Below are positions 1-59,692 of a stretch of 59,692 nt of DNA, one piece after another. Under the pieces are notes generated by a model, which had not been told where the DNA came from, ran no database searches, and was given only the letters and a program-made list of their open reading frames with translations. Every line of letters begins with the position of its first letter. The first letter of the stretch is position 1. This DNA is from Halopenitus malekzadehii (GTDB lineage Archaea; Halobacteriota; Halobacteria; Halobacteriales; Haloferacaceae): positions 1 to 59,692 of the forward strand of contig NZ_FNWU01000010.1 of NCBI RefSeq assembly GCF_900108505.1, in the 5' to 3' direction. A program made the position numbers and the translations under genes.

Positions 1-2
1 CG

Positions 3-323
3 GTTCCGCACCGCACAAGCGAAGACGAGCACGTCTGGTTCGTGACGAGCTTAGACGTAGACCGATCGACAGCGAGAGCATACGCGGCGGCGTTCCGCCG
101 CCGCTGGGGGATCGAAACGTCATATCGACAGCTCGGTGATTCTCTCCCGAGAACGTCGGCGACGACGTTCTCGGTGCGACTGTTCTACTTTCTGTTTGCG
201 GTGTCGCTGTACAATCTGTGGGTGTTAGCCAACATCTTAGCTTCAGCTGAAACAGTTCCAGAGACACCGCTGATCTCAACACGGATCTTCCGGAGATTCG
301 TTCTCTCAACAGACGACGGCTGA
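3..323 (+). CDS. ISH3-type transposase, C-terminal fragment (5' end outside window)
   Basis: The reading frame is open from the window edge and encodes the C-terminal part of a DDE transposase. The stretch RRRWGIETSYRQLGD carries the conserved glutamate region (R-WGIE-YR), and the following SVRLFYFLFAVSLYNLWVL is typical of the end of ISH3-family transposases of haloarchaea. The N-terminal two thirds, including the first two catalytic aspartates, would lie upstream of the window, so it cannot be told whether the element is intact. Family assignment is from recalled motif patterns; the transposase identity is secure, the ISH3 subgroup less so. Confidence 0.8.
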   Translation, partial: VPHRTSEDEHVWFVTSLDVDRSTARAYAAAFRRRWGIETSYRQLGDSLPRTSATTFSVRLFYFLFAVSLYNLWVLANILASAETVPETPLISTRIFRRFVLSTDDG

Positions 324-387
324 GTTCACACTCGAATCTGACCGGGATGACCGGTGAGTACGCCTCATTTCGGAGAGGCATCGCTCG

Positions 388-464
388 GGAACGCCGCTGG
401 CGCGGCGTTCCCTCGCTCTCCCACTGGATCTGTTACAGCGAAATCTCCCACGATCGGGAGATTT
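388..464. terminator. Two inverted repeats between convergent genes
   Basis: Positions 388-411 form a 10 bp stem (GGAACGCCGC / GCGGCGTTCC, 4-base loop), and 441-464 a 9 bp stem (AAATCTCCC / GGGAGATTT). They lie between the end of the transposase and the end of the oxidoreductase, which converge here. They may act as transcript ends or belong to the right end of the IS element; neither is followed by a clear T-run. Confidence 0.4.
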
Positions 465-518
465 GCGAGCTCAACGGCTTGGGTGGTACAGAATGAGATT
501 TGATTCGGCAACCACTGT

Positions 519-1538
519 TTAGCGCGGGGAGGATGTCAAGTGGACGACTTGCTTCCCGATGTTGTCGCCGGAGAACAGTCCGAGGAACGCATCCGGTGCG
601 TTCTCCAAGCCCTCGACGACCGATTCACGGTGTTCGATCTCGCCGCTTGCCACCCACGTTGCGAGCCGTTCGCTCGCTTCCCCGAACCGGGTGGCGTAAT
701 CGGCGACGAGAAGGCCTTCGACTTTCGCACGCGTCGCGATGAGCAGCGGCAGCTTTCGCGGGCCCGTCGGGACGCTTTCGTCGTTGTAGTGTGCGATCTG
801 CCCGCAGACGGCCACCCGAGCGTCGAGGTTCAGGTTCGTGAACACGGCGTCGGTGATCGGTCCGCCGACGTTGTCGTAATAGACGTCGACGCCGTCCGGT
901 GCAGCCTCCGCAAGCGCCGCTTCGTAGTCGTCGGTCTCTTTGTAGTTGATCGCGGCGTCGAACCCGAGATCCTCGGTGAGCCAGTCGGTCTTCTCGTCCG
1001 ACCCGGCGAATCCGACGACGCGGCAGCCGCTTAACGTCGCAATCTGCCCGACGATCGATCCAACCGCACCCGCCGCTCCGGACACGACGACGGTGTCGCT
1101 GGGGGTGGGGTCGCCGACGTCGAGCAACCCGAAGTACGCCGTCCGACCCGGCATCCCGAGCACGCCCAGATAGGCCGGCGGATCAGCGATCGTGGGATCG
1201 ACTGGGGCGACGTCATCCGCATCGAGGACGCTGTACTCAGCCCACGTTCCCTCCCCGGTCACGAGGTCGCCGTCGTCGTACTGCTCGCTGGTGCTCTCGA
1301 CGACTTCGCCGACGACGCCTCCTTTCAGGACGTCGCCGACGTCCCACGGCTCCGCGTACGATTCGCTGTCCCGCATCCGGCCGCGCATATACGGGTCAAC
1401 GGAGAGGTACTCGACACGGACGAGCAGCTCACCGTCGGCGGGCTCCGGGACGGCCTCCTCTCTGAGTTCGAAACAGTCCGCGTCCGGTTCACCGGTTGGC
1501 CGTTCGACGAAGTACCAACTGTGGTTCGTCTCTTTCAC
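519..1538 (-). CDS. NADP-dependent oxidoreductase, zinc-free medium-chain (MDR/PTGR-like)
   Basis: A 339-residue protein of the medium-chain reductase superfamily, close to the YncB / prostaglandin-reductase-like group that reduces enones and similar substrates with NADPH. The N-terminal GroES-like domain has LSVDPYMRGRM, diagnostic of this subgroup. The Rossmann domain has VVSGAAGAVGSIVGQIA around residues 150-165, the dinucleotide loop. No zinc-binding cysteine cluster is present. Length is normal for the family. The gene stands alone, ending close to the IS fragment on its left. The physiological substrate cannot be read from sequence. Confidence 0.88.
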   Translation of the reverse strand: MKETNHSWYFVERPTGEPDADCFELREEAVPEPADGELLVRVEYLSVDPYMRGRMRDSESYAEPWDVGDVLKGGVVGEVVESTSEQYDDGDLVTGEGTWAEYSVLDADDVAPVDPTIADPPAYLGVLGMPGRTAYFGLLDVGDPTPSDTVVVSGAAGAVGSIVGQIATLSGCRVVGFAGSDEKTDWLTEDLGFDAAINYKETDDYEAALAEAAPDGVDVYYDNVGGPITDAVFTNLNLDARVAVCGQIAHYNDESVPTGPRKLPLLIATRAKVEGLLVADYATRFGEASERLATWVASGEIEHRESVVEGLENAPDAFLGLFSGDNIGKQVVHLTSSPR

Positions 1539-1624
1539 ACCCCCTTTCGGCTCGTCGCATCAAAGAGACTTCCCCTCGTCGGAATCGAGCGGCGGTCTGT
1601 CTCCAATCTTCGGCGGACAGCCCT

Positions 1625-1882
1625 CTATGAACGAGTGGCGAGCGACACCACATCCACGAGCGACGTGTCGGAGAGGATCAGTTCCCGATACCCGTCGTCA
1701 ACCAGATCGGTCGGAGTGGTGGTGGCTGACTCCATCAGGTGGTCCGTCGTCTCCGCGACGTCGTGTGCGTCGAGACAGAGACGCCGGTCGTCTCACGGGA
1801 TGTCCGACAGCTCGTCGTCGATCTCGAAATACCCGTCCGCTCGTTCCCAGATCTCCGCTTGATCTATGATGTGACTGTTCAT
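1625..1882 (-). pseudogene. Small ORF coupled to the LOV kinase, interrupted by an in-frame stop
   Basis: Directly after the kinase gene an ATG overlaps its stop codon by the ATGA arrangement. It opens a 29-codon frame (MNSHIIDQAEIWERADGYF...SDIP) ending in TGA at 1793-1795. Past that TGA the same frame stays open for 55 further codons to TAG at 1625-1627, and the extension has ordinary acidic haloarchaeal composition (e.g. DAHDVAETTDHLMESATTTP, VDDGYRELILSD). Either a real 29-residue peptide is made, or an about 85-residue protein has acquired a nonsense codon. No family is recognised. The overlap is the only support for translation. Confidence 0.4.
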
Positions 1883-4281
1883 TCGCTCCGAGTGCTGAGT
1901 GCCGCGTCTCGGTGCTCCGGAACCGCTTCATCTGTCGTCGGCGACAGTCGCACCGTGACCGTCGTCCCGTCATCGACGGTGGTGGTCACCTCCCCACCGA
2001 GTCCCGTGACGATCCAGTTGACCAGCCACAGCCCCAACCCCGACCCGTGTTCCAGCGGCGTCTCGCGGCCAGCTTCCAGTACCCGTCGTTCCATCTCGGG
2101 GAGTCCTGAACCGCCATCCTGCACGCGAACGGCCACTTCACCATCCTCAGTCATCTCTACCGTGTATGTTACGCCCGCGGACCCACCGTACTGTGCGGCA
2201 TTCGCCCCAAGCTCCCGAAGCGCCAATCGCAGACGTTCTGTTGCCATCACGTCCTCGCAGGGATCCGTCTCGATGCTGAACTCGGTCTCGGGGAACTCTG
2301 TTCGCAACTCGCTCACGACCTCCTTGACATCCGCCAGAATATCACGTGGAGCGAGCGGTTCGGCGTTATTTCCTGCCGTCTGGAAGTCTTGGGCTTTTTC
2401 ACTCAGGTCTGTGAGATCGGTCGCAATATCGCGAATCCGTCGTGCCATCGCGGCGGGATCGCCCTCGGTTCGCTGTGCGATTTCGTCGGCGAATCCCTGA
2501 ACCGCATTCATATCGTTTCGAAGATTATGGCGCAGGACGCGATTGAGCACCTCAATCAGCCGATCACTCCGTTTTTTTGCTGTGACATCCTCCTGAATCC
2601 CGACAAAGTGTGACACAGTCTCACCGTCGACACCTGTGACTGGCGCGATCGTCAGCTGGTTCCAGAACGGTGTCCCGTCGGCACGGTAGTTGAGAATCTC
2701 CGTCCGAATCGGCGTATTCGAATCGATCGCCTCCCGAATCTCGGTAACAGTGGCTTCGTCAGTTTCCTCGCCTTGGAGGAACCGGCAGTTGTCTCCCAGC
2801 ACTCGCCCTGTGGGGTACCCGGTCACTCTCGTGAATCCCTCGTTGGCATAGACGATGGGAAGGTCGTCTTGGTCTGCGTCGGCGATCGTGATGCCGACGG
2901 TTGACTCTTCTAAGGCCTGACTCTTCATCTGCAGGTCGAGCTCGCGTTCTTTGCGCTCGGTGACATCCTGGAAAACGCCCCGTACGGCCACGATTTCTTG
3001 TTCGTCATCGGCATACTGGGGGCGTCCGATCACCCGCACCCATCGAACCGTGTCGTCGTCGGTCACGAGCCGGAGTTCCAGATCATAGGGCTCCCCGCCG
3101 GTCGTTAGCTTCTCAAACGCTTCTTCGACGATTGGGCGGTCTTCCGGATGATAAAAATCGAGTCCGTCCGAGATATCGGGGTTATGAGTGAGCGGAACGC
3201 CGTGGATGCGATAGACCTCGTCTGACCACCGGAGCGTTTTCGAGCGGAGATCGTATTCCCAGCCGCCGATATTGGCTGCTTCTTGGGTTTGCTGGAGGAA
3301 CTCCTTGGTTCGCTCCAGTTCCGTTTCACGTTCGCGCCGGGCCGAAATATCCCGCACGATGCCCTGTATGAATTCTTGGCCGTCGATACGGATCACACCC
3401 ATACTCATCTCGATGGGGAGATCGCTTCCGTCAGCGCATCTGAGGGATAGTGGCATCCCATCCGCAAACCGATCACGCGGGTCGCCGGACAGCTCCGATT
3501 CACCGACCGACTCCGTGTCGAACAGTTGCGCGTACCGGTCACGCTCGGTTGGCGGATGTAGGTCAAGGACCGACATTCCCTCCAGTTGGGATTGTGCGTA
3601 GCCGGTCAGTCCGGCTGCCTTCTCGTTGGCCTCGGAGATAATGGCCGTGTCCGTGTCGGCGAGGAACACTGCGTCAGGTGCCTGCTGGAGGAGTGCCTCG
3701 TATTTGTTTTCAACTCGTTGCTGGGCCTGTTGTGCTTCTGTGATACGCTGTTCGTGGTGGGACGTTTCGATTTCTCGCCCGAGAAGTCTTGCGAGGAGTT
3801 CGACGGCGGCCTTTTCCTCGCTGGCAAAAGCCGTTTCTCGGGGATTTCGGGAGGAGAAACAGACTGTGCCGTACACGTCGCCGTGGACGAAGATCGTCGT
3901 TCCGAGGTAGCAGTAGAGTCCGTGTTGCTGGAAGGCTGGATCATCGTCCCAGCCCTGGTTGGGGGCGTCAGTGAGTGCGACGGGGCCATCAGAATCGATG
4001 ACGCGCCGACAATAAGTCGTTTCGCGATCAAGTGTGACACCATCGGTGAGCTCCGGGTTGTCTCCGTCGCTGGCGACGACGGTGTCCGTGGTGGAATTGC
4101 CGTCGCGGCGTTGGATGTGGCTATGTTCAACCCCTAAGAACTCCCGGCCGATTGCGAGGGCCCGTTGTTGTTTTTCGGCCAGTGACATAGCCGAATCGTC
4201 CATCACCTCATAGAGACGGTGATAGACCATAGCACTGCCAGACATATCTGTCCGAAATACTTGTAGCGAGTACAGATACAA
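1879..4281 (-). CDS. GAF/PAS/PAS/LOV sensor histidine kinase
   Basis: An 800-residue soluble kinase without membrane segments. Domains in order: GAF (about 20-175), PAS (about 190-315), PAS (about 325-450), a LOV-type PAS (about 455-570), a HisKA-like dimerisation region with LNRVLRHNLRND (phospho-acceptor His585) and a HATPase domain ending in HGSGLGLWLVNW. The LOV domain has GDNCRFLQG with the adduct-forming cysteine at residue 499, plus the downstream NYRADGTPFWNQL typical of LOV flavin pockets. It should therefore bind FMN and respond to blue light or redox state; that is family knowledge, not shown here. No response regulator is adjacent. A later start, Met13 at 4245, is possible. Confidence 0.92.
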   Translation of the reverse strand: MYLYSLQVFRTDMSGSAMVYHRLYEVMDDSAMSLAEKQQRALAIGREFLGVEHSHIQRRDGNSTTDTVVASDGDNPELTDGVTLDRETTYCRRVIDSDGPVALTDAPNQGWDDDPAFQQHGLYCYLGTTIFVHGDVYGTVCFSSRNPRETAFASEEKAAVELLARLLGREIETSHHEQRITEAQQAQQRVENKYEALLQQAPDAVFLADTDTAIISEANEKAAGLTGYAQSQLEGMSVLDLHPPTERDRYAQLFDTESVGESELSGDPRDRFADGMPLSLRCADGSDLPIEMSMGVIRIDGQEFIQGIVRDISARRERETELERTKEFLQQTQEAANIGGWEYDLRSKTLRWSDEVYRIHGVPLTHNPDISDGLDFYHPEDRPIVEEAFEKLTTGGEPYDLELRLVTDDDTVRWVRVIGRPQYADDEQEIVAVRGVFQDVTERKERELDLQMKSQALEESTVGITIADADQDDLPIVYANEGFTRVTGYPTGRVLGDNCRFLQGEETDEATVTEIREAIDSNTPIRTEILNYRADGTPFWNQLTIAPVTGVDGETVSHFVGIQEDVTAKKRSDRLIEVLNRVLRHNLRNDMNAVQGFADEIAQRTEGDPAAMARRIRDIATDLTDLSEKAQDFQTAGNNAEPLAPRDILADVKEVVSELRTEFPETEFSIETDPCEDVMATERLRLALRELGANAAQYGGSAGVTYTVEMTEDGEVAVRVQDGGSGLPEMERRVLEAGRETPLEHGSGLGLWLVNWIVTGLGGEVTTTVDDGTTVTVRLSPTTDEAVPEHRDAALSTRSE

Positions 4282-4304
4282 CTATCGGCGGATTAACTGG
4301 AATT

Positions 4305-4559
4305 AGGCGCTAAGTCCCCTTCCTCAAGGAGTCGTTCGAGAGAGCTTCGCTCTCTCGTGATCACGAAAATCGAAGATTTTCGGACGACAACGCAGAGAGC
4401 GAAGCGACTGAGTAGCGTTAACGAGAGCTGCGCTCTCGTCAACGCCTGTGGAGACTGCGCTCCCTGTGGATACGCCTGTATCTGCAAAGCGCGTCGTAGA
4501 AACAGGAAGCCCCACCCTCAAGGAGCGAACCGCGTCAGCGGTGAGCGAGTAGGGTGGGG
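4305..4559. mobile_element. Composite remnant of two TnpB-type IS ends
   Basis: This non-coding gap holds IS debris. The left side begins AGGCGCTAAG, also found at the left end of the element near 30078. Hairpins at 4337-4357 (CGAGAGAGC stem), 4364-4382 (CGAAAATC stem) and 4421-4439 (ACGAGAGC stem) follow; the first two match in order, spacing and flanks the end of the TnpB element at 59365-59412. From about 4430 the plus strand reads as the degenerate last 40 codons of a TnpB (TPVETALP...AKRVVETGSPTLKER...VSE, TAG), ending in the hairpin 4510-4559 (CCCCACCCT / AGGGTGGGG). No transposase or complete TnpB remains. The two halves point in opposite directions. Confidence 0.7.
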
Positions 4560-4661
4560 TCGTTCACCTGCATATCATACGGTGTAGTAGGTGCATCCCA
4601 CGTACAATGACGATGCATATTACAAAACAGACATCTAGTAACGGCCGCTTCTCACGTCGAT

Positions 4662-5753
4662 TTGATCAATACATCTAAAACAATATCCGACTTGCAATCA
4701 ATCGTGACGACGAGTGCTGGTCTTCGACACAATCAGGGTGTAAAAGGGCCGGTAGCGGTTACTGTCCGTACCATCGATACCGACCCGGAGCCACCTCGCG
4801 ACGTAGAACTCATCGCTACCGACGCCGACGGGGAGGAGTTACAAGTCGTACTCTGGGAAACGCACGATGTTACGACCGACTGGCGTCCCGACTCAACCTA
4901 CGAGATCTGGGGTGGACGAGCCAAGCGGTACATCGACGCGTCCGGTCCCGAGTTACGTATCCACAGTAACGCCGATTTCACTGTCAAACGTGTTCCCGAA
5001 CCGGACACGTGCCAAGTGCTCGTCGTCGGCGATACGCACGTCGGATATCGTCATCGGGCGAGCAGCACGAAGCCGGGATGGGCCCACGCGGTAGACAATC
5101 GACGCACGTTTACTCGGAGCCTTGCCCGTGCTCGCGCTCTCGACGTCGACGCAGTGGTGCACGCCGGCGATGTGTTCGACCACAGGATAACTCAGGTGGA
5201 CAAAGACCACGTTCGCAAAGAGATCCAGTGGATCCACGACGTGGGGATACCGTTGTACTTCATCCACGGGAACCACGACAACGAGGCTGGAAACGAGACG
5301 TTACGTCAAGGACCCGGGATTCATCTCGGGGGGAAAACGATGACTCTCGGGCGGGATTCCGTCCACATATCGGGGCTCGATTACGGAGCTGGAGAGTTCT
5401 CGGGTTCACTACCGGAGGCCGTTGCCGGCGGGGATCCCTCAACATCGATCCTCGTCCTTCATGATACGCCCTATCCGGCGGTCGACGAGACCGGGTCGCC
5501 GATCCATCGAAACGATCCAAATCACCTCGATCTCAGGGACTTCCTCGACCGAGCTGATGAGTGGCTGGACCTGATCGTCTCGGGGCATATGCACGTCGGG
5601 AGCCGTGGGTCGATAGCAGGCTACGAGACGCCGTTACTCGTTACCGGTCCGACTGCGGAGATCAGCAAATCCACTCGGGAGAATCAACCATCGACGTGGT
5701 TAGTGACGATTTCGGAGGAAGCGGTTCAGATCGAGCGACAGAAGTTGTCGTGA
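4662..5753 (+). CDS. OB-fold plus calcineurin-like (Mre11-like) metallophosphoesterase
   Basis: A 363-residue protein with two parts. Residues about 25-112 look like an OB-fold (KGPVAVTVRTID, LQVVLWETHD, YEIWGGRAKRY), the shape used by RPA-like and nuclease modules to bind single-stranded nucleic acid. Residues about 115-345 form a metallophosphoesterase with all metal-ligand motifs: GDTHVG (124-126), GDVFDH (169-174), GNHDN (203-207), VLHDTP (His267) and SGHMHVG (308-313). These are the ligands used by Mre11/SbcD nucleases. There is no capping domain as in Mre11 and no Rad50 neighbour. The start is a TTG after an AT-rich leader. Nuclease activity on DNA or RNA is inference from the fusion. 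Confidence 0.85.
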   Translation: MINTSKTISDLQSIVTTSAGLRHNQGVKGPVAVTVRTIDTDPEPPRDVELIATDADGEELQVVLWETHDVTTDWRPDSTYEIWGGRAKRYIDASGPELRIHSNADFTVKRVPEPDTCQVLVVGDTHVGYRHRASSTKPGWAHAVDNRRTFTRSLARARALDVDAVVHAGDVFDHRITQVDKDHVRKEIQWIHDVGIPLYFIHGNHDNEAGNETLRQGPGIHLGGKTMTLGRDSVHISGLDYGAGEFSGSLPEAVAGGDPSTSILVLHDTPYPAVDETGSPIHRNDPNHLDLRDFLDRADEWLDLIVSGHMHVGSRGSIAGYETPLLVTGPTAEISKSTRENQPSTWLVTISEEAVQIERQKLS

Positions 5754-5954
5754 GACGGGCTATATCGAGTGTCTCCTGGAACTCTATCCGTTGAGCCTGG
5801 TTCCGATGAGAGAGTTGACGTCGACGACGACTCTCCCTGGGTAACGAACCTCACTTCGCTCGCTCCGCTCGCTCACCTCCCGCTCCCTGCTTCGAACCCC
5901 GCCCTCGAACAGGCACAGCGGCGCCGCTCACGAGTTGTTCGCGGCGCCGATAGT

Positions 5955-6027
5955 GGGCTCGGGCGGGTTCGAACCGCCGACCTCAGCCTTGTAAAGGCCG
6001 CGTCATAACCAGCTAGACCACAAGCCC
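5955..6027 (-). tRNA. tRNA-Val(TAC)
   Basis: Read on the minus strand this folds as a complete cloverleaf. The acceptor stem GGGCTTG pairs with CGAGCCC, the anticodon stem CGGCC pairs with GGCTG around loop TTTACAA, giving anticodon TAC, and the T-arm is GGCGG-TTCGAAC-CCGCC. No CCA is encoded and no intron is seen. Confidence 0.95.
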
Positions 6028-6088
6028 GTATTGTTTCGATCGCTCCCGGAGCGGAAAACGGTTTCTTTCCGCGCCACGAACCCCACCC

Positions 6089-6562
6089 GTGAACCGCCGC
6101 CTCATCGCCATCGTCCTGGTCCTCGTCGCCGCCGCACTCGGACTCCTCGTCGTCGATCTCTGGCAGCCTGATGATGACTACGACCGAACCACGGTCGAGA
6201 TCGAGGACGCGCAAACCGGCGATCGTCTGGCGACCGTCGACGTCCGGATCGCCGACACGTTCGATAAGCGCTACACCGGGCTCTCCGAAACCGAGTCACT
6301 CGATCCGAACGAGGGGATGCTGTTCACCTACGACGATCCCGGCAACCGGACCTACGTGATGCGGAACATGTCCTTCGCCATCGACATCGTCTTTATCGAC
6401 GCCGACGGGACGATCACGACGGCCTACTCGGCCGAGCCCGAGTCGGAACCCTACACGGGGTACGACGGTCACGGCCAGTACGTCCTCGAGGTCCGGTACG
6501 GCTACCTTGAGGAGCGCGGGATCGAGGTCGGCGACCGCGTCGTGATCGACGACTCGCTGTGA
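6089..6562 (+). CDS. DUF192 family exported or membrane-anchored protein
   Basis: A 157-residue protein starting at GTG. Residues 4-24 form one hydrophobic segment (LIAIVLVLVAAALGLLVVDLW), a signal anchor. The rest is a DUF192 domain with its usual landmarks: RYTGLSETESLDPNEGMLF, YVMRNMSFAIDIVFID and YVLEVRYGYLEERGIEVGD. The domain is a small beta-fold of unknown biochemical role, presumably facing the outside of the cell. The gene is divergent from tRNA-Val and precedes the ABC exporter by 94 bp. Its last codons and stop are duplicated downstream (see repeat at 6551). Confidence 0.9.
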   Translation: MNRRLIAIVLVLVAAALGLLVVDLWQPDDDYDRTTVEIEDAQTGDRLATVDVRIADTFDKRYTGLSETESLDPNEGMLFTYDDPGNRTYVMRNMSFAIDIVFIDADGTITTAYSAEPESEPYTGYDGHGQYVLEVRYGYLEERGIEVGDRVVIDDSL

Positions 6563-6619
6563 CCGCCCGGCGCGACTCGCTGTGACTGTCCGGCGCGACT
6601 CGCTGTAACTCTCCGAAGC
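6551..6619. repeat. 23 bp tandem repeat x3 spanning a stop codon
   Basis: Three consecutive 23 bp units (6551-6573, 6574-6596, 6597-6619) each begin GACTCGCTGT. The first contains the last codons and TGA stop of the DUF192 gene; the later ones are non-coding copies with increasing differences. Confidence 0.9.
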
Positions 6620-6656
6620 GAAGCCTCTTTGCCGGGACGCCGGTAGGGGGATCCGA

Positions 6657-8669
6657 ATGAGCGCCCCGGAGTGGGAGGACGACGATCCCTTCGAGGACCA
6701 GCGGGAAGCGGTCGAAAATCCGATGAAGCGGCTCTTTCGAGAGTACGGCTGGACCTACCGCCGGCACGCGATCGTGGGGATCCTCGCGAGCGTGGTCGCG
6801 CGGCTCGCCGACCTGCTGCCGCCGCTGATGCTCGGGATCGCCGTCGACGTCATCTTCGTCACGCCCGCTCAGCGTGAGGCGGGCGAGGTGCCGGCTTTCG
6901 CCGAGCAGATCCCGCTCGTCCTCCTGCCGGAGGCGTGGCTCCCGGCCGAGCAGTTCGCGCAGTTCCGGTTCATCGTCGCGGTTGTGGCCGGCGCGTTCCT
7001 CTTCGGGGCCGGGTTCCACTGGCTCCGCAATCGGGGATTCAACGCCTTCGCCCAGCACGTGCAACACGACGTCCGGACCGACACCTACGACCGGATGCAG
7101 CGGCTGAACATGACCTTCTTCGCCGACAAACAGACCGGCGAGATGCTGTCAGTGCTCTCGAACGACGTCAACCGCCTCGAGCGCTTCCTCAACGACGGAA
7201 TGAACTCGCTGTTCCGGCTGGCGGTGATGGTGCTCGGGATCGGCGGAATCCTCCTGTGGATCAACCCGCAGCTGGCAGTCGTCGCGCTCGCGCCGGTCCC
7301 GATCATCGCCGGCTTCACCTATCTGTTCGTGCGGACGATCCAGCCGAAGTACGCCGCCGTGCGGTCGACGGTCGGGAAGCTGAACTCCCGGCTCGAGAAC
7401 AACCTCGGCGGCATCCAGGTGATCAAGTCGGCGACGACCGAGGGCTACGAGTCCGACCGCGTCGACGACGTCTCCGGCGAGTACTTCGACGCCAACTGGG
7501 ACGCCATCGAGACGCGGATCACCTTCTTCCCGGCACTCCGACTGATCGCCGGGATCGGCTTCGTGATCACCTTCATCGTCGGCGGCCTGTGGGTCTTTCA
7601 GGGGCCGCCGGGCCCCTTCTCGGGCGACCTCTCGCCGGGGATGTTCGTCGTCTTCATCCTCTACACGCAGCGGTTCATCTGGCCGATGGCGCAGTTCGGA
7701 CAGATCATCAATATGTACCAGCGCGCCCGCGCCTCCGCCGCCCGCGTCTTCGGGCTGATGGACGAGCCCTCCCGGCTCGGCGAGAACCCCGACGCCGACG
7801 AGCTCGTCGTCGAGGAGGGCCGCGTCGAGTACGACGACGTCACCTTCGGATACGACGCGGAGCCGACCGTCTCGGACGTCGACTTCACGGTTGCGGGCGG
7901 CGAGACGCTCGCGCTCGTGGGTCCGACCGGCGCCGGGAAGTCGACCGTACTCAAGCTCCTGCTCCGGATGTACGACGTCGACGAGGGTGCCATCCGGATC
8001 GACGGCCAGGACGTTCGGGACGTCACGCTCCCGTCGCTCCGGCGGTCGATCGGCTACGTCGGCCAGTCCTCGTACCTCTTTTACGGGACGGTTCGCGAGA
8101 ACATCACCTACGGCACCTTCGACGCCAGCGACGAGGCGGTCGTCGAGGCCGCGAAGGCCGCCGAGGCGCACTCGTTCATCGAGAACCTGCCGGATGGCTA
8201 CGACACGATGGTCGGCGAGCGCGGCGTGAAACTCTCGGGCGGCCAGCGCCAGCGGCTCACGATCGCCCGCGCCGTCCTTGCGGACCCGGAGATCCTCGTC
8301 CTCGACGAGGCCACCTCGGACGTCGACACCGAGACGGAGATGCTGATCCAGCGCTCGCTGGACCGGCTGACGACCGACCGCACCACCTTCGCGATCGCCC
8401 ACCGGCTCTCGACGATCAAGGACGCCGACACGATCCTCGTGTTGGAGGGTGGCGAGATCGTCGAGCGCGGAACCCACGAGGAGCTGCTCGAGACCGACGG
8501 GCTCTACGCGAACCTCTGGGGCGTCCAGGCCGGCGAGATCGACGACCTCCCGCAGGAGTTCATCGAACGCGCCACCGAGCGAACCGCGGCGATCGACGCC
8601 GACGAGGCGGCCGCGGCCGACGGGACGTCCGCGACCGAGACCGATGCGGAGGCCGGCAACGACGACTGA
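6657..8669 (+). CDS. ABC exporter, fused permease and ATPase (MsbA/MDR-like)
   Basis: A 670-residue half-transporter. The N-terminal 350 residues hold six predicted membrane helices of the ABC exporter type I fold. The ATPase domain follows: Walker A GPTGAGKST (about 422-430), Q-loop YVGQSSYLF, signature LSGGQRQR, Walker B ILVLDEATSD and the switch histidine in AIAHRLSTI. All catalytic motifs are intact. It should work as a homodimer exporting a lipid-like or hydrophobic substrate, which cannot be named from the sequence. The acidic tail after residue 640 is low complexity. No partner gene is adjacent. Confidence 0.93.
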   Translation: MSAPEWEDDDPFEDQREAVENPMKRLFREYGWTYRRHAIVGILASVVARLADLLPPLMLGIAVDVIFVTPAQREAGEVPAFAEQIPLVLLPEAWLPAEQFAQFRFIVAVVAGAFLFGAGFHWLRNRGFNAFAQHVQHDVRTDTYDRMQRLNMTFFADKQTGEMLSVLSNDVNRLERFLNDGMNSLFRLAVMVLGIGGILLWINPQLAVVALAPVPIIAGFTYLFVRTIQPKYAAVRSTVGKLNSRLENNLGGIQVIKSATTEGYESDRVDDVSGEYFDANWDAIETRITFFPALRLIAGIGFVITFIVGGLWVFQGPPGPFSGDLSPGMFVVFILYTQRFIWPMAQFGQIINMYQRARASAARVFGLMDEPSRLGENPDADELVVEEGRVEYDDVTFGYDAEPTVSDVDFTVAGGETLALVGPTGAGKSTVLKLLLRMYDVDEGAIRIDGQDVRDVTLPSLRRSIGYVGQSSYLFYGTVRENITYGTFDASDEAVVEAAKAAEAHSFIENLPDGYDTMVGERGVKLSGGQRQRLTIARAVLADPEILVLDEATSDVDTETEMLIQRSLDRLTTDRTTFAIAHRLSTIKDADTILVLEGGEIVERGTHEELLETDGLYANLWGVQAGEIDDLPQEFIERATERTAAIDADEAAAADGTSATETDAEAGNDD

Positions 8670-8699
8670 CGGTTCCGGGATGCAGTCTGTGACTCCTCG

Positions 8700-8975
8700 C
8701 TATTCAGAGGCTTTCATCGTCAATCCAACGGAGCGATACGCCCGATAGAGACGAATTATCCAGACCCACGCGATAACGGACAGGACTAACAGAACCGTTA
8801 TTTGGACAATGGATTCCGTAACTGTGTTCGTTAGTAATTGAACGATGAGAATGGCTGGATAGAGGGCAAAAAACAGAGCAAGAACCAACCCGACCCCTTT
8901 CAGATACGTGAACAGGTTTTGTTCCACTTTTCGGGATAACTCAAGGTCGACCAAGTATCTTCGGTTGGTACTCAC
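8700..8975 (-). CDS. Small two-helix membrane protein, unknown function
   Basis: A 91-residue protein with two strong membrane helices (about 29-50 and 58-76: GVGLVLALFFALYPAILIV and IVQITVLLVLSVIAWVWII). The N-terminus is charged and the C-terminus short and basic. No family is recognised. The local base composition is clearly less GC-rich than the neighbouring genes, which may mean recent acquisition. It is divergent from the creatininase-family gene and converges with the ABC exporter. Confidence 0.65.
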   Translation of the reverse strand: MSTNRRYLVDLELSRKVEQNLFTYLKGVGLVLALFFALYPAILIVQLLTNTVTESIVQITVLLVLSVIAWVWIIRLYRAYRSVGLTMKASE

Positions 8976-9100
8976 ATACTCTGTCTTGATCGGCTCCCAA
9001 GGAGCGATATACGCATTCTAACTGTTCTATACCGCCCCGTTTGGTGTTCGTATTCTCGGAAATGTGTTGAATAAAGACCCCGGACCCCCTGGATGCTGAT

Positions 9101-9853
9101 ATGCACCTCTCGGATTCGACCTGGACCGACGTCCGCGACGCGACGATCGACGCGGCGCTCGTTCCGGTCGGCAGCACCGAACAGCACGGCCCCCACGCGC
9201 CGCTTGGAACCGATGCGCTCACGGCCGCCGCCGTCGCGACCGAGACGGCGGATCGATACGCCACGGCGGAGTCTCGCTCCGGCGACCTCCTCGTGGCGCC
9301 GACGATCCCGGTCGGGATCGCCGAGGAGCACCGTGGCTTCGACGGGACGCTGTGGGTGTCCCCGGACACCTTCCGCGCGTACGTCCGCGAGACGGCCGCC
9401 TCGCTGGTCCACCACGGGATCGGCCGCGTCGTGTTCGTGAACGGTCACGGTGGCAACGTCGACGCCCTCGCGGAGGTTGCCCGCCGGTTCTCCCGCGATC
9501 CGGACCACGGCGGCTACGCGGTCGCGTTCACCTGGTTCGCGGCGGTCGGCGAGCACGCCGGCGATATGGGCCACGGCGGTCCCCTCGAGACGGCGCTCCT
9601 CCGGGCGACCCACCCGGACCTCGTTCGCGAGGACCGGATCGCGGCGGCAGCCGCCGACGCGGCCGACCGCTGGGGCAAGTGGGTCGCCGGCGTCAACCTG
9701 GAGCACGATTCCGACGCGTTCACGGCTAACGGCGTCGTCGGCGATCCGCGGGAGGGTGACCGCGAGCGCGGTGAGCGTCTGCTCGAGCTCGCGAGCAAGT
9801 CGCTCGTGGAGCTCGCGGCGGCGGTCGCCGACCGCGACCTCGACGTCGACTGA
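9101..9853 (+). CDS. Creatininase-family amidohydrolase
   Basis: A 250-residue protein with the metal-binding pattern of the creatininase fold: VPVGSTEQHGPHAPLGTD (Glu and His ligands, residues 22-39), EEHRGFDGTLW, FVNGHGGN and GDMGHGGPLETALL. Archaeal members include ArfB, the formamide hydrolase of riboflavin and F420 biosynthesis, and in other lineages the mycofactocin protease MftE. ArfB is the likeliest role in a haloarchaeon, and a riboflavin synthase gene lies 18 kb away, but the exact reaction is inference. The ATG start follows an AT-rich leader shared divergently with the small membrane protein. Confidence 0.85.
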   Translation: MHLSDSTWTDVRDATIDAALVPVGSTEQHGPHAPLGTDALTAAAVATETADRYATAESRSGDLLVAPTIPVGIAEEHRGFDGTLWVSPDTFRAYVRETAASLVHHGIGRVVFVNGHGGNVDALAEVARRFSRDPDHGGYAVAFTWFAAVGEHAGDMGHGGPLETALLRATHPDLVREDRIAAAAADAADRWGKWVAGVNLEHDSDAFTANGVVGDPREGDRERGERLLELASKSLVELAAAVADRDLDVD

Positions 9854-9892
9854 TCGATATCGCCTGACCGGCGTTGCCTGATCGACGCTCGT
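9851..9892. repeat. 14 bp imperfect tandem repeat x3 starting at the stop codon
   Basis: Units at 9851, 9865 and 9879 (TGATCGATATCGCC, TGACCGGCGTTGCC, TGATCGACGCTCGT) each begin with TGA. The first TGA is the stop of the creatininase-family gene. Confidence 0.7.
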
Positions 9893-9922
9893 CCGACGTA
9901 CAGTCCGAGCGACCGTGGAGCG

Positions 9923-10396
9923 CTACTCCTCGGCTTCTTCGGCCTCGGCCGCGTCCGCCTCCTCGGCGTCCATATCCGCGTCCGTGTCCGTCTCGGCTGC
10001 CTCGTTCGCTGCCGCGTCCTGGAGCGCGTCGCGGATGGCGGGGACCGTGCCGGTGAGGTCGCCGACGTCCTCGGCGGCGTCCTCGAGGTCGGTGATCTGG
10101 TCGGCCAGGTCGTCGATCGCCGCCTCGAGGTCCTCGGCGTCCTCGAAGGCGTCCGCGCGCTCGCCGAGCACGTAGGCCTTCTTCGCCTGTCGGAGATGGT
10201 CGGTCGCCTCGCCGGCGTCAAGGGCCGATTTGAGGCCGTTGAGTACGCCCAGAACGTTCTCAGCCTCCGTCTCCCAGATCGAGTCGGGGTCGGGAAGTTC
10301 GGCGCGTGCCGCCTCCAGGTGGCTCTCGACCTCCGCGCGCGTTTCGGCGGCTGCTTCGCCGAACAGGTCGTCGTCGTCGAACGTCGACTGGCTCAT
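9923..10396 (-). CDS. DUF5790-like haloarchaeal protein
   Basis: A 157-residue very acidic soluble protein (MSQSTFDDDDLFGEAA... start). The middle part is predicted helical, with regularly spaced hydrophobics (VLGVLNGLKSALDAGEATDHLRQAKKAYVLGERADAF), and the last 25 residues are Asp/Glu/Ala only. The pattern matches a conserved haloarchaeal family that I recall as DUF5790; no function is known. It stands alone and converges with the creatininase-family gene. Confidence 0.75.
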   Translation of the reverse strand: MSQSTFDDDDLFGEAAAETRAEVESHLEAARAELPDPDSIWETEAENVLGVLNGLKSALDAGEATDHLRQAKKAYVLGERADAFEDAEDLEAAIDDLADQITDLEDAAEDVGDLTGTVPAIRDALQDAAANEAAETDTDADMDAEEADAAEAEEAEE

Positions 10397-10494
10397 ACGT
10401 ACCGATTCTCCCCGTCACCCTTTAAAAGCGACCCCGAAAGCGGAAGTGAAACGCGCAACGAAACGAAGGGTACGGCCACATCGATCGATGCCGA

Positions 10495-11049
10495 TCACTT
10501 CGGCTCCGCTTTCGTCGTGGGCGCTGGTTCGGCGATCTCGACGACGTGCTCCACGGTGACCGGATTCGATCCTGGATCCGTCTTCAACGCGGTATGGTCG
10601 AGGACGAACAGGTACTCGCCCCGGTCGAGCTCGACGGTCATCTCGGCCTCACGGACCCCGATCCGGCTATATTCGTTCACGATCCGCACGTCGCGGGCGC
10701 CCTCGATGTACGCGTCGTAGGCGTCCCGCTCGAGGACGAGACAGTCGACCGGCGTCGATCCGGCGACGGTCACCTCGTAGTGGAGGACGTCTCCGCGCGC
10801 AGTCGGCGCGTTCGTGATCGCGATCGCCGTGAACTCGCCCGGCTGCAGCGTCGGCGCTCCCGTGGACCGGAACGTTCGGACTGCTCGTCGGTCGTCGGTC
10901 GGGTAGTCGTCGCCGTGATCCGGAACGCCGTCACCGTCCGTATCCGGCGCGGGCGTCGGCGTCGCTCGGTCGCCGCCGGATAGACAGCCGCCGAGCGCGA
11001 TCGAGCCGAGGGTTCCGAGGAGGGCGCGGCGTGAGATCCGTCTCCGCAT
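10495..11049 (-). CDS. Tat-exported lipoprotein with calcium-binding-like repeat
   Basis: A 184-residue protein from ATG at 11049. This start is preferred over in-frame upstream ones because a TATA box (11071-11078) lies 26 bp before it, giving a leaderless transcript. The N-terminus MRRRISRRALLGTLGSIALG is a twin-arginine signal followed by GC, a lipobox, so the mature protein should be lipid-anchored outside the cell. Residues after the lipobox carry DTDGDGVPDHGDDYP, the aspartate pattern of thrombospondin-3-like or dockerin-like calcium loops. The rest is a beta-rich domain of unknown family. Confidence 0.8.
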   Translation of the reverse strand: MRRRISRRALLGTLGSIALGGCLSGGDRATPTPAPDTDGDGVPDHGDDYPTDDRRAVRTFRSTGAPTLQPGEFTAIAITNAPTARGDVLHYEVTVAGSTPVDCLVLERDAYDAYIEGARDVRIVNEYSRIGVREAEMTVELDRGEYLFVLDHTALKTDPGSNPVTVEHVVEIAEPAPTTKAEPK

Positions 11050-11070
11050 ATCTCTCGGGTTAGCTCGGTC

Positions 11071-11078
11071 GCTTATAA
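11071..11078 (-). promoter_or_regulatory. TATA box of the lipoprotein gene
   Basis: ATTTATAAG on the minus strand centred about 26 bp before the ATG at 11049, spacing expected of a leaderless haloarchaeal transcript. Confidence 0.65.
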
Positions 11079-11360
11079 ATGCGGTCCTCGCCGAGCACGT
11101 TCTCCGCCGACGAATCACGACGACGTCTCCGGACCGCAGCACGGCGGATACTCGACCAACGTGGCTCCCTCACCGTGCCCGAGTTCGCTGATCGACCGTT
11201 CCAGTCGCCGCGAGTCGATGGTGTGCTCCGTTGAATGTGTTATAAATTGACACAACGTGTATGCTGAATACAGGTCCGGATTTGTTACATCAGGACACAC
11301 GGTATCTTGGAATTCTACACGAATCATCGAGACACATACTATGAAAGAAAACGCATTTAT
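11079..11360. other. Intergenic stretch without a convincing gene
   Basis: This AT-richer stretch between divergent genes holds a TATA-like TTATAAA near 11240 and a 92-codon open frame on the minus strand (11115-11393) ending YPPCCGPETSS. The frame starts without a usable promoter spacing, has an unusual composition for a haloarchaeal protein and matches no family I recognise. I do not call it a gene. Confidence 0.4.
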
Positions 11361-11375
11361 GTCAGAATTCCTGAC
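11361..11375. promoter_or_regulatory. Inverted repeat next to the TauE promoter, possible operator
   Basis: GTCAG-AATTC-CTGAC is an inverted repeat directly downstream of the TATA-like GCATTTATG (11353-11361) and 18 bp before the TauE ATG. Its position would let a dimeric repressor block transcription start. This is inference from position and symmetry. Confidence 0.35.
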
Positions 11376-11392
11376 CGTAGCGCTAACTCGCA

Positions 11393-11743
11393 ATGAGCAC
11401 GTCCTCGCCGTCAGATACTGTCCAGAAGACCTTCCTCAAGTATCAGCACGTGTTTGTGTTCCTCGCCCCGCTGCTGTTCGTGGTGGGCGTGTATTTCGTG
11501 GCTCCGACGGAAGCGTCGGGACTGAGCTACTGGCTGGAGTACTGGTGGCTCTTCTTCGCCTTCCTCGTCGGCGCTACCATCGTCAATACGGTCGGTATCA
11601 GCGGATCCGCACTCTTCGTCCCGTTCCTCATCTTCCTGTTCCCGCTCATCGCCGGTGAGACACTCACGCCCGAGACGCTCGTGAAGGTCGGGCTCATCAG
11701 CGAGTCGTTCGGCCTCTCCAGTTCCGCGCTCGCGTTCATTCAG
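11393..11743 (+). pseudogene. TauE/SafE-family permease, N-terminal fragment
   Basis: About 117 codons encode the first half of a sulfite exporter TauE/SafE-type permease: VFVFLAPLLFVVGVYFVAP, YWWLFFAFLVGATIVNTVGISGSALFVPFLIF and LTPETLVKVGLISESFGLSSSALAFIQ, the last being a family signature. The frame then runs into the IS element and stops at 11782. The C-terminal part resumes at 13234. The two parts together give about 235 residues, against roughly 330-350 expected for haloarchaeal homologues (from memory), so about 100 central codons are missing as well as interrupted. Confidence 0.85.
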
Positions 11744-11749
11744 CCGCGG

Positions 11750-13233
11750 TTTCGAGGCGGAGCCTCCGGCCGCAAGGAGTGAGCGAGGCGAACGAGTAGG
11801 CCGGAGAGGAAGCCGACAATTCCTACGCAGACCACGGACTGTGGCCGCCTTTTCTCCCCAACGCTAATAAACCACCAGCCACACATCTGACGTATGGAGG
11901 TGCGGCGCACTGTCCCGGTCAAACTCGACGTGGACAGCGACGACGCCGCACTTCTCCGCGAAACAGTTGATGAGTTTCTGTGGGCCGCCAACTACGTCGT
12001 GGACCACGCTTGGCAGGGCGAATACAAGACGACCAGCAAGGCACAGTTGCAGGAGGAAACCTACGACGAGGTCCGCGACCGGACACGGTTGCACGCCAAT
12101 CTCGTCCAGAACGCCCGCAACAAGGCCGCCGACGCCGTTCAGGGCGTCGTCGCTCGCTGGAAACAGGGCGAGTACGCTGGCAAACCACATTTCTCGAAGC
12201 CGACCGTGGTGTACGACAAGCGGTGCGCCACGTTCCACGACGAGTACGTGTCGCTGGCGACCGTAGATGGACGTATCGAAGTCGTGTACGTTCTGCCAGA
12301 CGAGGACCGCGACACACCTCACAGCCGGTATCTCGACAACGACGACTACGTGGTGACGGGAGCGGAACTCCACAACAGGGACGGCGAGTGGTTCCTCCAT
12401 CTTCGCACAAAGGCGGTGGTGGAGTCCGACACGCCGGAACAGGCGACGACCGGGCACAGGACAGTCCTCGGCGTTGACCTCGGCGTGAACCAACTCGCGG
12501 TCACTTCGACGGGCACGTTCTGGAGCGGTCGCGAGTTCGACCACTGGCGGCGCGAGTACGAGAAACGCCGTGCATCCTTCCAGCAGTGTGGGTCACGTCA
12601 CGCCCACGAGAACATCCAGTCGGTCGGGCGCAAAGAGACGGGGCGGTTCAAACTGATGCTCCACCGGATTGCGAACGGCATCATCGAAGAAGCCGCCGAA
12701 AACGGTTGTACGGTCATCGCCTTCGAGGAGTTGACCGGCATCCGCGACCGCCTCTCGGGTGCTTCGTGGGGACACAAGTGGGCCTTTGAGCGGTTGTACG
12801 AGTACGTCGAATACAAGGCCGAACCCAACGGCATCGACGTGGAGCAGGTGGACCCGGAGAATACGTCACGCCGTTGCTCACACTGTGGGTTTACGCATCC
12901 GGACAACCGCGACGGCGAGGTGTTCGCGTGCCTGAAATGTGGCTACGAGAACCACGCTGACTACAACGCGGCGAAAAACGTCGGACTGCGGTATCTCCGC
13001 CGTAACCAAACTGGGGACGGCGGAGGCGCACCCGTAGGCGTGCGCTTGAATCGCGGGACGCTGAACGCGAACGGAGAATATGAATCTCCTGCCGAAAATT
13101 CCGGCCAGAGCGGGAGTCCACGCGAAAGCCCCATCACCAGAACTGAAGGTTCTGGTTAGCAGTCAGAAGCTCCGCTTCTGACGACACCCTCAACGAAGCG
13201 AACGGCGAAGCCGTGAGCGAGTAGGGTGGGGTA
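11750..13233 (+). mobile_element. IS605/IS1341-type element with TnpB only
   Basis: The element lies inside the TauE gene. Hairpins mark both ends: left 11764-11806 (CTCCGGCC / GGCCGGAG) and right 13185-13228 (CACCCT / AGGGTG), each with the internal motif resembling AAGGAG...GAGTAGG. A further 8 bp stem (GTCAGAAG / CTTCTGAC) sits at 13162-13182 after tnpB. There is no TnpA transposase gene, so mobility would need a transposase from elsewhere. Exact boundaries are estimates. Confidence 0.8.
11894..13159 (+). CDS. tnpB: TnpB, RNA-guided nuclease of an IS605/IS1341-type element
   Basis: A 421-residue TnpB with an apparently intact RuvC-like active site: Asp in [12 protein letters not shown], Glu in [13 protein letters not shown] and the third Asp in [13 protein letters not shown]. 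The zinc finger CSHCG...CLKCGY lies between the last two. TnpB proteins are RNA-guided DNA nucleases, ancestors of Cas12, that use an RNA made from the 3' end of the element. Here tnpB stops about 70 bp before the right end, leaving room for hairpins 13162-13182 and 13185-13228 as the RNA scaffold. The C-terminal tail after the catalytic region is Gly/Asn/Pro-rich. Confidence 0.93.
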
Positions 13234-13590
13234 GTTTACGGACTCGCTGGCTTCGGGATCGGCGAACTGGGCATCATCTCGATGCTTCGGACCGAGGTGC
13301 CGGTGAGAGTCGCCATCGGCACCAACCACATCGTCGTCGCGCTGACCGCGGTGCTGGCGTCACTGGTCCACGTCTTCGGCGGCCAGTACGTCCCCGGCGG
13401 CCACAGTATGAGCCTCGCGTCAACTCCGTGGAATATGGTCGTCTGGACGGTCCCGGCGACGGTCACCGGCGGCCAGATCGCGCCGTACATCTCAGCGACG
13501 CTGGACACGAGTCTCATCAAGGAGGGCGTCGGCGTGCTCTTTGCGATCATCGCCGTCGCGCTGTTCGTGATGGCGGCCGGTGGCTTCTAG
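13234..13590 (+). pseudogene. TauE/SafE-family permease, C-terminal fragment
   Basis: The frame resumes directly after the IS with VYGLAGFGIGELGIISMLRT, a strongly conserved TauE/SafE motif, followed by HIVVALTAVLASLVHVF, MVVWTVPATVTGGQIAPYI and a final helix VLFAIIAVALFVMAAGGF. It matches the N-terminal fragment at 11393 as the second half of one gene. No start codon with promoter precedes it, so expression is unlikely. Confidence 0.85.
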
Positions 13591-13679
13591 GTCGGCGAAC
13601 GTCCTTCGCTCGACAATCCGTGCGGACGTCACCGGATCCCCCGGGTATATTTATTCCGGTTGGTGGCAATAGTTCTCAT

Positions 13680-14321
13680 ATGACCCACTACCCGGACGGC
13701 CACCTCGGCCACATCAGCGACATCGAACGGGCAGCACAGGAGGAGCGTGATCCGCACCGACGGGCGATGCTGTGGAACTACCTCCACCACGCCGCCCTCG
13801 AAGTGAGCGGCGACTGGAAAGCCATCTTCGATCCCGAGATGATCGTCGACGATCCGCAGTACGTGATGCGTCTCGGTACGGAAGCGCCGATCGTACTCGA
13901 TGGCACCGAGGAGGTGAAGGCGTTCTACGAGGCCGGCGAGGAGGACGTCTTCCTGCTCTCCGACGAGGACGGCCACCAGTTGTTCGTCAACGAGTGGGGG
14001 ATCGCCGACTTGGCGACGTACGTCGAGTTTCTGTCCGGCGACGATCTCATCGCCGACGGGCTCGGCAAGCCGTATTACCGGAACGACGTCGAGGGAATCG
14101 ATCCCGACGCGATGTATAAGCGAACCTGCCGCCAGGCGATGTTCTGGCCCTACGACGACGACGCCCGCCTCATCGGCGAACAGGTGTATCAGCTCGAACC
14201 GTTCGCGGTGGAGCGAGTCGATCCTGGCGCCGTTCCCACGGTTGAGGAGATCGCCTCGATCACGGAACCGTACTATCCGGAGAACACCGATGGACCGACG
14301 CCCGTCCGCAGCGACACGTGA
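13680..14321 (+). CDS. Conserved protein with NTF2/SnoaL-like appearance
   Basis: A 213-residue soluble protein beginning MTHYPDGHLGHISDIERAA. The start is fixed by a TATA-like TATATTTATT about 30 bp upstream and the ATG at 13680. A helical N-terminus (LWNYLHHAALEVSGDWKAIF), then MIVDDPQYVMRL and GTEEVKAFYEA resemble the NTF2/SnoaL-like fold, in which a cone-shaped pocket binds a small molecule. The fold assignment is tentative and no catalytic residues are identified. The gene stands between the broken TauE gene and tRNA-Arg. Confidence 0.7.
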   Translation: MTHYPDGHLGHISDIERAAQEERDPHRRAMLWNYLHHAALEVSGDWKAIFDPEMIVDDPQYVMRLGTEAPIVLDGTEEVKAFYEAGEEDVFLLSDEDGHQLFVNEWGIADLATYVEFLSGDDLIADGLGKPYYRNDVEGIDPDAMYKRTCRQAMFWPYDDDARLIGEQVYQLEPFAVERVDPGAVPTVEEIASITEPYYPENTDGPTPVRSDT

Positions 14322-14507
14322 TCATCGTGTCAGAAGTGAGCGTCCGGGGTTCCACAACTCCTCGGTGGCCTCGTGGTCGCAGACCATCCGCCAGAAGTGA
14401 TGGCTGATGACGAGAGACTCCGCCTCTCGAACCACTTGACCACGAGGTACTTCACACCTCTTCAGTGACCTCGTGGTCAAAGATCATCGTATCAGAAGTG
14501 AACGTCC
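14320..14507. repeat. 26 bp direct repeat plus inverted copies after a gene end
   Basis: 14320-14345 and 14482-14507 are near-identical (two differences) and share GATCATCGT and TCAGAAGTGA. The first copy starts within the stop codon of the preceding gene. Between them, CCTCGTGGTC occurs twice and its reverse complement GACCACGAGG once, so the stretch can fold extensively. No gene is seen here. Confidence 0.75.
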
Positions 14508-14598
14508 TGACGGAGTTCCACGCGAGCGAAGCGAGCGTGGAGCTAGTCAGGACGTGAACGGAGTGAGTGAAACGAACGAAGTGAACGTCCTGACGGAG
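14498..14598. repeat. 18 bp duplication of the tRNA-Arg 3' end
   Basis: GTGAACGTCCTGACGGAG occurs at 14498-14515 and again at 14581-14598, where it covers the 3' end of tRNA-Arg. An inverted partner, GTCAGGACG, lies at 14546-14554. This is compatible with an old attachment site or a failed duplication; no integrase is present. Confidence 0.6.
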
Positions 14599-14658
14599 AT
14601 TTGAACTCCGGTCCCTGGCTCCGCAAGCCAAGAGGATAGTCCACTACCCTACCAGGAC
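14586..14658 (-). tRNA. tRNA-Arg(GCG)
   Basis: On the minus strand the acceptor stem GTCCTGG pairs with TCAGGAC (discriminator G). The anticodon stem TTGGC/GCCAG encloses loop TTGCGGA with anticodon GCG, and the T-arm contains TTCAAAT. No CCA and no intron. Confidence 0.93.
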
Positions 14659-14874
14659 TCATCTTCCAGTAACCGGGAGATACTTAAGATGGTTACGGTC
14701 CGTCGGCGTGTGTGGGGTCCGGGAACACGGTCGCCGATCCGACGCGGGAGCGGGTCACCGGAACCGTGGCGATAGGGACCACGATCTGCGACGGTGATGG
14801 CCCCGAACGCCGCGATTCGACGCAGCTGGCCGAACCCACGTCGTTTATCCGGCCGGGACCCCTGTAGGGGTACA

Positions 14875-16725
14875 ATGACCGAAGCCGACCCGACCGTGAC
14901 CCGTCTGTTCGGTGGTCCGGGCAGCGGGAAGACGACCGCGTTGCTCGACCGCGTCGACGACCTCCTCCAGGACGACGACGTCGACGTTCGCGACGTGCTC
15001 GTGGTCTCGTACACCCGTGCGGCCGCCGCGGAGGTCCGCGATCGTCTCGCCGAGCGACTCGACATCTCCCCGCGCTCGCTGCAGGGGAACGTCTGCACGA
15101 TGCACGCGAAGGCCTACGAGCTGCTCAACCTCTCGCGCGGCGACGTGGTCGGCGAGGACGACAAATCCGACTTCTGTGAGGAGTTCGGGATCGAGTTCGA
15201 GGACGAGTACGGTGGCGCCAACCGCCGAACCGCGCGATCGACGACGATCGGCAACAAGATCATCGCGACCTCCCAGTGGCTCCAGCGGACGAAACGCGAC
15301 GTCGCCGACTGGTACGACGTGCCCTTCCAGTGGGACGTCGAGGAGGTTCGCCTGCCGCCCGAGACCGACCCGAACGCCCAGGAGGGGAACAAGTACACGC
15401 CGACGTGGTCCGCGGACGACGACCGGATCGACGTCCCCGAGACGATCCGTGCCTGGCGGGCCTACAAGGGTGAGCACGAGCTCGTCGGCTTCGCGGATAT
15501 GCTCGAGCGCGTCGCCCAGCGTTCGCTCGTTCCGAACGTCGACTACCTCGTGATCGACGAGTTTCAGGACATCACGACCCTGCAGTACGACGTCTTCGAG
15601 GAGTGGCTCCCCCACGTGGAGAAGGCGCTCATCGCCGGCGACGACGACCAGGTCGTCTACGCCTGGCAGGGTGCCGATCCCGACCTCCTGCTCGATACCG
15701 ACGTCGACGAGGACGTCGTGCTCCCCAACTCCTACCGGCTGCCCTCCCGGATCCTCAACGTCGTCAACGCGGAGATTCGCCACATCGACAAGCGCCAGGA
15801 GAAGGATCTCCGGCCGCGCAAGGAGGGCGGGGACGTCGAGGCCATCGAGAGCCCCTCGATGCTCGAGCTCGTCCGCAACGTCCGGTACACGATCGACGAC
15901 GACGACGGCAGCGTGATGTGTCTGTTCCGGGCGCGCTACCAGATGTTCGACTTTATCGACGAGTTCATCGACCACGGCATCCCGTTCAAGCTGCTCACGG
16001 ACGGTCGGATGTGGACGGATCGGCTCACCGACTACGTCCGGGCGATCGAGAAGTACAACGACGGCGAGCCCGTTACCGGTCTCGAGGCCCGCCGGCTTGC
16101 GGATATGCTTCAGGAGTCGACGTTCGGGACGAACGAGCGCGACGACTTCTACGACTACCTCGACGATCGCGAGGAGACGGCTGACACCGACGATATCACC
16201 GATATCAAGGTCGATTCCGACGTGATCGACGAGTACGCGCCGTTTATGCCCGACCGGGCGAGCGCCAGCGATATGGTCCGGAAGGTGACGAGCTTCCAGC
16301 GCAACTCGGTGGAGGCCTACTTCGACGGCGACTACCAGGACGTCGACCCGAGTCGCGTCCGGATCGGCACAATCCACTCCGCGAAGGGCCGCGAGGCCGA
16401 CCACGTCTTCGTCTCGACGGACCTTACCGAGAAGGTGGTTGAACAGCTCGCCGCCTCCGTGGATGATCCGACCGACGTCGACGGCGTCGAAGAGTTCACC
16501 AAATCTACCAGTCCGGTGCCGGTGCTCACCGACAACGAGCGCCGCGTCTTCTACGTCGGGATGTCCCGGGCCCGCGAGCGGCTCGTGATCCTCGAGAACC
16601 TCATCACCGGCGCGCCGACGCTCCCCGTGAGCGTCCTGCTGTTCAATGAGCTGCGCGATGAGCCGCCCGCCGAGCTGGTCGAGGAGGTTCAGGCCGAACT
16701 GGCCGCTCCCGAACCGGAGCCGTGA
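14875..16725 (+). CDS. UvrD/Rep-like superfamily 1 DNA helicase
   Basis: A 616-residue SF1A helicase. Motifs: Walker A FGGPGSGKTTALL (14-22), motif Ia VVSYTRAAAAEVRDRL, motif II VIDEFQDIT, motif III IAGDDDQVVYAWQGADP, motif IV NSYRLP, motif V IGTIHSAKGREADHVF and motif VI VFYVGMSRARERLVIL. All are complete. The start ATG at 14875 is preferred over an earlier in-frame codon because TTTATCC (14844-14850) gives TATA spacing. Such helicases act in repair or in removing proteins from DNA; no nuclease domain is fused. The stop overlaps the next gene's GTG as GTGA, indicating coupling. Confidence 0.92.
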   Translation: MTEADPTVTRLFGGPGSGKTTALLDRVDDLLQDDDVDVRDVLVVSYTRAAAAEVRDRLAERLDISPRSLQGNVCTMHAKAYELLNLSRGDVVGEDDKSDFCEEFGIEFEDEYGGANRRTARSTTIGNKIIATSQWLQRTKRDVADWYDVPFQWDVEEVRLPPETDPNAQEGNKYTPTWSADDDRIDVPETIRAWRAYKGEHELVGFADMLERVAQRSLVPNVDYLVIDEFQDITTLQYDVFEEWLPHVEKALIAGDDDQVVYAWQGADPDLLLDTDVDEDVVLPNSYRLPSRILNVVNAEIRHIDKRQEKDLRPRKEGGDVEAIESPSMLELVRNVRYTIDDDDGSVMCLFRARYQMFDFIDEFIDHGIPFKLLTDGRMWTDRLTDYVRAIEKYNDGEPVTGLEARRLADMLQESTFGTNERDDFYDYLDDREETADTDDITDIKVDSDVIDEYAPFMPDRASASDMVRKVTSFQRNSVEAYFDGDYQDVDPSRVRIGTIHSAKGREADHVFVSTDLTEKVVEQLAASVDDPTDVDGVEEFTKSTSPVPVLTDNERRVFYVGMSRARERLVILENLITGAPTLPVSVLLFNELRDEPPAELVEEVQAELAAPEPEP

Positions 16726-17951
16726 CCGTCGGGCCGGATCCAGCCGCGATGGCTCGACCGGACACCGGGGTCCGCGAGCGCCTCGTGAGCCAGTCCGTTA
16801 CCCGTGTCGTCGACGCGCTCGCGGCCGCGAACGCGGACGCGCTCGTCGTCGTCGGCGACCGCTTCGACGCGGATCTGCAGTATCTCGCCCGACTCGGATC
16901 GTTCGAGGCGCGGGCCGCGGTCGTCGTGACCGCGACCGAGGCGGTGGTGTGTCCCCCGGCCGATCCCTGCTCGGAGCAGTTCACGGCGCCCACAACCCGA
17001 TTTCACGAGACCTCGAAGGCCGCTGGCATCGATCGCGGCGTGCGGCCGATCGACGCCGACGACGGGGCCCCGGTCGGCGAGCGCGCGGCCGCCACGATCA
17101 CGTCGCTCGTCGGCTCGAACGCCGACGTGGTCGTCCCCCGAGCCGTTCCGCACGACGCCGCGGTCTACCTCGCGCGCGCCGGCCACGACGTCAGCTCGAC
17201 GGCCGCGGTTCGGGACGCGCGTGTGGTCAAATCCCCCGTCGAGATCGACCGTCTGCAGGCGACCCAGTCCGCCGCCGTGACGGCGATGCGTGCGGTGTTC
17301 GCCATCCTGGCCGCGTGCGATGTCGCCGACGCCTCGCGATCGCTTCGGTGGCAGGGTGATTCCCTGTCGGCCGACCGGCTCCGACGGGAGGCGAACTCGG
17401 CGCTGGCTCGCGCCGGCGTCGATCCTGCCGGGAACACGGCCGTTCGGTCGCCGTCGACCGACGATGACGCCCTTCGAGCCGGCGAGCCGATCGTCGTCTC
17501 GCTCGCGCCGCGCGGCCCGGCGGGCTATCACGGGACCCTGACGCGAACGGTCGTCGTCGACGGGGACGGCGGCTGGGAACGACGCGCCCATCTCGCGGTC
17601 GAGTCCGCGCTCGCGGCCGGGATCGAGACCGTCGATCCCGGCGACCCGGTATCGCTGCTGCGTGAGGAGGTCGCCGCCGAGATCGGCGCCTACGGGTTCG
17701 ATCCGACCCTCACGGACCGGACCACCGGCACCACCCACGCCGGTGGCTACGGCGTCGGGCTCGCCCGCCGGGAACAGCCCGCTCCCGACTCGAGCGCGTC
17801 GCTTCGGCCAGGAACCGTGCTGGCGGTCGAGGCGAGCGTTCGCGATCCCGACCACGGTGCGATCCGGCTGCGGGACCTCGTCGTCGTTCGTGACTCGGTC
17901 GTCGAGCGCCTGTCGGAGTGCCCGACGGCCCTTGCCTCGGACCGGTATTGA
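16722..17951 (+). CDS. M24 (creatinase/aminopeptidase P fold) protein with degenerate metal site
   Basis: A 409-residue two-domain protein with an N-terminal creatinase-like domain and a C-terminal pita-bread fold (about 170-400). In active M24 peptidases five ligands bind two metals. Here the first Asp region reads SLAPRG, the second GTLTRT (Asp replaced by Thr), the His region GGYGVGL (His replaced by Tyr) and the last Glu region RLRDLVVV (Glu replaced by Arg); only the Glu of LAVEAS remains. It is therefore probably not a peptidase. The GTG start overlaps the helicase stop (GTGA); an ATG at 16749 is an alternative. It converges with the PhoU-like gene, 9 bp apart. Confidence 0.85.
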   Translation: MTVGPDPAAMARPDTGVRERLVSQSVTRVVDALAAANADALVVVGDRFDADLQYLARLGSFEARAAVVVTATEAVVCPPADPCSEQFTAPTTRFHETSKAAGIDRGVRPIDADDGAPVGERAAATITSLVGSNADVVVPRAVPHDAAVYLARAGHDVSSTAAVRDARVVKSPVEIDRLQATQSAAVTAMRAVFAILAACDVADASRSLRWQGDSLSADRLRREANSALARAGVDPAGNTAVRSPSTDDDALRAGEPIVVSLAPRGPAGYHGTLTRTVVVDGDGGWERRAHLAVESALAAGIETVDPGDPVSLLREEVAAEIGAYGFDPTLTDRTTGTTHAGGYGVGLARREQPAPDSSASLRPGTVLAVEASVRDPDHGAIRLRDLVVVRDSVVERLSECPTALASDRY

Positions 17952-17960
17952 GTGGCGGGG

Positions 17961-19058
17961 CTACTGCGACGCGGATCCGGGCGCCTCCGCCGTCCGGCCC
18001 GTCGTTTCGCCCGCTTGCCGGATCGGACGTCGGAGACCCAACTCCGCGATGGCCCCGCCGCGTTCGGCGGTGCGCCGGAGTCGGGACAGCACTGCCCGCA
18101 GCTCCGGCGTGGGATCCTCGGCGGTTGCCAGCCGGCGATCGAACGCATCGATGCGCTCACGGACTTGCTCCGCGTCCTCGAGCACTTGCCGTGCCGTCTC
18201 GTCGCCGGTATCGCCGACGATGACCGAAGTCCCGTCGGACACGCCCGACCGGACCGTCGCGGCGATCTCCCGGAGCTCGTCGAGCCGCGGTTCGGCCGGC
18301 GGGTCGTCCATTCGCGATCCGGCCTCGGCGACGTCGGCGGCGGCCTCGCGGACGCGCGCCAGCTCGCGCATCGCCGTCCACGACTCGAACAGTGCCGACC
18401 GCGACGCGCCGATCGCGTCGGCCGCCTCGAGATCGGCCATCCCGAGTGCCACCGTCCGATCGATCATCGCCGAGAGCCGCTCGGCGTGTTCCGCGCGTTC
18501 CGCGACGGCCGCCCGTTGGGTTGCCGCCGCGACCGACTCGATCGCGGCCCGTTGTGTCGCCTCGACGATAAACGCGAGCTGACGGACCGACTGGGTGACC
18601 GAGACCTCCTCGGGATCGAGCAGCATTCGCACGGCGGTCCCGGGGACGTCCGTCTTCGCCGTCGACGTCCCGATCCGGCTCCTGCACACCGACTCGACGG
18701 CGTGTCGGTGCTCGGCGTCGAGCGGCTCCTCGTGGGCGATCTCCACCGTCCGTATGCCGGCCGCATAGGCCGCCCGGAGCGTGCCCTCGAGGGACGGCGG
18801 ATCGAGCGCAGTCGTTCGAACGCTGGATCCGTTTCGGACGTTCACCTCGGATCGCGTGTCGGCGTCGTCGTTCCGGCCGTGGACGCCGTTTCGGTTCCGT
18901 GCCTGGATCGCCAGGATGCCGTCGGTGTGGCGATGGAGGGTTACCGTATCCCCGGCCGTGACGTCCTCCGCCTCGGCCCACTCCTTCGGCAGGGAGACGG
19001 TGTACGTTCCGTTTCCGACCGTCTGTACCTTGCGCGTTTCCACCGTGTTGGTGTGCAT
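17961..19058 (-). CDS. AbrB/SpoVT-domain plus PhoU-like phosphate regulator
   Basis: A 365-residue protein, last gene of the pst cluster. Residues 5-55 are a SpoVT/AbrB-type DNA-binding domain (ETRKVQTVGNGTYTVSLPKEWAEAEDVTAGDTVTLH). The rest is helical and PhoU-like, with long amphipathic helices around residues 150-340. PhoU proteins pass the activity state of the Pst transporter to gene regulation; the attached DNA-binding domain suggests that this one acts directly on promoters, as seen for other archaeal PhoU-AbrB proteins. It starts 5 bp after phoU ends, so it is co-transcribed. Confidence 0.88.
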   Translation of the reverse strand: MHTNTVETRKVQTVGNGTYTVSLPKEWAEAEDVTAGDTVTLHRHTDGILAIQARNRNGVHGRNDDADTRSEVNVRNGSSVRTTALDPPSLEGTLRAAYAAGIRTVEIAHEEPLDAEHRHAVESVCRSRIGTSTAKTDVPGTAVRMLLDPEEVSVTQSVRQLAFIVEATQRAAIESVAAATQRAAVAERAEHAERLSAMIDRTVALGMADLEAADAIGASRSALFESWTAMRELARVREAAADVAEAGSRMDDPPAEPRLDELREIAATVRSGVSDGTSVIVGDTGDETARQVLEDAEQVRERIDAFDRRLATAEDPTPELRAVLSRLRRTAERGGAIAELGLRRPIRQAGETTGRTAEAPGSASQ

Positions 19059-19063
19059 TTCTC

Positions 19064-19738
19064 TCAGTAGATCAGTTCGGGGTCGCCGTCGACCATGTAC
19101 AGCGTTCGTGCGGCGATGTTCACGGCGTGATCGGCGGCCCGTTCGAGATCGCGGATCGTCAATAGGACGCTCGAAACGTCATCGAGCAGGCGCTCGACCG
19201 CCCACGGGTCGTCCTCGACGCGTCGTTCGATCAGGTCCCGTGTCACGCTCTCGCTGGCTCGCTGACACAGCGCGTCGATCCCGTCGTCGTCGGCGGCGAT
19301 GCGCCGACACGCCGCCGCGTCCTCGTCGCCGTAGGCGGTGAGGCTGCGAGCAAGAAGCGACCGCGCTTCCTCGCCGATCGTGTCGATGGCGACGTCGGGA
19401 TCGAGAGAGCGATCCCTCGTGCGTGCATACCGTGCCAGGTTGACTGCGAGGTCGCCGATCCGTTCGAGGTCGGTGATGATCTTGAACGAGGCCGTGACGA
19501 ACCGGAGGTCGCCGGCGACCGGCTGCTGGAGCGCGAACAGGTCGACGCAGTCGGTCTCGAGCGCCAGATACCGCTCGTTGATCGCGGCATCCCCCTCGAT
19601 GACCGACTGTGCCGGCGACTCCGCGCCGTTCGAGAGCCCCTCGAGGGCCGTCTCGAGCTGCGTATCAACCTGTTCGCCCATCTCGAGGACGTCGGAACGG
19701 AGCGTCTCGAGGGCGTCCTGGTAGCGTTCCCGTGGCAT
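19064..19738 (-). CDS. phoU: PhoU, phosphate transport regulator
   Basis: A 224-residue PhoU with two three-helix repeats. The typical metal-binding motifs are visible: FKIITDLERIGDLAVNLA in the first repeat and IRDLERAADHAVNIAAR in the second (ExxxD pattern). It controls PstSCAB activity and phosphate-responsive expression at the inner face of the membrane. It starts 4 bp after pstB ends and belongs to the same minus-strand operon. Confidence 0.94.
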   Translation of the reverse strand: MPRERYQDALETLRSDVLEMGEQVDTQLETALEGLSNGAESPAQSVIEGDAAINERYLALETDCVDLFALQQPVAGDLRFVTASFKIITDLERIGDLAVNLARYARTRDRSLDPDVAIDTIGEEARSLLARSLTAYGDEDAAACRRIAADDDGIDALCQRASESVTRDLIERRVEDDPWAVERLLDDVSSVLLTIRDLERAADHAVNIAARTLYMVDGDPELIY

Positions 19739-19742
19739 TCGA

Positions 19743-20750
19743 TCACCCGAACTTGCCCGTGATGTAGTCCTCGACGCGCTCGCTGTGTGGGTCCTCGAAC
19801 ACCTGGTCGGTGTCTCCGTACTCGACGAGCTCGCCGCCGGTGAGGAAGACGGCGGTCTGGTCCGAGATGCGTGCCGCCTGCTGCATGTTGTGCGTGACGA
19901 TGACCACGGTGTACTCCTCGCTGAGCTGCTCGATGAGGTCCTCGATCTTCGCGGTGGCGATCGGGTCGAGCGCGGAGGCGGGCTCGTCCATCAGGATGAC
20001 CTCCGGATCGACCGAGAGGCAGCGCGCGATACAGAGCCGCTGCTGCTGGCCGCCCGAGAGCCCGAGCGCGTTGTCGTCGAGGCGGTCGTTGACCTCCTCC
20101 CAGAGGGCGGCGTCCCGGAGACACTCCTCGACCAGCCGGTCGCGGGCAGCCGCGTCGCTGCGTCCGAGCAGCCGTGCCAGGGGACCGGTCTCGATGTCGC
20201 CGTGTTTCTCCGGGCCGTACGCGATGTTCTCGCGGATCGACTTGGGAAACGGGTTCGGCGACTGAAACACCATCCCGACCCGCTTTCGCAGCTCGACGAG
20301 GTTTACCCCGTCCTGGTAGATCTCCTGCCCGTCGATCCGGACCGAGCCGTCGACGCGGGCGCTCTTGATCCGATCGTTCATCCGATTGAGGCTCCGAAGG
20401 AACGTCGACTTTCCACAGCCCGAGGGCCCGATGAGCGCGGTGACGCTGTTTTCGGGGATCTCGATCGAGACGCCCTGCAGCGCGTGGTCGTCGCCGTAAT
20501 GGACGTCGAGGTCCTCGACTGCGAACTTCGCCATCCCCTCGAAGTCGTACTCACGCCACTCCTCGCGCACCTGCTCGTCGGTCTCGCCGGCCGTGGTGTG
20601 GGTCGCGCCGTCGCCGTTCGTGGCGTCGGCGGCCGTCGTCACGTCCGGTTCATTCGCGGGTTGGTCCGCCTCCGTCGGTTGGTCCGCCTCCGTCGACTGG
20701 TCCGTTTTCGCGGGTCGGTCCGTCTTCGTCGTCGGTGTGGTTTCACTCAT
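19743..20750 (-). CDS. pstB: PstB, phosphate ABC transporter ATP-binding protein
   Basis: 335 residues from ATG at 20750, a start supported by its 8 bp overlap with pstA. The N-terminal 75 residues are an acidic low-complexity extension with repeats ([13 protein letters not shown]) not found in bacterial PstB. The ATPase domain then has Walker [28 protein letters not shown], signature LSGGQQQR, Walker [13 protein letters not shown] and switch VTHNMQQA. It hydrolyses ATP to drive phosphate import through PstC/PstA. Confidence 0.95.
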
Positions 20751-22362
20751 GTCGAAGTCGCCTCCGGAAGTAGTATCGTGCGCCGATGCCGACCGCGTAG
20801 AACGACAACACGACGAGCAACAGCACGAACGCCGTCGCCCACTGGAACTCGACCGGGTTCGAGACGTTGTCGCCGAGCCCGACGCCGGCGGTGATGAGCG
20901 CGTACAGCTGGAAGGGTAACGCCGTGGTCGCCTGCAGCAACTCGGGGTTCGTGACGAACGGGGGCTGGCTGGTGAACGCGAAGCCGCCGATGACGTCGGC
21001 CGCCCGGTCACCGGATACGAAGGTGCCGCCGGTCATCGTCAACAGAATGGGCGCGGTCTCGCCGGCGATCCGGCCGACGCCGAGGATCGTCCCCGTGACG
21101 ACTCCCGGAAGCGCGGCCGGAACGACCACGCTCCGGATCGTCTGCCACTTCGAGACGCCGAGCGCCGCGCTGGCGTCCCGATACTCGTCCGGCACCGCCA
21201 ACAGCGCCTCCCGGCTCGTGATGAGCACGAGCGGAAGCAGCATGAATCCGAGCGTCACCATTCCCGCAAGCAGCGACTTGTTCCCGCCGAACCGGGGAAC
21301 GAGGAAGGTGAACCCGAACAGGCCGAAGACGATGCTCGGGGTGCTCCAGAGCCCGTTGGTCGCCACCTCGACCGCCTGCGTCAGCCGCCCGCGTTCGGCG
21401 TACTCGGTGAGGAACACCGCGGCGCCGACGCCCAGCGGAACCGCGAGCACGACCGCGCCGACGACGAGCCAGACCGTGCCGACGATCGCCGGGAGAACAC
21501 CCTGGAAGTCGTTCAGCAGCGAGACGCCGTTCATCACGAACGGGACCGCGACCGGGAGCGTGACCGAGACGCCGAGGACCGACACCGTCGGCCCGACGCC
21601 GGAGCCGACCGTCGCGCCGGTCAGCAGGCCCGGGATGCCGCGAACGGCGGTGAAGGCGATCAACAGGAACAGCACGCCGATGATGGCGCTCGCGTTCACG
21701 TAGATGAGCAGGTACGCGCCCATCCGCCGCCCGCGGGCGCCGAAGCCGCCATAGGCCGTCGCGGCGGCCCAGCCGGCGAGCAGTCCGCAAGCGATCGTCG
21801 CCGCCGGGACGAGGAACGTCGCGGTCATGGACGCCTGCTGTTCGAACCCGAGATCCCACACCCACACGGGGCCGATCGTCCCGGTCAGGAACGTTCCGCC
21901 GACGACGATAGCCACCGCACCGGCAGGGAGCGTCGATCCGATGTCCTCCCGTGTTGCCGCCGTCATCGCGAACGCGGCGCCACCCGTCACCGCCCCCGCC
22001 GGAAGCCACGCCAGTCCCCCTTCGAGCACCAGCGAGGCGGTCAGCCCGCCGAGCACGAACCAGACGAACGCGAACCCGACGGTCGCGACGAGACCGGCGT
22101 TCGGGCTGGGTTCCGTCTCGATGTACCCGAGCGCCGATCCGACGCCCAGACCGATGACTGCCGCGCCGAGCACTACGAGGAGGCCGCCGAGAGCGGTCAC
22201 CGTCGGGACGCCGCCGATCGCGGCGTCGATCGGAACGAGGCCGAACAGCGAGGCGATCCCGACCGCGATCAGGCCGACCGCGATCGCCATCGCCAGACTG
22301 GCGACCGCCTCGGGACGTGAGGCGTCCGCGCGTACAAGGGGCGTTCGCGTTGCTCCCGCCAT
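20743..22362 (-). CDS. pstA: PstA, phosphate ABC transporter permease with extended N-terminus
   Basis: A 539-residue membrane protein. The C-terminal about 290 residues are a normal PstA permease ([79 protein letters not shown]). The N-terminal about 230 residues add several predicted membrane helices not present in bacterial PstA, an extension usual in haloarchaeal homologues as far as I recall. It overlaps pstC by one base (TGATG) and pstB by eight. Confidence 0.94.
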
Positions 22363-23492
22363 CAGACCTCACCCCCGAGCTTCCGGTGCATCCGCCACTC
22401 GATGTACTGTGAGCCGATCGAGATGGCGAGGACCGTGATGAACAGGATCACGCCCGCTAGAAAGAGGGCGTCCATCTGGAGTCCGTGTGCGTTCCCGTAG
22501 TTGTTCGCGATCAGCGAGGTGAGCGTCTCCTGGCCGTAGAAGACGTTGTACAGGGGTTCGGTCAGTTGCGGGACGCCCCGGAGCATCACCGTTGCCGCCA
22601 TCGTCTCCCCGATCGCCCGCCCGACGCCGAGCAGGACCGCCGCCGAGACGCCCGAGAAGGCCGCCGGGATCGTGATCGACGTCATCGTCTGCCAGTCGGT
22701 CGTCCCCATCGCCAGCGAGCCGCTCTTCATCGACTCGGGGACGCTGCTCAACGCGTCCTCGGCCACCGAGACCACCGTCGGGAGCGCCATCAGTCCGACC
22801 ACGATTCCCACGAAGAGGTACGATCCCTGGCCGGTGGTCCGGAACTGTTCGCTTGCCCAGGGGCTCAGGATCGTGAAGCCGATGAACCCGTAGACGATCG
22901 ACGGGATGCCGGCGAGGATCTCGACGCCCGGCTTGACGACCTCGCGGACTGCTCCCGGCGCGATCTCCGAGAGGAACAGCGCGGCGGCGACGCCCAGCGG
23001 GGCGGCGACCGCGGTGGCGATCGTCGTCACCATCACGGTCCCGTGGATCATCGGCACCATCGAGTACCGGATGGGCTCCGCGACCGCGTCCCACCGCGTC
23101 TCGGTGAACAGCCGCAGCCCCGGCACCGGGACGCCGAACACGGTCGTGGTCTCGTAGCGGATCACGGGGATCGACTCGACGGTGATGTAAACGGTGATCA
23201 ACAGCAGAATGAGTACCGTTGCGATCGTCATCGCGAAGGTCAACACCCGGGCGGTCAATCCCTGATACCGTACCCAGCCAACGCCGGCGGCGAGGAGGAA
23301 CAGGGCGACGGGGAGGGCCGTAAACGGCGAGGCCAGCAGGAACCCGACGAGCGAGGCCACAAGCGCGACCGTCATCGTGCCGACGGTGACGAGCGCGGCG
23401 GTTGATGTCTCCGACCGGAACGCGTGAATCCGCTTTCGCCACCGTCTCGCACGTCTCGCCGGATCGTCTCGTGTATCGGTCGTTCGTGTCAT
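22362..23492 (-). CDS. pstC: PstC, phosphate ABC transporter permease
   Basis: A 376-residue permease with about eight predicted helices. The cytoplasmic coupling loop is clear (SGSLAMGTTDWQTMTSITIPAAFSGVSAAVLLGVGRAIGETMAATVML), as is LFLSEIAPGAVREVVKPGVEILAGIPSIVYGF. With PstA it forms the phosphate channel. The gene starts 54 bp after pstS. Confidence 0.94.
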   Translation of the reverse strand: MTRTTDTRDDPARRARRWRKRIHAFRSETSTAALVTVGTMTVALVASLVGFLLASPFTALPVALFLLAAGVGWVRYQGLTARVLTFAMTIATVLILLLITVYITVESIPVIRYETTTVFGVPVPGLRLFTETRWDAVAEPIRYSMVPMIHGTVMVTTIATAVAAPLGVAAALFLSEIAPGAVREVVKPGVEILAGIPSIVYGFIGFTILSPWASEQFRTTGQGSYLFVGIVVGLMALPTVVSVAEDALSSVPESMKSGSLAMGTTDWQTMTSITIPAAFSGVSAAVLLGVGRAIGETMAATVMLRGVPQLTEPLYNVFYGQETLTSLIANNYGNAHGLQMDALFLAGVILFITVLAISIGSQYIEWRMHRKLGGEV

Positions 23493-23546
23493 AATGAATG
23501 GATAGTGCTAAAGATCGACGTGTCCCGACGGGTCAGTTCTCGCTCG

Positions 23547-24764
23547 TCAGGCCGGGTCCGGCAGCTTCTCCGCCTCGGACTCGATGTCGGCGGTCGGCAG
23601 CGGGATGTAGTTGTTGTCCTCGACGAAGACCGTCTGGCCGAACTCGGTCAAGAACATGTTCAGGAACGCGCCCTCGCGGCGGTCGGTCCCGCTCGGCGTC
23701 GCATCGGTGACCTTCGTGTACATGTGGAGGTCGCGGTTGAGCGGATACTCGCTGTCGAAGATCGTGTTCTCAGCGTCCCGGTCGGGTTCGTAGACTGTCC
23801 CCTCGAAGTTGATCGCGATCGGCTGGACCGCGTCGCTCGTGAACGCGAGTGCCATATACGCGATTGCGCCGTCATTGTTCGCGACCGCCTCGGCGACCTG
23901 CTGGTTCTGTCCGAACCGGGTGTCGACCCCGGACATCGACGCGTCGGCGCTGCCGAGCATGTTCAGCCGGAATGACGTGTCCGTTCCCGACCCCTCGGCA
24001 CGACCGATCGCGTAGATCTCCTGATCGGGACCGCCGACCTCCGACCAGTTCGTGATCTCGTCCTGGTAGATCCCACGAATCTGCTCGCCGGTGAGCTGCT
24101 GGACGCCGTTCTCGTAGACGTCGCTGCTCACGACGACGGGCTGGCCGTCCCGGCCGACGACGTGGTCGACGAACTGCTCGTCCGCCTCGGACTCGCTGAG
24201 CCCGAGTTCCGCCGTGATCGGCCCCGAGGAGTTGCCGATGTCGACCAGCTCGTCCCGCACCGCCTCACAGCCCGTTCCGGAGTGGCTCAGGCTCACCGTC
24301 GTGTTGTACGGCGGGTTCGAGCGCTGGCCGGTCGGCTCGAAGCCGAACTGGCTCGCGAAGTAGTCGGCGAGGTACATGTCCGTCTCGATCTCGTCCCAGC
24401 CTGGGACCGACGTTTCGTCGTTCGACCCCCAGTACTCGCCGTCGCTCGGCGGCGCGTTCGCGTTCCAGTAGGAACTGCCCGTGTTCGAGATGGGATAGAC
24501 CGTCGAGGATCCCTCGGCGGTGAGCAGCGCCGGGCCGCTCCCGCTCCCCGTCTCGGTGTCGTCGCCGTTCCCGCCGTTTCCGCTGCCGCCGTTCCCATTG
24601 CCGGACCCACCGTTGCCGCCGTTCCCGTTGCCGCCACCGTTGCCGCCGTCCGTCCCCGTGCTTCCGCTGCAGCCGGCCAACCCGGCCGCCCCCATCACGC
24701 CGCCGGAGGTGACCAGGAACTTTCGCCGTGATACGCCGGGTTCAGCCCAGTTACGGTCTGACAT
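23547..24764 (-). CDS. pstS: PstS, phosphate-binding lipoprotein
   Basis: 405 residues from ATG at 24764. The N-terminus VSRRKFLVTSGGVMGAAGLAGC is a Tat signal with a lipobox cysteine, so the protein is exported folded and lipid-anchored. A Gly/Asn/Ser linker of about 45 residues follows, then the binding domain: AEGSSTVYPIS, SHSGTGCEAV, DIGNSSGPI, YAIGRAEGSGTDTSFR and DGAIAYMA, which line the phosphate site in PstS proteins. An upstream in-frame GTG would destroy the signal, and a TATA box lies 38 bp before the chosen ATG. It is the first gene of the operon. Confidence 0.95.
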   Translation of the reverse strand: MSDRNWAEPGVSRRKFLVTSGGVMGAAGLAGCSGSTGTDGGNGGGNGNGGNGGSGNGNGGSGNGGNGDDTETGSGSGPALLTAEGSSTVYPISNTGSSYWNANAPPSDGEYWGSNDETSVPGWDEIETDMYLADYFASQFGFEPTGQRSNPPYNTTVSLSHSGTGCEAVRDELVDIGNSSGPITAELGLSESEADEQFVDHVVGRDGQPVVVSSDVYENGVQQLTGEQIRGIYQDEITNWSEVGGPDQEIYAIGRAEGSGTDTSFRLNMLGSADASMSGVDTRFGQNQQVAEAVANNDGAIAYMALAFTSDAVQPIAINFEGTVYEPDRDAENTIFDSEYPLNRDLHMYTKVTDATPSGTDRREGAFLNMFLTEFGQTVFVEDNNYIPLPTADIESEAEKLPDPA

Positions 24765-24796
24765 CACTGAAACGATCCGCGGGTCCTTGTAAACGG

Positions 24797-24806
24797 GTTT
24801 ATATTT
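24797..24806 (-). promoter_or_regulatory. TATA box of the pst operon
   Basis: AAATATAAAC on the minus strand, centred about 38 bp before the pstS ATG, giving a leader of roughly 12 nt. A second AT-rich box (GATATATC, 24809-24816) lies just upstream and could be part of the factor-binding or regulator site. Phosphate control at this site is inference from the operon's function. Confidence 0.6.
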
Positions 24807-24917
24807 CTGATATATCTCCATTCGTATCGGTCCGGACTCGCGCGTAGTGGTCCGGGACCCCACCGAACCGTACGGTCCGATATTCCGGGGAATGGACGGC
24901 TATTGATGGTTACGAGT

Positions 24918-24927
24918 CCTATATAGG
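24918..24927 (+). promoter_or_regulatory. TATA box of the divergent coiled-coil gene
   Basis: CCTATATAGG is a perfect palindrome with a TATA core. It directs transcription rightwards to start near 24946-24950. It is 110-120 bp from the pst TATA box, so both promoters share one intergenic region. Confidence 0.5.
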
Positions 24928-25011
24928 GATCAGTAGTGATCCCGTGTGAAACGGTCCGAACCGATCGGTTCTGACGGAAGATATACACGACGTCGCGCGG
25001 AACCCTTGCCC

Positions 25012-26172
25012 GTGACCGAGACAGACAGTTCCGCTCCGACCGACGCCGATGCGGCTGCCGCCGACACGGCATCGACCGCCGCCGATCCGACTGCTACCGA
25101 CACGTCGACTGCGGAGTCGCTCCTCGATCACGACCCGACCGTCGAATCGGTCGCCACGGCGGTCGCCGCGGGAACCGATCGCGATCCCGCGGCGGTCCGA
25201 CGGGACCTCGACCCCGTCTCCGACGACGGCGTTCTCACCCACGACGCGGTCGACGCCACCGTCTCGGACGTCTCCCAGATCCTCGCCACTGCGGAGACGC
25301 GTGTCGACCTCGCGACCCGGGCGGTCGACGACGTGAGGGCGGCGGCCGAACCGATGTCGGATCTCGGGACGGTTCGGGGTCGGTTTCGGACGCTCGAGCA
25401 TCGCCTTGCTGCCCTGCAGCGCCGCACTGCCGAGCTCGGCGAGACGGTCGGGACCGCCCGCGACCGGCTCGGTACGCCCGTGGAGATCCACCGATCGGCG
25501 GTCGACCTGCGCGAGGCGGCCGCTGACGCACAGCGCGTCGTCCGGGTCGCGGACGACCTCGCGACCGACGTCGACGCGTTCGCGTCCTGGCTCGGGTCAC
25601 CCGCCGAGCGCACCGAGGCGCTCGCGGCCGACGTCGAGGCGCTCGAGAAGTCGCTCCAGGAGCTGTCGACCGTGGTCGAAGGGCTGGAGGAGTCCTCGAC
25701 GGCGGCTCGGACCCCGCCAACGATGGATGGTGGGAATGACGAGTGGATGGACGACGGTGGTGAGTGGATGGACGGGAATGATGAGTGGATGGACGACGGT
25801 GGCGAGTGGATCGACGAGGACGGCGACCGGACGCTCGAGGTCGACCGGACTGACGAGGATGCGTGGGCGGACGCGTTCGTTCGGACGCGCGTGCTCGACC
25901 TGCTGGTGGCCGACCTCCGATCGGAGACGGCGGACATACAGGAGATGACTGACCGCGAGGACGTGTCTGTTCCCGCACCGATCCCGGGGCGGATCGACGC
26001 CGCCGAGCGTCGCCGCGCCGCGCTTGCTGTGACGCTTTCGGAGCTGGCTGCACCCGGCTGGGACGACCGGATCGGCGCTCGGCTCGCCGCGACCGAGCGG
26101 GCGCTGGCGCGGTTCGACCCGCCCGTTCCCTGGGGTCGCGTTCGGGAGGCGCTCTCCGGGATCGAGCGGTGA
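25012..26172 (+). CDS. Long coiled-coil haloarchaeal protein (halo-transducer-like)
   Basis: 386 residues if started at GTG 25012; an in-frame GTG at 24946, close to the expected transcription start, would add 22 residues. The protein has no signal or membrane segment. It is acidic and mostly helical, with heptad-like runs (about residues 110-250: FRTLEHRLAALQRRTAELGETV, LAADVEALEKSLQELSTVVEGLEES). A 14-residue repeat, GNDEWMDDGGEWMD, occurs twice (25732-25815). Similar proteins are sometimes named halo transducer proteins; I know of no demonstrated function. It is divergent from the pst operon and precedes another coiled-coil gene. Confidence 0.7.
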   Translation: MTETDSSAPTDADAAAADTASTAADPTATDTSTAESLLDHDPTVESVATAVAAGTDRDPAAVRRDLDPVSDDGVLTHDAVDATVSDVSQILATAETRVDLATRAVDDVRAAAEPMSDLGTVRGRFRTLEHRLAALQRRTAELGETVGTARDRLGTPVEIHRSAVDLREAAADAQRVVRVADDLATDVDAFASWLGSPAERTEALAADVEALEKSLQELSTVVEGLEESSTAARTPPTMDGGNDEWMDDGGEWMDGNDEWMDDGGEWIDEDGDRTLEVDRTDEDAWADAFVRTRVLDLLVADLRSETADIQEMTDREDVSVPAPIPGRIDAAERRRAALAVTLSELAAPGWDDRIGARLAATERALARFDPPVPWGRVREALSGIER

Positions 26173-26352
26173 GAATCCGTCGACGCGCTCCGTTCCTGCG
26201 TGCTCTGCTCGCGGCACCGTTTCCGTTCACGCCTGTGGCCCCGCTCCGTGTGCTATATAGCCATCCCTACCGCTCGGATCGACGGCTACCACTCCACGGA
26301 ACGCAATAGATATCTTATAAGCGTTTAACCCCGATCCGCGAGGCGTCAACGT

Positions 26353-27153
26353 ATGGCAACCGGATCGGCGACGCGACCGAACGACGAGCGGATCGGCGAT
26401 CGGCTCGCGGACCTCCGGCAGACGGTTCGGACCGAGCGCCGTCGTGTCGTCGACGAACGGCAGGCGTTCGCCGCCTTTCGAAAGCGGCTCTCCGAGATCG
26501 GTCCGCGGGAGACGACTCGGACCTCGGTGTCGACGCCTCTCGTCGGCGATGCCCACGTGTCAGTTGCCACGCCCGGACTGTGTGCGGTGCGCGACGCCTA
26601 CGAGGAGACGGTGATGAGCGTCCCACACTACGCCGTCGACTACGACGATACCTATCCCGAAAGCCTTGCGGCGGAGTTCGGGCGCGAACTGTCCGTCACG
26701 CTCACTACCGGGACCGCCTTCGATCCCGCGATCAAGCGGGAACTCGGGCGCGTCGCCGGCGTTCGTCGCGACCGCCGCGCGGATCTGCTCGACACGCTCG
26801 ATGCGGAGGCGACCTCTCTCGACGAACTCGGAACCCGGCTCCCGGCGCTGGCCCGCGACGTCGATGACCTGGGGGGTGTCGACGTCGACGACAGCGGTTT
26901 CGGCGCCCTCGAGGCATACCACGCCCGGGCGGGGACGTTGCGTGACCGGTGTGAGACGGTCGCGCAGAAACGACAAGCGGCCATCCGTCGCCAGCGCCGC
27001 GATCTTCGCGTTCCGGGCGAAACCCGGGACGTTCCACGATACCTCTACGTCGACTGCGAGGCGACCTATCCCGTGTTGGCGATGATCGCCGATCTGACCG
27101 ACCGTGCCGCGTCGGTCCGGTCTCGGGTCGAGACGGCGATCGCGGAGTGGTGA
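26353..27153 (+). CDS. Coiled-coil haloarchaeal protein (possibly DUF7260 family)
   Basis: A 266-residue soluble protein starting MATGSATRPNDERIGDRLA, with TATCTTATAA (26311-26320) about 36 bp upstream of the ATG. The N-terminal helix TVRTERRRVVDERQAFAAFRKRL and later helices are typical of a haloarchaeal family that I recall as DUF7260 (unverified). A middle motif, VMSVPHYAVDYDDTYPESLAAEFG, is conserved-looking. Function unknown. It follows the previous coiled-coil gene with a 180 bp gap and its own promoter, so co-regulation is not certain. Confidence 0.7.
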   Translation: MATGSATRPNDERIGDRLADLRQTVRTERRRVVDERQAFAAFRKRLSEIGPRETTRTSVSTPLVGDAHVSVATPGLCAVRDAYEETVMSVPHYAVDYDDTYPESLAAEFGRELSVTLTTGTAFDPAIKRELGRVAGVRRDRRADLLDTLDAEATSLDELGTRLPALARDVDDLGGVDVDDSGFGALEAYHARAGTLRDRCETVAQKRQAAIRRQRRDLRVPGETRDVPRYLYVDCEATYPVLAMIADLTDRAASVRSRVETAIAEW

Positions 27154-27179
27154 TCCCCGTCAGACGGCCGTCGATCCCC

Positions 27180-27482
27180 TCACTCCTCGGACGATCCGTC
27201 GACGTCGGCCCGATCGGCGCTTCCCGCGGCCGGCTCCTCGGCGTCGTCGCTTCCGGCCGCTCGGAGCCGGCTCGGGAGCAGCCCCGCCAGGAGTCCGCGG
27301 AGGATCCGCTCGGGATCCAGAAAGTACTGCGGGAGGACGACCATCGCGACCGCGATCACGACCATCGCGACGCCGAGCGTCGTCTCCCCGTCGAGAACAC
27401 GCACCACGCCGTAGTTGGCCACCGGGATCGCGAAGATCAGCGTGGTCGCGAGGCCGATCGTGTCGAGGAGGCCGAGTCGCAT
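27180..27482 (-). CDS. Small membrane protein (DUF7533-like)
   Basis: A 100-residue protein with two membrane helices (LLDTIGLATTLIFAIPVANYGV and TLGVAMVVIAVAMVVLPQYFL) and an acidic 30-residue tail. The start MRLGLLDTIGLA and the pattern match a small haloarchaeal family that I recall as DUF7533. Its promoter TATA box (27506-27513) lies over the stop codon of the preceding gene and 28 bp before the ATG, implying a leaderless transcript separate from the upstream genes. Confidence 0.75.
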   Translation of the reverse strand: MRLGLLDTIGLATTLIFAIPVANYGVVRVLDGETTLGVAMVVIAVAMVVLPQYFLDPERILRGLLAGLLPSRLRAAGSDDAEEPAAGSADRADVDGSSEE

Positions 27483-27505
27483 CGCCGATCGGTATCCGCC
27501 GCCGG

Positions 27506-27513
27506 TTTATAAG
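27506..27513 (-). promoter_or_regulatory. TATA box overlapping an upstream stop codon
   Basis: On the minus strand CGC-TTA-TAA-ACC contains both the final Leu and TAA stop of the 90-residue membrane protein and the TATA element TTATAAAC for the next gene. Confidence 0.7.
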
Positions 27514-27779
27514 CGCCGCGGCGAGTGCCAGAAGAGGCCGTCCGCGATCAGGAGGCCACAGACGAGGGATGCGCCCGCAGCTGGGATCGCCGTGGGACCC
27601 ATCGCCAGCCGGCCGACGCCGTAGATACCGATGAATAACGCCGGGATGAGCGCGAGCCGCAGGTCCTCCCGCGAGGGGCTCGTGGCGTCGTCGACGTGAA
27701 ACGCGCTCGCGATCGCGACCACGACGTCCTCGACGGCGTCCTTCTCGAGCCCGAACGGTGACGACGACACGGTCGTCAC
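27507..27779 (-). CDS. Small membrane protein coupled to an RHH regulator
   Basis: A 90-residue protein from GTG at 27779, whose GTG overlaps the RHH gene's stop as GTGA. The N-terminal half (FGLEKDAVEDVVVAIASAFHVDDATSP) is soluble-looking; two hydrophobic helices follow (LRLALIPALFIGIYGVGRL, AIPAAGASLVCGLLIADGLFW). No family is recognised. Coupling to the RHH gene suggests that the two are made in a fixed ratio, possibly as a membrane partner of the regulator. Confidence 0.75.
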   Translation of the reverse strand: MTTVSSSPFGLEKDAVEDVVVAIASAFHVDDATSPSREDLRLALIPALFIGIYGVGRLAMGPTAIPAAGASLVCGLLIADGLFWHSPRRL

Positions 27780-27976
27780 TCCATATACCCGAGATCGCGG
27801 AGTTTCTGTCCGATCTCGCGGGCCTCCGACTCGGAGATCTCGTCGGTCGACTCCATCTCCCGGACGACGACGTGTTTCACGAACTCCTTGACCGAGCCGA
27901 ACGGCTCGTCCTCGATGTACTCCTCGACGTCCGCCACGAACTCCTTGCGCAGCGATATCGTCGTGTACTCGCTCAT
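27776..27976 (-). CDS. Ribbon-helix-helix (CopG-like) protein
   Basis: A 66-residue protein. MSEYTTISLRKEFVADVEEYIEDEPFGSVKEFVKHVVVREM has the strand-helix-helix pattern of RHH proteins: the polar/hydrophobic alternation of YTTISLRKE forms the DNA-contacting ribbon, followed by two helices. It is likely a dimeric DNA-binding regulator. A TATA box at 28000-28007 lies 27 bp before the ATG, so the transcript should be leaderless. It is divergent from riboflavin synthase, 93 bp apart. Confidence 0.85.
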   Translation of the reverse strand: MSEYTTISLRKEFVADVEEYIEDEPFGSVKEFVKHVVVREMESTDEISESEAREIGQKLRDLGYME

Positions 27977-27999
27977 ATGACCCGGTCGTCGCTCCGAGC

Positions 28000-28007
28000 T
28001 TATAAAT
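28000..28007 (-). promoter_or_regulatory. TATA box of the RHH gene
   Basis: TTTATAAG on the minus strand centred 27 bp before the ATG at 27976. The adjoining AT-rich stretch up to 28020 (ATTATATGTA) probably holds the rightward promoter of the riboflavin synthase gene, so a regulator bound here could affect both. Confidence 0.65.
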
Positions 28008-28069
28008 ATTCATTATATGTAATTACAGCGGGACGACACCGACTTCACGCCCCCGCTCGAAGCGATCCT

Positions 28070-28735
28070 ATGTTCACCGGGATCGTCGAGACCGCCGGCG
28101 AGGTCGTCGGCGTCAAGGAGACCGCGGACGGGCGTCGGATCGCGATCGCTGCCCCCGGCCTCTCGGAGCTGTATCACGGCCAGTCGATAAGCGTCAGCGG
28201 CGTCTGTCTGACGGTCGAGGCGTACGGGGACGACGTGCGCGTCGCGGACGACGGGACGGCGACGGGCCCCGATCGCTCCACGGACGCCGGCGCCGGCGAC
28301 GACGTCGGCGTCTTCGAGGTGTTCCTCGCGAGTGAGACGGTCGCGAAGACGTACCTCGGCGACCTCGGCGTCGGCGACGTCGTCAACGTCGAGCGCGCGA
28401 TGCTGGCCGACGGGCGCTTCGACGGCCACCTCGTCCAGGGCCACGTCGACACGGTCGCGACCGTCGAGGCCATCGAGCCCGTCGGCGAGGACTGGCGGTT
28501 CACGTTCGCGCTCCCCGTCGACCATGCACGATACGTGGTTCAAAAGGGCTCGGTCGCCCTCGACGGGATCTCACTCACGGTCGCGGACCGCCGTGAGGAC
28601 GCCTTCGACGTGGCGATCATTCCGACCACCTACGAACTCACGACGCTCTCGGAGAAGGAGCCCGGCGACCCGGTCCACCTGGAGGTCGACGTGATCGCGA
28701 AGTACGTCGAGGGGATGATCGACGGGTACGTCTAG
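28070..28735 (+). CDS. ribE: Riboflavin synthase, alpha-chain type
   Basis: A 221-residue enzyme joining two 6,7-dimethyl-8-ribityllumazine molecules to riboflavin plus the pyrimidine precursor. MFTGIVETAG is the diagnostic N-terminus. Two lumazine-binding repeats are visible, with SVSGVCLTV (first) and GSVALDGISLTV (second), and MLADGRFDGHLVQGHVD between them. An about 20-residue acidic insert (ADDGTATGPDRSTDAGAGDD) lengthens the first repeat. Haloarchaea use this bacterial-type enzyme rather than the methanogen RibC. The start is ATG 28070. Confidence 0.95.
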   Translation: MFTGIVETAGEVVGVKETADGRRIAIAAPGLSELYHGQSISVSGVCLTVEAYGDDVRVADDGTATGPDRSTDAGAGDDVGVFEVFLASETVAKTYLGDLGVGDVVNVERAMLADGRFDGHLVQGHVDTVATVEAIEPVGEDWRFTFALPVDHARYVVQKGSVALDGISLTVADRREDAFDVAIIPTTYELTTLSEKEPGDPVHLEVDVIAKYVEGMIDGYV

Positions 28736-28754
28736 GACGTCCCGCGGGACGTAT

Positions 28755-29600
28755 TCATATCCGCGCCAGCACGGTCTCGCCGGCCCGAACCGTCTCGCCC
28801 TCCCGGACGCACAGGTCCGACCGGCTCACCGACGGCGGGAACAGCACGTCGGCGCGTGAGCCGAACGAGACGTGGCCGATACGCTGGCCCCGTTCGATCT
28901 CGTCGCCGGCCGCGACGTGAGGGTGGATCCGGCGGGCGAACCAGCCCGCGATGAGGAACACCTCGTGATCGTCGCAGTCGATCACGAGCTGCTCGTTCCG
29001 GTCGGAGTCCTTGCTGAAGGCGGGTTTATAAGCGCCGGGCCGATGGCGAACCGCCGCCACCGTTCCCGACAGGGGTGCGCGGTTCACGTGGACGTCGGTG
29101 ACGTTCATGAAGACCCCGACGCGCAGGCGGTCGCCCTCCTCACGGACCACCGATACCGTCCCGTCAGCAGGTGAGACGGCGGCGATCGTTGTTGGTTCCG
29201 TCGGTTCATCCGGTTCTCCCGAGTCGTCCAGTTCCGTCGTCCTGTCCGGCTCCGTCGTCCTGTCCGACTCCCTCGCGTCATCCGGTTCCATCGTCCCGTT
29301 CGACCCTCCCGACCCGTCGAGGTCCGGCGGCGATCGCGGCGGATCGCGATGGAACCACAGGACCCCGATCGCGAGCGCGAGGAGGGCGAGGCCCGCGGGC
29401 GGGACGAAGACGAGCACCGCCGCGCCGAGTAGCGCCGGCGGCCGGGCGAGCCGCCAGGCGTCGTCGACGACCGGGAACGGCAGGAGACGGGCCAGCGGCG
29501 GCTGGGCGTCCGACCGAGATTCCGACGGAGGGGCATCCGAACCGGCTTGTGGCGTGGTCGATCGGTCGTGGGACACTGTGGATCGACTTACGCGCCGCAT
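28755..29600 (-). CDS. asd: Archaetidylserine decarboxylase (phosphatidylserine decarboxylase family)
   Basis: A 281-residue membrane-associated enzyme that forms archaetidylethanolamine. The PSD core has VSPADGTVSVV, RVGVFMNVTDVHVNRAPLSG, YKPAFSKDSDRNEQ and VSFGSRADVLFP, where the Gly-Ser bond would be cut to make the pyruvoyl group. One or two hydrophobic helices (PPALLGAAVLVFVPPAGLALLALAIGVLWF) anchor it. In Haloferax this enzyme supports archaeosortase-dependent protein sorting (known from the family). An insert of about 45 residues between the helix and core is an Asp/Glu/Pro/Thr repeat (RTTEPDRTTELDD). Confidence 0.9.
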   Translation of the reverse strand: MRRVSRSTVSHDRSTTPQAGSDAPPSESRSDAQPPLARLLPFPVVDDAWRLARPPALLGAAVLVFVPPAGLALLALAIGVLWFHRDPPRSPPDLDGSGGSNGTMEPDDARESDRTTEPDRTTELDDSGEPDEPTEPTTIAAVSPADGTVSVVREEGDRLRVGVFMNVTDVHVNRAPLSGTVAAVRHRPGAYKPAFSKDSDRNEQLVIDCDDHEVFLIAGWFARRIHPHVAAGDEIERGQRIGHVSFGSRADVLFPPSVSRSDLCVREGETVRAGETVLARI

Positions 29601-29686
29601 CGGTCAAAAGACCGGGGGTCGCTGCGGGTGACGAGTAGTTCCACGGGACCTCTCCGGGTCGAGATCCGAGGCGGCTCACGCCGTCG

Positions 29687-30028
29687 TCAGCACTCGGTCG
29701 TCTCGTGGAGCTCTTCGGGGAGTCGATCGAGACAGATCTCGAGGAATCCCAGTGGCGCTTCGACCTCGATGTGTCCGGGGTCGTGGATCGTTTCCTCACC
29801 TGTCTCTCGCTGAAAGTGTGTCGTCCCGAGATCCGGATGGTCATCGTCCTTGTGCCAACCGAGGGTCACCAGGTCATCGATCCAGTGTACACGTTGTACG
29901 TCCGTCCCCTCTCGTGGCCGCCACAGAACTTCCAGTTTTCGCCGTTGGTCGTGGAAACAACGTTCCAAGGAACAGCTCCACGTCAACGTCCACGACGACG
30001 GTCCGCGGACGAAGGCGAGATGGCTCAT
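29687..30028 (-). CDS. Uncharacterised protein, possibly TumE-like, N-terminus uncertain
   Basis: A 113-residue frame whose last 85 residues look like a true protein: KLEVLWRPREGTDVQRVHWIDDL, then GWHKDDDHPDLGTTHFQ and HIEVEAPLGFLEICLDRL. The W-H-DDDHP-LG--H-Q pattern resembles TumE-type (DUF6516) toxin proteins; this is from memory and tentative. The first 28 residues (MSHLAFVRGPSSWTLTWSCS) look unlike the rest, so the start may be wrong or the 5' end damaged. An IS element begins about 50 bp upstream of its start and may have displaced a partner gene. Confidence 0.5.
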   Translation of the reverse strand: MSHLAFVRGPSSWTLTWSCSLERCFHDQRRKLEVLWRPREGTDVQRVHWIDDLVTLGWHKDDDHPDLGTTHFQRETGEETIHDPGHIEVEAPLGFLEICLDRLPEELHETTEC

Positions 30029-30242
30029 ACCGGACCGCAGTGAATCCCGGCACGTTTTTTTTTTTACCTGAATACAGGCGCTAAGGCCCCACCCTCAAGG
30101 AGCACTGCAGTCCGCGAAGCGGACAAGGAGCGCAGTAGGGTGGGGATACAGCGCCGTCATCGTCTCTCTTGCGTGCGATACAGCCGGTCCGCAGCCCCAC
30201 GTTCCGTAACGCTTATGTACCTACTCAGTCTATACGTAGTGT

Positions 30243-30392
30243 ATGGGCCAGTTCGAACTCGACGGTCACGAAGTCGTGGACCGCGACGTGAAAGCCACCG
30301 GCAACGGCGCTCACGTCTACGTCCCGAAACGGTGGCTCGGCGAGGACGTGAAGGTCGTTCGTGTGTCCGACCGTGGCTCAGACGACGAGTAG
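30243..30392 (+). CDS. DUF2080-type transposon-associated small protein
   Basis: A 49-residue protein: MGQFELDGHEVVDRDVKATG, then GAHVYVPKRWLGEDVKVVRV and an acidic tail. The pattern of a strand, GNGAHVYVPKRW and LGEDVKVV is that of AbrB/SpoVT-like swapped-hairpin proteins and matches the DUF2080 proteins commonly found just before tnpB in haloarchaeal IS1341-type elements. It ends 3 bp before the tnpB ATG. It may control tnpB expression; no function has been shown to my knowledge. Confidence 0.85.
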   Translation: MGQFELDGHEVVDRDVKATGNGAHVYVPKRWLGEDVKVVRVSDRGSDDE

Positions 30393-30395
30393 GCC

Positions 30396-31619
30396 ATGAA
30401 CTACAATTACAGGTATCGGCTCAATCCGACCGACGCCCTCAAAGAGCGGTTAGCGTGGACCGTCGATACCTGCCGGCAGGTCTACAATCACTTTCTCCAC
30501 CGACTGAACCGGGGAGACGACACCTCGGCCTACTCGGAACAGAAGCGCCTGCCGGACCTCAAGGACTGGTGGACCGACCTGAAAGACGTTCACTCGAAAG
30601 TCCTTCAGAAAGTCGTTCAGCGGTTGTACGACAACCTCTCGACCCTTCGCGGTCGCAAAGACAACGGCTACCGCGTCGGCACCCTCAACTGGAAGGGACC
30701 GGACGAGTACCGCAGTTTCACCTACAGTCAATCCGGCTTCGAACTCAAGAACACGAGTGGTCGGACGCGACTGTGGCTCTCGAAACTCGGCGAGATACCG
30801 CTCACCCTCCACCGCGACCTGCCCGACGACGCCGACGTGAAGACCGTCACTGTCAAGCAGGAACCCACCGGGGACTGGTACGCCATCCTCGGCGTCGAAA
30901 CGCCCGACGACCCGCCCGAGAAACCCGACGAACTCACCGACGTAGTGGGCATCGACGTAGGTGTCCTGAAGTACGCCCACGACACCGACGGAACCGCCGT
31001 CGAGTCGCCGGACCTCGGCGACGAACGCGAGCGGTTGAAACGCGCCCAACGCAACCTCTCACGGAAGGAGCACGGGTCGAACAACTACCGCGACCAACAG
31101 CGTACCGTCGCCCGACGCCACGCCGACCTGAAACGGAAACGCCGCGATTTCCTCCACAAACTCTCGGCGTACTACGCCCGGGAGTACGACCTCGTGGCCG
31201 TCGAAAATCTCGACGCGAAGGGGTTGATCGAACTCCCCGGCAACTCCCGCAACCGGGCCGGAGCAGCGTGGGGAACATTCCTGCGGATGCTCGAATACAA
31301 GTGCAAACGCGACGGCACGCACTTCGTCGCGGTCGAGCCGGCAGGGACGACCAAGGAGTGCGCGGCCTGCGGTGTCGAGACAGACAAGCCGTTGTGGGTC
31401 CGCGAACACTCCTGCCCGGCGTGTGGGTTCACGGCGGACAGGGATTGGAACGCGGCCTACAACATCCTCGTTCGCGGTCTCAAGCAAGTAGGGACGGGCT
31501 GTCCCGAATCAACGCCTGCGGAGACTGCGCTCCCTACGGGGACCACTTCGGTCCCTGCAAAGCGCGTCGTGGAAACAGGAAGCCCCACCCTCAACGAGCG
31601 AGCGAAAGCGAGCGAGTAG
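30396..31619 (+). CDS. tnpB: TnpB, RNA-guided nuclease of an IS1341-type element
   Basis: A 407-residue TnpB with a complete RuvC-like site: Asp in VVGIDVGVLKYA, Glu in LVAVENLDAKGL, Asp in TADRDWNAAYNIL, and the zinc finger CAACG...CPACG. The N-terminal part (NYNYRYRLNPTDALKERLAWTVDTCRQVYNHFL) is the usual start. It differs clearly from the TnpB at 11894 in size, finger spacing and neighbourhood, so the two represent different subgroups. The C-terminal 40 codons double as the 3' hairpin region that in studied TnpB systems becomes the guide RNA scaffold. Confidence 0.94.
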   Translation: MNYNYRYRLNPTDALKERLAWTVDTCRQVYNHFLHRLNRGDDTSAYSEQKRLPDLKDWWTDLKDVHSKVLQKVVQRLYDNLSTLRGRKDNGYRVGTLNWKGPDEYRSFTYSQSGFELKNTSGRTRLWLSKLGEIPLTLHRDLPDDADVKTVTVKQEPTGDWYAILGVETPDDPPEKPDELTDVVGIDVGVLKYAHDTDGTAVESPDLGDERERLKRAQRNLSRKEHGSNNYRDQQRTVARRHADLKRKRRDFLHKLSAYYAREYDLVAVENLDAKGLIELPGNSRNRAGAAWGTFLRMLEYKCKRDGTHFVAVEPAGTTKECAACGVETDKPLWVREHSCPACGFTADRDWNAAYNILVRGLKQVGTGCPESTPAETALPTGTTSVPAKRVVETGSPTLNERAKASE

Positions 31620-31663
31620 GGTGGGGAGGAAGTCACTTTCGTAAGTGCCGCGTACACCCGGAT

Positions 31664-31912
31664 ATGTCCCACGAGATCGAGAACGAAACGACGGTCAACG
31701 AGAGCTACTCGATCACGGTTCCGGCGGCGGTACGTCAAGCCGCCGGCGTCGAAGCGGGTGACAAACTCCGCTGGCACGTGGACGAGGACGGGACGATCTC
31801 GGTCGAACTCGTCAAACAGCGCTACGGCGCGTTTTCACGGCTGGATCCGGTTGACATCGGCGAATCAACCGACGCCGCGGAGGACCACGATCTCATCGCT
31901 GGGGACTCGTGA
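31664..31912 (+). CDS. AbrB/SpoVT-type antitoxin
   Basis: An 82-residue protein. The first 50 residues (ETTVNESYSITVPAAVRQAAGVEAGDKLRWHVDEDGTISVELV) are an AbrB-type swapped-hairpin DNA-binding domain. The C-terminal 30 residues (FSRLDPVDIGESTDAAEDHDLIAGDS) are acidic and would wrap a PIN toxin. The stop overlaps the toxin start (TGATG). The ATG is 38 bp after the IS right end, so the native promoter may have been replaced by the insertion. Confidence 0.88.
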   Translation: MSHEIENETTVNESYSITVPAAVRQAAGVEAGDKLRWHVDEDGTISVELVKQRYGAFSRLDPVDIGESTDAAEDHDLIAGDS

Positions 31913-32336
31913 TGTCGACGGTCGTCGTTGATGCGAACGTCCTCATCGCTGCCCGTCTCTCACGCGACCAGAACCACGAGCGAGGGACCGAGATCGCGGA
32001 CGCGATAGATCGACCCTCCCGACGGCATACGTCCTGAGCGACGTTCTCGAGGAAGTCATCAATTATCTCCAGGCGAGAGCGGGACACGACGTGGCTATCG
32101 AGACTCTTGATGCGCTCATCGAGAGCAGCGGATTCTCACTTCTGCAGACCTCAAAAGCGGATTTTAACGCCGGTCGATCGGTGTTTCGACGGTACGAATC
32201 GCTCTCGTTGACTGATGCCGTCATCGTCGCAACGATGGAGCGTGAGGGGATCGACCATCTGTACAGCTTCGACGACGGATTTGACGGGATTCCCGAACTC
32301 ACTCGTCTCACCACTCCGGATAACCCATTCGAGTGA
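31912..32336 (+). pseudogene. PIN-domain toxin, frameshifted
   Basis: The first frame starts MSTVVVDANVLIAARLSRDQNHERGTEIADAI and ends after 41 codons at TGA 32035-32037. The rest of the PIN domain continues in another frame (LPTAYVLSDVLEEVINYLQ, LTDAVIVATMEREGIDHLYSFDDGFDGI) to 32336. A net one-base loss near 32010-32025 explains the break. The acidic residues of a PIN nuclease site are all present if the two frames are joined (VVDANV, EEVINYL, LTDAVI, FDDGFD). As it stands no complete toxin can be made. Confidence 0.85.
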
Positions 32337-32439
32337 TGCTCCCTCTGTAGCACTTCTGATACGCTTTCAGGCCGCTACACCGCCCCGAACCGTCGGGCCA
32401 CGAACGTCGACCCCTCAGGCCGCCGCGCGTCCCGATCCC

Positions 32440-33501
32440 TCAGGCTGCCACGCTCGTCGCCTCGGAGTCCCGGAGATCGACCGCGATGGTCTCCCGGCCG
32501 GCCGCCCACGCGGCGAGCAGGTGCGTGAGGTGGAGCTGGTCGTCGAGCCCCTCGGCGAGCTGCAGGTCGACGTCGCCGGCAAGCGTGTGGAGGCGTGCGA
32601 GCTCCGCACCGCCGTACGTCGATCCGGCGCGGGCTACCCGGAGGATCTCGCGGAGGAGGCCCGGACCGTCGTACCCCTCGTCGTCGAGCAGGTCGCCGAG
32701 CGTGCTCCGGGCGTCGGCGAGGTCCCCGTCCACGGCGGCCGCGAGCGCCTCGCGGATCGCCTCGTCGTGGCCGATCTCTCCGAGCGTCTCGTAGGCGGTC
32801 GACATTGTCACTTCCCCACCCTCGACCGCGGTCGCCTGCGCGGAGAGGATCGCTCGCCGGAGGTCACCACCCGCGGCGCTGGCGACGAACTCGAGGCCGT
32901 CGTCGTCGTAGTCGACGTCCTCGCGGTCGCAGATCGTCGCGAGCACGTCGATCGTCTCGTCGATCGTCGGCGCACGCAGCCGGATCGGGAAGCACCGCGA
33001 CCGGATCGGCGGGATGAGCTTCGTCGGTTGGCGGGTCGTGATCACGAACTGCGTCGTCCGGTGGTGCCGTTCCATCACGCGCCGCAGCGCCTGCTGGAAG
33101 TCCTCACGGATCGCCTCGGCGTTATCGAGGACGATCGTCTTGTAGTCGCCGCTCATCGGCGCGTAGGCGGCCGACTCCGTGAGCACCCGGTTTATCATGT
33201 CGCGCTTCGCCATCCCGCTGCGCCCCGTGAGGAACGACTCGAAACGCGGGTCGGTGCGGATCTCCTTTTTCGTCCGCCCGAAGAAGTCGGCGACGTTGAT
33301 CTCGATCAGGTCGTTGTCGGGATCGGCGTGCGCCGCACGGGCGAGCGCCCGGGTCGCGGCCGTCTTGCCGACGCCCGGCGGCCCCTGCACCACGAGGTTC
33401 ATCGGCTCGCTGAGCGCGCGATCGAACCGCTCCCTGGCCTCGGCCTGCTGGATCTCCGCAAGGTCGGGCGCGTGCCGGCTCGTCCACAGCGGTCCGTCCA
33501 T
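32440..33501 (-). CDS. rfcC: Replication factor C small-subunit-like ATPase (RfcC type)
   Basis: A 353-residue AAA+ protein of the clamp-loader family. Walker A is VVQGPPGVGKT (40-47). The Walker B strand reads TIVLDNAEAI, so the catalytic DE pair is DN. The SRC motif is present as IRSRCFPIRL. The C-terminal collar domain is helical. Haloarchaea have two small RFC subunits, and this divergent one corresponds to RfcC. It would bind ATP in the loader ring and help open PCNA, but may hydrolyse ATP poorly itself. It is divergent from RNase Z. Confidence 0.85.
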   Translation of the reverse strand: MDGPLWTSRHAPDLAEIQQAEARERFDRALSEPMNLVVQGPPGVGKTAATRALARAAHADPDNDLIEINVADFFGRTKKEIRTDPRFESFLTGRSGMAKRDMINRVLTESAAYAPMSGDYKTIVLDNAEAIREDFQQALRRVMERHHRTTQFVITTRQPTKLIPPIRSRCFPIRLRAPTIDETIDVLATICDREDVDYDDDGLEFVASAAGGDLRRAILSAQATAVEGGEVTMSTAYETLGEIGHDEAIREALAAAVDGDLADARSTLGDLLDDEGYDGPGLLREILRVARAGSTYGGAELARLHTLAGDVDLQLAEGLDDQLHLTHLLAAWAAGRETIAVDLRDSEATSVAA

Positions 33502-33656
33502 TACTGGGTCCTCGGGGACCCGCAGTCAAGAATCGGTCGATCGGTGAGGTCGATCGGCTGCGTCTCGGTCGATGGCAGTGGCCCAGTCGGCCGATCGGTG
33601 GCAGTGATCCGGTCGACCGGTCGGCGGCGTCCGCCAGCCCCCCTTTCGACACCGGT

Positions 33657-33664
33657 TTATAAGC
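33657..33664 (+). promoter_or_regulatory. TATA box of rnz
   Basis: TTTATAAG centred about 24 bp before the ATG at 33684, in the GGTTTATAAGCGCC context seen also at 27506. The transcript should be leaderless. Confidence 0.75.
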
Positions 33665-33683
33665 GCCGCTCGCACCTGACGGT

Positions 33684-34619
33684 ATGTCCTTGCGCGTGAC
33701 CTTCCTCGGGACCGGCGGCGCCGTCCCGACCACCGAACGAGCCCCAAGCGCCGTGTTCTGCAACCGCGATGGCGATCGGTTGCTCTTCGACTGCGGCGAG
33801 GGGACCCAACGCCAGATGATGCGGTTCGGTACCGGGTTCACCGTCGACCATATCTTCATCTCACACCTCCACGGTGACCACGTCCTCGGACTTCCCGGCC
33901 TGATCCAGACGATGGACTTCAACGATCGCACCGAGCCCCTGACGATCCACTGCCCGCCGAACACGACCCGACACCTCCACGACCTCGTTCACGCCGCGGG
34001 TCACGACCCCGCCTTTCAGGTGCGGTTCTCCGAGGTCGCACCCGGAACCGTCGCGCTCGACGCCGACGAGTACGCAGTCCACGCCTTCGAGACGTCACAC
34101 GGCACGCGATCACAGGGGTACGTCCTCGAGGAGGACGACCGGCCGGGGCGGTTCGATCGACCGAAGGCCGAGGAGCTGGGTGTCCCCGTTGGGCCCAAGT
34201 TCGGCCGGCTCCACGAGGGCGAGCCCGTCGAACTCGCGGACGGCACCGTGGTCCGTCCCGAGCAGGTCGTCGGTCCGCCTCGTCCGGGCCGCCGCATCGT
34301 CTACACCGCCGACACCCGCCCGCAGGAGCGCACCGTCGAGGTCGCCGCGGACGCGGACCTGCTGATCCACGACGCCACCTTTGCCGACGATATGGCGGAT
34401 CGCGCGCGCAAAACTGCCCACTCGACCGGTCGTGAAGCCGCCGGGATCGCCGACCGCGCCGGCGTGGCGCGGCTCGCGCTGATACACGTCTCCTCGCGGT
34501 ACGCCGGCGACGCCTCGGCGATCGAACGGGAGGCCCGCGAGGCCTTTGCCCGCGAGTGTTTCGTTCCGGGTGATGGCCGGACGATCGACGTTCCGTATCC
34601 GGACGCCGAGGACGACTGA
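33684..34619 (+). CDS. rnz: Ribonuclease Z (tRNA 3' processing endonuclease)
   Basis: A 311-residue short-form tRNase Z that cuts the 3' trailer from pre-tRNAs before CCA is added, consistent with tRNA genes here lacking CCA. Metallo-beta-lactamase motifs: FLGTGGAVPT, DCGEGTQRQM, the zinc signature HLHGDH (His61, His63, Asp65, His66), FETSHGTRSQGY, YTADTRP and the final histidine in ALIHVSSRY. The exosite region (RPGRFDRPKAEELGVPVGPKFGRLHEGE) is complete. Length is normal. Confidence 0.96.
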   Translation: MSLRVTFLGTGGAVPTTERAPSAVFCNRDGDRLLFDCGEGTQRQMMRFGTGFTVDHIFISHLHGDHVLGLPGLIQTMDFNDRTEPLTIHCPPNTTRHLHDLVHAAGHDPAFQVRFSEVAPGTVALDADEYAVHAFETSHGTRSQGYVLEEDDRPGRFDRPKAEELGVPVGPKFGRLHEGEPVELADGTVVRPEQVVGPPRPGRRIVYTADTRPQERTVEVAADADLLIHDATFADDMADRARKTAHSTGREAAGIADRAGVARLALIHVSSRYAGDASAIEREAREAFARECFVPGDGRTIDVPYPDAEDD

Positions 34620-34776
34620 GCCACCGATCGTCGAGATCGTCGATCACGACCCAGCAGACAGCCATTCGTTGCCGATCCGGCAAACAGCCATTCGTCGCGG
34701 ATCCATTAATCATCGAACACGGCGTACTGGAACCGGTCCTCCGACTCCCGGTCAGCGTCGATCCCCCTCGCCGTGG

Positions 34777-34785
34777 AGTATTTAT
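34777..34785 (+). promoter_or_regulatory. TATA-like element fixing the DUF460 start
   Basis: GTATTTATCC centred near 34781. The expected transcription start, about 34807, coincides with the GTG at 34809, so the longer frame beginning at 34773 is unlikely to be used. Confidence 0.55.
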
Positions 34786-34808
34786 CCGTCGATCGCCTAC
34801 CGCCGGAC

Positions 34809-36872
34809 GTGACTGCCCGGACCGTTCGCGCCCTCGACCGTCCGGTGTTCGGAGTCGACGTCCAAAGCGGCGACGTCCGCGGGGACGCTCCCGCGTACGC
34901 GCTCGTCACCCTCACCCCGCTGTCCGCAGCCGAGGAGGACGCGGTGCCGGAGGCAGAGCGTCCCGACGTCGACGGACCGATCGCCCGGGTCGACCGCGAC
35001 GTCGTCTCCCTCCGGAAGCTCCTCCGACTGATCGACGAGCGTGAGCCGGCCCGGATCGCCACCGACAACGCCTACGAGCTGGCGGCCGACACGGGCGAGC
35101 TCGTCCAGCTCCTCCGGTCGTTACCGGACGGAACTCGGCTCGTCCAGGTGACCGGCGCCGAACGACCCGAACCCCTCTCGCGGGTGGCCTCCCGCCACGG
35201 CATCCCCTACGACTCCGACCCGATGGCGGAGGCGGAGGCGGCCGCCCGGCTCGCGGCGGCCAACGTCGGCCACGAGGTGACGGCGTTCACGGACGAGACC
35301 ACCGTGAAGGTCGCTCGGGGTCGATCGACCGGCAAGGGCGGGTGGAGCCAGGACCGGTACACCCGCCGGATCCACGGCAACGTGAAAAAGCGGAGCCGAC
35401 AGGTCGAATCGGAGCTCCGGTCGGCGAACCTCGAGTACGACCGCGAGGTGACCGAGAAGTACGGCGGCTACGCCAACGCCGTTTTCACGGTTTCGGCCCG
35501 CCCCGAGGACATCCCCGTCTCGAACTCCCGGGCGGGCGACGTCCGCGTCGAGGTCGAACGCGAACGGCGGGACGGGATCGCCTATGAACCGCTCGTGCAG
35601 CGGCGCGACCACGTGATCGTCGGGATCGATCCCGGCACGACGACCGCGGCGGCCGTGGTCGGCCTCGACGAAACGGTCCACGACGTGTACTCCACCAGAA
35701 CCGCCGACACCGCCGAGGTCATCGAGTGGGTGATCGAGCGCGGTCGCCCGACGATCGTCGCGGCCGACGTCGAGCCGATGCCCGATACCGTTGAGTCGAT
35801 CCGGCGCTCGTTCGACGCGGCCGGGTGGATCCCCGACAGCGACCTCCCGGTCGACGAGAAGCTCCACCGGACCCGCGAGTTCGCGACCGACAACGACCAC
35901 GAGCGGGACGCGCTGGCGGCGGCCCTGTACGCGCTCGACGACCACGCCGACCAGTTCGACCGGATCGCCGAGAAGACCCCACCACGGCTCGACCGGGAGG
36001 CCGTGATCGCCCGCGTCGTGTCAGGCGAGGAGTCGGTCGAGACGGTCATCGACGATCTCCGCGACGACGCGGGCGACGGGGGCGGTGAGGGGTCTGCAGA
36101 CGAGGGAGACGGAGGTGGCGGCGACAGCGACGCCGAACCCGAACGCACCGAGGAGGAACGCGAGATACGCCGGCTCCGCGACCGCGTCGAGCGACTCGAG
36201 GGGCACGTCGACGACCTGACCGACAAACTCGACGACCGCGACGACCGGATCGAGGACCTCGAGACCGAACTCTCCGAGGCCAAACGCCAGGAGCGGATCG
36301 AGGCCCGTGAGCGGCGCGCGGTCTCCCGGCTCGAGCGCGAGACGGACCGGCTCGAGCGCGAGCGCGACGAGGCCCGCGAGCGCGCCGACCGCCTCGCCGA
36401 GAAGCTCGAGCGGCTCAAGGCGCTCTGGAAGCTCGACCACTCCGACTTCGCCGACGTCGCGGCGGGGCGCGACCTCGTGGCCGTCAAGGCGGTCGAGCAG
36501 TTCACCCGCGCCGCGATCGAGACGGCCGACCGCGAGTACGGCCTCGCCGCCGGCGACGTGGTCTATCTCCGGGATGCCTCGGGTGCGGGCCGGCAGACTG
36601 CCGCGTTGCTGGCGGAGACGGAACCCCGCCTCGTTCTGAAGGAGGGGACGCTTTCCGAGGCGGCCGACGCCGTCCTCTTCGAGGAGTCGGTCCCGGTCGC
36701 GCCGGCCGACGACGTCGCCCTGCAGGAGGTCGACGACCTCGCGGTCGCCCGCGAGAGCGACGTCGAGGCCGCCATCGACGACTGGGAGCGACGGGCACGC
36801 GAGCGGGAACGCCAGCAACAGAGCGAGCTCGTCGATCAGATCATCTCCGAGCACCGGGCCGAGCGGTCGTGA
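34809..36872 (+). CDS. DUF460 protein: RNase H-fold domain plus coiled coil
   Basis: A 687-residue archaeal protein. The N-terminal part (VFGVDVQSGDV... up to about residue 250) precedes a RuvC/YqgF-like RNase H-fold domain with VIVGIDPGTTTAAAVVGL (Asp274), IVAADVEPMP and DNDHERDALAAALYAL, giving the acidic residues of a possible nuclease site. From about 430 to 560 comes a long charged coiled coil (IRRLRDRVERLEGHVDDLTDKL). A small C-terminal domain ends the protein. The family is conserved in archaea; function is not established, though a role on nucleic acids is suggested by the fold. Confidence 0.88.
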   Translation: MTARTVRALDRPVFGVDVQSGDVRGDAPAYALVTLTPLSAAEEDAVPEAERPDVDGPIARVDRDVVSLRKLLRLIDEREPARIATDNAYELAADTGELVQLLRSLPDGTRLVQVTGAERPEPLSRVASRHGIPYDSDPMAEAEAAARLAAANVGHEVTAFTDETTVKVARGRSTGKGGWSQDRYTRRIHGNVKKRSRQVESELRSANLEYDREVTEKYGGYANAVFTVSARPEDIPVSNSRAGDVRVEVERERRDGIAYEPLVQRRDHVIVGIDPGTTTAAAVVGLDETVHDVYSTRTADTAEVIEWVIERGRPTIVAADVEPMPDTVESIRRSFDAAGWIPDSDLPVDEKLHRTREFATDNDHERDALAAALYALDDHADQFDRIAEKTPPRLDREAVIARVVSGEESVETVIDDLRDDAGDGGGEGSADEGDGGGGDSDAEPERTEEEREIRRLRDRVERLEGHVDDLTDKLDDRDDRIEDLETELSEAKRQERIEARERRAVSRLERETDRLERERDEARERADRLAEKLERLKALWKLDHSDFADVAAGRDLVAVKAVEQFTRAAIETADREYGLAAGDVVYLRDASGAGRQTAALLAETEPRLVLKEGTLSEAADAVLFEESVPVAPADDVALQEVDDLAVARESDVEAAIDDWERRARERERQQQSELVDQIISEHRAERS

Positions 36873-36919
36873 GGGTGGCGGCGCCGGTCGTCGGGTCGTC
36901 AGGTCAGCGGCGACGTCGG

Positions 36920-36975
36920 TCGTCGGGTCGTCAGGTCGTCAGGTCGTCAGGTCGTCAGGTCGTCAGGTCGTCAGG
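36920..36975. repeat. 8 bp tandem repeat (GTCGTCAG) x7
   Basis: Seven consecutive 8 bp units, the first with one change. Related GTCGTCGG and GTCAGCGG units occur back to 36888, just after the DUF460 stop (GGTCGTGAGG), whose sequence the unit resembles. Confidence 0.9.
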
Positions 36976-37468
36976 CCGAACGGGCGATATGAACGAGCGG
37001 AAACGTGTCTGAGTGGGATCGCCCCGCCGAGCCCCCGTGTCGTCGTGGAGCCAGCGGCGATTTTGCGCGTGGCACCGCCGTCGGCTGAGACGGCGGATCG
37101 GTTGGAGCGGGGCCGGTCGGCGGGCGATCCCGGTGCAGATCCACAGTGCGGACGTGTCTCAGGACCTCGCTGTGTGTCTGGCCATCAGGCGTCGTGGGTC
37201 GGCGGCCGGTACGTCTCGGGCGGTCGTCGGTCCTCCATCGCTTTCGTTCGTCCCGTGGTCGATCACCTCTCCTCCATCGGTCCCTTCGCCACTCACCAAT
37301 CAAACGATTCTGTCATTTTATGACTCGTAGGAGTCCTTTTGTCTCCTTTCTCACGTGAGAAAAAGACACTCAAGTAGTATATAAGTGTATTCCTTAAACA
37401 CTCTTAATAGTAAAAACCGATCGATGCCGATTCGGGATCAGTCCCACCGGGAACGGTCCCGTCCGGGA
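36976..37468. other. Gene-free stretch with an AT-rich core, palindrome and orphan TATA
   Basis: No convincing gene is seen. 37322-37335 is a GACTC/GAGTC hairpin followed by TTTTG. 37347-37362 is a perfect 16 bp palindrome (TTTCTCACGTGAGAAA). Near 37376-37385 lies GTATATAAG, a good TATA box in either direction, in an AT-rich block (37300-37425) unlike the surrounding DNA. A non-coding RNA or a regulator site is possible; both adjoining genes end here, so the TATA box does not serve either. Confidence 0.45.
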
Positions 37469-38170
37469 TCAGGCCGACTCCGAGCCGTGGTCGATCGCCC
37501 GTTCTCGAACCGACGCCGCCGTCTCGATCCGGGCGAACTCGCCTTCGAGGTGCGCTAGCGCGGTCCGGTGGACGAGGTCGGCGCCGAACGACTCGCCGTC
37601 GAGGTCGCGGTCGAAGCTCGCGGTCGCGTCCCGAACGACGGTCACCGTGAAGCCGCGGTTCTCGGCCATCCGCGTCGTCGTCGAGACGCAGTGGTCGGTG
37701 GTGAGCCCGCAGATCACCAGCCTATCGGAGCCGTGCTCGCGGAGCCACTCCTCGAGGTCGGTCCCGACGAACGCGCCGTTGACCCGCTTCGTGACGAGGT
37801 GTTCGCGTTCACCGTCGGCGGGCTCGAATCCCTCCTTGAACGCGAACCCGGGCTGGTCCCCGCGAAGCGGCGAGTCCGGCTCAGTCGAGTCGTGGCGCAC
37901 GTGTACGACCGGGAGATCCGACTCACGCCAGGCCGCAAGCAGCGTTCGCGCGTTCGCCTCGGCGTCGGGATTGTTGCGGGTGCCCCAGCCGGGTTCGTCG
38001 AACCCGCGCTGGAAGTCGACGAGCACGAGGACGGGGGCGTCGCCGTTCCGTGGCCCGGTTTCGTGGTTCCGTGCCCCGGATTCGTGGTTCCGTGCCCCGG
38101 ATTCGTGGTCCCGTGGCCCGGTTCCGCGATCTCCGTTCGCCGCTCCCGTCGATCCCCGTTCGTCGGTCAT
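37469..38170 (-). CDS. Isochorismatase-family cysteine hydrolase
   Basis: A 233-residue protein from ATG 38170, which overlaps the preceding gene's stop (ATGA). The hydrolase fold has its triad: Asp in [11 protein letters not shown], Lys in [15 protein letters not shown] and Cys in [16 protein letters not shown]. Related enzymes cleave isochorismate, nicotinamide or N-carbamoyl compounds; the substrate here is unknown. The N-terminal 45 residues are a repetitive hydrophilic extension (ARNHESG units, DNA 38056-38118). It is translationally coupled to the YqcI/YcgG gene. Confidence 0.87.
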
Positions 38171-39006
38171 CGCTGCGCCTCCTGCGGGATCGACGGAGTC
38201 ACCGGCTCCGTCTCGACCAGCCGCGTCGACTTGGGATGCTCGCGGCTGATCGCGATCGGCGGCTCCGACGGAGCCTGGTCCTCGTCGGACGAGAGCATAT
38301 ACTGGGACCACTCTCGGTCGCCCTTATGGCCCCAGTCGCCGAGGTCGGCGTGCGGACAGACGCCGTCGTAGTCGGCGAGCCGGTCCTGGATGATTTCGCG
38401 GGCACGATCGCCCTTCTCGGTGTCGGCAGTGACGTCCAGCTCCTCGAAGAGGGCTCGCGGCTGGAAGGTGATCTCGAGGCCGATCGGACAGTACCGGCTC
38501 TTGCGGTCCGCATAAAACGGTGCCCGACACGTCGGAAAGATCGGCTCGCCGGCGAAACAGAACTCCCAGTAGGGGTCGTCAGGGTCGGTCGGGATCCCGT
38601 CTGGCCACGGGTCGGGGTCGTGGACGTGGAGAAACTGGAGGACGTTCCAGAGGTGCTCGTGATAGGCGGCCTCCGACAGCGGTCGGTCCGGCGGTTTGAA
38701 GAACGTCACCAGCGAGGCGTGGTCGTCGTACTCCGGATAGACGTCGAGATACGCCTGCAGCGTTCGGCCTAGATCCACCAGCGCCGCCGGATCGGTCATC
38801 GAGTCGACGGCGGTATAGAGGGGTGCACCCGCCTCCACCGAGCGCGCGCCGAAGTAGCACGGAAACGGGGACCCGTTCCGCTCGCCGAGCAGCCCCTCAC
38901 GGAACGTCCGCCAGTGGTCGGCCACCCAGTCGGGCGCGGTTCCGTCGTCGACGCGCGCCGCGATCGTCTCCTGCGTGTGGAGCCCGCCAACGATCGGGTC
39001 GGTCAT
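38167..39006 (-). CDS. YqcI/YcgG family protein
   Basis: A 279-residue protein of the YqcI/YcgG family. Typical features are [62 protein letters not shown] and C-terminal [22 protein letters not shown]. Conserved Cys and His residues suggest a metal or heme-like site, but the biochemical role is unknown. The ATG at 39006 is the first in a frame that continues upstream opposite tyrS. It forms a two-gene operon with the isochorismatase-like gene. Confidence 0.85.
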
Positions 39007-39067
39007 ACGTCCCGATCCGGGACGGACGTATTTCCGTTCATCGGCGAGTCCCGGATCGGTGGACACC

Positions 39068-39137
39068 CGATCACGGCTCGCCCGATCATAGCTCGCCTGA
39101 TCACGGCTTGTCCGACCACGTCTTGCCCGATCACGGC
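39068..39137. repeat. 15 bp degenerate tandem repeat, about 4.5 copies
   Basis: Units of the type CGATCACGGCTCGCC begin at 39068, 39083, 39098, 39113 and 39128, with two to five changes each. They lie between the divergent starts of the YqcI/YcgG gene and tyrS. Confidence 0.8.
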
Positions 39138-39237
39138 CGAGTCGGCTCCGACGGCGTCGATCGGATCCACTGGATCCGGACCATCGTTCGGGGTCGCTTT
39201 CAGAAGGCATATCCGAACGGTTCCCGACCGAGCGTGT

Positions 39238-40227
39238 ATGGACGCCTACGAGCTGATCACCCGGAACGCCGCCGAGGTGGTCACGGAGGAGGAGATCGAG
39301 GCGCTGGCCGACGACCCCGACGGGAAGCGGGCATACGTCGGCTACGAGCCCTCGGGCGTCCTCCACATCGGGCATATGCTGACCGCGAACAAGCTGATCG
39401 ACCTCCAGGAGGCCGGCTTCGAGGTCACCGTCCTCCTGGCGGACGTTCACGCCTACCTCAACGACAAGGGGTCCTTCGAGGCGATCCGCCGGACAGCCGA
39501 GCGGATGCGCGACCAGTTCATCGCCTATGGTCTCGACGCCGACAAGACGCAGTTCGTGCTCGGGTCGGACTTCCAGCTCGAGGACGACTACACCCTGGAC
39601 CTGCACGCCCTGGAGCTCGAGACTACGCTCGCGCGCGCCGAGCGGGCGATGGCCGAGATCAAGTCCGGCGACTCCGTAAAGGTCTCCCAGGCCGTCTACC
39701 CCCTGATGCAGGCGCTCGACATTCCCTACCTCGGCGTCGATCTGGCGGTCGGCGGGATGGAACAGCGGAAGGTCCACATGCTCGCGCGGGACGTCCTGCC
39801 GAGCATCGACCGCACGCCGCCGACGAGCCTACACACGCCGCTCATCGCCGATCTCGCCTCCGGGATCGGGAAGATGTCCTCGAGCACCGGCGTCACCATC
39901 TCGATGGAGGACGCCACGGCGGAGATCGAGGAGAAGGTGAACAAGGCGTACTGTCCGCCCACGGCCGATCCCGACCCCGACGACGAGGGCCGCGAGCGGG
40001 AGAACCCCGTCCTCCAGATCTTCGAGTACCACGTCTTCCCCCGATTCGATAGCGTCGTCGTCGAGCGCCCCGACGAGTACGGCGGCGACCTCGAGTACGA
40101 GGCCTACGACGCCCTCGAGGCCGACCTCGAGTCCGGTGAGCTCCACCCGGCCGACGCGAAATCCGCCCTCGCGGACGCCCTCGATCGGCTCATCGCGCCC
40201 GGCCGCGAGCAGCTCCAGGATCAGTAG
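39238..40227 (+). CDS. tyrS: Tyrosyl-tRNA synthetase
   Basis: A 329-residue archaeal-type TyrRS. Class I signatures are HIGH (43-46, in [13 protein letters not shown]) and KMSSS (212-216). Tyrosine-binding elements include YVGYEPSG and [24 protein letters not shown]. It lacks a bacterial S4 domain, as expected for archaea. The ATG at 39238 is the accepted start because upstream codons are opposite the repeats. Confidence 0.96.
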
Positions 40228-40312
40228 GCCGTCTCCACAGCCCCTCCCACGGCCGCTTCCGGGCCAGCCAGCGTCCGGCGGGTTTAAACCGCGACGGATC
40301 GAACCGGGGCCC

Positions 40313-40600
40313 ATGAGCGACGACGGCGAGGGCCGACGTGACCTCAGAATGCCCGACGAGGACGAGGTGTTCGCCGAGGTCACGAACATGCTCGGAGCGA
40401 ATCGCGTCACCGTTCGCTGTGCAGACGGCACGGAGCGAACCGCCCGTATCCCCGGCCGGATGCAAAAGCGCATCTGGATCCGCGAGGGGGACATCGTCCT
40501 CGTGGAACCGTGGGACTGGCAGGACGAGAAGGCCGACATCGCCTGGCGCTACGAGAAGAGCGAGGCGGACCAGCTGCGCGAGGAAGGACACATCCAATAG
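40313..40600 (+). CDS. eif1A: Translation initiation factor aIF-1A
   Basis: A 95-residue S1/OB-fold factor: [66 protein letters not shown] is near-invariant in archaeal aIF-1A. It binds the A site of the 30S subunit during initiation. TTTAAACC (40282-40289) about 28 bp before the ATG is a plausible TATA element. Confidence 0.97.
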
Positions 40601-40790
40601 CGTCGCCGCGCTGACGGCGACGGCTCGATCGCGGTTTTTCGACGATCCCGTCCCCAGCGATGCGTCCGTGCCGGTCCGCATCCTCCTCGACAACGCATCC
40701 TCCTCGGCAACGCGTCCGCCTCTTCAGCTAGACTCCCACTCACGCCTCGGATGGGAAACGATTAGGGCGCTCGCCGAGTCATCACTCGTG

Positions 40791-41861
40791 ATGCACACGA
40801 ACCGGCCCGACGCCGTTTCCACTCCCGACTCCGGTTCCGATCCCGATCCGGGAGCGACGCCGGGCCGTGATCGTGGGGAGCTTGAGGTCGCGGCCGGCGT
40901 CGGCGTCGTCCTCCTCGTCGGCGTGATCGCGGTCGCCGCGATCGTCGGCGGTCCGGCGATCGCCGCTGTTCCGTCGCTGCCGGGAGGTGACGGCGGTGGC
41001 GCCGACCGACCGGCCTCGACCGCGACCGCCGAGTTCGACGCCGCTGCCGGCACGACCGTGACGGTCACCGAGGTGGTCGACGGCGACACGATGCACGTCC
41101 GACTGCCGGACGGAACGCGCGATACGATCCGGCTGCTCGGCGTCGACACGCCTGAGACTGGGTCCGGGTCGGTTTCGCCCGACGAGTGGGAGTCGATCCC
41201 CGACGACGCCGACGGCCGGGCGTGGCTGTCCGGCTGGGCCGATCGGGCGAGCGCGTACGCGGAGGACCGCCTCGACGGCGAGGAGGTGTACATCGAGACC
41301 GACCCGAACGCGGACGCTCGCGGGAGTTACGGCCGGCTGCTGGTGTACGTCTCGCAGAACGACACGACGGAGGTCTCGTTCAACCGCCGGCTGATCGACC
41401 GCGGATACGCCCGGCTGTACGACACGCCGTTCACGGAGCGGTCCGCCTACCGATCCGCGGAGGCGGCCGCCCGTGATGACGGCCTCGGCGTCTGGGGATA
41501 CGAGGCCGGTGGCGGAACCACCACGACGGACGATGGGATCGCGGTCGCGTCGGTCACCGCGGACGCGCCCGGCAACGACCACGAGAACCGCAACGGGGAG
41601 TTCATCGTCCTCGAGAACCGCGGCGATGAGCCGGTCTCACTCGACGGGTGGACCCTCGCCGACGCGGCCGGGAACACGCACACGGTTCCCGAGGGTGTCG
41701 TCCTCGAACCGGGGGACCGGGTGACCGTTTACTCCGGCGCGGGGACGGACTCCGGGACCGAGCTGTACTGGGACGCCGACTCGGCCGTCTGGAACAACGA
41801 CGGAGACACCGTGATCCTCCGGGATCAGTCGGGGACTGTCCGGATCGAGTACGCGTATTGA
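40791..41861 (+). CDS. Secreted thermonuclease-like protein with lamin-tail domain
   Basis: A 356-residue protein. A hydrophobic segment at about 35-60 (VAAGVGVVLLVGVIAVAAIVGGPAIA) anchors or exports it. Residues about 85-240 form a staphylococcal nuclease domain (TVTEVVDGDTMHVRLPDG, IRLLGVDTPET, GRLLVYV, NRRLIDRGYARLY). Residues about 245-356 are a lamin-tail domain (NGEFIVLENRGDEPVSLDGWTL, WNNDGDTVILRDQSG). The combination is common in haloarchaeal extracellular nucleases. It would digest nucleic acid outside the cell for nutrients. Confidence 0.92.
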   Translation: MHTNRPDAVSTPDSGSDPDPGATPGRDRGELEVAAGVGVVLLVGVIAVAAIVGGPAIAAVPSLPGGDGGGADRPASTATAEFDAAAGTTVTVTEVVDGDTMHVRLPDGTRDTIRLLGVDTPETGSGSVSPDEWESIPDDADGRAWLSGWADRASAYAEDRLDGEEVYIETDPNADARGSYGRLLVYVSQNDTTEVSFNRRLIDRGYARLYDTPFTERSAYRSAEAAARDDGLGVWGYEAGGGTTTTDDGIAVASVTADAPGNDHENRNGEFIVLENRGDEPVSLDGWTLADAAGNTHTVPEGVVLEPGDRVTVYSGAGTDSGTELYWDADSAVWNNDGDTVILRDQSGTVRIEYAY

Positions 41862-41927
41862 GGCGGCGTCGCGGACCGAGCAGTATCCCTCGACGACAGG
41901 CGTCACCACGCTGGCGTCGGCGGTCGC

Positions 41928-41996
41928 CACTCCTCAATGGCGACAGGCGTCACTCATCAATGGCGACGGGTGTCACTCCTCGACGGCGACGAGCGT
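41928..41996. repeat. 23 bp tandem repeat x3 spanning a stop codon
   Basis: Units 41928-41950, 41951-41973 and 41974-41996 share CACTC-TC-A-GGCGAC. The rightmost contains the last codons of mptD (minus strand); each unit contains a TGA or similar at the same place. Period and position resemble the repeat at 6551. Confidence 0.9.
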
Positions 41997-42314
41997 CATC
42001 AGCGGGTAGCCGTCCGCCATCTCCATACGCGTTCGGACGGTCACGCCCTCGTAGTCGATCCGCATCGTGACATCCATCAGCGATCCCGTCAGTTCGGTAT
42101 AACCGTTCTCGTGGTCGATCGCCTCCCGGACGCGGTCGTCGTGGATCGTGACGGTTACCGCCTCACAGAACGGCTGGTTCTCGATGGCCTCGGCCATCGC
42201 GCGCTCGAGGCTGCGCGTGCTCGCCGGACTCACGGGCGTGCCCGCGAACTGGTGGTACAGCGACCCGAACTTGATCCCGGCCTCGAAGCAGGCCTGCTGG
42301 GCGTCGGTGGGCAT
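41973..42314 (-). CDS. mptD: Archaeal dihydroneopterin aldolase (MptD)
   Basis: A 113-residue protein matching archaeal MptD, which cleaves 7,8-dihydroneopterin in tetrahydrofolate or methanopterin synthesis. The sequence ACFEAGIKFGSLYHQFAGTPVS and SLERAMAEAIENQPFCEAVTVTI is characteristic. The start at 42314 is supported by a TATA box (GGTTTATAACC, 42340-42348) about 30 bp upstream. A YgfZ-type folate-binding protein is encoded nearby. Confidence 0.9.
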   Translation of the reverse strand: MPTDAQQACFEAGIKFGSLYHQFAGTPVSPASTRSLERAMAEAIENQPFCEAVTVTIHDDRVREAIDHENGYTELTGSLMDVTMRIDYEGVTVRTRMEMADGYPLMTLVAVEE

Positions 42315-42382
42315 TACCCCGTCCCTCGTCCGCCCTGCGGTTATAAACCCTGATCCACGGGCGAGCGTGGCTGATCGCCGAC

Positions 42383-42451
42383 GTCGGTTCCGGACGGTCG
42401 CCGACGCCGGTTCCGGACGGTCGCCGACGCCGGTTCCGGACGGTCGCCAAC
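42383..42451. repeat. 23 bp tandem repeat x3 in the mptD upstream region
   Basis: Units 42383-42405, 42406-42428 and 42429-42451 are nearly identical and contain GGTTCCGGACGGTCGCC. A partial unit precedes the first. They lie between the divergent starts of mptD and the winged-helix gene. Confidence 0.92.
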
Positions 42452-42512
42452 GTCGACCCGGGAGATCATCGACGCCGGTAGACGTAAACCCGATCCGACC
42501 GTTGCCCCCGAT

Positions 42513-42809
42513 ATGGCAGCGAAGCCGGCGTATCGCGACCGACCCGAGGTCGAGGTCGAGATCCTCGACGCCCTCGTCGACCGCCGAGAGGAGGGAATGA
42601 CGGTATTCGAGCTTCGGGCCGCCGTCGACGCCGACATCGACCGGATCGAGGCGGCGCTCGGCGAGCTGAAGGACGACGGCCTGATCACCGTCGAGCAGGC
42701 CGAGACGCGCCTGCGCGTGTATCCCCACGACCGCGTCGTCCCCGACGCGACGCCGGAACTGGACGACCCCGGCGTGCTCCAGCGGATCCGGTCGAAGCTC
42801 GGCCTGTGA
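42513..42809 (+). CDS. Winged-helix protein (DUF6432-like)
   Basis: A 98-residue protein. RPEVEVEILDALVDRREEGMTVFELRAAVDADIDRIEAALGELKDDGLITVEQ is a winged helix-turn-helix pattern: helix, helix, recognition helix IDRIEAALGELKDDG, then a wing. The C-terminus PGVLQRIRSKLGL is short and helical. It matches a haloarchaeal family that I recall as DUF6432. It is probably a DNA-binding regulator; the target is unknown. A 15 bp repeat (CGACGTCCCC units from 42838) follows its stop. Confidence 0.82.
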   Translation: MAAKPAYRDRPEVEVEILDALVDRREEGMTVFELRAAVDADIDRIEAALGELKDDGLITVEQAETRLRVYPHDRVVPDATPELDDPGVLQRIRSKLGL

Positions 42810-42927
42810 CCGTCCCCCCGCCCGTGGCCGCGGACGACGACGTCCCCATCCACGACGTCCCCGGCCACGACGTCTCGCGTCGCTTCGGGTCACGGGGCTT
42901 TTGACCCCGCGCCAACTTCGGATCGGT

Positions 42928-44058
42928 ATGACGCTCGTCAGTGACGCCCACACGGACCACGGTGCCGCCTTCGTCGACCGCGGCGGTCGGGAGGTCGTCG
43001 ATCACTACGGCCGCCCGGACAGCGTCGGGCGGGCGGTCCGGAACGGGGTCGGAACGATCGAGATGGGCTACGGGATCGTCGTCGTGACCGGCGAGGACCG
43101 GGTCGAGTTCGTCGACGACGCCGTCTCGAACACGGTTCCCCGGGCCAACGGCGAGGGCGTCTACGCGCTCCTGCTCGACCCCCAGGGCGGGATCGAGACG
43201 GACATGTACGTCTACAACGCCGGCGAGCGCCTGCTCGTGTTTACCCCGCCGAACCGAGCCGAACCGCTGGTCGAGCAGTGGCGGGAGAACGTCTTCATCC
43301 AGGACGTCGAGATCCGGGATGCGTCCGCCGAGTTCGGCGTCTTCGGCGTCCACGGACCGACCGCGACCGAGAAGATCGCCTCCGTGCTCAACGGCGCCGG
43401 ATCGCCGGAGCCCGCGCTTTCGTTCGTCAGAGGGACGATGGTCGACGCCGGCGTCACCGTGATCGCGACCGACGCCCCGCTCGGCGAGGAGGGCTACGAG
43501 GTCGTCTGTGCGGCCGCCGACGCCTCCGAGGTCTTCGACACGCTGCTCGTCCGTGGGCTCAACTCGGCGCCGTTCGGCTACCGGACGTGGGACGCGTTGA
43601 CCCTCGAGGCGGGGACGCCGCTGTTCGAGTACGAGCTCGACGGACGGATCCCCAACGTCGCGGGGATCCGCAACGCGCTCGACTTCGAGAAGGGGTGTTA
43701 CGTCGGCCAGGAGGTCGTCTCACGCGTGGAGAACCAGGGGCGGCCGAGCCGCCGACTGGTCGGGCTCGCGCTCGAGTCGGGGAGCGCTCTCGATGAAGGG
43801 AGCGAGCCCGCATCTCTTCCGGAAGCCGGCGCCGCGATCGTCGACGGCGACGCCGCGATCGGCGAGATCACGCGCGCCGTCGAGAGCCCGACGCTGGACG
43901 TGCCGATCGCGTTCGGATACGTCGAGTACGGCGCGGTGGAGTCGGGCGATACGGTCGCGGTTCGCGTCCACGAGGCGGACGTCCCGGCGCGTCGTGTCGA
44001 CCTCCCGGTTCACGAGGGAAGCGCGGGATCGGCGCGATTGCCGAGGTATTCGGACTGA
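42928..44058 (+). CDS. ygfZ: YgfZ/GcvT-like folate-binding protein
   Basis: A 376-residue protein of the aminomethyltransferase fold. The YgfZ signature K-G-C-Y-x-G-Q-E is present as EKGCYVGQEVVSR (Cys257). YgfZ uses tetrahydrofolate in maintaining some Fe-S enzymes, whereas GcvT proteins lack this cysteine motif. The start at ATG 42928 gives MTLVSDAHTDHGAAF, the family N-terminus. Its nearness to mptD links it to the folate pathway, though it is not in the same operon. Confidence 0.9.
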   Translation: MTLVSDAHTDHGAAFVDRGGREVVDHYGRPDSVGRAVRNGVGTIEMGYGIVVVTGEDRVEFVDDAVSNTVPRANGEGVYALLLDPQGGIETDMYVYNAGERLLVFTPPNRAEPLVEQWRENVFIQDVEIRDASAEFGVFGVHGPTATEKIASVLNGAGSPEPALSFVRGTMVDAGVTVIATDAPLGEEGYEVVCAAADASEVFDTLLVRGLNSAPFGYRTWDALTLEAGTPLFEYELDGRIPNVAGIRNALDFEKGCYVGQEVVSRVENQGRPSRRLVGLALESGSALDEGSEPASLPEAGAAIVDGDAAIGEITRAVESPTLDVPIAFGYVEYGAVESGDTVAVRVHEADVPARRVDLPVHEGSAGSARLPRYSD

Positions 44059-44202
44059 GGGTTCCCACGCCGCCCCACGACCGAACTGTGAACGTTGCGC
44101 CGTTCACCGACCGAACTGGGACCCATTTCGGTTTCCCTGACCGGGTCGTGCTCGATCCGAAGGGAGGAACATTCAATATCCTTCCCCTCGTGTTCCGATC
44201 GA

Positions 44203-45651
44203 ATGGTTACTTCCGATCGGGTCGGCACGGGGATCGACGAGCTCGACCGAGTGCTCGACGGCGGTCTGCGCCCCGGTCGGTCATATATGCTCCGCGGCGA
44301 TCCCGGAACCGGGAAGACGATACTGGGTGCGCACTTCCTCACGACCGGCGTCGCGGCGGGCGAGTCGACGCTGTTCGTGAACTTCGAAGAGTCGACCGAA
44401 CACGTTCGCGAGAACCTCGCGTCGCTCGAGTTCGACCTCGGCGACGTCTCCTTTCTCGATCTCACTGCGGACGCCGACTCCTTTACTGAGGATCGGACCT
44501 ACGGCCTGTTCGGCCCTGAGGAGACGGAGGCTGGCCGGGTCGCCGACCGGATCGTCGACGCCGTCGACCGCGTCCAGCCCGACCGAGTCTTCGTCGATCC
44601 GCTCACGCAGTTTCGCCAGCTGGTCTCCGACGACACCGCCTTCCGGCGCGAGGCGAACGGCTTTATGCGCTACCTCACCGATTCCGGTGCGACCGTCCTC
44701 TTTACCACCCAGTCGACGCCCGACCGGTCGGTCGACGACCTCGAGTATCTCTGTGACGGCAGCATCCGACTCGGTCACGGCGAGACCGGGCGGACGCTCG
44801 AGGTGACGAAGTTCCGTGGATCCGACTTCGAGTCGGGTGCTCACACGGTCCGGATCGATGGAGATGGCCTGCGCGTGTTCCCACGGCTCACCCCCGAGAT
44901 CCACTCGCAAGCGTTCACGGCGGAGACGGTCTCTTCCGGGGTCGACTCGCTCGACTCCCTGCTGTCGGGTGGGATCGAACGCGGCACCGTCTCCGTCATC
45001 TCCGGCCCCAGCGGCGTCGGGAAGACGACGACCGGGTCCCACTTTATGAAGGAAGCCGCTGCCCGTGGCGAGCGGTCGGTCATCTATATGTTCGAGGAAT
45101 CACGGGAGACCTTTGCCCACCGCTCGCGCTCCATCGGCGTGCCGGTCGAGGAGATGGTCGAGGAGGGTTCGCTGGCGGTCGAGGAGATCGAGCCACTGTC
45201 GGTCTCGCCGGACGAGTTCGCGGCGCAGGTTCGCACCGAGGTCGAGGACCGCGATGCCCGCGTCGTGATGCTGGACGGGATCTCCGGCTACCGGCTCTCG
45301 CTGCGCGGCGAGGACGACGACCTCGTTCGGGAGCTCCACGCGCTGTGTCGGTACCTCCGGAACATGGGTGTCACCGTGATCCTCGTCGACGACGTCGGGA
45401 CCGTCACCGGCGAGTTCACTCCGACCAGTTCCCGGATCAGCTATCTCGCTGACAACATTATGTTTCTGCGCTACATCGAGGTTGCCGGCGAACTCCGGAA
45501 GGCCGCTGGCGTGTTGAAAAAACGCGCGAGCGATTTCGAGCGGACGCTCCGAGAGTTCGAGATCACGGGCGACGGTATCGTTCTCGGAGAACCGCTGACC
45601 GGACTCCGCGGGATCCTGACCGGAACGCCCGAGTTCGTCGAGGACGATTGA
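44203..45651 (+). CDS. KaiC-like two-domain RecA-fold ATPase
   Basis: A 482-residue protein of two KaiC domains. The first has GTGIDELDRVLDGGL, Walker A GDPGTGKT (32-39) and RVFVDPLTQF; the second has SSGVDSLDSLLSGGIERGTVS, Walker A GPSGVGKTT and RVVMLDGISGYRLS. There are no KaiA or KaiB genes. In haloarchaea such proteins are signalling ATPases, some following light-dark cycles. The kinase gene follows 10 bp later and must be co-transcribed, so the two likely act together. Confidence 0.92.
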   Translation: MVTSDRVGTGIDELDRVLDGGLRPGRSYMLRGDPGTGKTILGAHFLTTGVAAGESTLFVNFEESTEHVRENLASLEFDLGDVSFLDLTADADSFTEDRTYGLFGPEETEAGRVADRIVDAVDRVQPDRVFVDPLTQFRQLVSDDTAFRREANGFMRYLTDSGATVLFTTQSTPDRSVDDLEYLCDGSIRLGHGETGRTLEVTKFRGSDFESGAHTVRIDGDGLRVFPRLTPEIHSQAFTAETVSSGVDSLDSLLSGGIERGTVSVISGPSGVGKTTTGSHFMKEAAARGERSVIYMFEESRETFAHRSRSIGVPVEEMVEEGSLAVEEIEPLSVSPDEFAAQVRTEVEDRDARVVMLDGISGYRLSLRGEDDDLVRELHALCRYLRNMGVTVILVDDVGTVTGEFTPTSSRISYLADNIMFLRYIEVAGELRKAAGVLKKRASDFERTLREFEITGDGIVLGEPLTGLRGILTGTPEFVEDD

Positions 45652-45661
45652 TATCAGTCAG

Positions 45662-47617
45662 ATGACCGACGATGACCCGAGAAACGGCTCCGCGCTCGAT
45701 GGGCTCCCCGAGCGACCGCCACGACGGTCGGGCGACGCCGGGATGAGCGCCGATCCGCCGCCGTTGTTCGGGCTCGCGGCCGAGCGGTCCGGCCTCGATC
45801 CGACCGACGGCGACCGTCGGCCCCGGATCGGGTGTTGTCTCAGCCGAGGCGGCCACGAGCAACTGCTTGCGGATTGGCTCGAGGAGCACGGCTACGATCC
45901 GGTTCGGGTCGACCCGGAGGCGATCGACGCCGTCCGGTTCGACCTCTGTATCGTGGACCGCCGGACGCTTGGGGACGTTCGGGACCCGATCCTCGAACGT
46001 CACAGCCGGTCGCAGTCGCTGCTTCCCGTGTTGCTGCTCACGCCCGGTGACACCGGCGAGACGCTTGCCGCGCTGCCGGCACCGCTTGCCGCCGTCGTCA
46101 CGGACGTCGTCTCGATCCCCCTTCGGACGCCGATCCTCAAACGCCGGCTCGAAAGCGCGCTCCGCACGCGCCGGCTCTCGCGTGATCTCGCCGGGAGCCG
46201 GGAACGATACCGACAGCTCGTCGAACACACGCCCGCGGCGGTCTTTCTCGTTCACGACGGACGGATCACCTACGCCAACGCCGCCGCCGAGCGGCTTCTC
46301 GGCGCGGACGGCGGCCTTCGTGGCGAGCCGTTCGCGCGATTCGTCGCGTCCGCCGACCGGGATCGCGTCCTCGACCTCATCGGTGCGATGTCGCCGGGGG
46401 GATCGATCGAGTTCGTTGACGTCGACTTCCGACGAAACGACTACACGATTCCGACCGAGCTTGCGGTGGCGCGCGTCGACGACGAAGACGCGACCTGGCC
46501 GGCAGGGATCGGCCAATTCTCGGGCCGCACCGTCCAGATCGTCGCCCACGACGTCTCCAGGCGGCAGGCCCGCGAGGATCAGCTCAAACTCTATCGCCGG
46601 GCGATGGAGACCGCTACGGTCGGAATCTCCATCACCAACCCGTCGCTATCCGGAAATCCGCTCATCTACGTCAACGACGAGTTCGAGCGGATCACCGGTC
46701 GATCCCAGGAGGAGGTGCTCGGTCGGAACCCGCGGTTCCTCCAGACTGAACACACCGATCCCGACACAGTTGCCCGAATTCGGGCGGCGATCGAAGCCGG
46801 CGAGCCGATCTCCGTGGAGATCCGCAACGGCCGCACGGACGGCACCGAGTGGTACAACCAGCTCGACATCACGCCCATCGAGGGATCGGACGGCGAGGTC
46901 GAGTACTTCCTCGGGTTCCAGCGGGACGTGACCGACCGACACGAGCGGGAACAGCGGCTCGCGGTGCTCGACCGCGTCCTGCGCCACGACCTTCGCAACC
47001 GGCTCAACGTCGTGACCGGCCACGCTGCCGAGATCGAGGGCGGCAACGGCGACGCCGTCGAGCACGCCGCAGCGATCCGGAACGCCGCCGAGAGCCTGAT
47101 GGAGCTGTCCGACGCGGCCCGCCGGTTCCGCTCGGCGATGCGTGAGGACGCCCCCCTCGAGCGGGTCCGGCTCGATAGTCTCCTCGTGGATCTGCTCGAG
47201 ACGGTGGCTGAGACCGACCCGGCGGTGACGCTCCACAGCGATCTTTCTCCCGCGATGGTCCGGTCGAACGGCGGGCTCCAGCTCGCGATCGAGGAAGTCC
47301 TGACGAACGCGATCACACACGCCGATCGTGACCCTGAGATCGGGATCACGCTTCGCGTCGATGGGAACGAGGCTGTCCTCCGCATTGCGGACAATGGGCC
47401 CGGGATCCCCGCAACCGAACGGAACGCGCTCGAAGGAACCGCGGAGACGCCGACCGACCACGGCTCCGGGCTCGGCCTGTGGCTCGTTCGCTGGGCGGTC
47501 ACCGACGTCGACGGCGAGGTCTCCTACGCCGCGAACGACCCTCGCGGTGCGGTCATCACGCTTCGACTTCCGATCGTCGAGGACCTACATCCGGACTCGG
47601 AACCCAACGGCTCCTGA
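45662..47617 (+). CDS. Receiver-like/PAS/LOV-like histidine kinase paired with KaiC
   Basis: A 651-residue soluble kinase. Residues about 55-165 resemble a receiver domain (RIGCCLSRGGHEQLLADWL, FDLCIVDRRTL, LLPVLLLTPGD). A PAS follows (about 180-300), then a LOV-like PAS (about 310-425) with GRNPRFLQ, where the photoactive cysteine is replaced by Pro357. HisKA-like region: VLDRVLRHDLRNRLN (His442). HATPase: NAITHADRD, DNGPGIP, HGSGLGLWLVRW. It can bind ATP and phosphorylate itself but cannot form a LOV cysteine adduct. The arrangement parallels cyanobacterial KaiC and SasA. Confidence 0.92.
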   Translation: MTDDDPRNGSALDGLPERPPRRSGDAGMSADPPPLFGLAAERSGLDPTDGDRRPRIGCCLSRGGHEQLLADWLEEHGYDPVRVDPEAIDAVRFDLCIVDRRTLGDVRDPILERHSRSQSLLPVLLLTPGDTGETLAALPAPLAAVVTDVVSIPLRTPILKRRLESALRTRRLSRDLAGSRERYRQLVEHTPAAVFLVHDGRITYANAAAERLLGADGGLRGEPFARFVASADRDRVLDLIGAMSPGGSIEFVDVDFRRNDYTIPTELAVARVDDEDATWPAGIGQFSGRTVQIVAHDVSRRQAREDQLKLYRRAMETATVGISITNPSLSGNPLIYVNDEFERITGRSQEEVLGRNPRFLQTEHTDPDTVARIRAAIEAGEPISVEIRNGRTDGTEWYNQLDITPIEGSDGEVEYFLGFQRDVTDRHEREQRLAVLDRVLRHDLRNRLNVVTGHAAEIEGGNGDAVEHAAAIRNAAESLMELSDAARRFRSAMREDAPLERVRLDSLLVDLLETVAETDPAVTLHSDLSPAMVRSNGGLQLAIEEVLTNAITHADRDPEIGITLRVDGNEAVLRIADNGPGIPATERNALEGTAETPTDHGSGLGLWLVRWAVTDVDGEVSYAANDPRGAVITLRLPIVEDLHPDSEPNGS

Positions 47618-47634
47618 GGCCGTCCTCGACTGCC

Positions 47635-48720
47635 TCACGGAAGCAGCCGTCGGAGCTGCTCACGCGAAAAGAACGACGACGGCCGGTCCATATGGACGCC
47701 GATCTCCCCCGAGAGGGTGCGGAGCCCGACGCGCTGGACGGGCTCGGGAAGCGAGTAACACGCCCGGATCAGCTTCCCCAGTCGGATCTCCCTGGAGAGT
47801 TCCGTGCGCCAGCCCGATTCGTAGTCGGCCAGGGTTGCCGGGTCCGCGGGGTCGATCCGCTCGGCCGCGACGTCGGCGGCGGTTATGCCGTAGAGGATCC
47901 CGCCGCCGGTGAACGGCTTCGTCTGTGCGGCCGCGTCACCGATCAGGAACGCCCGGTCGCTCGTGACCGTCTCGGGAGGGCCGATCGGGATCGCCCCCGA
48001 ACAGAAGCGGTCGGTCTCGACGCCGTAGGCGTCAGTGAGGGCATCGAACAGCTCGGTGACGTCCTTGCCCGGCGGGGCGGCAAGCCCGTACTCGACGCCC
48101 GCCTCCCCACGGGGGATCCGCCAGGCGAAGAAGCTCGGCGCGGTGAGGTGGACGTCGACGAAGTCGCCGTCGTCGGGCGCATCGTCGAACGCGAGCACGC
48201 CGTGGAGCATCTCCGCCGGCTCCGGCAGATCCAGCGACCGCCGCACGCGGGAGACGGGACCGTCGCAGCCGGCCACCATCCGCGCCGTGATCGTCTCCGC
48301 GGTCGGCTCGTCGTCCGCGGCGATTTCGAGGACGACTCGATCGTCGCGCTCCTCGATCCCCGTCACCGTGTGTCCTTCCCGGACATCGGCGCCGGCCTCA
48401 CGAGCGCACTCGGCCAGCGTCCGGTCGAGTTCGACCCGGTCGATCACGTTCGAGACTGCCTCGCGTTTATAAAACGGGTAGGATCGGGATCCCGGGCCGC
48501 CGACGTGAAATCGCGCGCCGCGGACCCGATTCTGGCGGAGATCGTCCGCGGCGTCGTCGGGGAGGTATTCCCAGATGTCCGTGGAGACGTGGCCCGAGCA
48601 GGCCAACGGCGTGCCGATATCCCCCTTTTCGAGGGCGATGACGTCGTGGCCGGCCGCGGCGGCTCGACGGGCGAACCGCGCGCCTGCGGGGCCGACGCCG
48701 ACCACGGCGAAGTCGTACAT
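47635..48720 (-). CDS. Geranylgeranyl reductase family flavoprotein
   Basis: A 361-residue FAD enzyme. MYDFAVVGVGPAGARFARRAA is the Rossmann FAD loop; ACSGHVSTDIWEYLP, the PFYKREAVSNVIDRVELDRTLA region, CDGPVSRVRR and FLIGDAAAQTKPFTGGGILYG follow. Family members saturate the geranylgeranyl chains of archaeal lipids or quinone tails. The start at 48720 places the FAD loop at the N-terminus as usual. The gene converges with the kinase (17 bp apart) and is divergent from the helicase. Confidence 0.92.
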   Translation of the reverse strand: MYDFAVVGVGPAGARFARRAAAAGHDVIALEKGDIGTPLACSGHVSTDIWEYLPDDAADDLRQNRVRGARFHVGGPGSRSYPFYKREAVSNVIDRVELDRTLAECAREAGADVREGHTVTGIEERDDRVVLEIAADDEPTAETITARMVAGCDGPVSRVRRSLDLPEPAEMLHGVLAFDDAPDDGDFVDVHLTAPSFFAWRIPRGEAGVEYGLAAPPGKDVTELFDALTDAYGVETDRFCSGAIPIGPPETVTSDRAFLIGDAAAQTKPFTGGGILYGITAADVAAERIDPADPATLADYESGWRTELSREIRLGKLIRACYSLPEPVQRVGLRTLSGEIGVHMDRPSSFFSREQLRRLLP

Positions 48721-48858
48721 ACGCCGAGGGAGGGCGCCGGCGCCCAAAGGGCTTTCTCGTCGGTGGGCGTCTCGAGGTGTCCCTCCCGTGATCGACTGTG
48801 CCTCCGGGGATCCCCCGAGACGAACCGCTGAAGTACCCCGATCGCCTACGCACCGGTA

Positions 48859-50937
48859 GTGTCACAGCAGCTGGCCGACGTCGACACGCTGTTCCTCCAC
48901 GAGGCGCGGAGTCACTACGTCGTGGCCGCGATCCGTGACGGGTCGCGTGTCCTCCACGGGCGATTGGAGCTCAAGGACACCGACGCGGGCCCTCGACCCG
49001 GGAAGTTCCACGCGATTCGGGGCGACGACGCCGAGCCGCGACGGCCGGAGGAGTTCGTCGACCTGGCGCGGGCCGCCTCCCGGATCCGGATCTCCCAGCA
49101 GACCTCTCCGGAGGGACGCGAACGTCTCCAGGCGGCACTCGACGGCTACCAGCTCGAGGCGGCGGTCGTCCGCACTTGTCGCCGGTGTGCAAGCGATGGT
49201 CGCTACTCACCGATCACCGCGGACACGGCGATCGTCCACAACGACGAGCACATCTGTCCGGACTGCGCCAGGCGGGAGCTCGACCGCGAGCTCTCCTTCG
49301 CCAGCGGCGTCGGGGGGACCAACGGCGGCGGGTTCACCGGCGCCGCCGAGGACCGCCTCGAGGAGCTGCTGCTTGAGGTCCAGGACCTCGACCGGATCGC
49401 GAACCTGCTGTCTGGCGGACTCGATCCCGACCTCACCAAATACGACGAGGTCTCGGCGACCGTCGACGACGTGAGCCCGGTCCGGACCGCCGACCTCGAC
49501 CTCCACCCGACACTGGCCGATCGGGTGCAGTCACGCTTCGAGGAACTGCTGCCGGTCCAGAGCCTCTCCGTGCGCAACGGCCTGCTCGAGGGCGATGACC
49601 AGCTCGTCGTGAGCGCCACCGCGACCGGCAAGACGCTCGTCGGCGAGCTGGCGGGGATCGACCGCGCCCTGAAGGGCGACGGGACGCTGCTGTTTCTCGT
49701 CCCGCTTGTCGCGCTGGCCAACCAGAAACACGAGGATTTCCAGGATCGGTACGGCGACGTCCTCGACGTCTCGATCCGGGTCGGATCCTCGCGGATCGAC
49801 GACGACGGCAATCGATTCGATCCGAACGCGGACGTGATCGTCGGGACCTACGAGGGGATCGACCACGCGCTGCGGACCGGCAAGGACCTCGGCGACGTCG
49901 GGACGGTCGTGATCGACGAGGTTCACACCCTCAAGGAGGGAGAGCGTGGCCACCGCCTCGACGGGCTCATCTCGCGGCTGAAACACTACAGCGAGCGCCG
50001 CGTCGCCGCCCGCGAGTCATACGACGGCGCCCAGTGGATCTACCTCTCCGCGACCGTCGGGAACCCCGAGTGGCTCGCCGGACAGCTCGGGGCGACCCTC
50101 ATCGAGTTCGAGGAGCGCCCGATCCCGATCGAGCGCCACGTCACGTTTGCCGACGGCCAACAGAAGACACGGATCGCGGACACCCTCGTCAAGCGGGCGT
50201 TCGACACGAAATCCTCGAAGGGCTATCGCGGCCAGACGATCGTCTTCACCAACTCCCGACGGCGCTGTCACGAGATCAGCCGGAAGCTCGAGTACGACTC
50301 GGCCCCGTATCACGCCGGCCTCGACCACGGTCGGCGCAAGCAGGTCGAACGGCGGTTCCTCGACCAGGACCTGGCGGCGGTCGTCACGACCGCTGCGCTC
50401 GCGGCCGGGGTCGACTTCCCGGCCTCCCAGGTCGTCTTCGACTCGCTGGCGATGGGCATCGAGTGGCTCTCCGTCCAGGAGTTCTCCCAGATGCTCGGGC
50501 GGGCGGGCCGGCCCGACTACCACGATCAGGGCACCGTCTACCTGCTCGTGGAACCCGACTGCACCTACCACAACTCGATGGATCGCAGCGAAGACGAGGT
50601 GGCGTTCACGCTCTTGAAAGGCGAGATGGAGGACGTGAACACGGTCTACGACCAGACCGCCGCCGTCGAGGAGACGCTCGCGAACATCACCGTCGCCGGC
50701 GATCGGGCCAAGCGGCTCAACGACCGGATGATCGGCGACGTCCCCACGAAACACGCCGTCGGCAAGCTGCTGGAGTGGGGCTTCATCGACGGCCTCGAGC
50801 CGACGCCACTCGGCCGGGCGGTCACCCGGCACTTCCTCTCGCCGGACGAGGCGTTCCGCATCCTCGATGGGGTTCGGAAGGGAACCGATCCCTACGACCT
50901 CGTCGCGGAGCTGCAGCTCCGTGAGGACGACCGGTAG
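48859..50937 (+). CDS. Ski2-like DEAD/DEAH-box helicase with zinc finger
   Basis: A 692-residue SF2 helicase starting at GTG. The N-terminal 210 residues carry a beta-rich domain and a Cys pair arrangement (CRRCASDG...CPDCARREL), a likely zinc site; such N-termini are catalogued as DUF5814 as I recall. Helicase motifs: Q-like LPVQSLSVRNGLL, Walker A SATATGKT, FLVPLVALANQK, motif II VIDEVHTL, motif III YLSATVGNP, IVFTNSRRRCHEI, and motif VI QMLGRAGRPDY. A winged-helix follows. It probably unwinds DNA or RNA; target unknown. Confidence 0.92.
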   Translation: MSQQLADVDTLFLHEARSHYVVAAIRDGSRVLHGRLELKDTDAGPRPGKFHAIRGDDAEPRRPEEFVDLARAASRIRISQQTSPEGRERLQAALDGYQLEAAVVRTCRRCASDGRYSPITADTAIVHNDEHICPDCARRELDRELSFASGVGGTNGGGFTGAAEDRLEELLLEVQDLDRIANLLSGGLDPDLTKYDEVSATVDDVSPVRTADLDLHPTLADRVQSRFEELLPVQSLSVRNGLLEGDDQLVVSATATGKTLVGELAGIDRALKGDGTLLFLVPLVALANQKHEDFQDRYGDVLDVSIRVGSSRIDDDGNRFDPNADVIVGTYEGIDHALRTGKDLGDVGTVVIDEVHTLKEGERGHRLDGLISRLKHYSERRVAARESYDGAQWIYLSATVGNPEWLAGQLGATLIEFEERPIPIERHVTFADGQQKTRIADTLVKRAFDTKSSKGYRGQTIVFTNSRRRCHEISRKLEYDSAPYHAGLDHGRRKQVERRFLDQDLAAVVTTAALAAGVDFPASQVVFDSLAMGIEWLSVQEFSQMLGRAGRPDYHDQGTVYLLVEPDCTYHNSMDRSEDEVAFTLLKGEMEDVNTVYDQTAAVEETLANITVAGDRAKRLNDRMIGDVPTKHAVGKLLEWGFIDGLEPTPLGRAVTRHFLSPDEAFRILDGVRKGTDPYDLVAELQLREDDR

Positions 50938-51017
50938 ACGATCGGCGGCGACCCAGGCGATCGGCACGGTCCCACGAACGAAACCCTTTAGCGCGTAATC
51001 GCTGTAGATGGGGCTAC

Positions 51018-51088
51018 GGGACCGTGGGTTAGTGGTATACTCCGGGCCTTGGGTGCCCGTGACCCCGGTTCGAATCCGGGCGGTCCCA
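51018..51088 (+). tRNA. tRNA-Pro(TGG)
   Basis: The acceptor stem GGGACCG pairs with CGGTCCC (discriminator A). The anticodon stem CGGGC/GCCCG encloses loop CTTGGGT with anticodon TGG, and the T-arm is CCCGG-TTCGAAT-CCGGG. No CCA or intron. Confidence 0.96.
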
Positions 51089-51358
51089 TCTTCCTGTTGC
51101 GATCCATCTCCTCGCTCGTCCGGGCGTCGCCACCACGTCACGGCATTCGCCGTAACGTCGTCGTCCGTCGTCTCGTTCGATCCCATCGCTCCGTATACTG
51201 CCCCCGGATCAGATAATCACCCGTCCGATCGTGGATCGAACCCCGGACCGGGTTCACTGTCCGGCGATGACCGGCCCGCTTCCTGAGGATTCCGGTCGAC
51301 GTCCCCGCGCCGGGTTTCGAAATCCTTTTGTCCCGAATCGGCATTGGTTCGAATGCGA

Positions 51359-51432
51359 GCCGCCTTAGCTCAGACTGGGAGAGCACTCGACTGAAGATCG
51401 AGCTGTCCCTGGTTCAAATCCGGGAGGCGGCA
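51359..51432 (+). tRNA. tRNA-Phe(GAA)
   Basis: The acceptor stem GCCGCCT pairs with AGGCGGC (discriminator A). The anticodon stem CTCGA/TCGAG encloses loop CTGAAGA with anticodon GAA, and the T-loop is TTCAAAT. Its 3' end is duplicated at 52913. Confidence 0.96.
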
Positions 51433-52934
51433 TACCCTTACCGCTCGAATGAGATTTGAGAGTGCCAATGCCGTCCTGCGATTCCGGTTTCCCTTGTGCG
51501 ATGGGGACCGGTCACTGGACGGACCCCGACGGCGTGTTGCGTTCTGTACTGTTTGAAACGCCCGGAGAAAGCTTAATTCCTTGGCAGAGGCCAGATACCG
51601 CCCTTTTGTGGGAGAAACGGGCTATCAAGAGAATCGGTCTGTGCGCGCACGCTTAAGCGGTGTCCACCCTCGTCCGAACGTACCACTGTCCCGATGAGGA
51701 ACGACTCGGTACACAGCAATCCTCGGACGAGGTGGTCGATATGAGTACCGGTGGGGGTCACAACTGTCACAGGCCCTGTTCAATTGAGTCGAAGGAGAGG
51801 TTCGATACTGGAGGTGGATAGATGTCTCTCGACAACTGTCGTGACACTACTGACACACAATCTATCGGTATTCAGGTGTCTGCGGTAATGGAAGAATGGT
51901 ACCTTTCCGCACTACCGAAAACTCTACTCTTTCGTATCTTTTCGGGTCTCTTTCTGCTGCTGGACACACCACTGGTAGAGTTCTTCTTTCAGTTCAGTCG
52001 GCGTCTCGCCGAATAGCATCCCTAACCTCCAGCCGAGGTTATGCCACGAGAGCCCATTCAGTGCCCTCTGACCGAACTCCTGACCGTTTTCTGCTTTGGT
52101 CCAACCGGCCTTGAAAGACCCAAGTCGGTCATTACCGGGTTCAGGGAAAACCCGTTGGTCCTCGTCCCAGTCGTGCTTCAGGCCCAGTAGACGTTCATCA
52201 GGGGAGTCCGAATTTGCAAACTCCCTGAGAGCAGCGGAGATGAGGCCGTTCCAAGTCCGACCCTGTTCCTCTTTCATCTGCTTCGCCATCTCGTACACCT
52301 CGTCATCGAGCTCAGTTCGTACTTCGGGCATCGCACTCACAACTACATTTCGAATTGATTTATGTCTTTTGGCTCACTTTTAGATTCGAGACTAAATTAA
52401 TTAGAGAGCCTGAAACACATATTTTCAGCACTTTAGGGACAGTATACACTATACTATAATTCGGGGAGTTATGTGTACGACGTTTTGCTACCTAAGGACG
52501 AGGAAGTCGAATATACGGGATCAAGGCGCCAAAGACGCAAGAAAATCGTTGAGCGAATTCAGAGGCAGTGGACTACCATCACCAACGACTATTCAAATCC
52601 ACGCAAATCTAATCGAGCAAGTGAATCAGTTTGAACCTCGCTCGTTCTCAGACAGTATGAGAAGCGTCGGCGGTCATCTTGAGCAACCGCCCGATGGGTG
52701 CAATACTATCTCAAGGCGTTCCTTAACCGCTCGTCATAGACAGTGGGCGCGAGTTGCGGAAGTTCTGCGGCACCGCGGTGTTCCAGTTCTGCCATAGTTA
52801 GTTTCCCCACAGAACGGTTCCCCACCATCGGGGCGATGGTTCAAGCCCTGAGCGGCGTCTGAGCGGAATCCGTCCGGCGCTTGAGGGCAGCCAGTCGGCG
52901 TCTGAGACACCGTTCAAATTCGGGAGGCGGCATC
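51412..52934. mobile_element. 1.5 kb island flanked by a tRNA-Phe 3' end duplication
   Basis: The 22 bp GTTCAAAT-CGGGAGGCGGCAT in the tRNA-Phe 3' end (51412-51433) recurs with one change at 52913-52934, as expected of attL and attR. The DNA between is less GC-rich than the surroundings and holds one RHH-like gene (51924-52331) but no integrase, so it is probably the remnant of an integrated plasmid or virus. 51434-51923 holds no convincing gene. Confidence 0.75.
51924..52331 (-). CDS. RHH-like protein of the tRNA-Phe island
   Basis: A 135-residue protein from ATG 52331 (a GTG at 52340 is possible). The first 40 residues (MPEVRTELDDEVYEMAKQMKEEQGRTWNGLISAALREFA) have the strand-helix-helix pattern of RHH/CopG proteins. 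The remaining 95 residues, rich in Trp and Gly (NGLSWHNLGWRLGMLFGETPTELKEELYQWCVQ), match no family I know. It may be a regulator or antitoxin of the integrated element. Confidence 0.65.
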   Translation of the reverse strand: MPEVRTELDDEVYEMAKQMKEEQGRTWNGLISAALREFANSDSPDERLLGLKHDWDEDQRVFPEPGNDRLGSFKAGWTKAENGQEFGQRALNGLSWHNLGWRLGMLFGETPTELKEELYQWCVQQQKETRKDTKE

Positions 52935-53029
52935 CCTTCTCCGCTCGGATTGGATTCGAAATTAACGTCGGGATGCAGCCTTTATAAATCACCGATGGTT
53001 GTTTCCCGTTCCTCCGACGACTGACCACT
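52335..53029. other. AT-rich stretch between island gene and nuclease gene
   Basis: No confident gene. A 53-codon frame at 52473-52634 (GTG start) reads VYDVLLPKDEEVEYTGSRRQ..., and an overlapping 108-codon frame at 52471-52797 is less protein-like. A short tail, ARWVQYYLKAFLNRSS, ends near 52740 and looks like a decayed coding fragment. The attR copy is at 52913-52934. The stretch is probably island decay. Confidence 0.4.
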
Positions 53030-53902
53030 ATGGATAATATAAATTTGACTGATACGGAACTCCTCAAAAAATTACAGGAGATGGACGAGTATGAATTTGA
53101 GGAGTTGGTTGCTGATCTGTGGGCGAAACACGGATGGAGTACGACGGTTACGTCCGGCTCAAACGATGGTGGTGTGGATGTTATTGCTGAAAAAGACACG
53201 CCATTCTATCAAAAACAATTGATACAAGCAAAGCGATATTCATCTCGCACCAAGGTGGGGCGTCCGGACATACAGCAGTACAGCAGTTTAAGACACCGGA
53301 CGGATAACGTAGACGCCGTCGTTGTGGTGACGACCAGCGATTTCACTCCGCAAGCGGAAGCGGCTGCGGCTGATCTTAACGTTAAAACAGTCAACAGCGA
53401 ACGGCTCATATCCATGATTACAGAGTTGAAAACGGATGATCTGTTACAGAAATATATTCCTGCGGAAACGGAACACGACTCTGACGTAACCTTGTCAGAG
53501 ATTCGGGATAGAAGTAAAAAAGACATACTGAATCAGGCGATACGGCTATCAAAACAGAACTCTGGCACGGTTTCTGTGGGAGTCTATTTGGACGGTTCAG
53601 ATTCAGGGTATGTCATATCACCTCAACTCACCGATGATATTTACAATTTGCACGGATTTATTAACGAACGCAACAGTATTGGACAGTTTGATACTCAAGA
53701 TTGGGAGAATATTAAATCAATTGCTAATAGAAACGATCTTGAAGTAGTTGGTGTGGATGAGGAACGTGGTGGTCGATTATTTGTCGGGAGACAGGGTGGT
53801 AGACCCCCTGAAGCCGACGAAATTTTACGCACAATGCGCGAGTTCTTGCCCGAAGTTTTCTCCGTCTCACCTCAATTTGTTGATTTATTCATCCAAGAGT
53901 AA
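53030..53902 (+). CDS. Mrr-type restriction endonuclease-like protein
   Basis: A 290-residue protein. Residues 1-130 form an Mrr-like PD-(D/E)xK nuclease domain: MDEYEFEELVADLWAKHGW (Glu), GGVDVIAEK (Asp50), and LIQAKRYS (Gln66, Lys68), then VVVVTTSDFTPQAEAAA. Mrr enzymes cut foreign or modified DNA. The C-terminal half is of unknown fold and lacks a recognised DNA-binding domain. Codons are markedly AT-rich (AAA, ATT, TTT) unlike neighbouring genes, indicating recent transfer. It lies just outside the attR copy. No methyltransferase is adjacent, so it may be a modification-dependent solo nuclease. Confidence 0.88.
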   Translation: MDNINLTDTELLKKLQEMDEYEFEELVADLWAKHGWSTTVTSGSNDGGVDVIAEKDTPFYQKQLIQAKRYSSRTKVGRPDIQQYSSLRHRTDNVDAVVVVTTSDFTPQAEAAAADLNVKTVNSERLISMITELKTDDLLQKYIPAETEHDSDVTLSEIRDRSKKDILNQAIRLSKQNSGTVSVGVYLDGSDSGYVISPQLTDDIYNLHGFINERNSIGQFDTQDWENIKSIANRNDLEVVGVDEERGGRLFVGRQGGRPPEADEILRTMREFLPEVFSVSPQFVDLFIQE

Positions 53903-54021
53903 CTACCCAGCGACCGCGAACCTCCTGACGCCTCCACAAAAAATTGCATCTCATTTGGTCGTCGACCGTCTCGGTGCCACGATCACCGTATCGAGGCCGA
54001 GACCGTGTCTTCGCGCGGGAT

Positions 54022-54552
54022 TCACCAGTTCCCGACGTCGTTCTCGACCCGATATCTCTGGTAGTAGGCTTTCTCGACGGTCCGGAGGTCGAAATCGCCA
54101 GGGTTCCGCTCGCGGAGCTCCGCGAGGATCTTCGGATAGTCGGTGACCCGCATCCCCCGGTCCTCCCCGAAGAACTCGTGCACGATGTAGCGGTCGCCGA
54201 TCGCGTAGTTCTCGGGGTCATAAAACATCAACACGACCGTTGCCGTCGCGCCGCCGATCCCCGGAATCGACCGCAGCGTCTTCAGTTGCAGCGTCGGATC
54301 GTCGACCAGCAACGCCGCCTCGCTCACACGCCGAACGAACTCGTCGGGGACGGACCGTACCTGTTCGACGTTGCGGTCACGCCGTCCCGTTTGTCCGTTT
54401 AGTTTCCACCGGACGACGTCCTCGAGCTGCTCGCGAGTGATGGACTCCTGGTCGGCAAGCGCCTCGTGGAGGCGTTCCTCGATCGCCCGCAGGTCGTCGT
54501 CGTACACCTCGTCGTACCGGTCGCTCCACGTTCGGATCTCGTTCGCGTCCAT
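54022..54552 (-). CDS. Helix-hairpin-helix protein (endonuclease III-like fold?)
   Basis: A 176-residue protein from ATG 54552 (ATG 54558 also possible). LKTLRSIPGIGGATATVVLMFYDPENYAIGDRYIVHEFF has a helix-hairpin-helix loop (PGIGGATA) followed by an aspartate, as in HhH DNA glycosylases (GIGxxTA...D). The catalytic lysine of glycosylase/lyases is not evident. The N-terminal half is helical and charged. It is probably a DNA-binding protein; DNA repair is a guess from the motif. Confidence 0.72.
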   Translation of the reverse strand: MDANEIRTWSDRYDEVYDDDLRAIEERLHEALADQESITREQLEDVVRWKLNGQTGRRDRNVEQVRSVPDEFVRRVSEAALLVDDPTLQLKTLRSIPGIGGATATVVLMFYDPENYAIGDRYIVHEFFGEDRGMRVTDYPKILAELRERNPGDFDLRTVEKAYYQRYRVENDVGNW

Positions 54553-54650
54553 ACGCACTCAGCGACCGTGAGGGTCATAGGCTTCCCGGACCCGAATCTG
54601 GCTGGGCGCCGTCACGAGTCGGCTGTCGGCTGTCGGCACACTTTCAGATC

Positions 54651-54681
54651 TCGTTTCTTTCCTCTTTCGTTTCTTTCCTCT
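54651..54681. repeat. Direct pyrimidine repeat (TCGTTTCTTTCCTCT) x2
   Basis: Copies at 54651-54665 and 54667-54681 form an almost pure pyrimidine tract in the divergent promoter region of the HhH and membrane protein genes. A TATA-like GCTTAAAAATT lies at 54770-54780, 28 bp before the ATG at 54801. Confidence 0.7.
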
Positions 54682-54800
54682 CTTGGAGGTCGGATTCCGT
54701 TGCGCGGCGGTCACGACCGCTGTGAAGTCGTTTGATGGAGCCTCTCGCCCGCCGTTATCCCTGCTTAAAAATTTTTGTGAATGAACAACATTCTCCGAGT

Positions 54801-56782
54801 ATGGGTTGGGGGAACACGGAACTCGGCTGGCTCGCGAAGCTTGCCGGCGCGGTCGCGCTGATCGAGTTCGGGATGACGGTGGTGGCCGTCGTCGGTTTCT
54901 ACGCGCTCGGCGTCGGATCGCTGGACGTGCCCGTCCTCGGAACCGCGGTGCTGTTCGTACCGCCCGCGGTGACCGCGGTCGCGTTCTTGACGTGGGCGGC
55001 CTCACGGATCGCGCTCCGCTACCTCGTCGACGACCGTCGCTCCCGGTCGGCAGGCACCAGGCGCGCCGGCGCGGGACGCCGCGCAGCGACAGGATCGAAC
55101 GCGGACCACGGCGGCCGGTCGGAACCCGAGGCCGTCGCCGAGACGGCTGCCGAGTCGAGCGATCGGCTCCGCGAGTTCAACAGGGCGAACACGTACCTCA
55201 CGGCGATCCTCGGGTTCTTCCTCGTCGTTTCCGTCGTCTCCGCGCCGCTCACGGCGGCGGCCTCGGGCACGCCGCTGGGGATCGTCGTCGGGTTCTTCGA
55301 CTTCGCCACGACGGCGCTGGGCGGCACGACGACCCTCCTCGTGACGACGGCCTGGTTCGCGATCGCCTGGTACGGGATCCGGACCTACCGGACCACCGAG
55401 GCGTGGCTCGCGGGGATCGTCGGCTGGACCCTGTTTACCCTCAGCGGACTCTCGCTGCTGACGACGAGCCTCGGCGCGATCGCGATCGTCATCGGCGGGG
55501 TGCAGGTCCTCCGCGTCGGACTGCGAGCCCGCGGCGGGACCGAGGTCGTCTTCCTCGACGAGTACGTCGAGTCGGTGCGAAACGACGCGCGTACGGGTGT
55601 GGTCGGCGGCGCCGGTGGCGGCGAGGCTGTCGGCGGCGAGGTTGCCGATGGCGAGGCTGTCGGTGGCGAGGTTGCCGATGGCGAGGCTGTCGGTGGCGAG
55701 GTTGCCGATGGCGAGGCTGTCGGTGGCGAGGTTGCCGGCAGGCAACCCGGTCACCCCGGGAGCGACGTGACCGACGGCCGGATGTCGATGGCCGAGATCA
55801 GGGATCGATTCCAGGACGCGGAGATCGAAACACCCGGTGACGTTCGGGACCTTCTCGCGGTCGCTCCCGTCTTCGTTCATCCGCGGGAGGCCGGCCACGA
55901 GCGGCTCACCTACCTGAGCTACCTGAGCTACGCGCTCGGCGGGCTCCTCGTCCTCTCATCGTTGCTCGTCGGGGTACAGCTGTGGGGGTTCCCCGCGCTC
56001 GGGGTCTGGGGAATCGTGGCCGGCGCGGTCTATCTCGGCCACGGGTTCGGGCTCCCCCAGCGCTCGCCGGTCGTCCACGCGGCGGGGACGGTCTGGTACG
56101 TGCTCGGCCTCCTCGTGGCCCTCGTGACGGTCAGCCCGGTCGCGATCGCCGCGACCGCGGTCGGAACCTACCTCGCCTGGACCGCCACCGCGGGGATCCC
56201 GCAGCCCGAGACGGTCGTTGCCGCAGCCCAGGGGCCGTCCGCCGCCGACGACCGGTCCGATGGGTCGTTTCCAGAGGGACTGATCGGCGGCGGCATCGTC
56301 GCTGGAATCGTTCTGGGGATCGTCCTCGATCTCCTGGGGGCGGCCGTCTTCGCGTGGGTCTCGGTGCAAACGGAGACGGTCTACGGGCTCCTCGTGATTC
56401 TGCCCGCGATCGCCGCCGGCTTCGGGGTCGCGGTCGGGACCGGCGAGCGGGGTGGCCTGCCGAGCGGCCTCGTCGCGGCCGGCCTGGCGGTGGTCTCGAT
56501 CGGTGTCGGATTTCGGCTGTTGAACTGGTGGATGCCCCCTTCTACGAGCTCCAGCCCTCGCCGATTCTGGCGATCGTCCCGCTCGTCGGGATCTATCTCG
56601 CCTATCGTATTGGGTCGAGCGCCGCCGTCGAGGCGGGATCGAATGGCGGTTCGGATCGGGGCCGTGAGGTGACCCATACCGGATCCGAGGCCTCCGGGCG
56701 GTCGGAGGGAGGCGACGTCGGCGAGGACCGCGGGCATCCGACTGGGTCGGGATCGAGCCACGACCGGGGCGTTCGCGAGTAG
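54801..56782 (+). CDS. Multi-helix membrane protein with decapeptide repeats, frameshifted near the C-terminus
   Basis: The start ATG 54801 gives MGWGNTELGWLAKLAGAVALIEF. Two groups of membrane helices are seen: four in the first 250 residues and about seven after residue 360. Between them lies a loop of four GEAVGGEVAD repeats (55620-55739). The frame in use ends at 56672 with an un-membrane-like tail (PPSTSSSPRRFWRSS). The -1 neighbour frame continues sensibly as DAPFYELQPSPILAIVPLVGIYLAYRIG to 56782. A one-base loss around 56527-56532 (TGGTGGATG) explains this. Family unknown; function unknown. Confidence 0.72.
55620..55739. repeat. 30 bp coding tandem repeat x4
   Basis: Four almost identical 30 bp units encode GEAVGGEVAD four times. 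The period is a multiple of three, so the reading frame is kept. Confidence 0.95.
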
Positions 56783-56879
56783 TCGGTGCTGCGTTCTGGG
56801 GGAGCCGACGCCGTGATTCCGGATCGAAGCCTCGACGAGACGGTGACCTTCAAGTCGGCGCACCCTCAGGGATCGGATA

Positions 56880-58763
56880 ATGGCCGACCCGGAACACACG
56901 GATCTCGCGGATCATCCCGACGACGACCCGCCCGATCAGGACGAGGAGAACGGGGCCGAGGACACGCCGACACCGAGCGATCTCGACGAATCGGTCCGCC
57001 AGGCCGTCGAACGGTCCCGGATGGGCGCGCCCGCGGTCGGCGAGGCGGTCCGTGACCGGTTCTCGGCCGACGAGGTCTTTCAGCGCATCGTCGCCGCCGC
57101 CGACGAGGAGGTCACCTCCTCGGGCCGGGAACTGTTCTTCAGCGGCATCGCGGCCGGGTTCGCGATCAGCATCACCTTCCTGTTGTACGCGTCCCTTTCG
57201 GCATCGACGGACAATCCCGTCCTCGGCGTCCTGCTGTACCCGCTCGGGTTCATCTACATCATCATCGGCGGCTACCAGCTCTACACCGAGAACACCCTGC
57301 CGCCGGTGGCGTTGACCCTCGAGCGGATCGCCAGCCTCCCCGCCCTGCTTCGCCACTGGAGCATCGTCCTGGTGGGTAACTTCACCGGCGGCGCGATCGG
57401 GACCCTGGTGCTCGTCTACGGCGACGTCTTCGATCCCGCGGCCGCCGACAAGGCGATGGAGCTCGGCCGACACGGGGTCGAAACGTCGGCGTGGGCGCTG
57501 TTCTCGAAGGCCGTCTTCGCCGGACTCATCGTCGCCGGCGTCGTCTGGGTCGGATTCAGCTCGCGTGACACGATCTCCCGGATCGTCGTGACCTACCTGG
57601 CCTTCCTCGCGGTCCCGCTCGGGGGACTCTTCCACGTCGTCGTCTCCTTTGCGGAGGCGTTCTACCTCATCATCCACGGTGAGCTCGGGATCCTCGTCGG
57701 CCTCACCGGATTCATCCTGCCGGTCCTGATCGGCAACACCGTGGGCGGCGTCGCGCTCGTTACCCTCGTGAACTACTTCCAGACCAGCGAGGACCGCCTG
57801 GAGTCGGCCCGCTTCGAGGGGATCGAACGCCGACTCACGCTCCGGGAGTGGTTCCTCGGCCGCCTCGCCGGCCGGTCGTACGTTCCGATGCTAGACCCCT
57901 CCGAGCAGGGGCTCTCGAGCGAGGGGACCTACCGGATTATGGTGCCGATCGCGAACCCACGAACCGAGTCGCGGCTGATCGAGCTGGCCTGCACCATCGC
58001 GAGCGCCCGGGAGGGGGCGATCGTTCACGCGGTCCACGTGATCCAGACGCCGGGCCGCCGCGCTGCCGATCCGAGCTACGGCCAGCGTCAGCGCGTGATG
58101 GAGGAGTCGGATCGACTGATGGAACCCCTCCGCGACGTCGCCGACGACTACGACGCGGGACTGAAGACGTCGATGGTCATCACCAACCGATCGTTCGAGG
58201 AAGTGTTCAACGCCGCCCGCCGGACCGATCCCGACCTCGTGTTGATGGGCTGGGGAGAGGACCGACTCTGGACGGACGCGCGCGCCGAGCGCCCGCTCAC
58301 CGAGTTGACCAACCGACTGCCGAGCGACTTCCTGATCGTGAAGGACCGCGGCCTCGACGTCTCGCGGATCCTCGTCCCGACCGCGGGCGGTCCGAACTCG
58401 GCGTTGAGCGCGGAGGTCGCGGAGATGATCGCCGCGGTCGCCGACGTCGAGGTCTCGCTGTTACACGTCGTTGACGGTCCGGACGAGCGTGAGGCCGGCG
58501 AGGAGTTCCTCTCCCAGTGGGCCCTCGACCACGGCCTGACCGATGCCGAGACGATCGTCGACGACTCCGGCGACGTCGAGGCCGCCATCGAACGCGAGGC
58601 GAACGACAGCACGCTCCTGCTCATCGGGGCGACCGAGAAGGGGCTGCTCTCGCGGCTGTTGACCGATTCGTTGCATATGGACGTGATCCACCACGTCGAC
58701 TGCTCGGTGCTGTTGACCGAACGCCCCGGCGATCGAACGATCCTCCAGCGGCTGTTCGGCTGA
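56880..58763 (+). CDS. Formate/nitrite transporter-type channel fused to two Usp domains
   Basis: A 627-residue protein. After an acidic N-terminus, residues about 85-325 form an FNT channel (GIAAGFAISITFLLYASL, LVGNFTGGAIGTLVLVYG, LAVPLGGLFHVVVSFAEAFYLI, LTGFILPVLIGNTVGGVALVTLVNY) with the typical GNxxGG motifs. Two universal stress protein domains follow (about 350-470 and 490-620; the second has VLIGATEKGLLSRLLTDSL). Such fusions occur in haloarchaea. FNT channels pass formate, nitrite or hydrosulfide; the Usp part may sense nucleotides and gate it. Substrate not determinable. Confidence 0.92.
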   Translation: MADPEHTDLADHPDDDPPDQDEENGAEDTPTPSDLDESVRQAVERSRMGAPAVGEAVRDRFSADEVFQRIVAAADEEVTSSGRELFFSGIAAGFAISITFLLYASLSASTDNPVLGVLLYPLGFIYIIIGGYQLYTENTLPPVALTLERIASLPALLRHWSIVLVGNFTGGAIGTLVLVYGDVFDPAAADKAMELGRHGVETSAWALFSKAVFAGLIVAGVVWVGFSSRDTISRIVVTYLAFLAVPLGGLFHVVVSFAEAFYLIIHGELGILVGLTGFILPVLIGNTVGGVALVTLVNYFQTSEDRLESARFEGIERRLTLREWFLGRLAGRSYVPMLDPSEQGLSSEGTYRIMVPIANPRTESRLIELACTIASAREGAIVHAVHVIQTPGRRAADPSYGQRQRVMEESDRLMEPLRDVADDYDAGLKTSMVITNRSFEEVFNAARRTDPDLVLMGWGEDRLWTDARAERPLTELTNRLPSDFLIVKDRGLDVSRILVPTAGGPNSALSAEVAEMIAAVADVEVSLLHVVDGPDEREAGEEFLSQWALDHGLTDAETIVDDSGDVEAAIEREANDSTLLLIGATEKGLLSRLLTDSLHMDVIHHVDCSVLLTERPGDRTILQRLFG

Positions 58764-58873
58764 GCACGAACGACCGTTCGGCTGGCTGCGACGGCCCGTG
58801 AACGCATCCCCACACGCTCCGCGCATTCAAGTGTTCGGGGCGTCTGCGTACACCATCGGCGGACAGTGACCAT

Positions 58874-59358
58874 ATGGTTGTCCCAACCTGGATTCGGTAT
58901 CGAGGCTTCGTCGTCGCGTTAATCGGGTTCGCGATCACCCGGTTCTTCGTCGCCGAGGCGCTCGTGGTCGACCGCTCCGTCCTCTTTCTGGCCGTCGGGC
59001 TGCTGCCGCTCGTCGCGGGACTCTCGTTGACTGTCTACGGCGTGGCGCTCGCCGTCGGCGTGTTCTCCCGGGACTACGTCGCGACCGTCGCTCGGTGGTG
59101 TCTGCTCGGAACCGGCGGTATGGCCGTCGTCGTTGCGATCACCCTCGTTGGGTCCGGTGGTGCGGGAGCGATCCCCCCGTCAACCGCACCCGCACTCGTG
59201 GCGAACGTCCTCATCAGCGGCGCGGTCGCCGGTGTCATCGTCGGGGACCGGTCGGCGAAACACCGACGCGAACGAGAGCGGAATCGACGCCAGGCGAACC
59301 GGGCGTTGTTCGTGATTCGGATCCTCCGACACGAGGTGGTGAATCGCCTCGGGGTCAA
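58874..59358 (+). pseudogene. Membrane sensor histidine kinase truncated by an IS element
   Basis: About 162 codons encode four membrane helices (YRGFVVALIGFAITRFFVA, LFLAVGLLPLVAGLSLTVYGVAL, WCLLGTGGMAVVVAITLVG, LVANVLISGAVAGVIVGD) and then the start of a HisKA-like region, NRALFVIRILRHEVVNRLGV, with its phospho-acceptor histidine. The sequence then meets the end of a TnpB element at about 59358 and the frame runs on only briefly. The dimerisation and ATPase domains are absent here and could lie beyond the element outside the window. Confidence 0.82.
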
Positions 59359-59692
59359 GTGGTTCGAGAGAGCGTTGCTCTCTCGTCATCCCGAGAGCGC
59401 ATCGCGCTCTCGGACGACCCCGAGGCTTCCCGTTTCCACGACATGACTTGCAGACACGGACTCGAAGTGAGTCGTGTCCGTAGCGGTCACTGTCTCCACG
59501 GGCGTGTCTTCGGGCCATCCCAGCCCTAATTCAGCAAAGCCTCTCTGCAAGACGTTCATCGCCGCATTCGCGTCCCTGTCCGTCTCAAATCCACATGACG
59601 GACAGGAGTGTTCCCTGACCCAGATGGATTTCGCTGTCTCCACACCGCACGACGCGCATTCTTTGCTCGTGCCTCGGGCTTTGACCTGCACG
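59359..59692 (-). mobile_element. TnpB-type IS element, 3' end (extends past window)
   Basis: The element reads leftwards. Two hairpins mark its 3' end: 59392-59412 (stem CGAGAGCGC) within the last codons of tnpB, and 59365-59385 (stem CGAGAGAGC) right after the stop. The same pair occurs in the remnant at 4337-4382, the first stem identical and the second changed in both arms. The boundary with the kinase gene is about 59358. Confidence 0.8.
59386..59692 (-). CDS. tnpB: TnpB, C-terminal fragment (5' end outside window)
   Basis: The last 101 codons of a TnpB are visible: VKARGTSKECASCGVETAKSIWVREHSCPSCGF (zinc finger) and ETDRDANAAMNVL with the third RuvC aspartate. The tail (PEDTPVETV...VETGSLGVVRERDALSG) resembles that of the TnpB at 30396, so both belong to the same IS1341-type group. 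The first two catalytic residues lie outside the window, so integrity cannot be judged. Confidence 0.9.
   Translation of the reverse strand, partial: VQVKARGTSKECASCGVETAKSIWVREHSCPSCGFETDRDANAAMNVLQRGFAELGLGWPEDTPVETVTATDTTHFESVSASHVVETGSLGVVRERDALSG

What the first reader, a model, noticed from the sequence alone, without database searches (positions are those of the whole stretch)
30087..31626. End hairpins of TnpB elements show compensatory stem changes around a conserved loop
Five hairpins in this window share the motif order AAGGAG (or AACGAG) ... GAGTAGG while their stems differ: CCCCACCCT/AGGGTGGGG at 4510-4559, 30087-30145 and 31583-31626, CACCCT/AGGGTG at 13185-13228, and CTCCGGCC/GGCCGGAG at 11764-11806. 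Inner stems also change in both arms (ACCGC/GCGGT, GTCCGC/GCGGAC, ACGGC/GCCGT). In the element at 30078 the tnpB stop TAG lies inside the hairpin. The pattern suggests a structure kept by selection, either as transposon end or as the guide RNA scaffold known for TnpB.
Basis: partly seen in the sequence, partly recalled or inferred. Interest (0 to 1): 0.72.

Follow-up and report, generated by a model that had tools for sequence, protein, structure and literature searches.

The report
Paired hairpin ends of TnpB transposons
The hairpins are the structurally conserved ends of haloarchaeal IS200/IS605-type jumping genes, and the right-hand one is also the last hairpin of the predicted guide RNA; this is a known kind of structure, but following it outward uncovered widespread relatives of these elements that appear to carry only the RNA and no protein gene.

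Summary
Three IS200/IS605-type elements lie in this haloarchaeal window: A (about 30068-31636, with tnpB), B (about 4298-4567, no tnpB) and C (hairpin 11764 to 13239, with tnpB). In 71 right-end and 36 left-end hairpins from related loci, stems change by compensation. A tree-aware null never reached the observed pairing in 400 simulations for the right outer stem, the right inner stem and (counting G-U) the left stem. The two ends of an element almost never share a stem sequence (1 of 28) but share an internal loop, CAA[G/C] against GTA. That points to recognition of shape and loop at DNA level, most likely by TnpA. Stems just upstream of the right end also covary, as in a TnpB guide RNA (ωRNA), so the right hairpin probably serves both purposes. 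A kink-turn reading failed: its G.A pairs are lost in several subtypes. The window hairpins are members of a known kind. A by-product is more unusual: tnpB-less elements with a structured 5' RNA domain fused to the scaffold, in 58 of 391 class genomes, with 61 strong copies in one genome and no Rfam family.

The parts
30068..31636 (+). Element A, IS200/IS605 type (IS1341 group); left edge approximate
   Evidence: Right junction fixed by comparison with genome G011, where homology resumes at 31637; left edge by analogy with other left ends
30077..30155 (+). Left end of A: outermost stem GGCGCT/AGCGCC around the hairpin
30087..30145 (+). Left-end hairpin of A (CCCCACCCT/AGGGTGGGG, loop CAAG..GTA)
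30243..30392 (+). DUF2080-like small ORF
   Evidence: Just under Pfam cut-off, E 3e-4
30396..31619 (+). tnpB of A
   Evidence: PF07282, PF01385, PF12323
31490..31582 (+). Predicted ωRNA scaffold stems upstream of the right end
   Evidence: Covariation in 46 relatives
31583..31626 (+). Right-end hairpin of A, contains the tnpB stop; also 3' hairpin of the predicted ωRNA
4298..4567 (+). Element B, tnpB-less: 5' half of a left end fused to scaffold and right end
4510..4559 (+). Right-end hairpin of B
11764..11806 (+). Left-end hairpin of C
   Evidence: Homologous left end in G011 with compensatory change
11894..13159 (+). tnpB of C
   Evidence: PF07282, PF01385
13134..13184 (+). Double-hairpin insert splitting the 5' arm of C's right end
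   Evidence: Absent from the G011 relative; inverted repeats
13185..13228 (+). Right-end hairpin of C
   Evidence: element ends at about 13239

Best explanation
The hairpins are the subterminal left and right ends of IS200/IS605-family elements. As single-stranded DNA, each folds into a stem with an asymmetric internal loop (5'-CAA[G/C] opposite GTA-3') that a TnpA transposase acting in trans would recognise by shape and loop rather than by stem sequence (inferred). The right-end hairpin is probably transcribed as well, as the 3' hairpin of the TnpB guide-RNA (ωRNA) scaffold, just before the guide that starts at the element's right edge (inferred from covariation and from published haloarchaeal ωRNAs). 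Shown: the hairpins, their compensatory changes, and the loop shared by both ends. Selection on both roles explains stems that change in both arms around a constant loop.
For: Tree-aware null, 400 simulations: right outer stem 608/639 Watson-Crick cells against 510±35 (none reach it); right inner stem 288/294 against 242±25 (none); left middle stem 274/279 with G-U against 250±11 (none). Slid-register controls are not above the null on pairing. In 28 elements with both ends read, stem arms match in only 1, yet the loop is the same; GTA on the 3' side in 71/71 right ends and 33/36 left ends. TnpA-bearing elements in the same genome carry such ends. Scaffold stems upstream of the right end covary in 46 relatives. 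Protein domains. Expressed haloarchaeal ωRNAs with a right-end hairpin: PMC12558985; processed sotRNAs: PMC8303175.
Against: No transposition or RNA data for this genome. Per-pair significance is modest because few columns vary (p 0.0025-0.04); in the all-pairs R-scape-like test the best expected pair had E about 0.1. The left-end outermost stem is weaker (18/400). Several right-end subtypes lose part of the loop (CA only, or a plain hairpin), so it is not absolutely required. TnpA binding to this loop is inferred by analogy with IS608/ISDra2.
Confidence: 0.88

Rival explanations
1. The hairpins are kept only as DNA ends for TnpA; their presence in the transcript is incidental.
For: The same loop is found at left ends outside the predicted ωRNA.
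Against: Scaffold stems directly upstream of the right end covary independently, and expressed haloarchaeal ωRNAs include a right-end hairpin (PMC12558985).
Confidence: 0.2
2. The hairpins are kept only as RNA (ωRNA scaffold).
For: Covariation next to the right end.
Against: Left ends share loop and covary although they lie outside the ωRNA.
Confidence: 0.04
3. The loop is a kink-turn bound by L7Ae.
For: GA opposite GA next to an AAG/AAC bulge in 53 of 71 right ends.
Against: Several subtypes lose the G.A pairs but keep the rest; an unpaired U on the other strand is not canonical.
Confidence: 0.06
4. The conserved motif reflects the tnpB C-terminal codons (…SE-stop), not structure.
For: GAG-TAG encodes the last residue and stop of many TnpBs, including A.
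Against: Left ends and tnpB-less elements keep it without any tnpB frame; stems change by compensation.
Confidence: 0.02

Closest known systems
IS200/IS605 family (IS608, ISDra2; IS1341 group)
   Same: tnpB with OrfB_IS605 and TNB domains, subterminal hairpins at both ends, insertion next to a short target (TTAC for A)
   Different: Element A lacks its own tnpA; the internal loop CAA[G/C]/GTA with frequent tandem G.A positions is a feature of this haloarchaeal group
Haloarchaeal ωRNAs / sotRNAs (Rfam sot2652 RF02657, sot0042 RF02656)
   Same: RNA at the 3' end of tnpB with a right-end hairpin
   Different: The window's elements do not match Rfam even at E 5, so they form a separate sequence group
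PATEs of Haloquadratum walsbyi (PMC3119063)
   Same: tnpB-less elements with near-terminal palindromes related to IS605-type transposons; HqIRS71 is described as non-coding with the C-terminal segment
   Different: Element B and the RNA-only elements found here keep a complete ωRNA scaffold, a concept later than that paper

Membership tests
IS200/IS605 (IS1341 group) | TnpB with OrfB_IS605 and TNB domains | tested here: met
   PF01385 and PF07282 above curated cut-offs for A and C
IS200/IS605 (IS1341 group) | Subterminal hairpins at both ends | tested here: met
   in B the left-end hairpin has lost its 3' arm
IS200/IS605 (IS1341 group) | Y1 TnpA transposase available | tested here: met
   Not in A, B or C, but two intact tnpA-tnpB elements with an A-like TnpB lie in the same genome; both have right ends of this type and one also a matching left end
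IS200/IS605 (IS1341 group) | Insertion 3' of a short target without target duplication | tested here: inconclusive
   Right junction of A fixed against a same-genus genome with TTAC; left flank not homologous there
TnpB ωRNA | Structured, covarying scaffold just upstream of the right end | tested here: met
TnpB ωRNA | Transcribed guide RNA directing cleavage by TnpB | not testable with these tools
   Needs RNA-seq and a nuclease assay
Rfam sot2652 (RF02657) | Match to the covariance model | tested here: not met
   No match at gathering score or at E up to 5
Kink-turn | 3-nt bulge followed by G.A and A.G pairs, kept in all members | tested here: not met
   Lost in several right-end subtypes

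The most novel reading that the evidence does not exclude
Haloarchaea carry RNA-only IS200/IS605 elements: left end, promoter, a dedicated structured 5' RNA domain, ωRNA scaffold, right-end hairpin and a guide taken from the insertion site, with no protein gene. They would be stand-alone guide RNAs that borrow TnpA for movement and TnpB for cutting, spread to dozens of copies and guides per genome. Element B in this window would be a simple relative without the extra domain.
Probability: 0.45. Interest if true: 0.75.

Novelty: new member of a known kind. Interest (0 to 1): 0.4.

Why it matters
The hairpins give a clear case of one sequence apparently under selection both as a DNA end and as guide-RNA scaffold, and they belong to an ωRNA group that Rfam does not recognise. 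The RNA-only elements found on the way would matter more: they would make the idea of trans-acting, guide-only transposons testable in organisms that can be grown and engineered.

Tried and rejected
Kink-turn/L7Ae reading of the loop: attractive in the commonest types, rejected as the general design because several subtypes replace or lose the G.A pairs. Coding constraint as the cause of the GAGTAG motif: rejected because left ends and tnpB-less elements keep it outside any tnpB. The idea that left and right ends share a stem sequence: arms match in only 1 of 28 elements. All-pairs covariation test: underpowered, so helix-level statistics were used. First guess that the 76-nt low-score hits of model R1 were tRNAs: ARAGORN found none, and they proved to be a second class of elements. 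Small-ORF reading of the new 5' domain: no third-position excess. A two-sided empty site for element A was not found. Literature searches for TnpB with kink-turn gave only the unrelated IS607 RAGATH-18 RNAs.

Full report
What is there. The window is haloarchaeal and holds three IS200/IS605-type elements on the + strand. Element A has a left-end hairpin (30087-30145), a small DUF2080-like ORF, a 407-aa TnpB (30396-31619) and a right-end hairpin (31583-31626). Element C has a left hairpin (11764-11806), a 421-aa TnpB and a right hairpin (13185-13228). Element B (about 4298-4567) has no tnpB: it joins the 5' half of a left end to the 3' scaffold and right hairpin. All five hairpins exist as described, apart from small motif errors. 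Four of the five fold far better than shuffled sequence; 11764 does not by itself, but a related left end in a same-genus genome shows a compensatory stem change.

Covariation. From 80 haloarchaeal loci encoding relatives of TnpB A, plus copies in the same genome and in tnpA-bearing elements, I extracted right ends by the flanking GGAAG and TTCA motifs and left ends by GGCG-like and ATACA/ATGAA motifs, without requiring pairing. Right ends were further limited to those whose 5' arm begins CCC. A null that redistributes each column's parsimony changes over the TnpB tree was simulated 400 times. Right outer stem: 608 of 639 Watson-Crick cells, null 510±35, none reach it. Right inner stem: 288 of 294, null 242±25, none. 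Left middle stem: 274 of 279 counting G-U, null 250±11, none; counting Watson-Crick only, 9 of 400 reach it. Left outermost stem GGCGCT/AGCGCC: weaker (18 of 400), but one pair shows C-G, A-T and G-C. Registers slid by one column did not exceed the null on pairing. This is an approximation to R-scape, not R-scape itself, and the stricter all-pairs version was underpowered.

DNA end or RNA scaffold? Probably both. The internal loop (C, A, A or C, then mostly G or C on the 5' side; GTA on the 3' side) is shared by left ends, which lie outside the predicted ωRNA, and right ends. In 28 elements with both ends read, the stem arms match in only one, element A itself. So stem sequence is free while loop and shape are kept, as expected for recognition of folded single-stranded DNA by TnpA (inference, by analogy with IS608 and ISDra2). 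The same genome holds two intact tnpA-tnpB elements with an A-like TnpB: both have this kind of right end, and one a matching left end. At the right end the scaffold upstream of the hairpin also covaries on its own, with A-U/G-C 24:22 at one pair and A-U, C-G and U-A at the next. Published work reports expressed or processed ωRNAs in Halobacterium and other haloarchaea, with a right-end hairpin (PMC12558985; PMC8303175). The window's elements do not match the Rfam family of those RNAs.

Loop anatomy. Many hairpins have GA opposite GA just above the loop (53 of 71 right ends), which looks like a kink-turn. Subtypes with CGCGC/GCGCG or CGC/GCG there, and subtypes with only CA, show that a kink-turn is not the shared design.

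Boundaries. In genome G011 of the same genus, sequence homologous to A's right flank resumes at 31637, after TTAC where the window has TCAC; the left flank is not homologous there. Element C interrupts a gene that is uninterrupted in G011, with about 390 bp of the gene missing next to it. C's right end is identical over 55 bp to a G011 element whose DNA is otherwise only 73% identical, except for a ~51-bp double-hairpin insert in the window copy, which explains its short 5' arm.

By-product: RNA-only elements. Searching for the ωRNA scaffold without tnpB led to elements of a few hundred bp with left end, scaffold and right end but no tnpB. One class carries a ~140-nt three-way-junction RNA directly upstream of the scaffold: 49 pairs, 94.9% of cells paired, 14 pairs with changes on both sides, none of 500 shuffles as high (shuffles do not keep relatedness), no third-codon-position excess, and a TATA-like box about 29 nt upstream of its 5' end. 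Model R1 found 27 matches over 100 bits in 15 of 391 class genomes; of the loci checked none has a tnpB between the ends, and most have scaffold and right end. A second class has an outer stem and the same GACAAGAA-loop hairpin without the middle arm, with covariation of its own, no coding signal and 357-460 bp from left to right end where both were recognised (17 of 27 loci). Model R2 finds matches in 58 of 391 genomes and 32 of 86 genera (some are Class I). One genome, Natrinema gelatinilyticum, has 61 strong copies; those read have different 5' flanks, nearly all ending TTAG, and mostly different sequences where a guide would be. Neither class matches Rfam, and the matched places in annotated plasmid records carry no feature. 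PATE HqIRS71 (PMC3119063) may be a relative. That these RNAs act as guides for TnpB in trans is inference. The window's own genome has neither class.

Verdict. The finding is real and correctly read; the hairpins are new members of a known kind. The unusual lead is the RNA-only elements, which lie outside the window.

Noticed in passing
L233 (about 1440-1900), L171, L237, L254, L262 and others (genomes G017, G004, G005, G166, G231): Class I RNA-only elements: left end, TATA-like box, ~140-nt three-way-junction RNA, ωRNA scaffold, right-end hairpin of the CAGCGAG..GAGCAGG type, no tnpB. No Rfam family.
   Followed up: yes
L294-L323; L324-L353 (G426, Natrinema gelatinilyticum); NC_019976.1:28396-28579; NZ_CP100395.1:192350-192533: Class II RNA-only elements (about 360-460 bp) with a two-stem 5' domain and a conserved ACGC-GACAAGAA-GCGT hairpin; model R2 hits 58 of 391 genomes; 61 strong copies in one genome, with different flanks and mostly different guide-position sequences; unannotated in plasmid records.
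   Followed up: partly
window 13134-13184; window about 4330-4400; scaffolds of L254 and L183: Small (~50 bp) double-hairpin inserts with variable stems sit inside end hairpins and scaffolds; similar inserts recur at like sites in other genomes. They recall the SMR-A repeats reported to target PATE palindromes (PMC3119063).
   Followed up: no
window 30243-30392: DUF2080-like small ORF of unknown function directly upstream of tnpB in element A.
   Followed up: no
window 11316-11743 and 13234-13876: Element C interrupts a membrane-protein-like gene that is uninterrupted in same-genus genome G011; about 390 bp of the gene are missing beside the element.
   Followed up: partly
window 31670-31990: A short ORF resembling an AbrB-type antitoxin, followed by the start of what looks like a PIN-type toxin gene, lies directly right of element A (read by eye, not searched).
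   Followed up: no
window 59419-59688: C-terminal tnpB fragment on the - strand at the contig end; several contigs of this assembly end in such fragments, so assembly breaks fall in these repeats.
   Followed up: no
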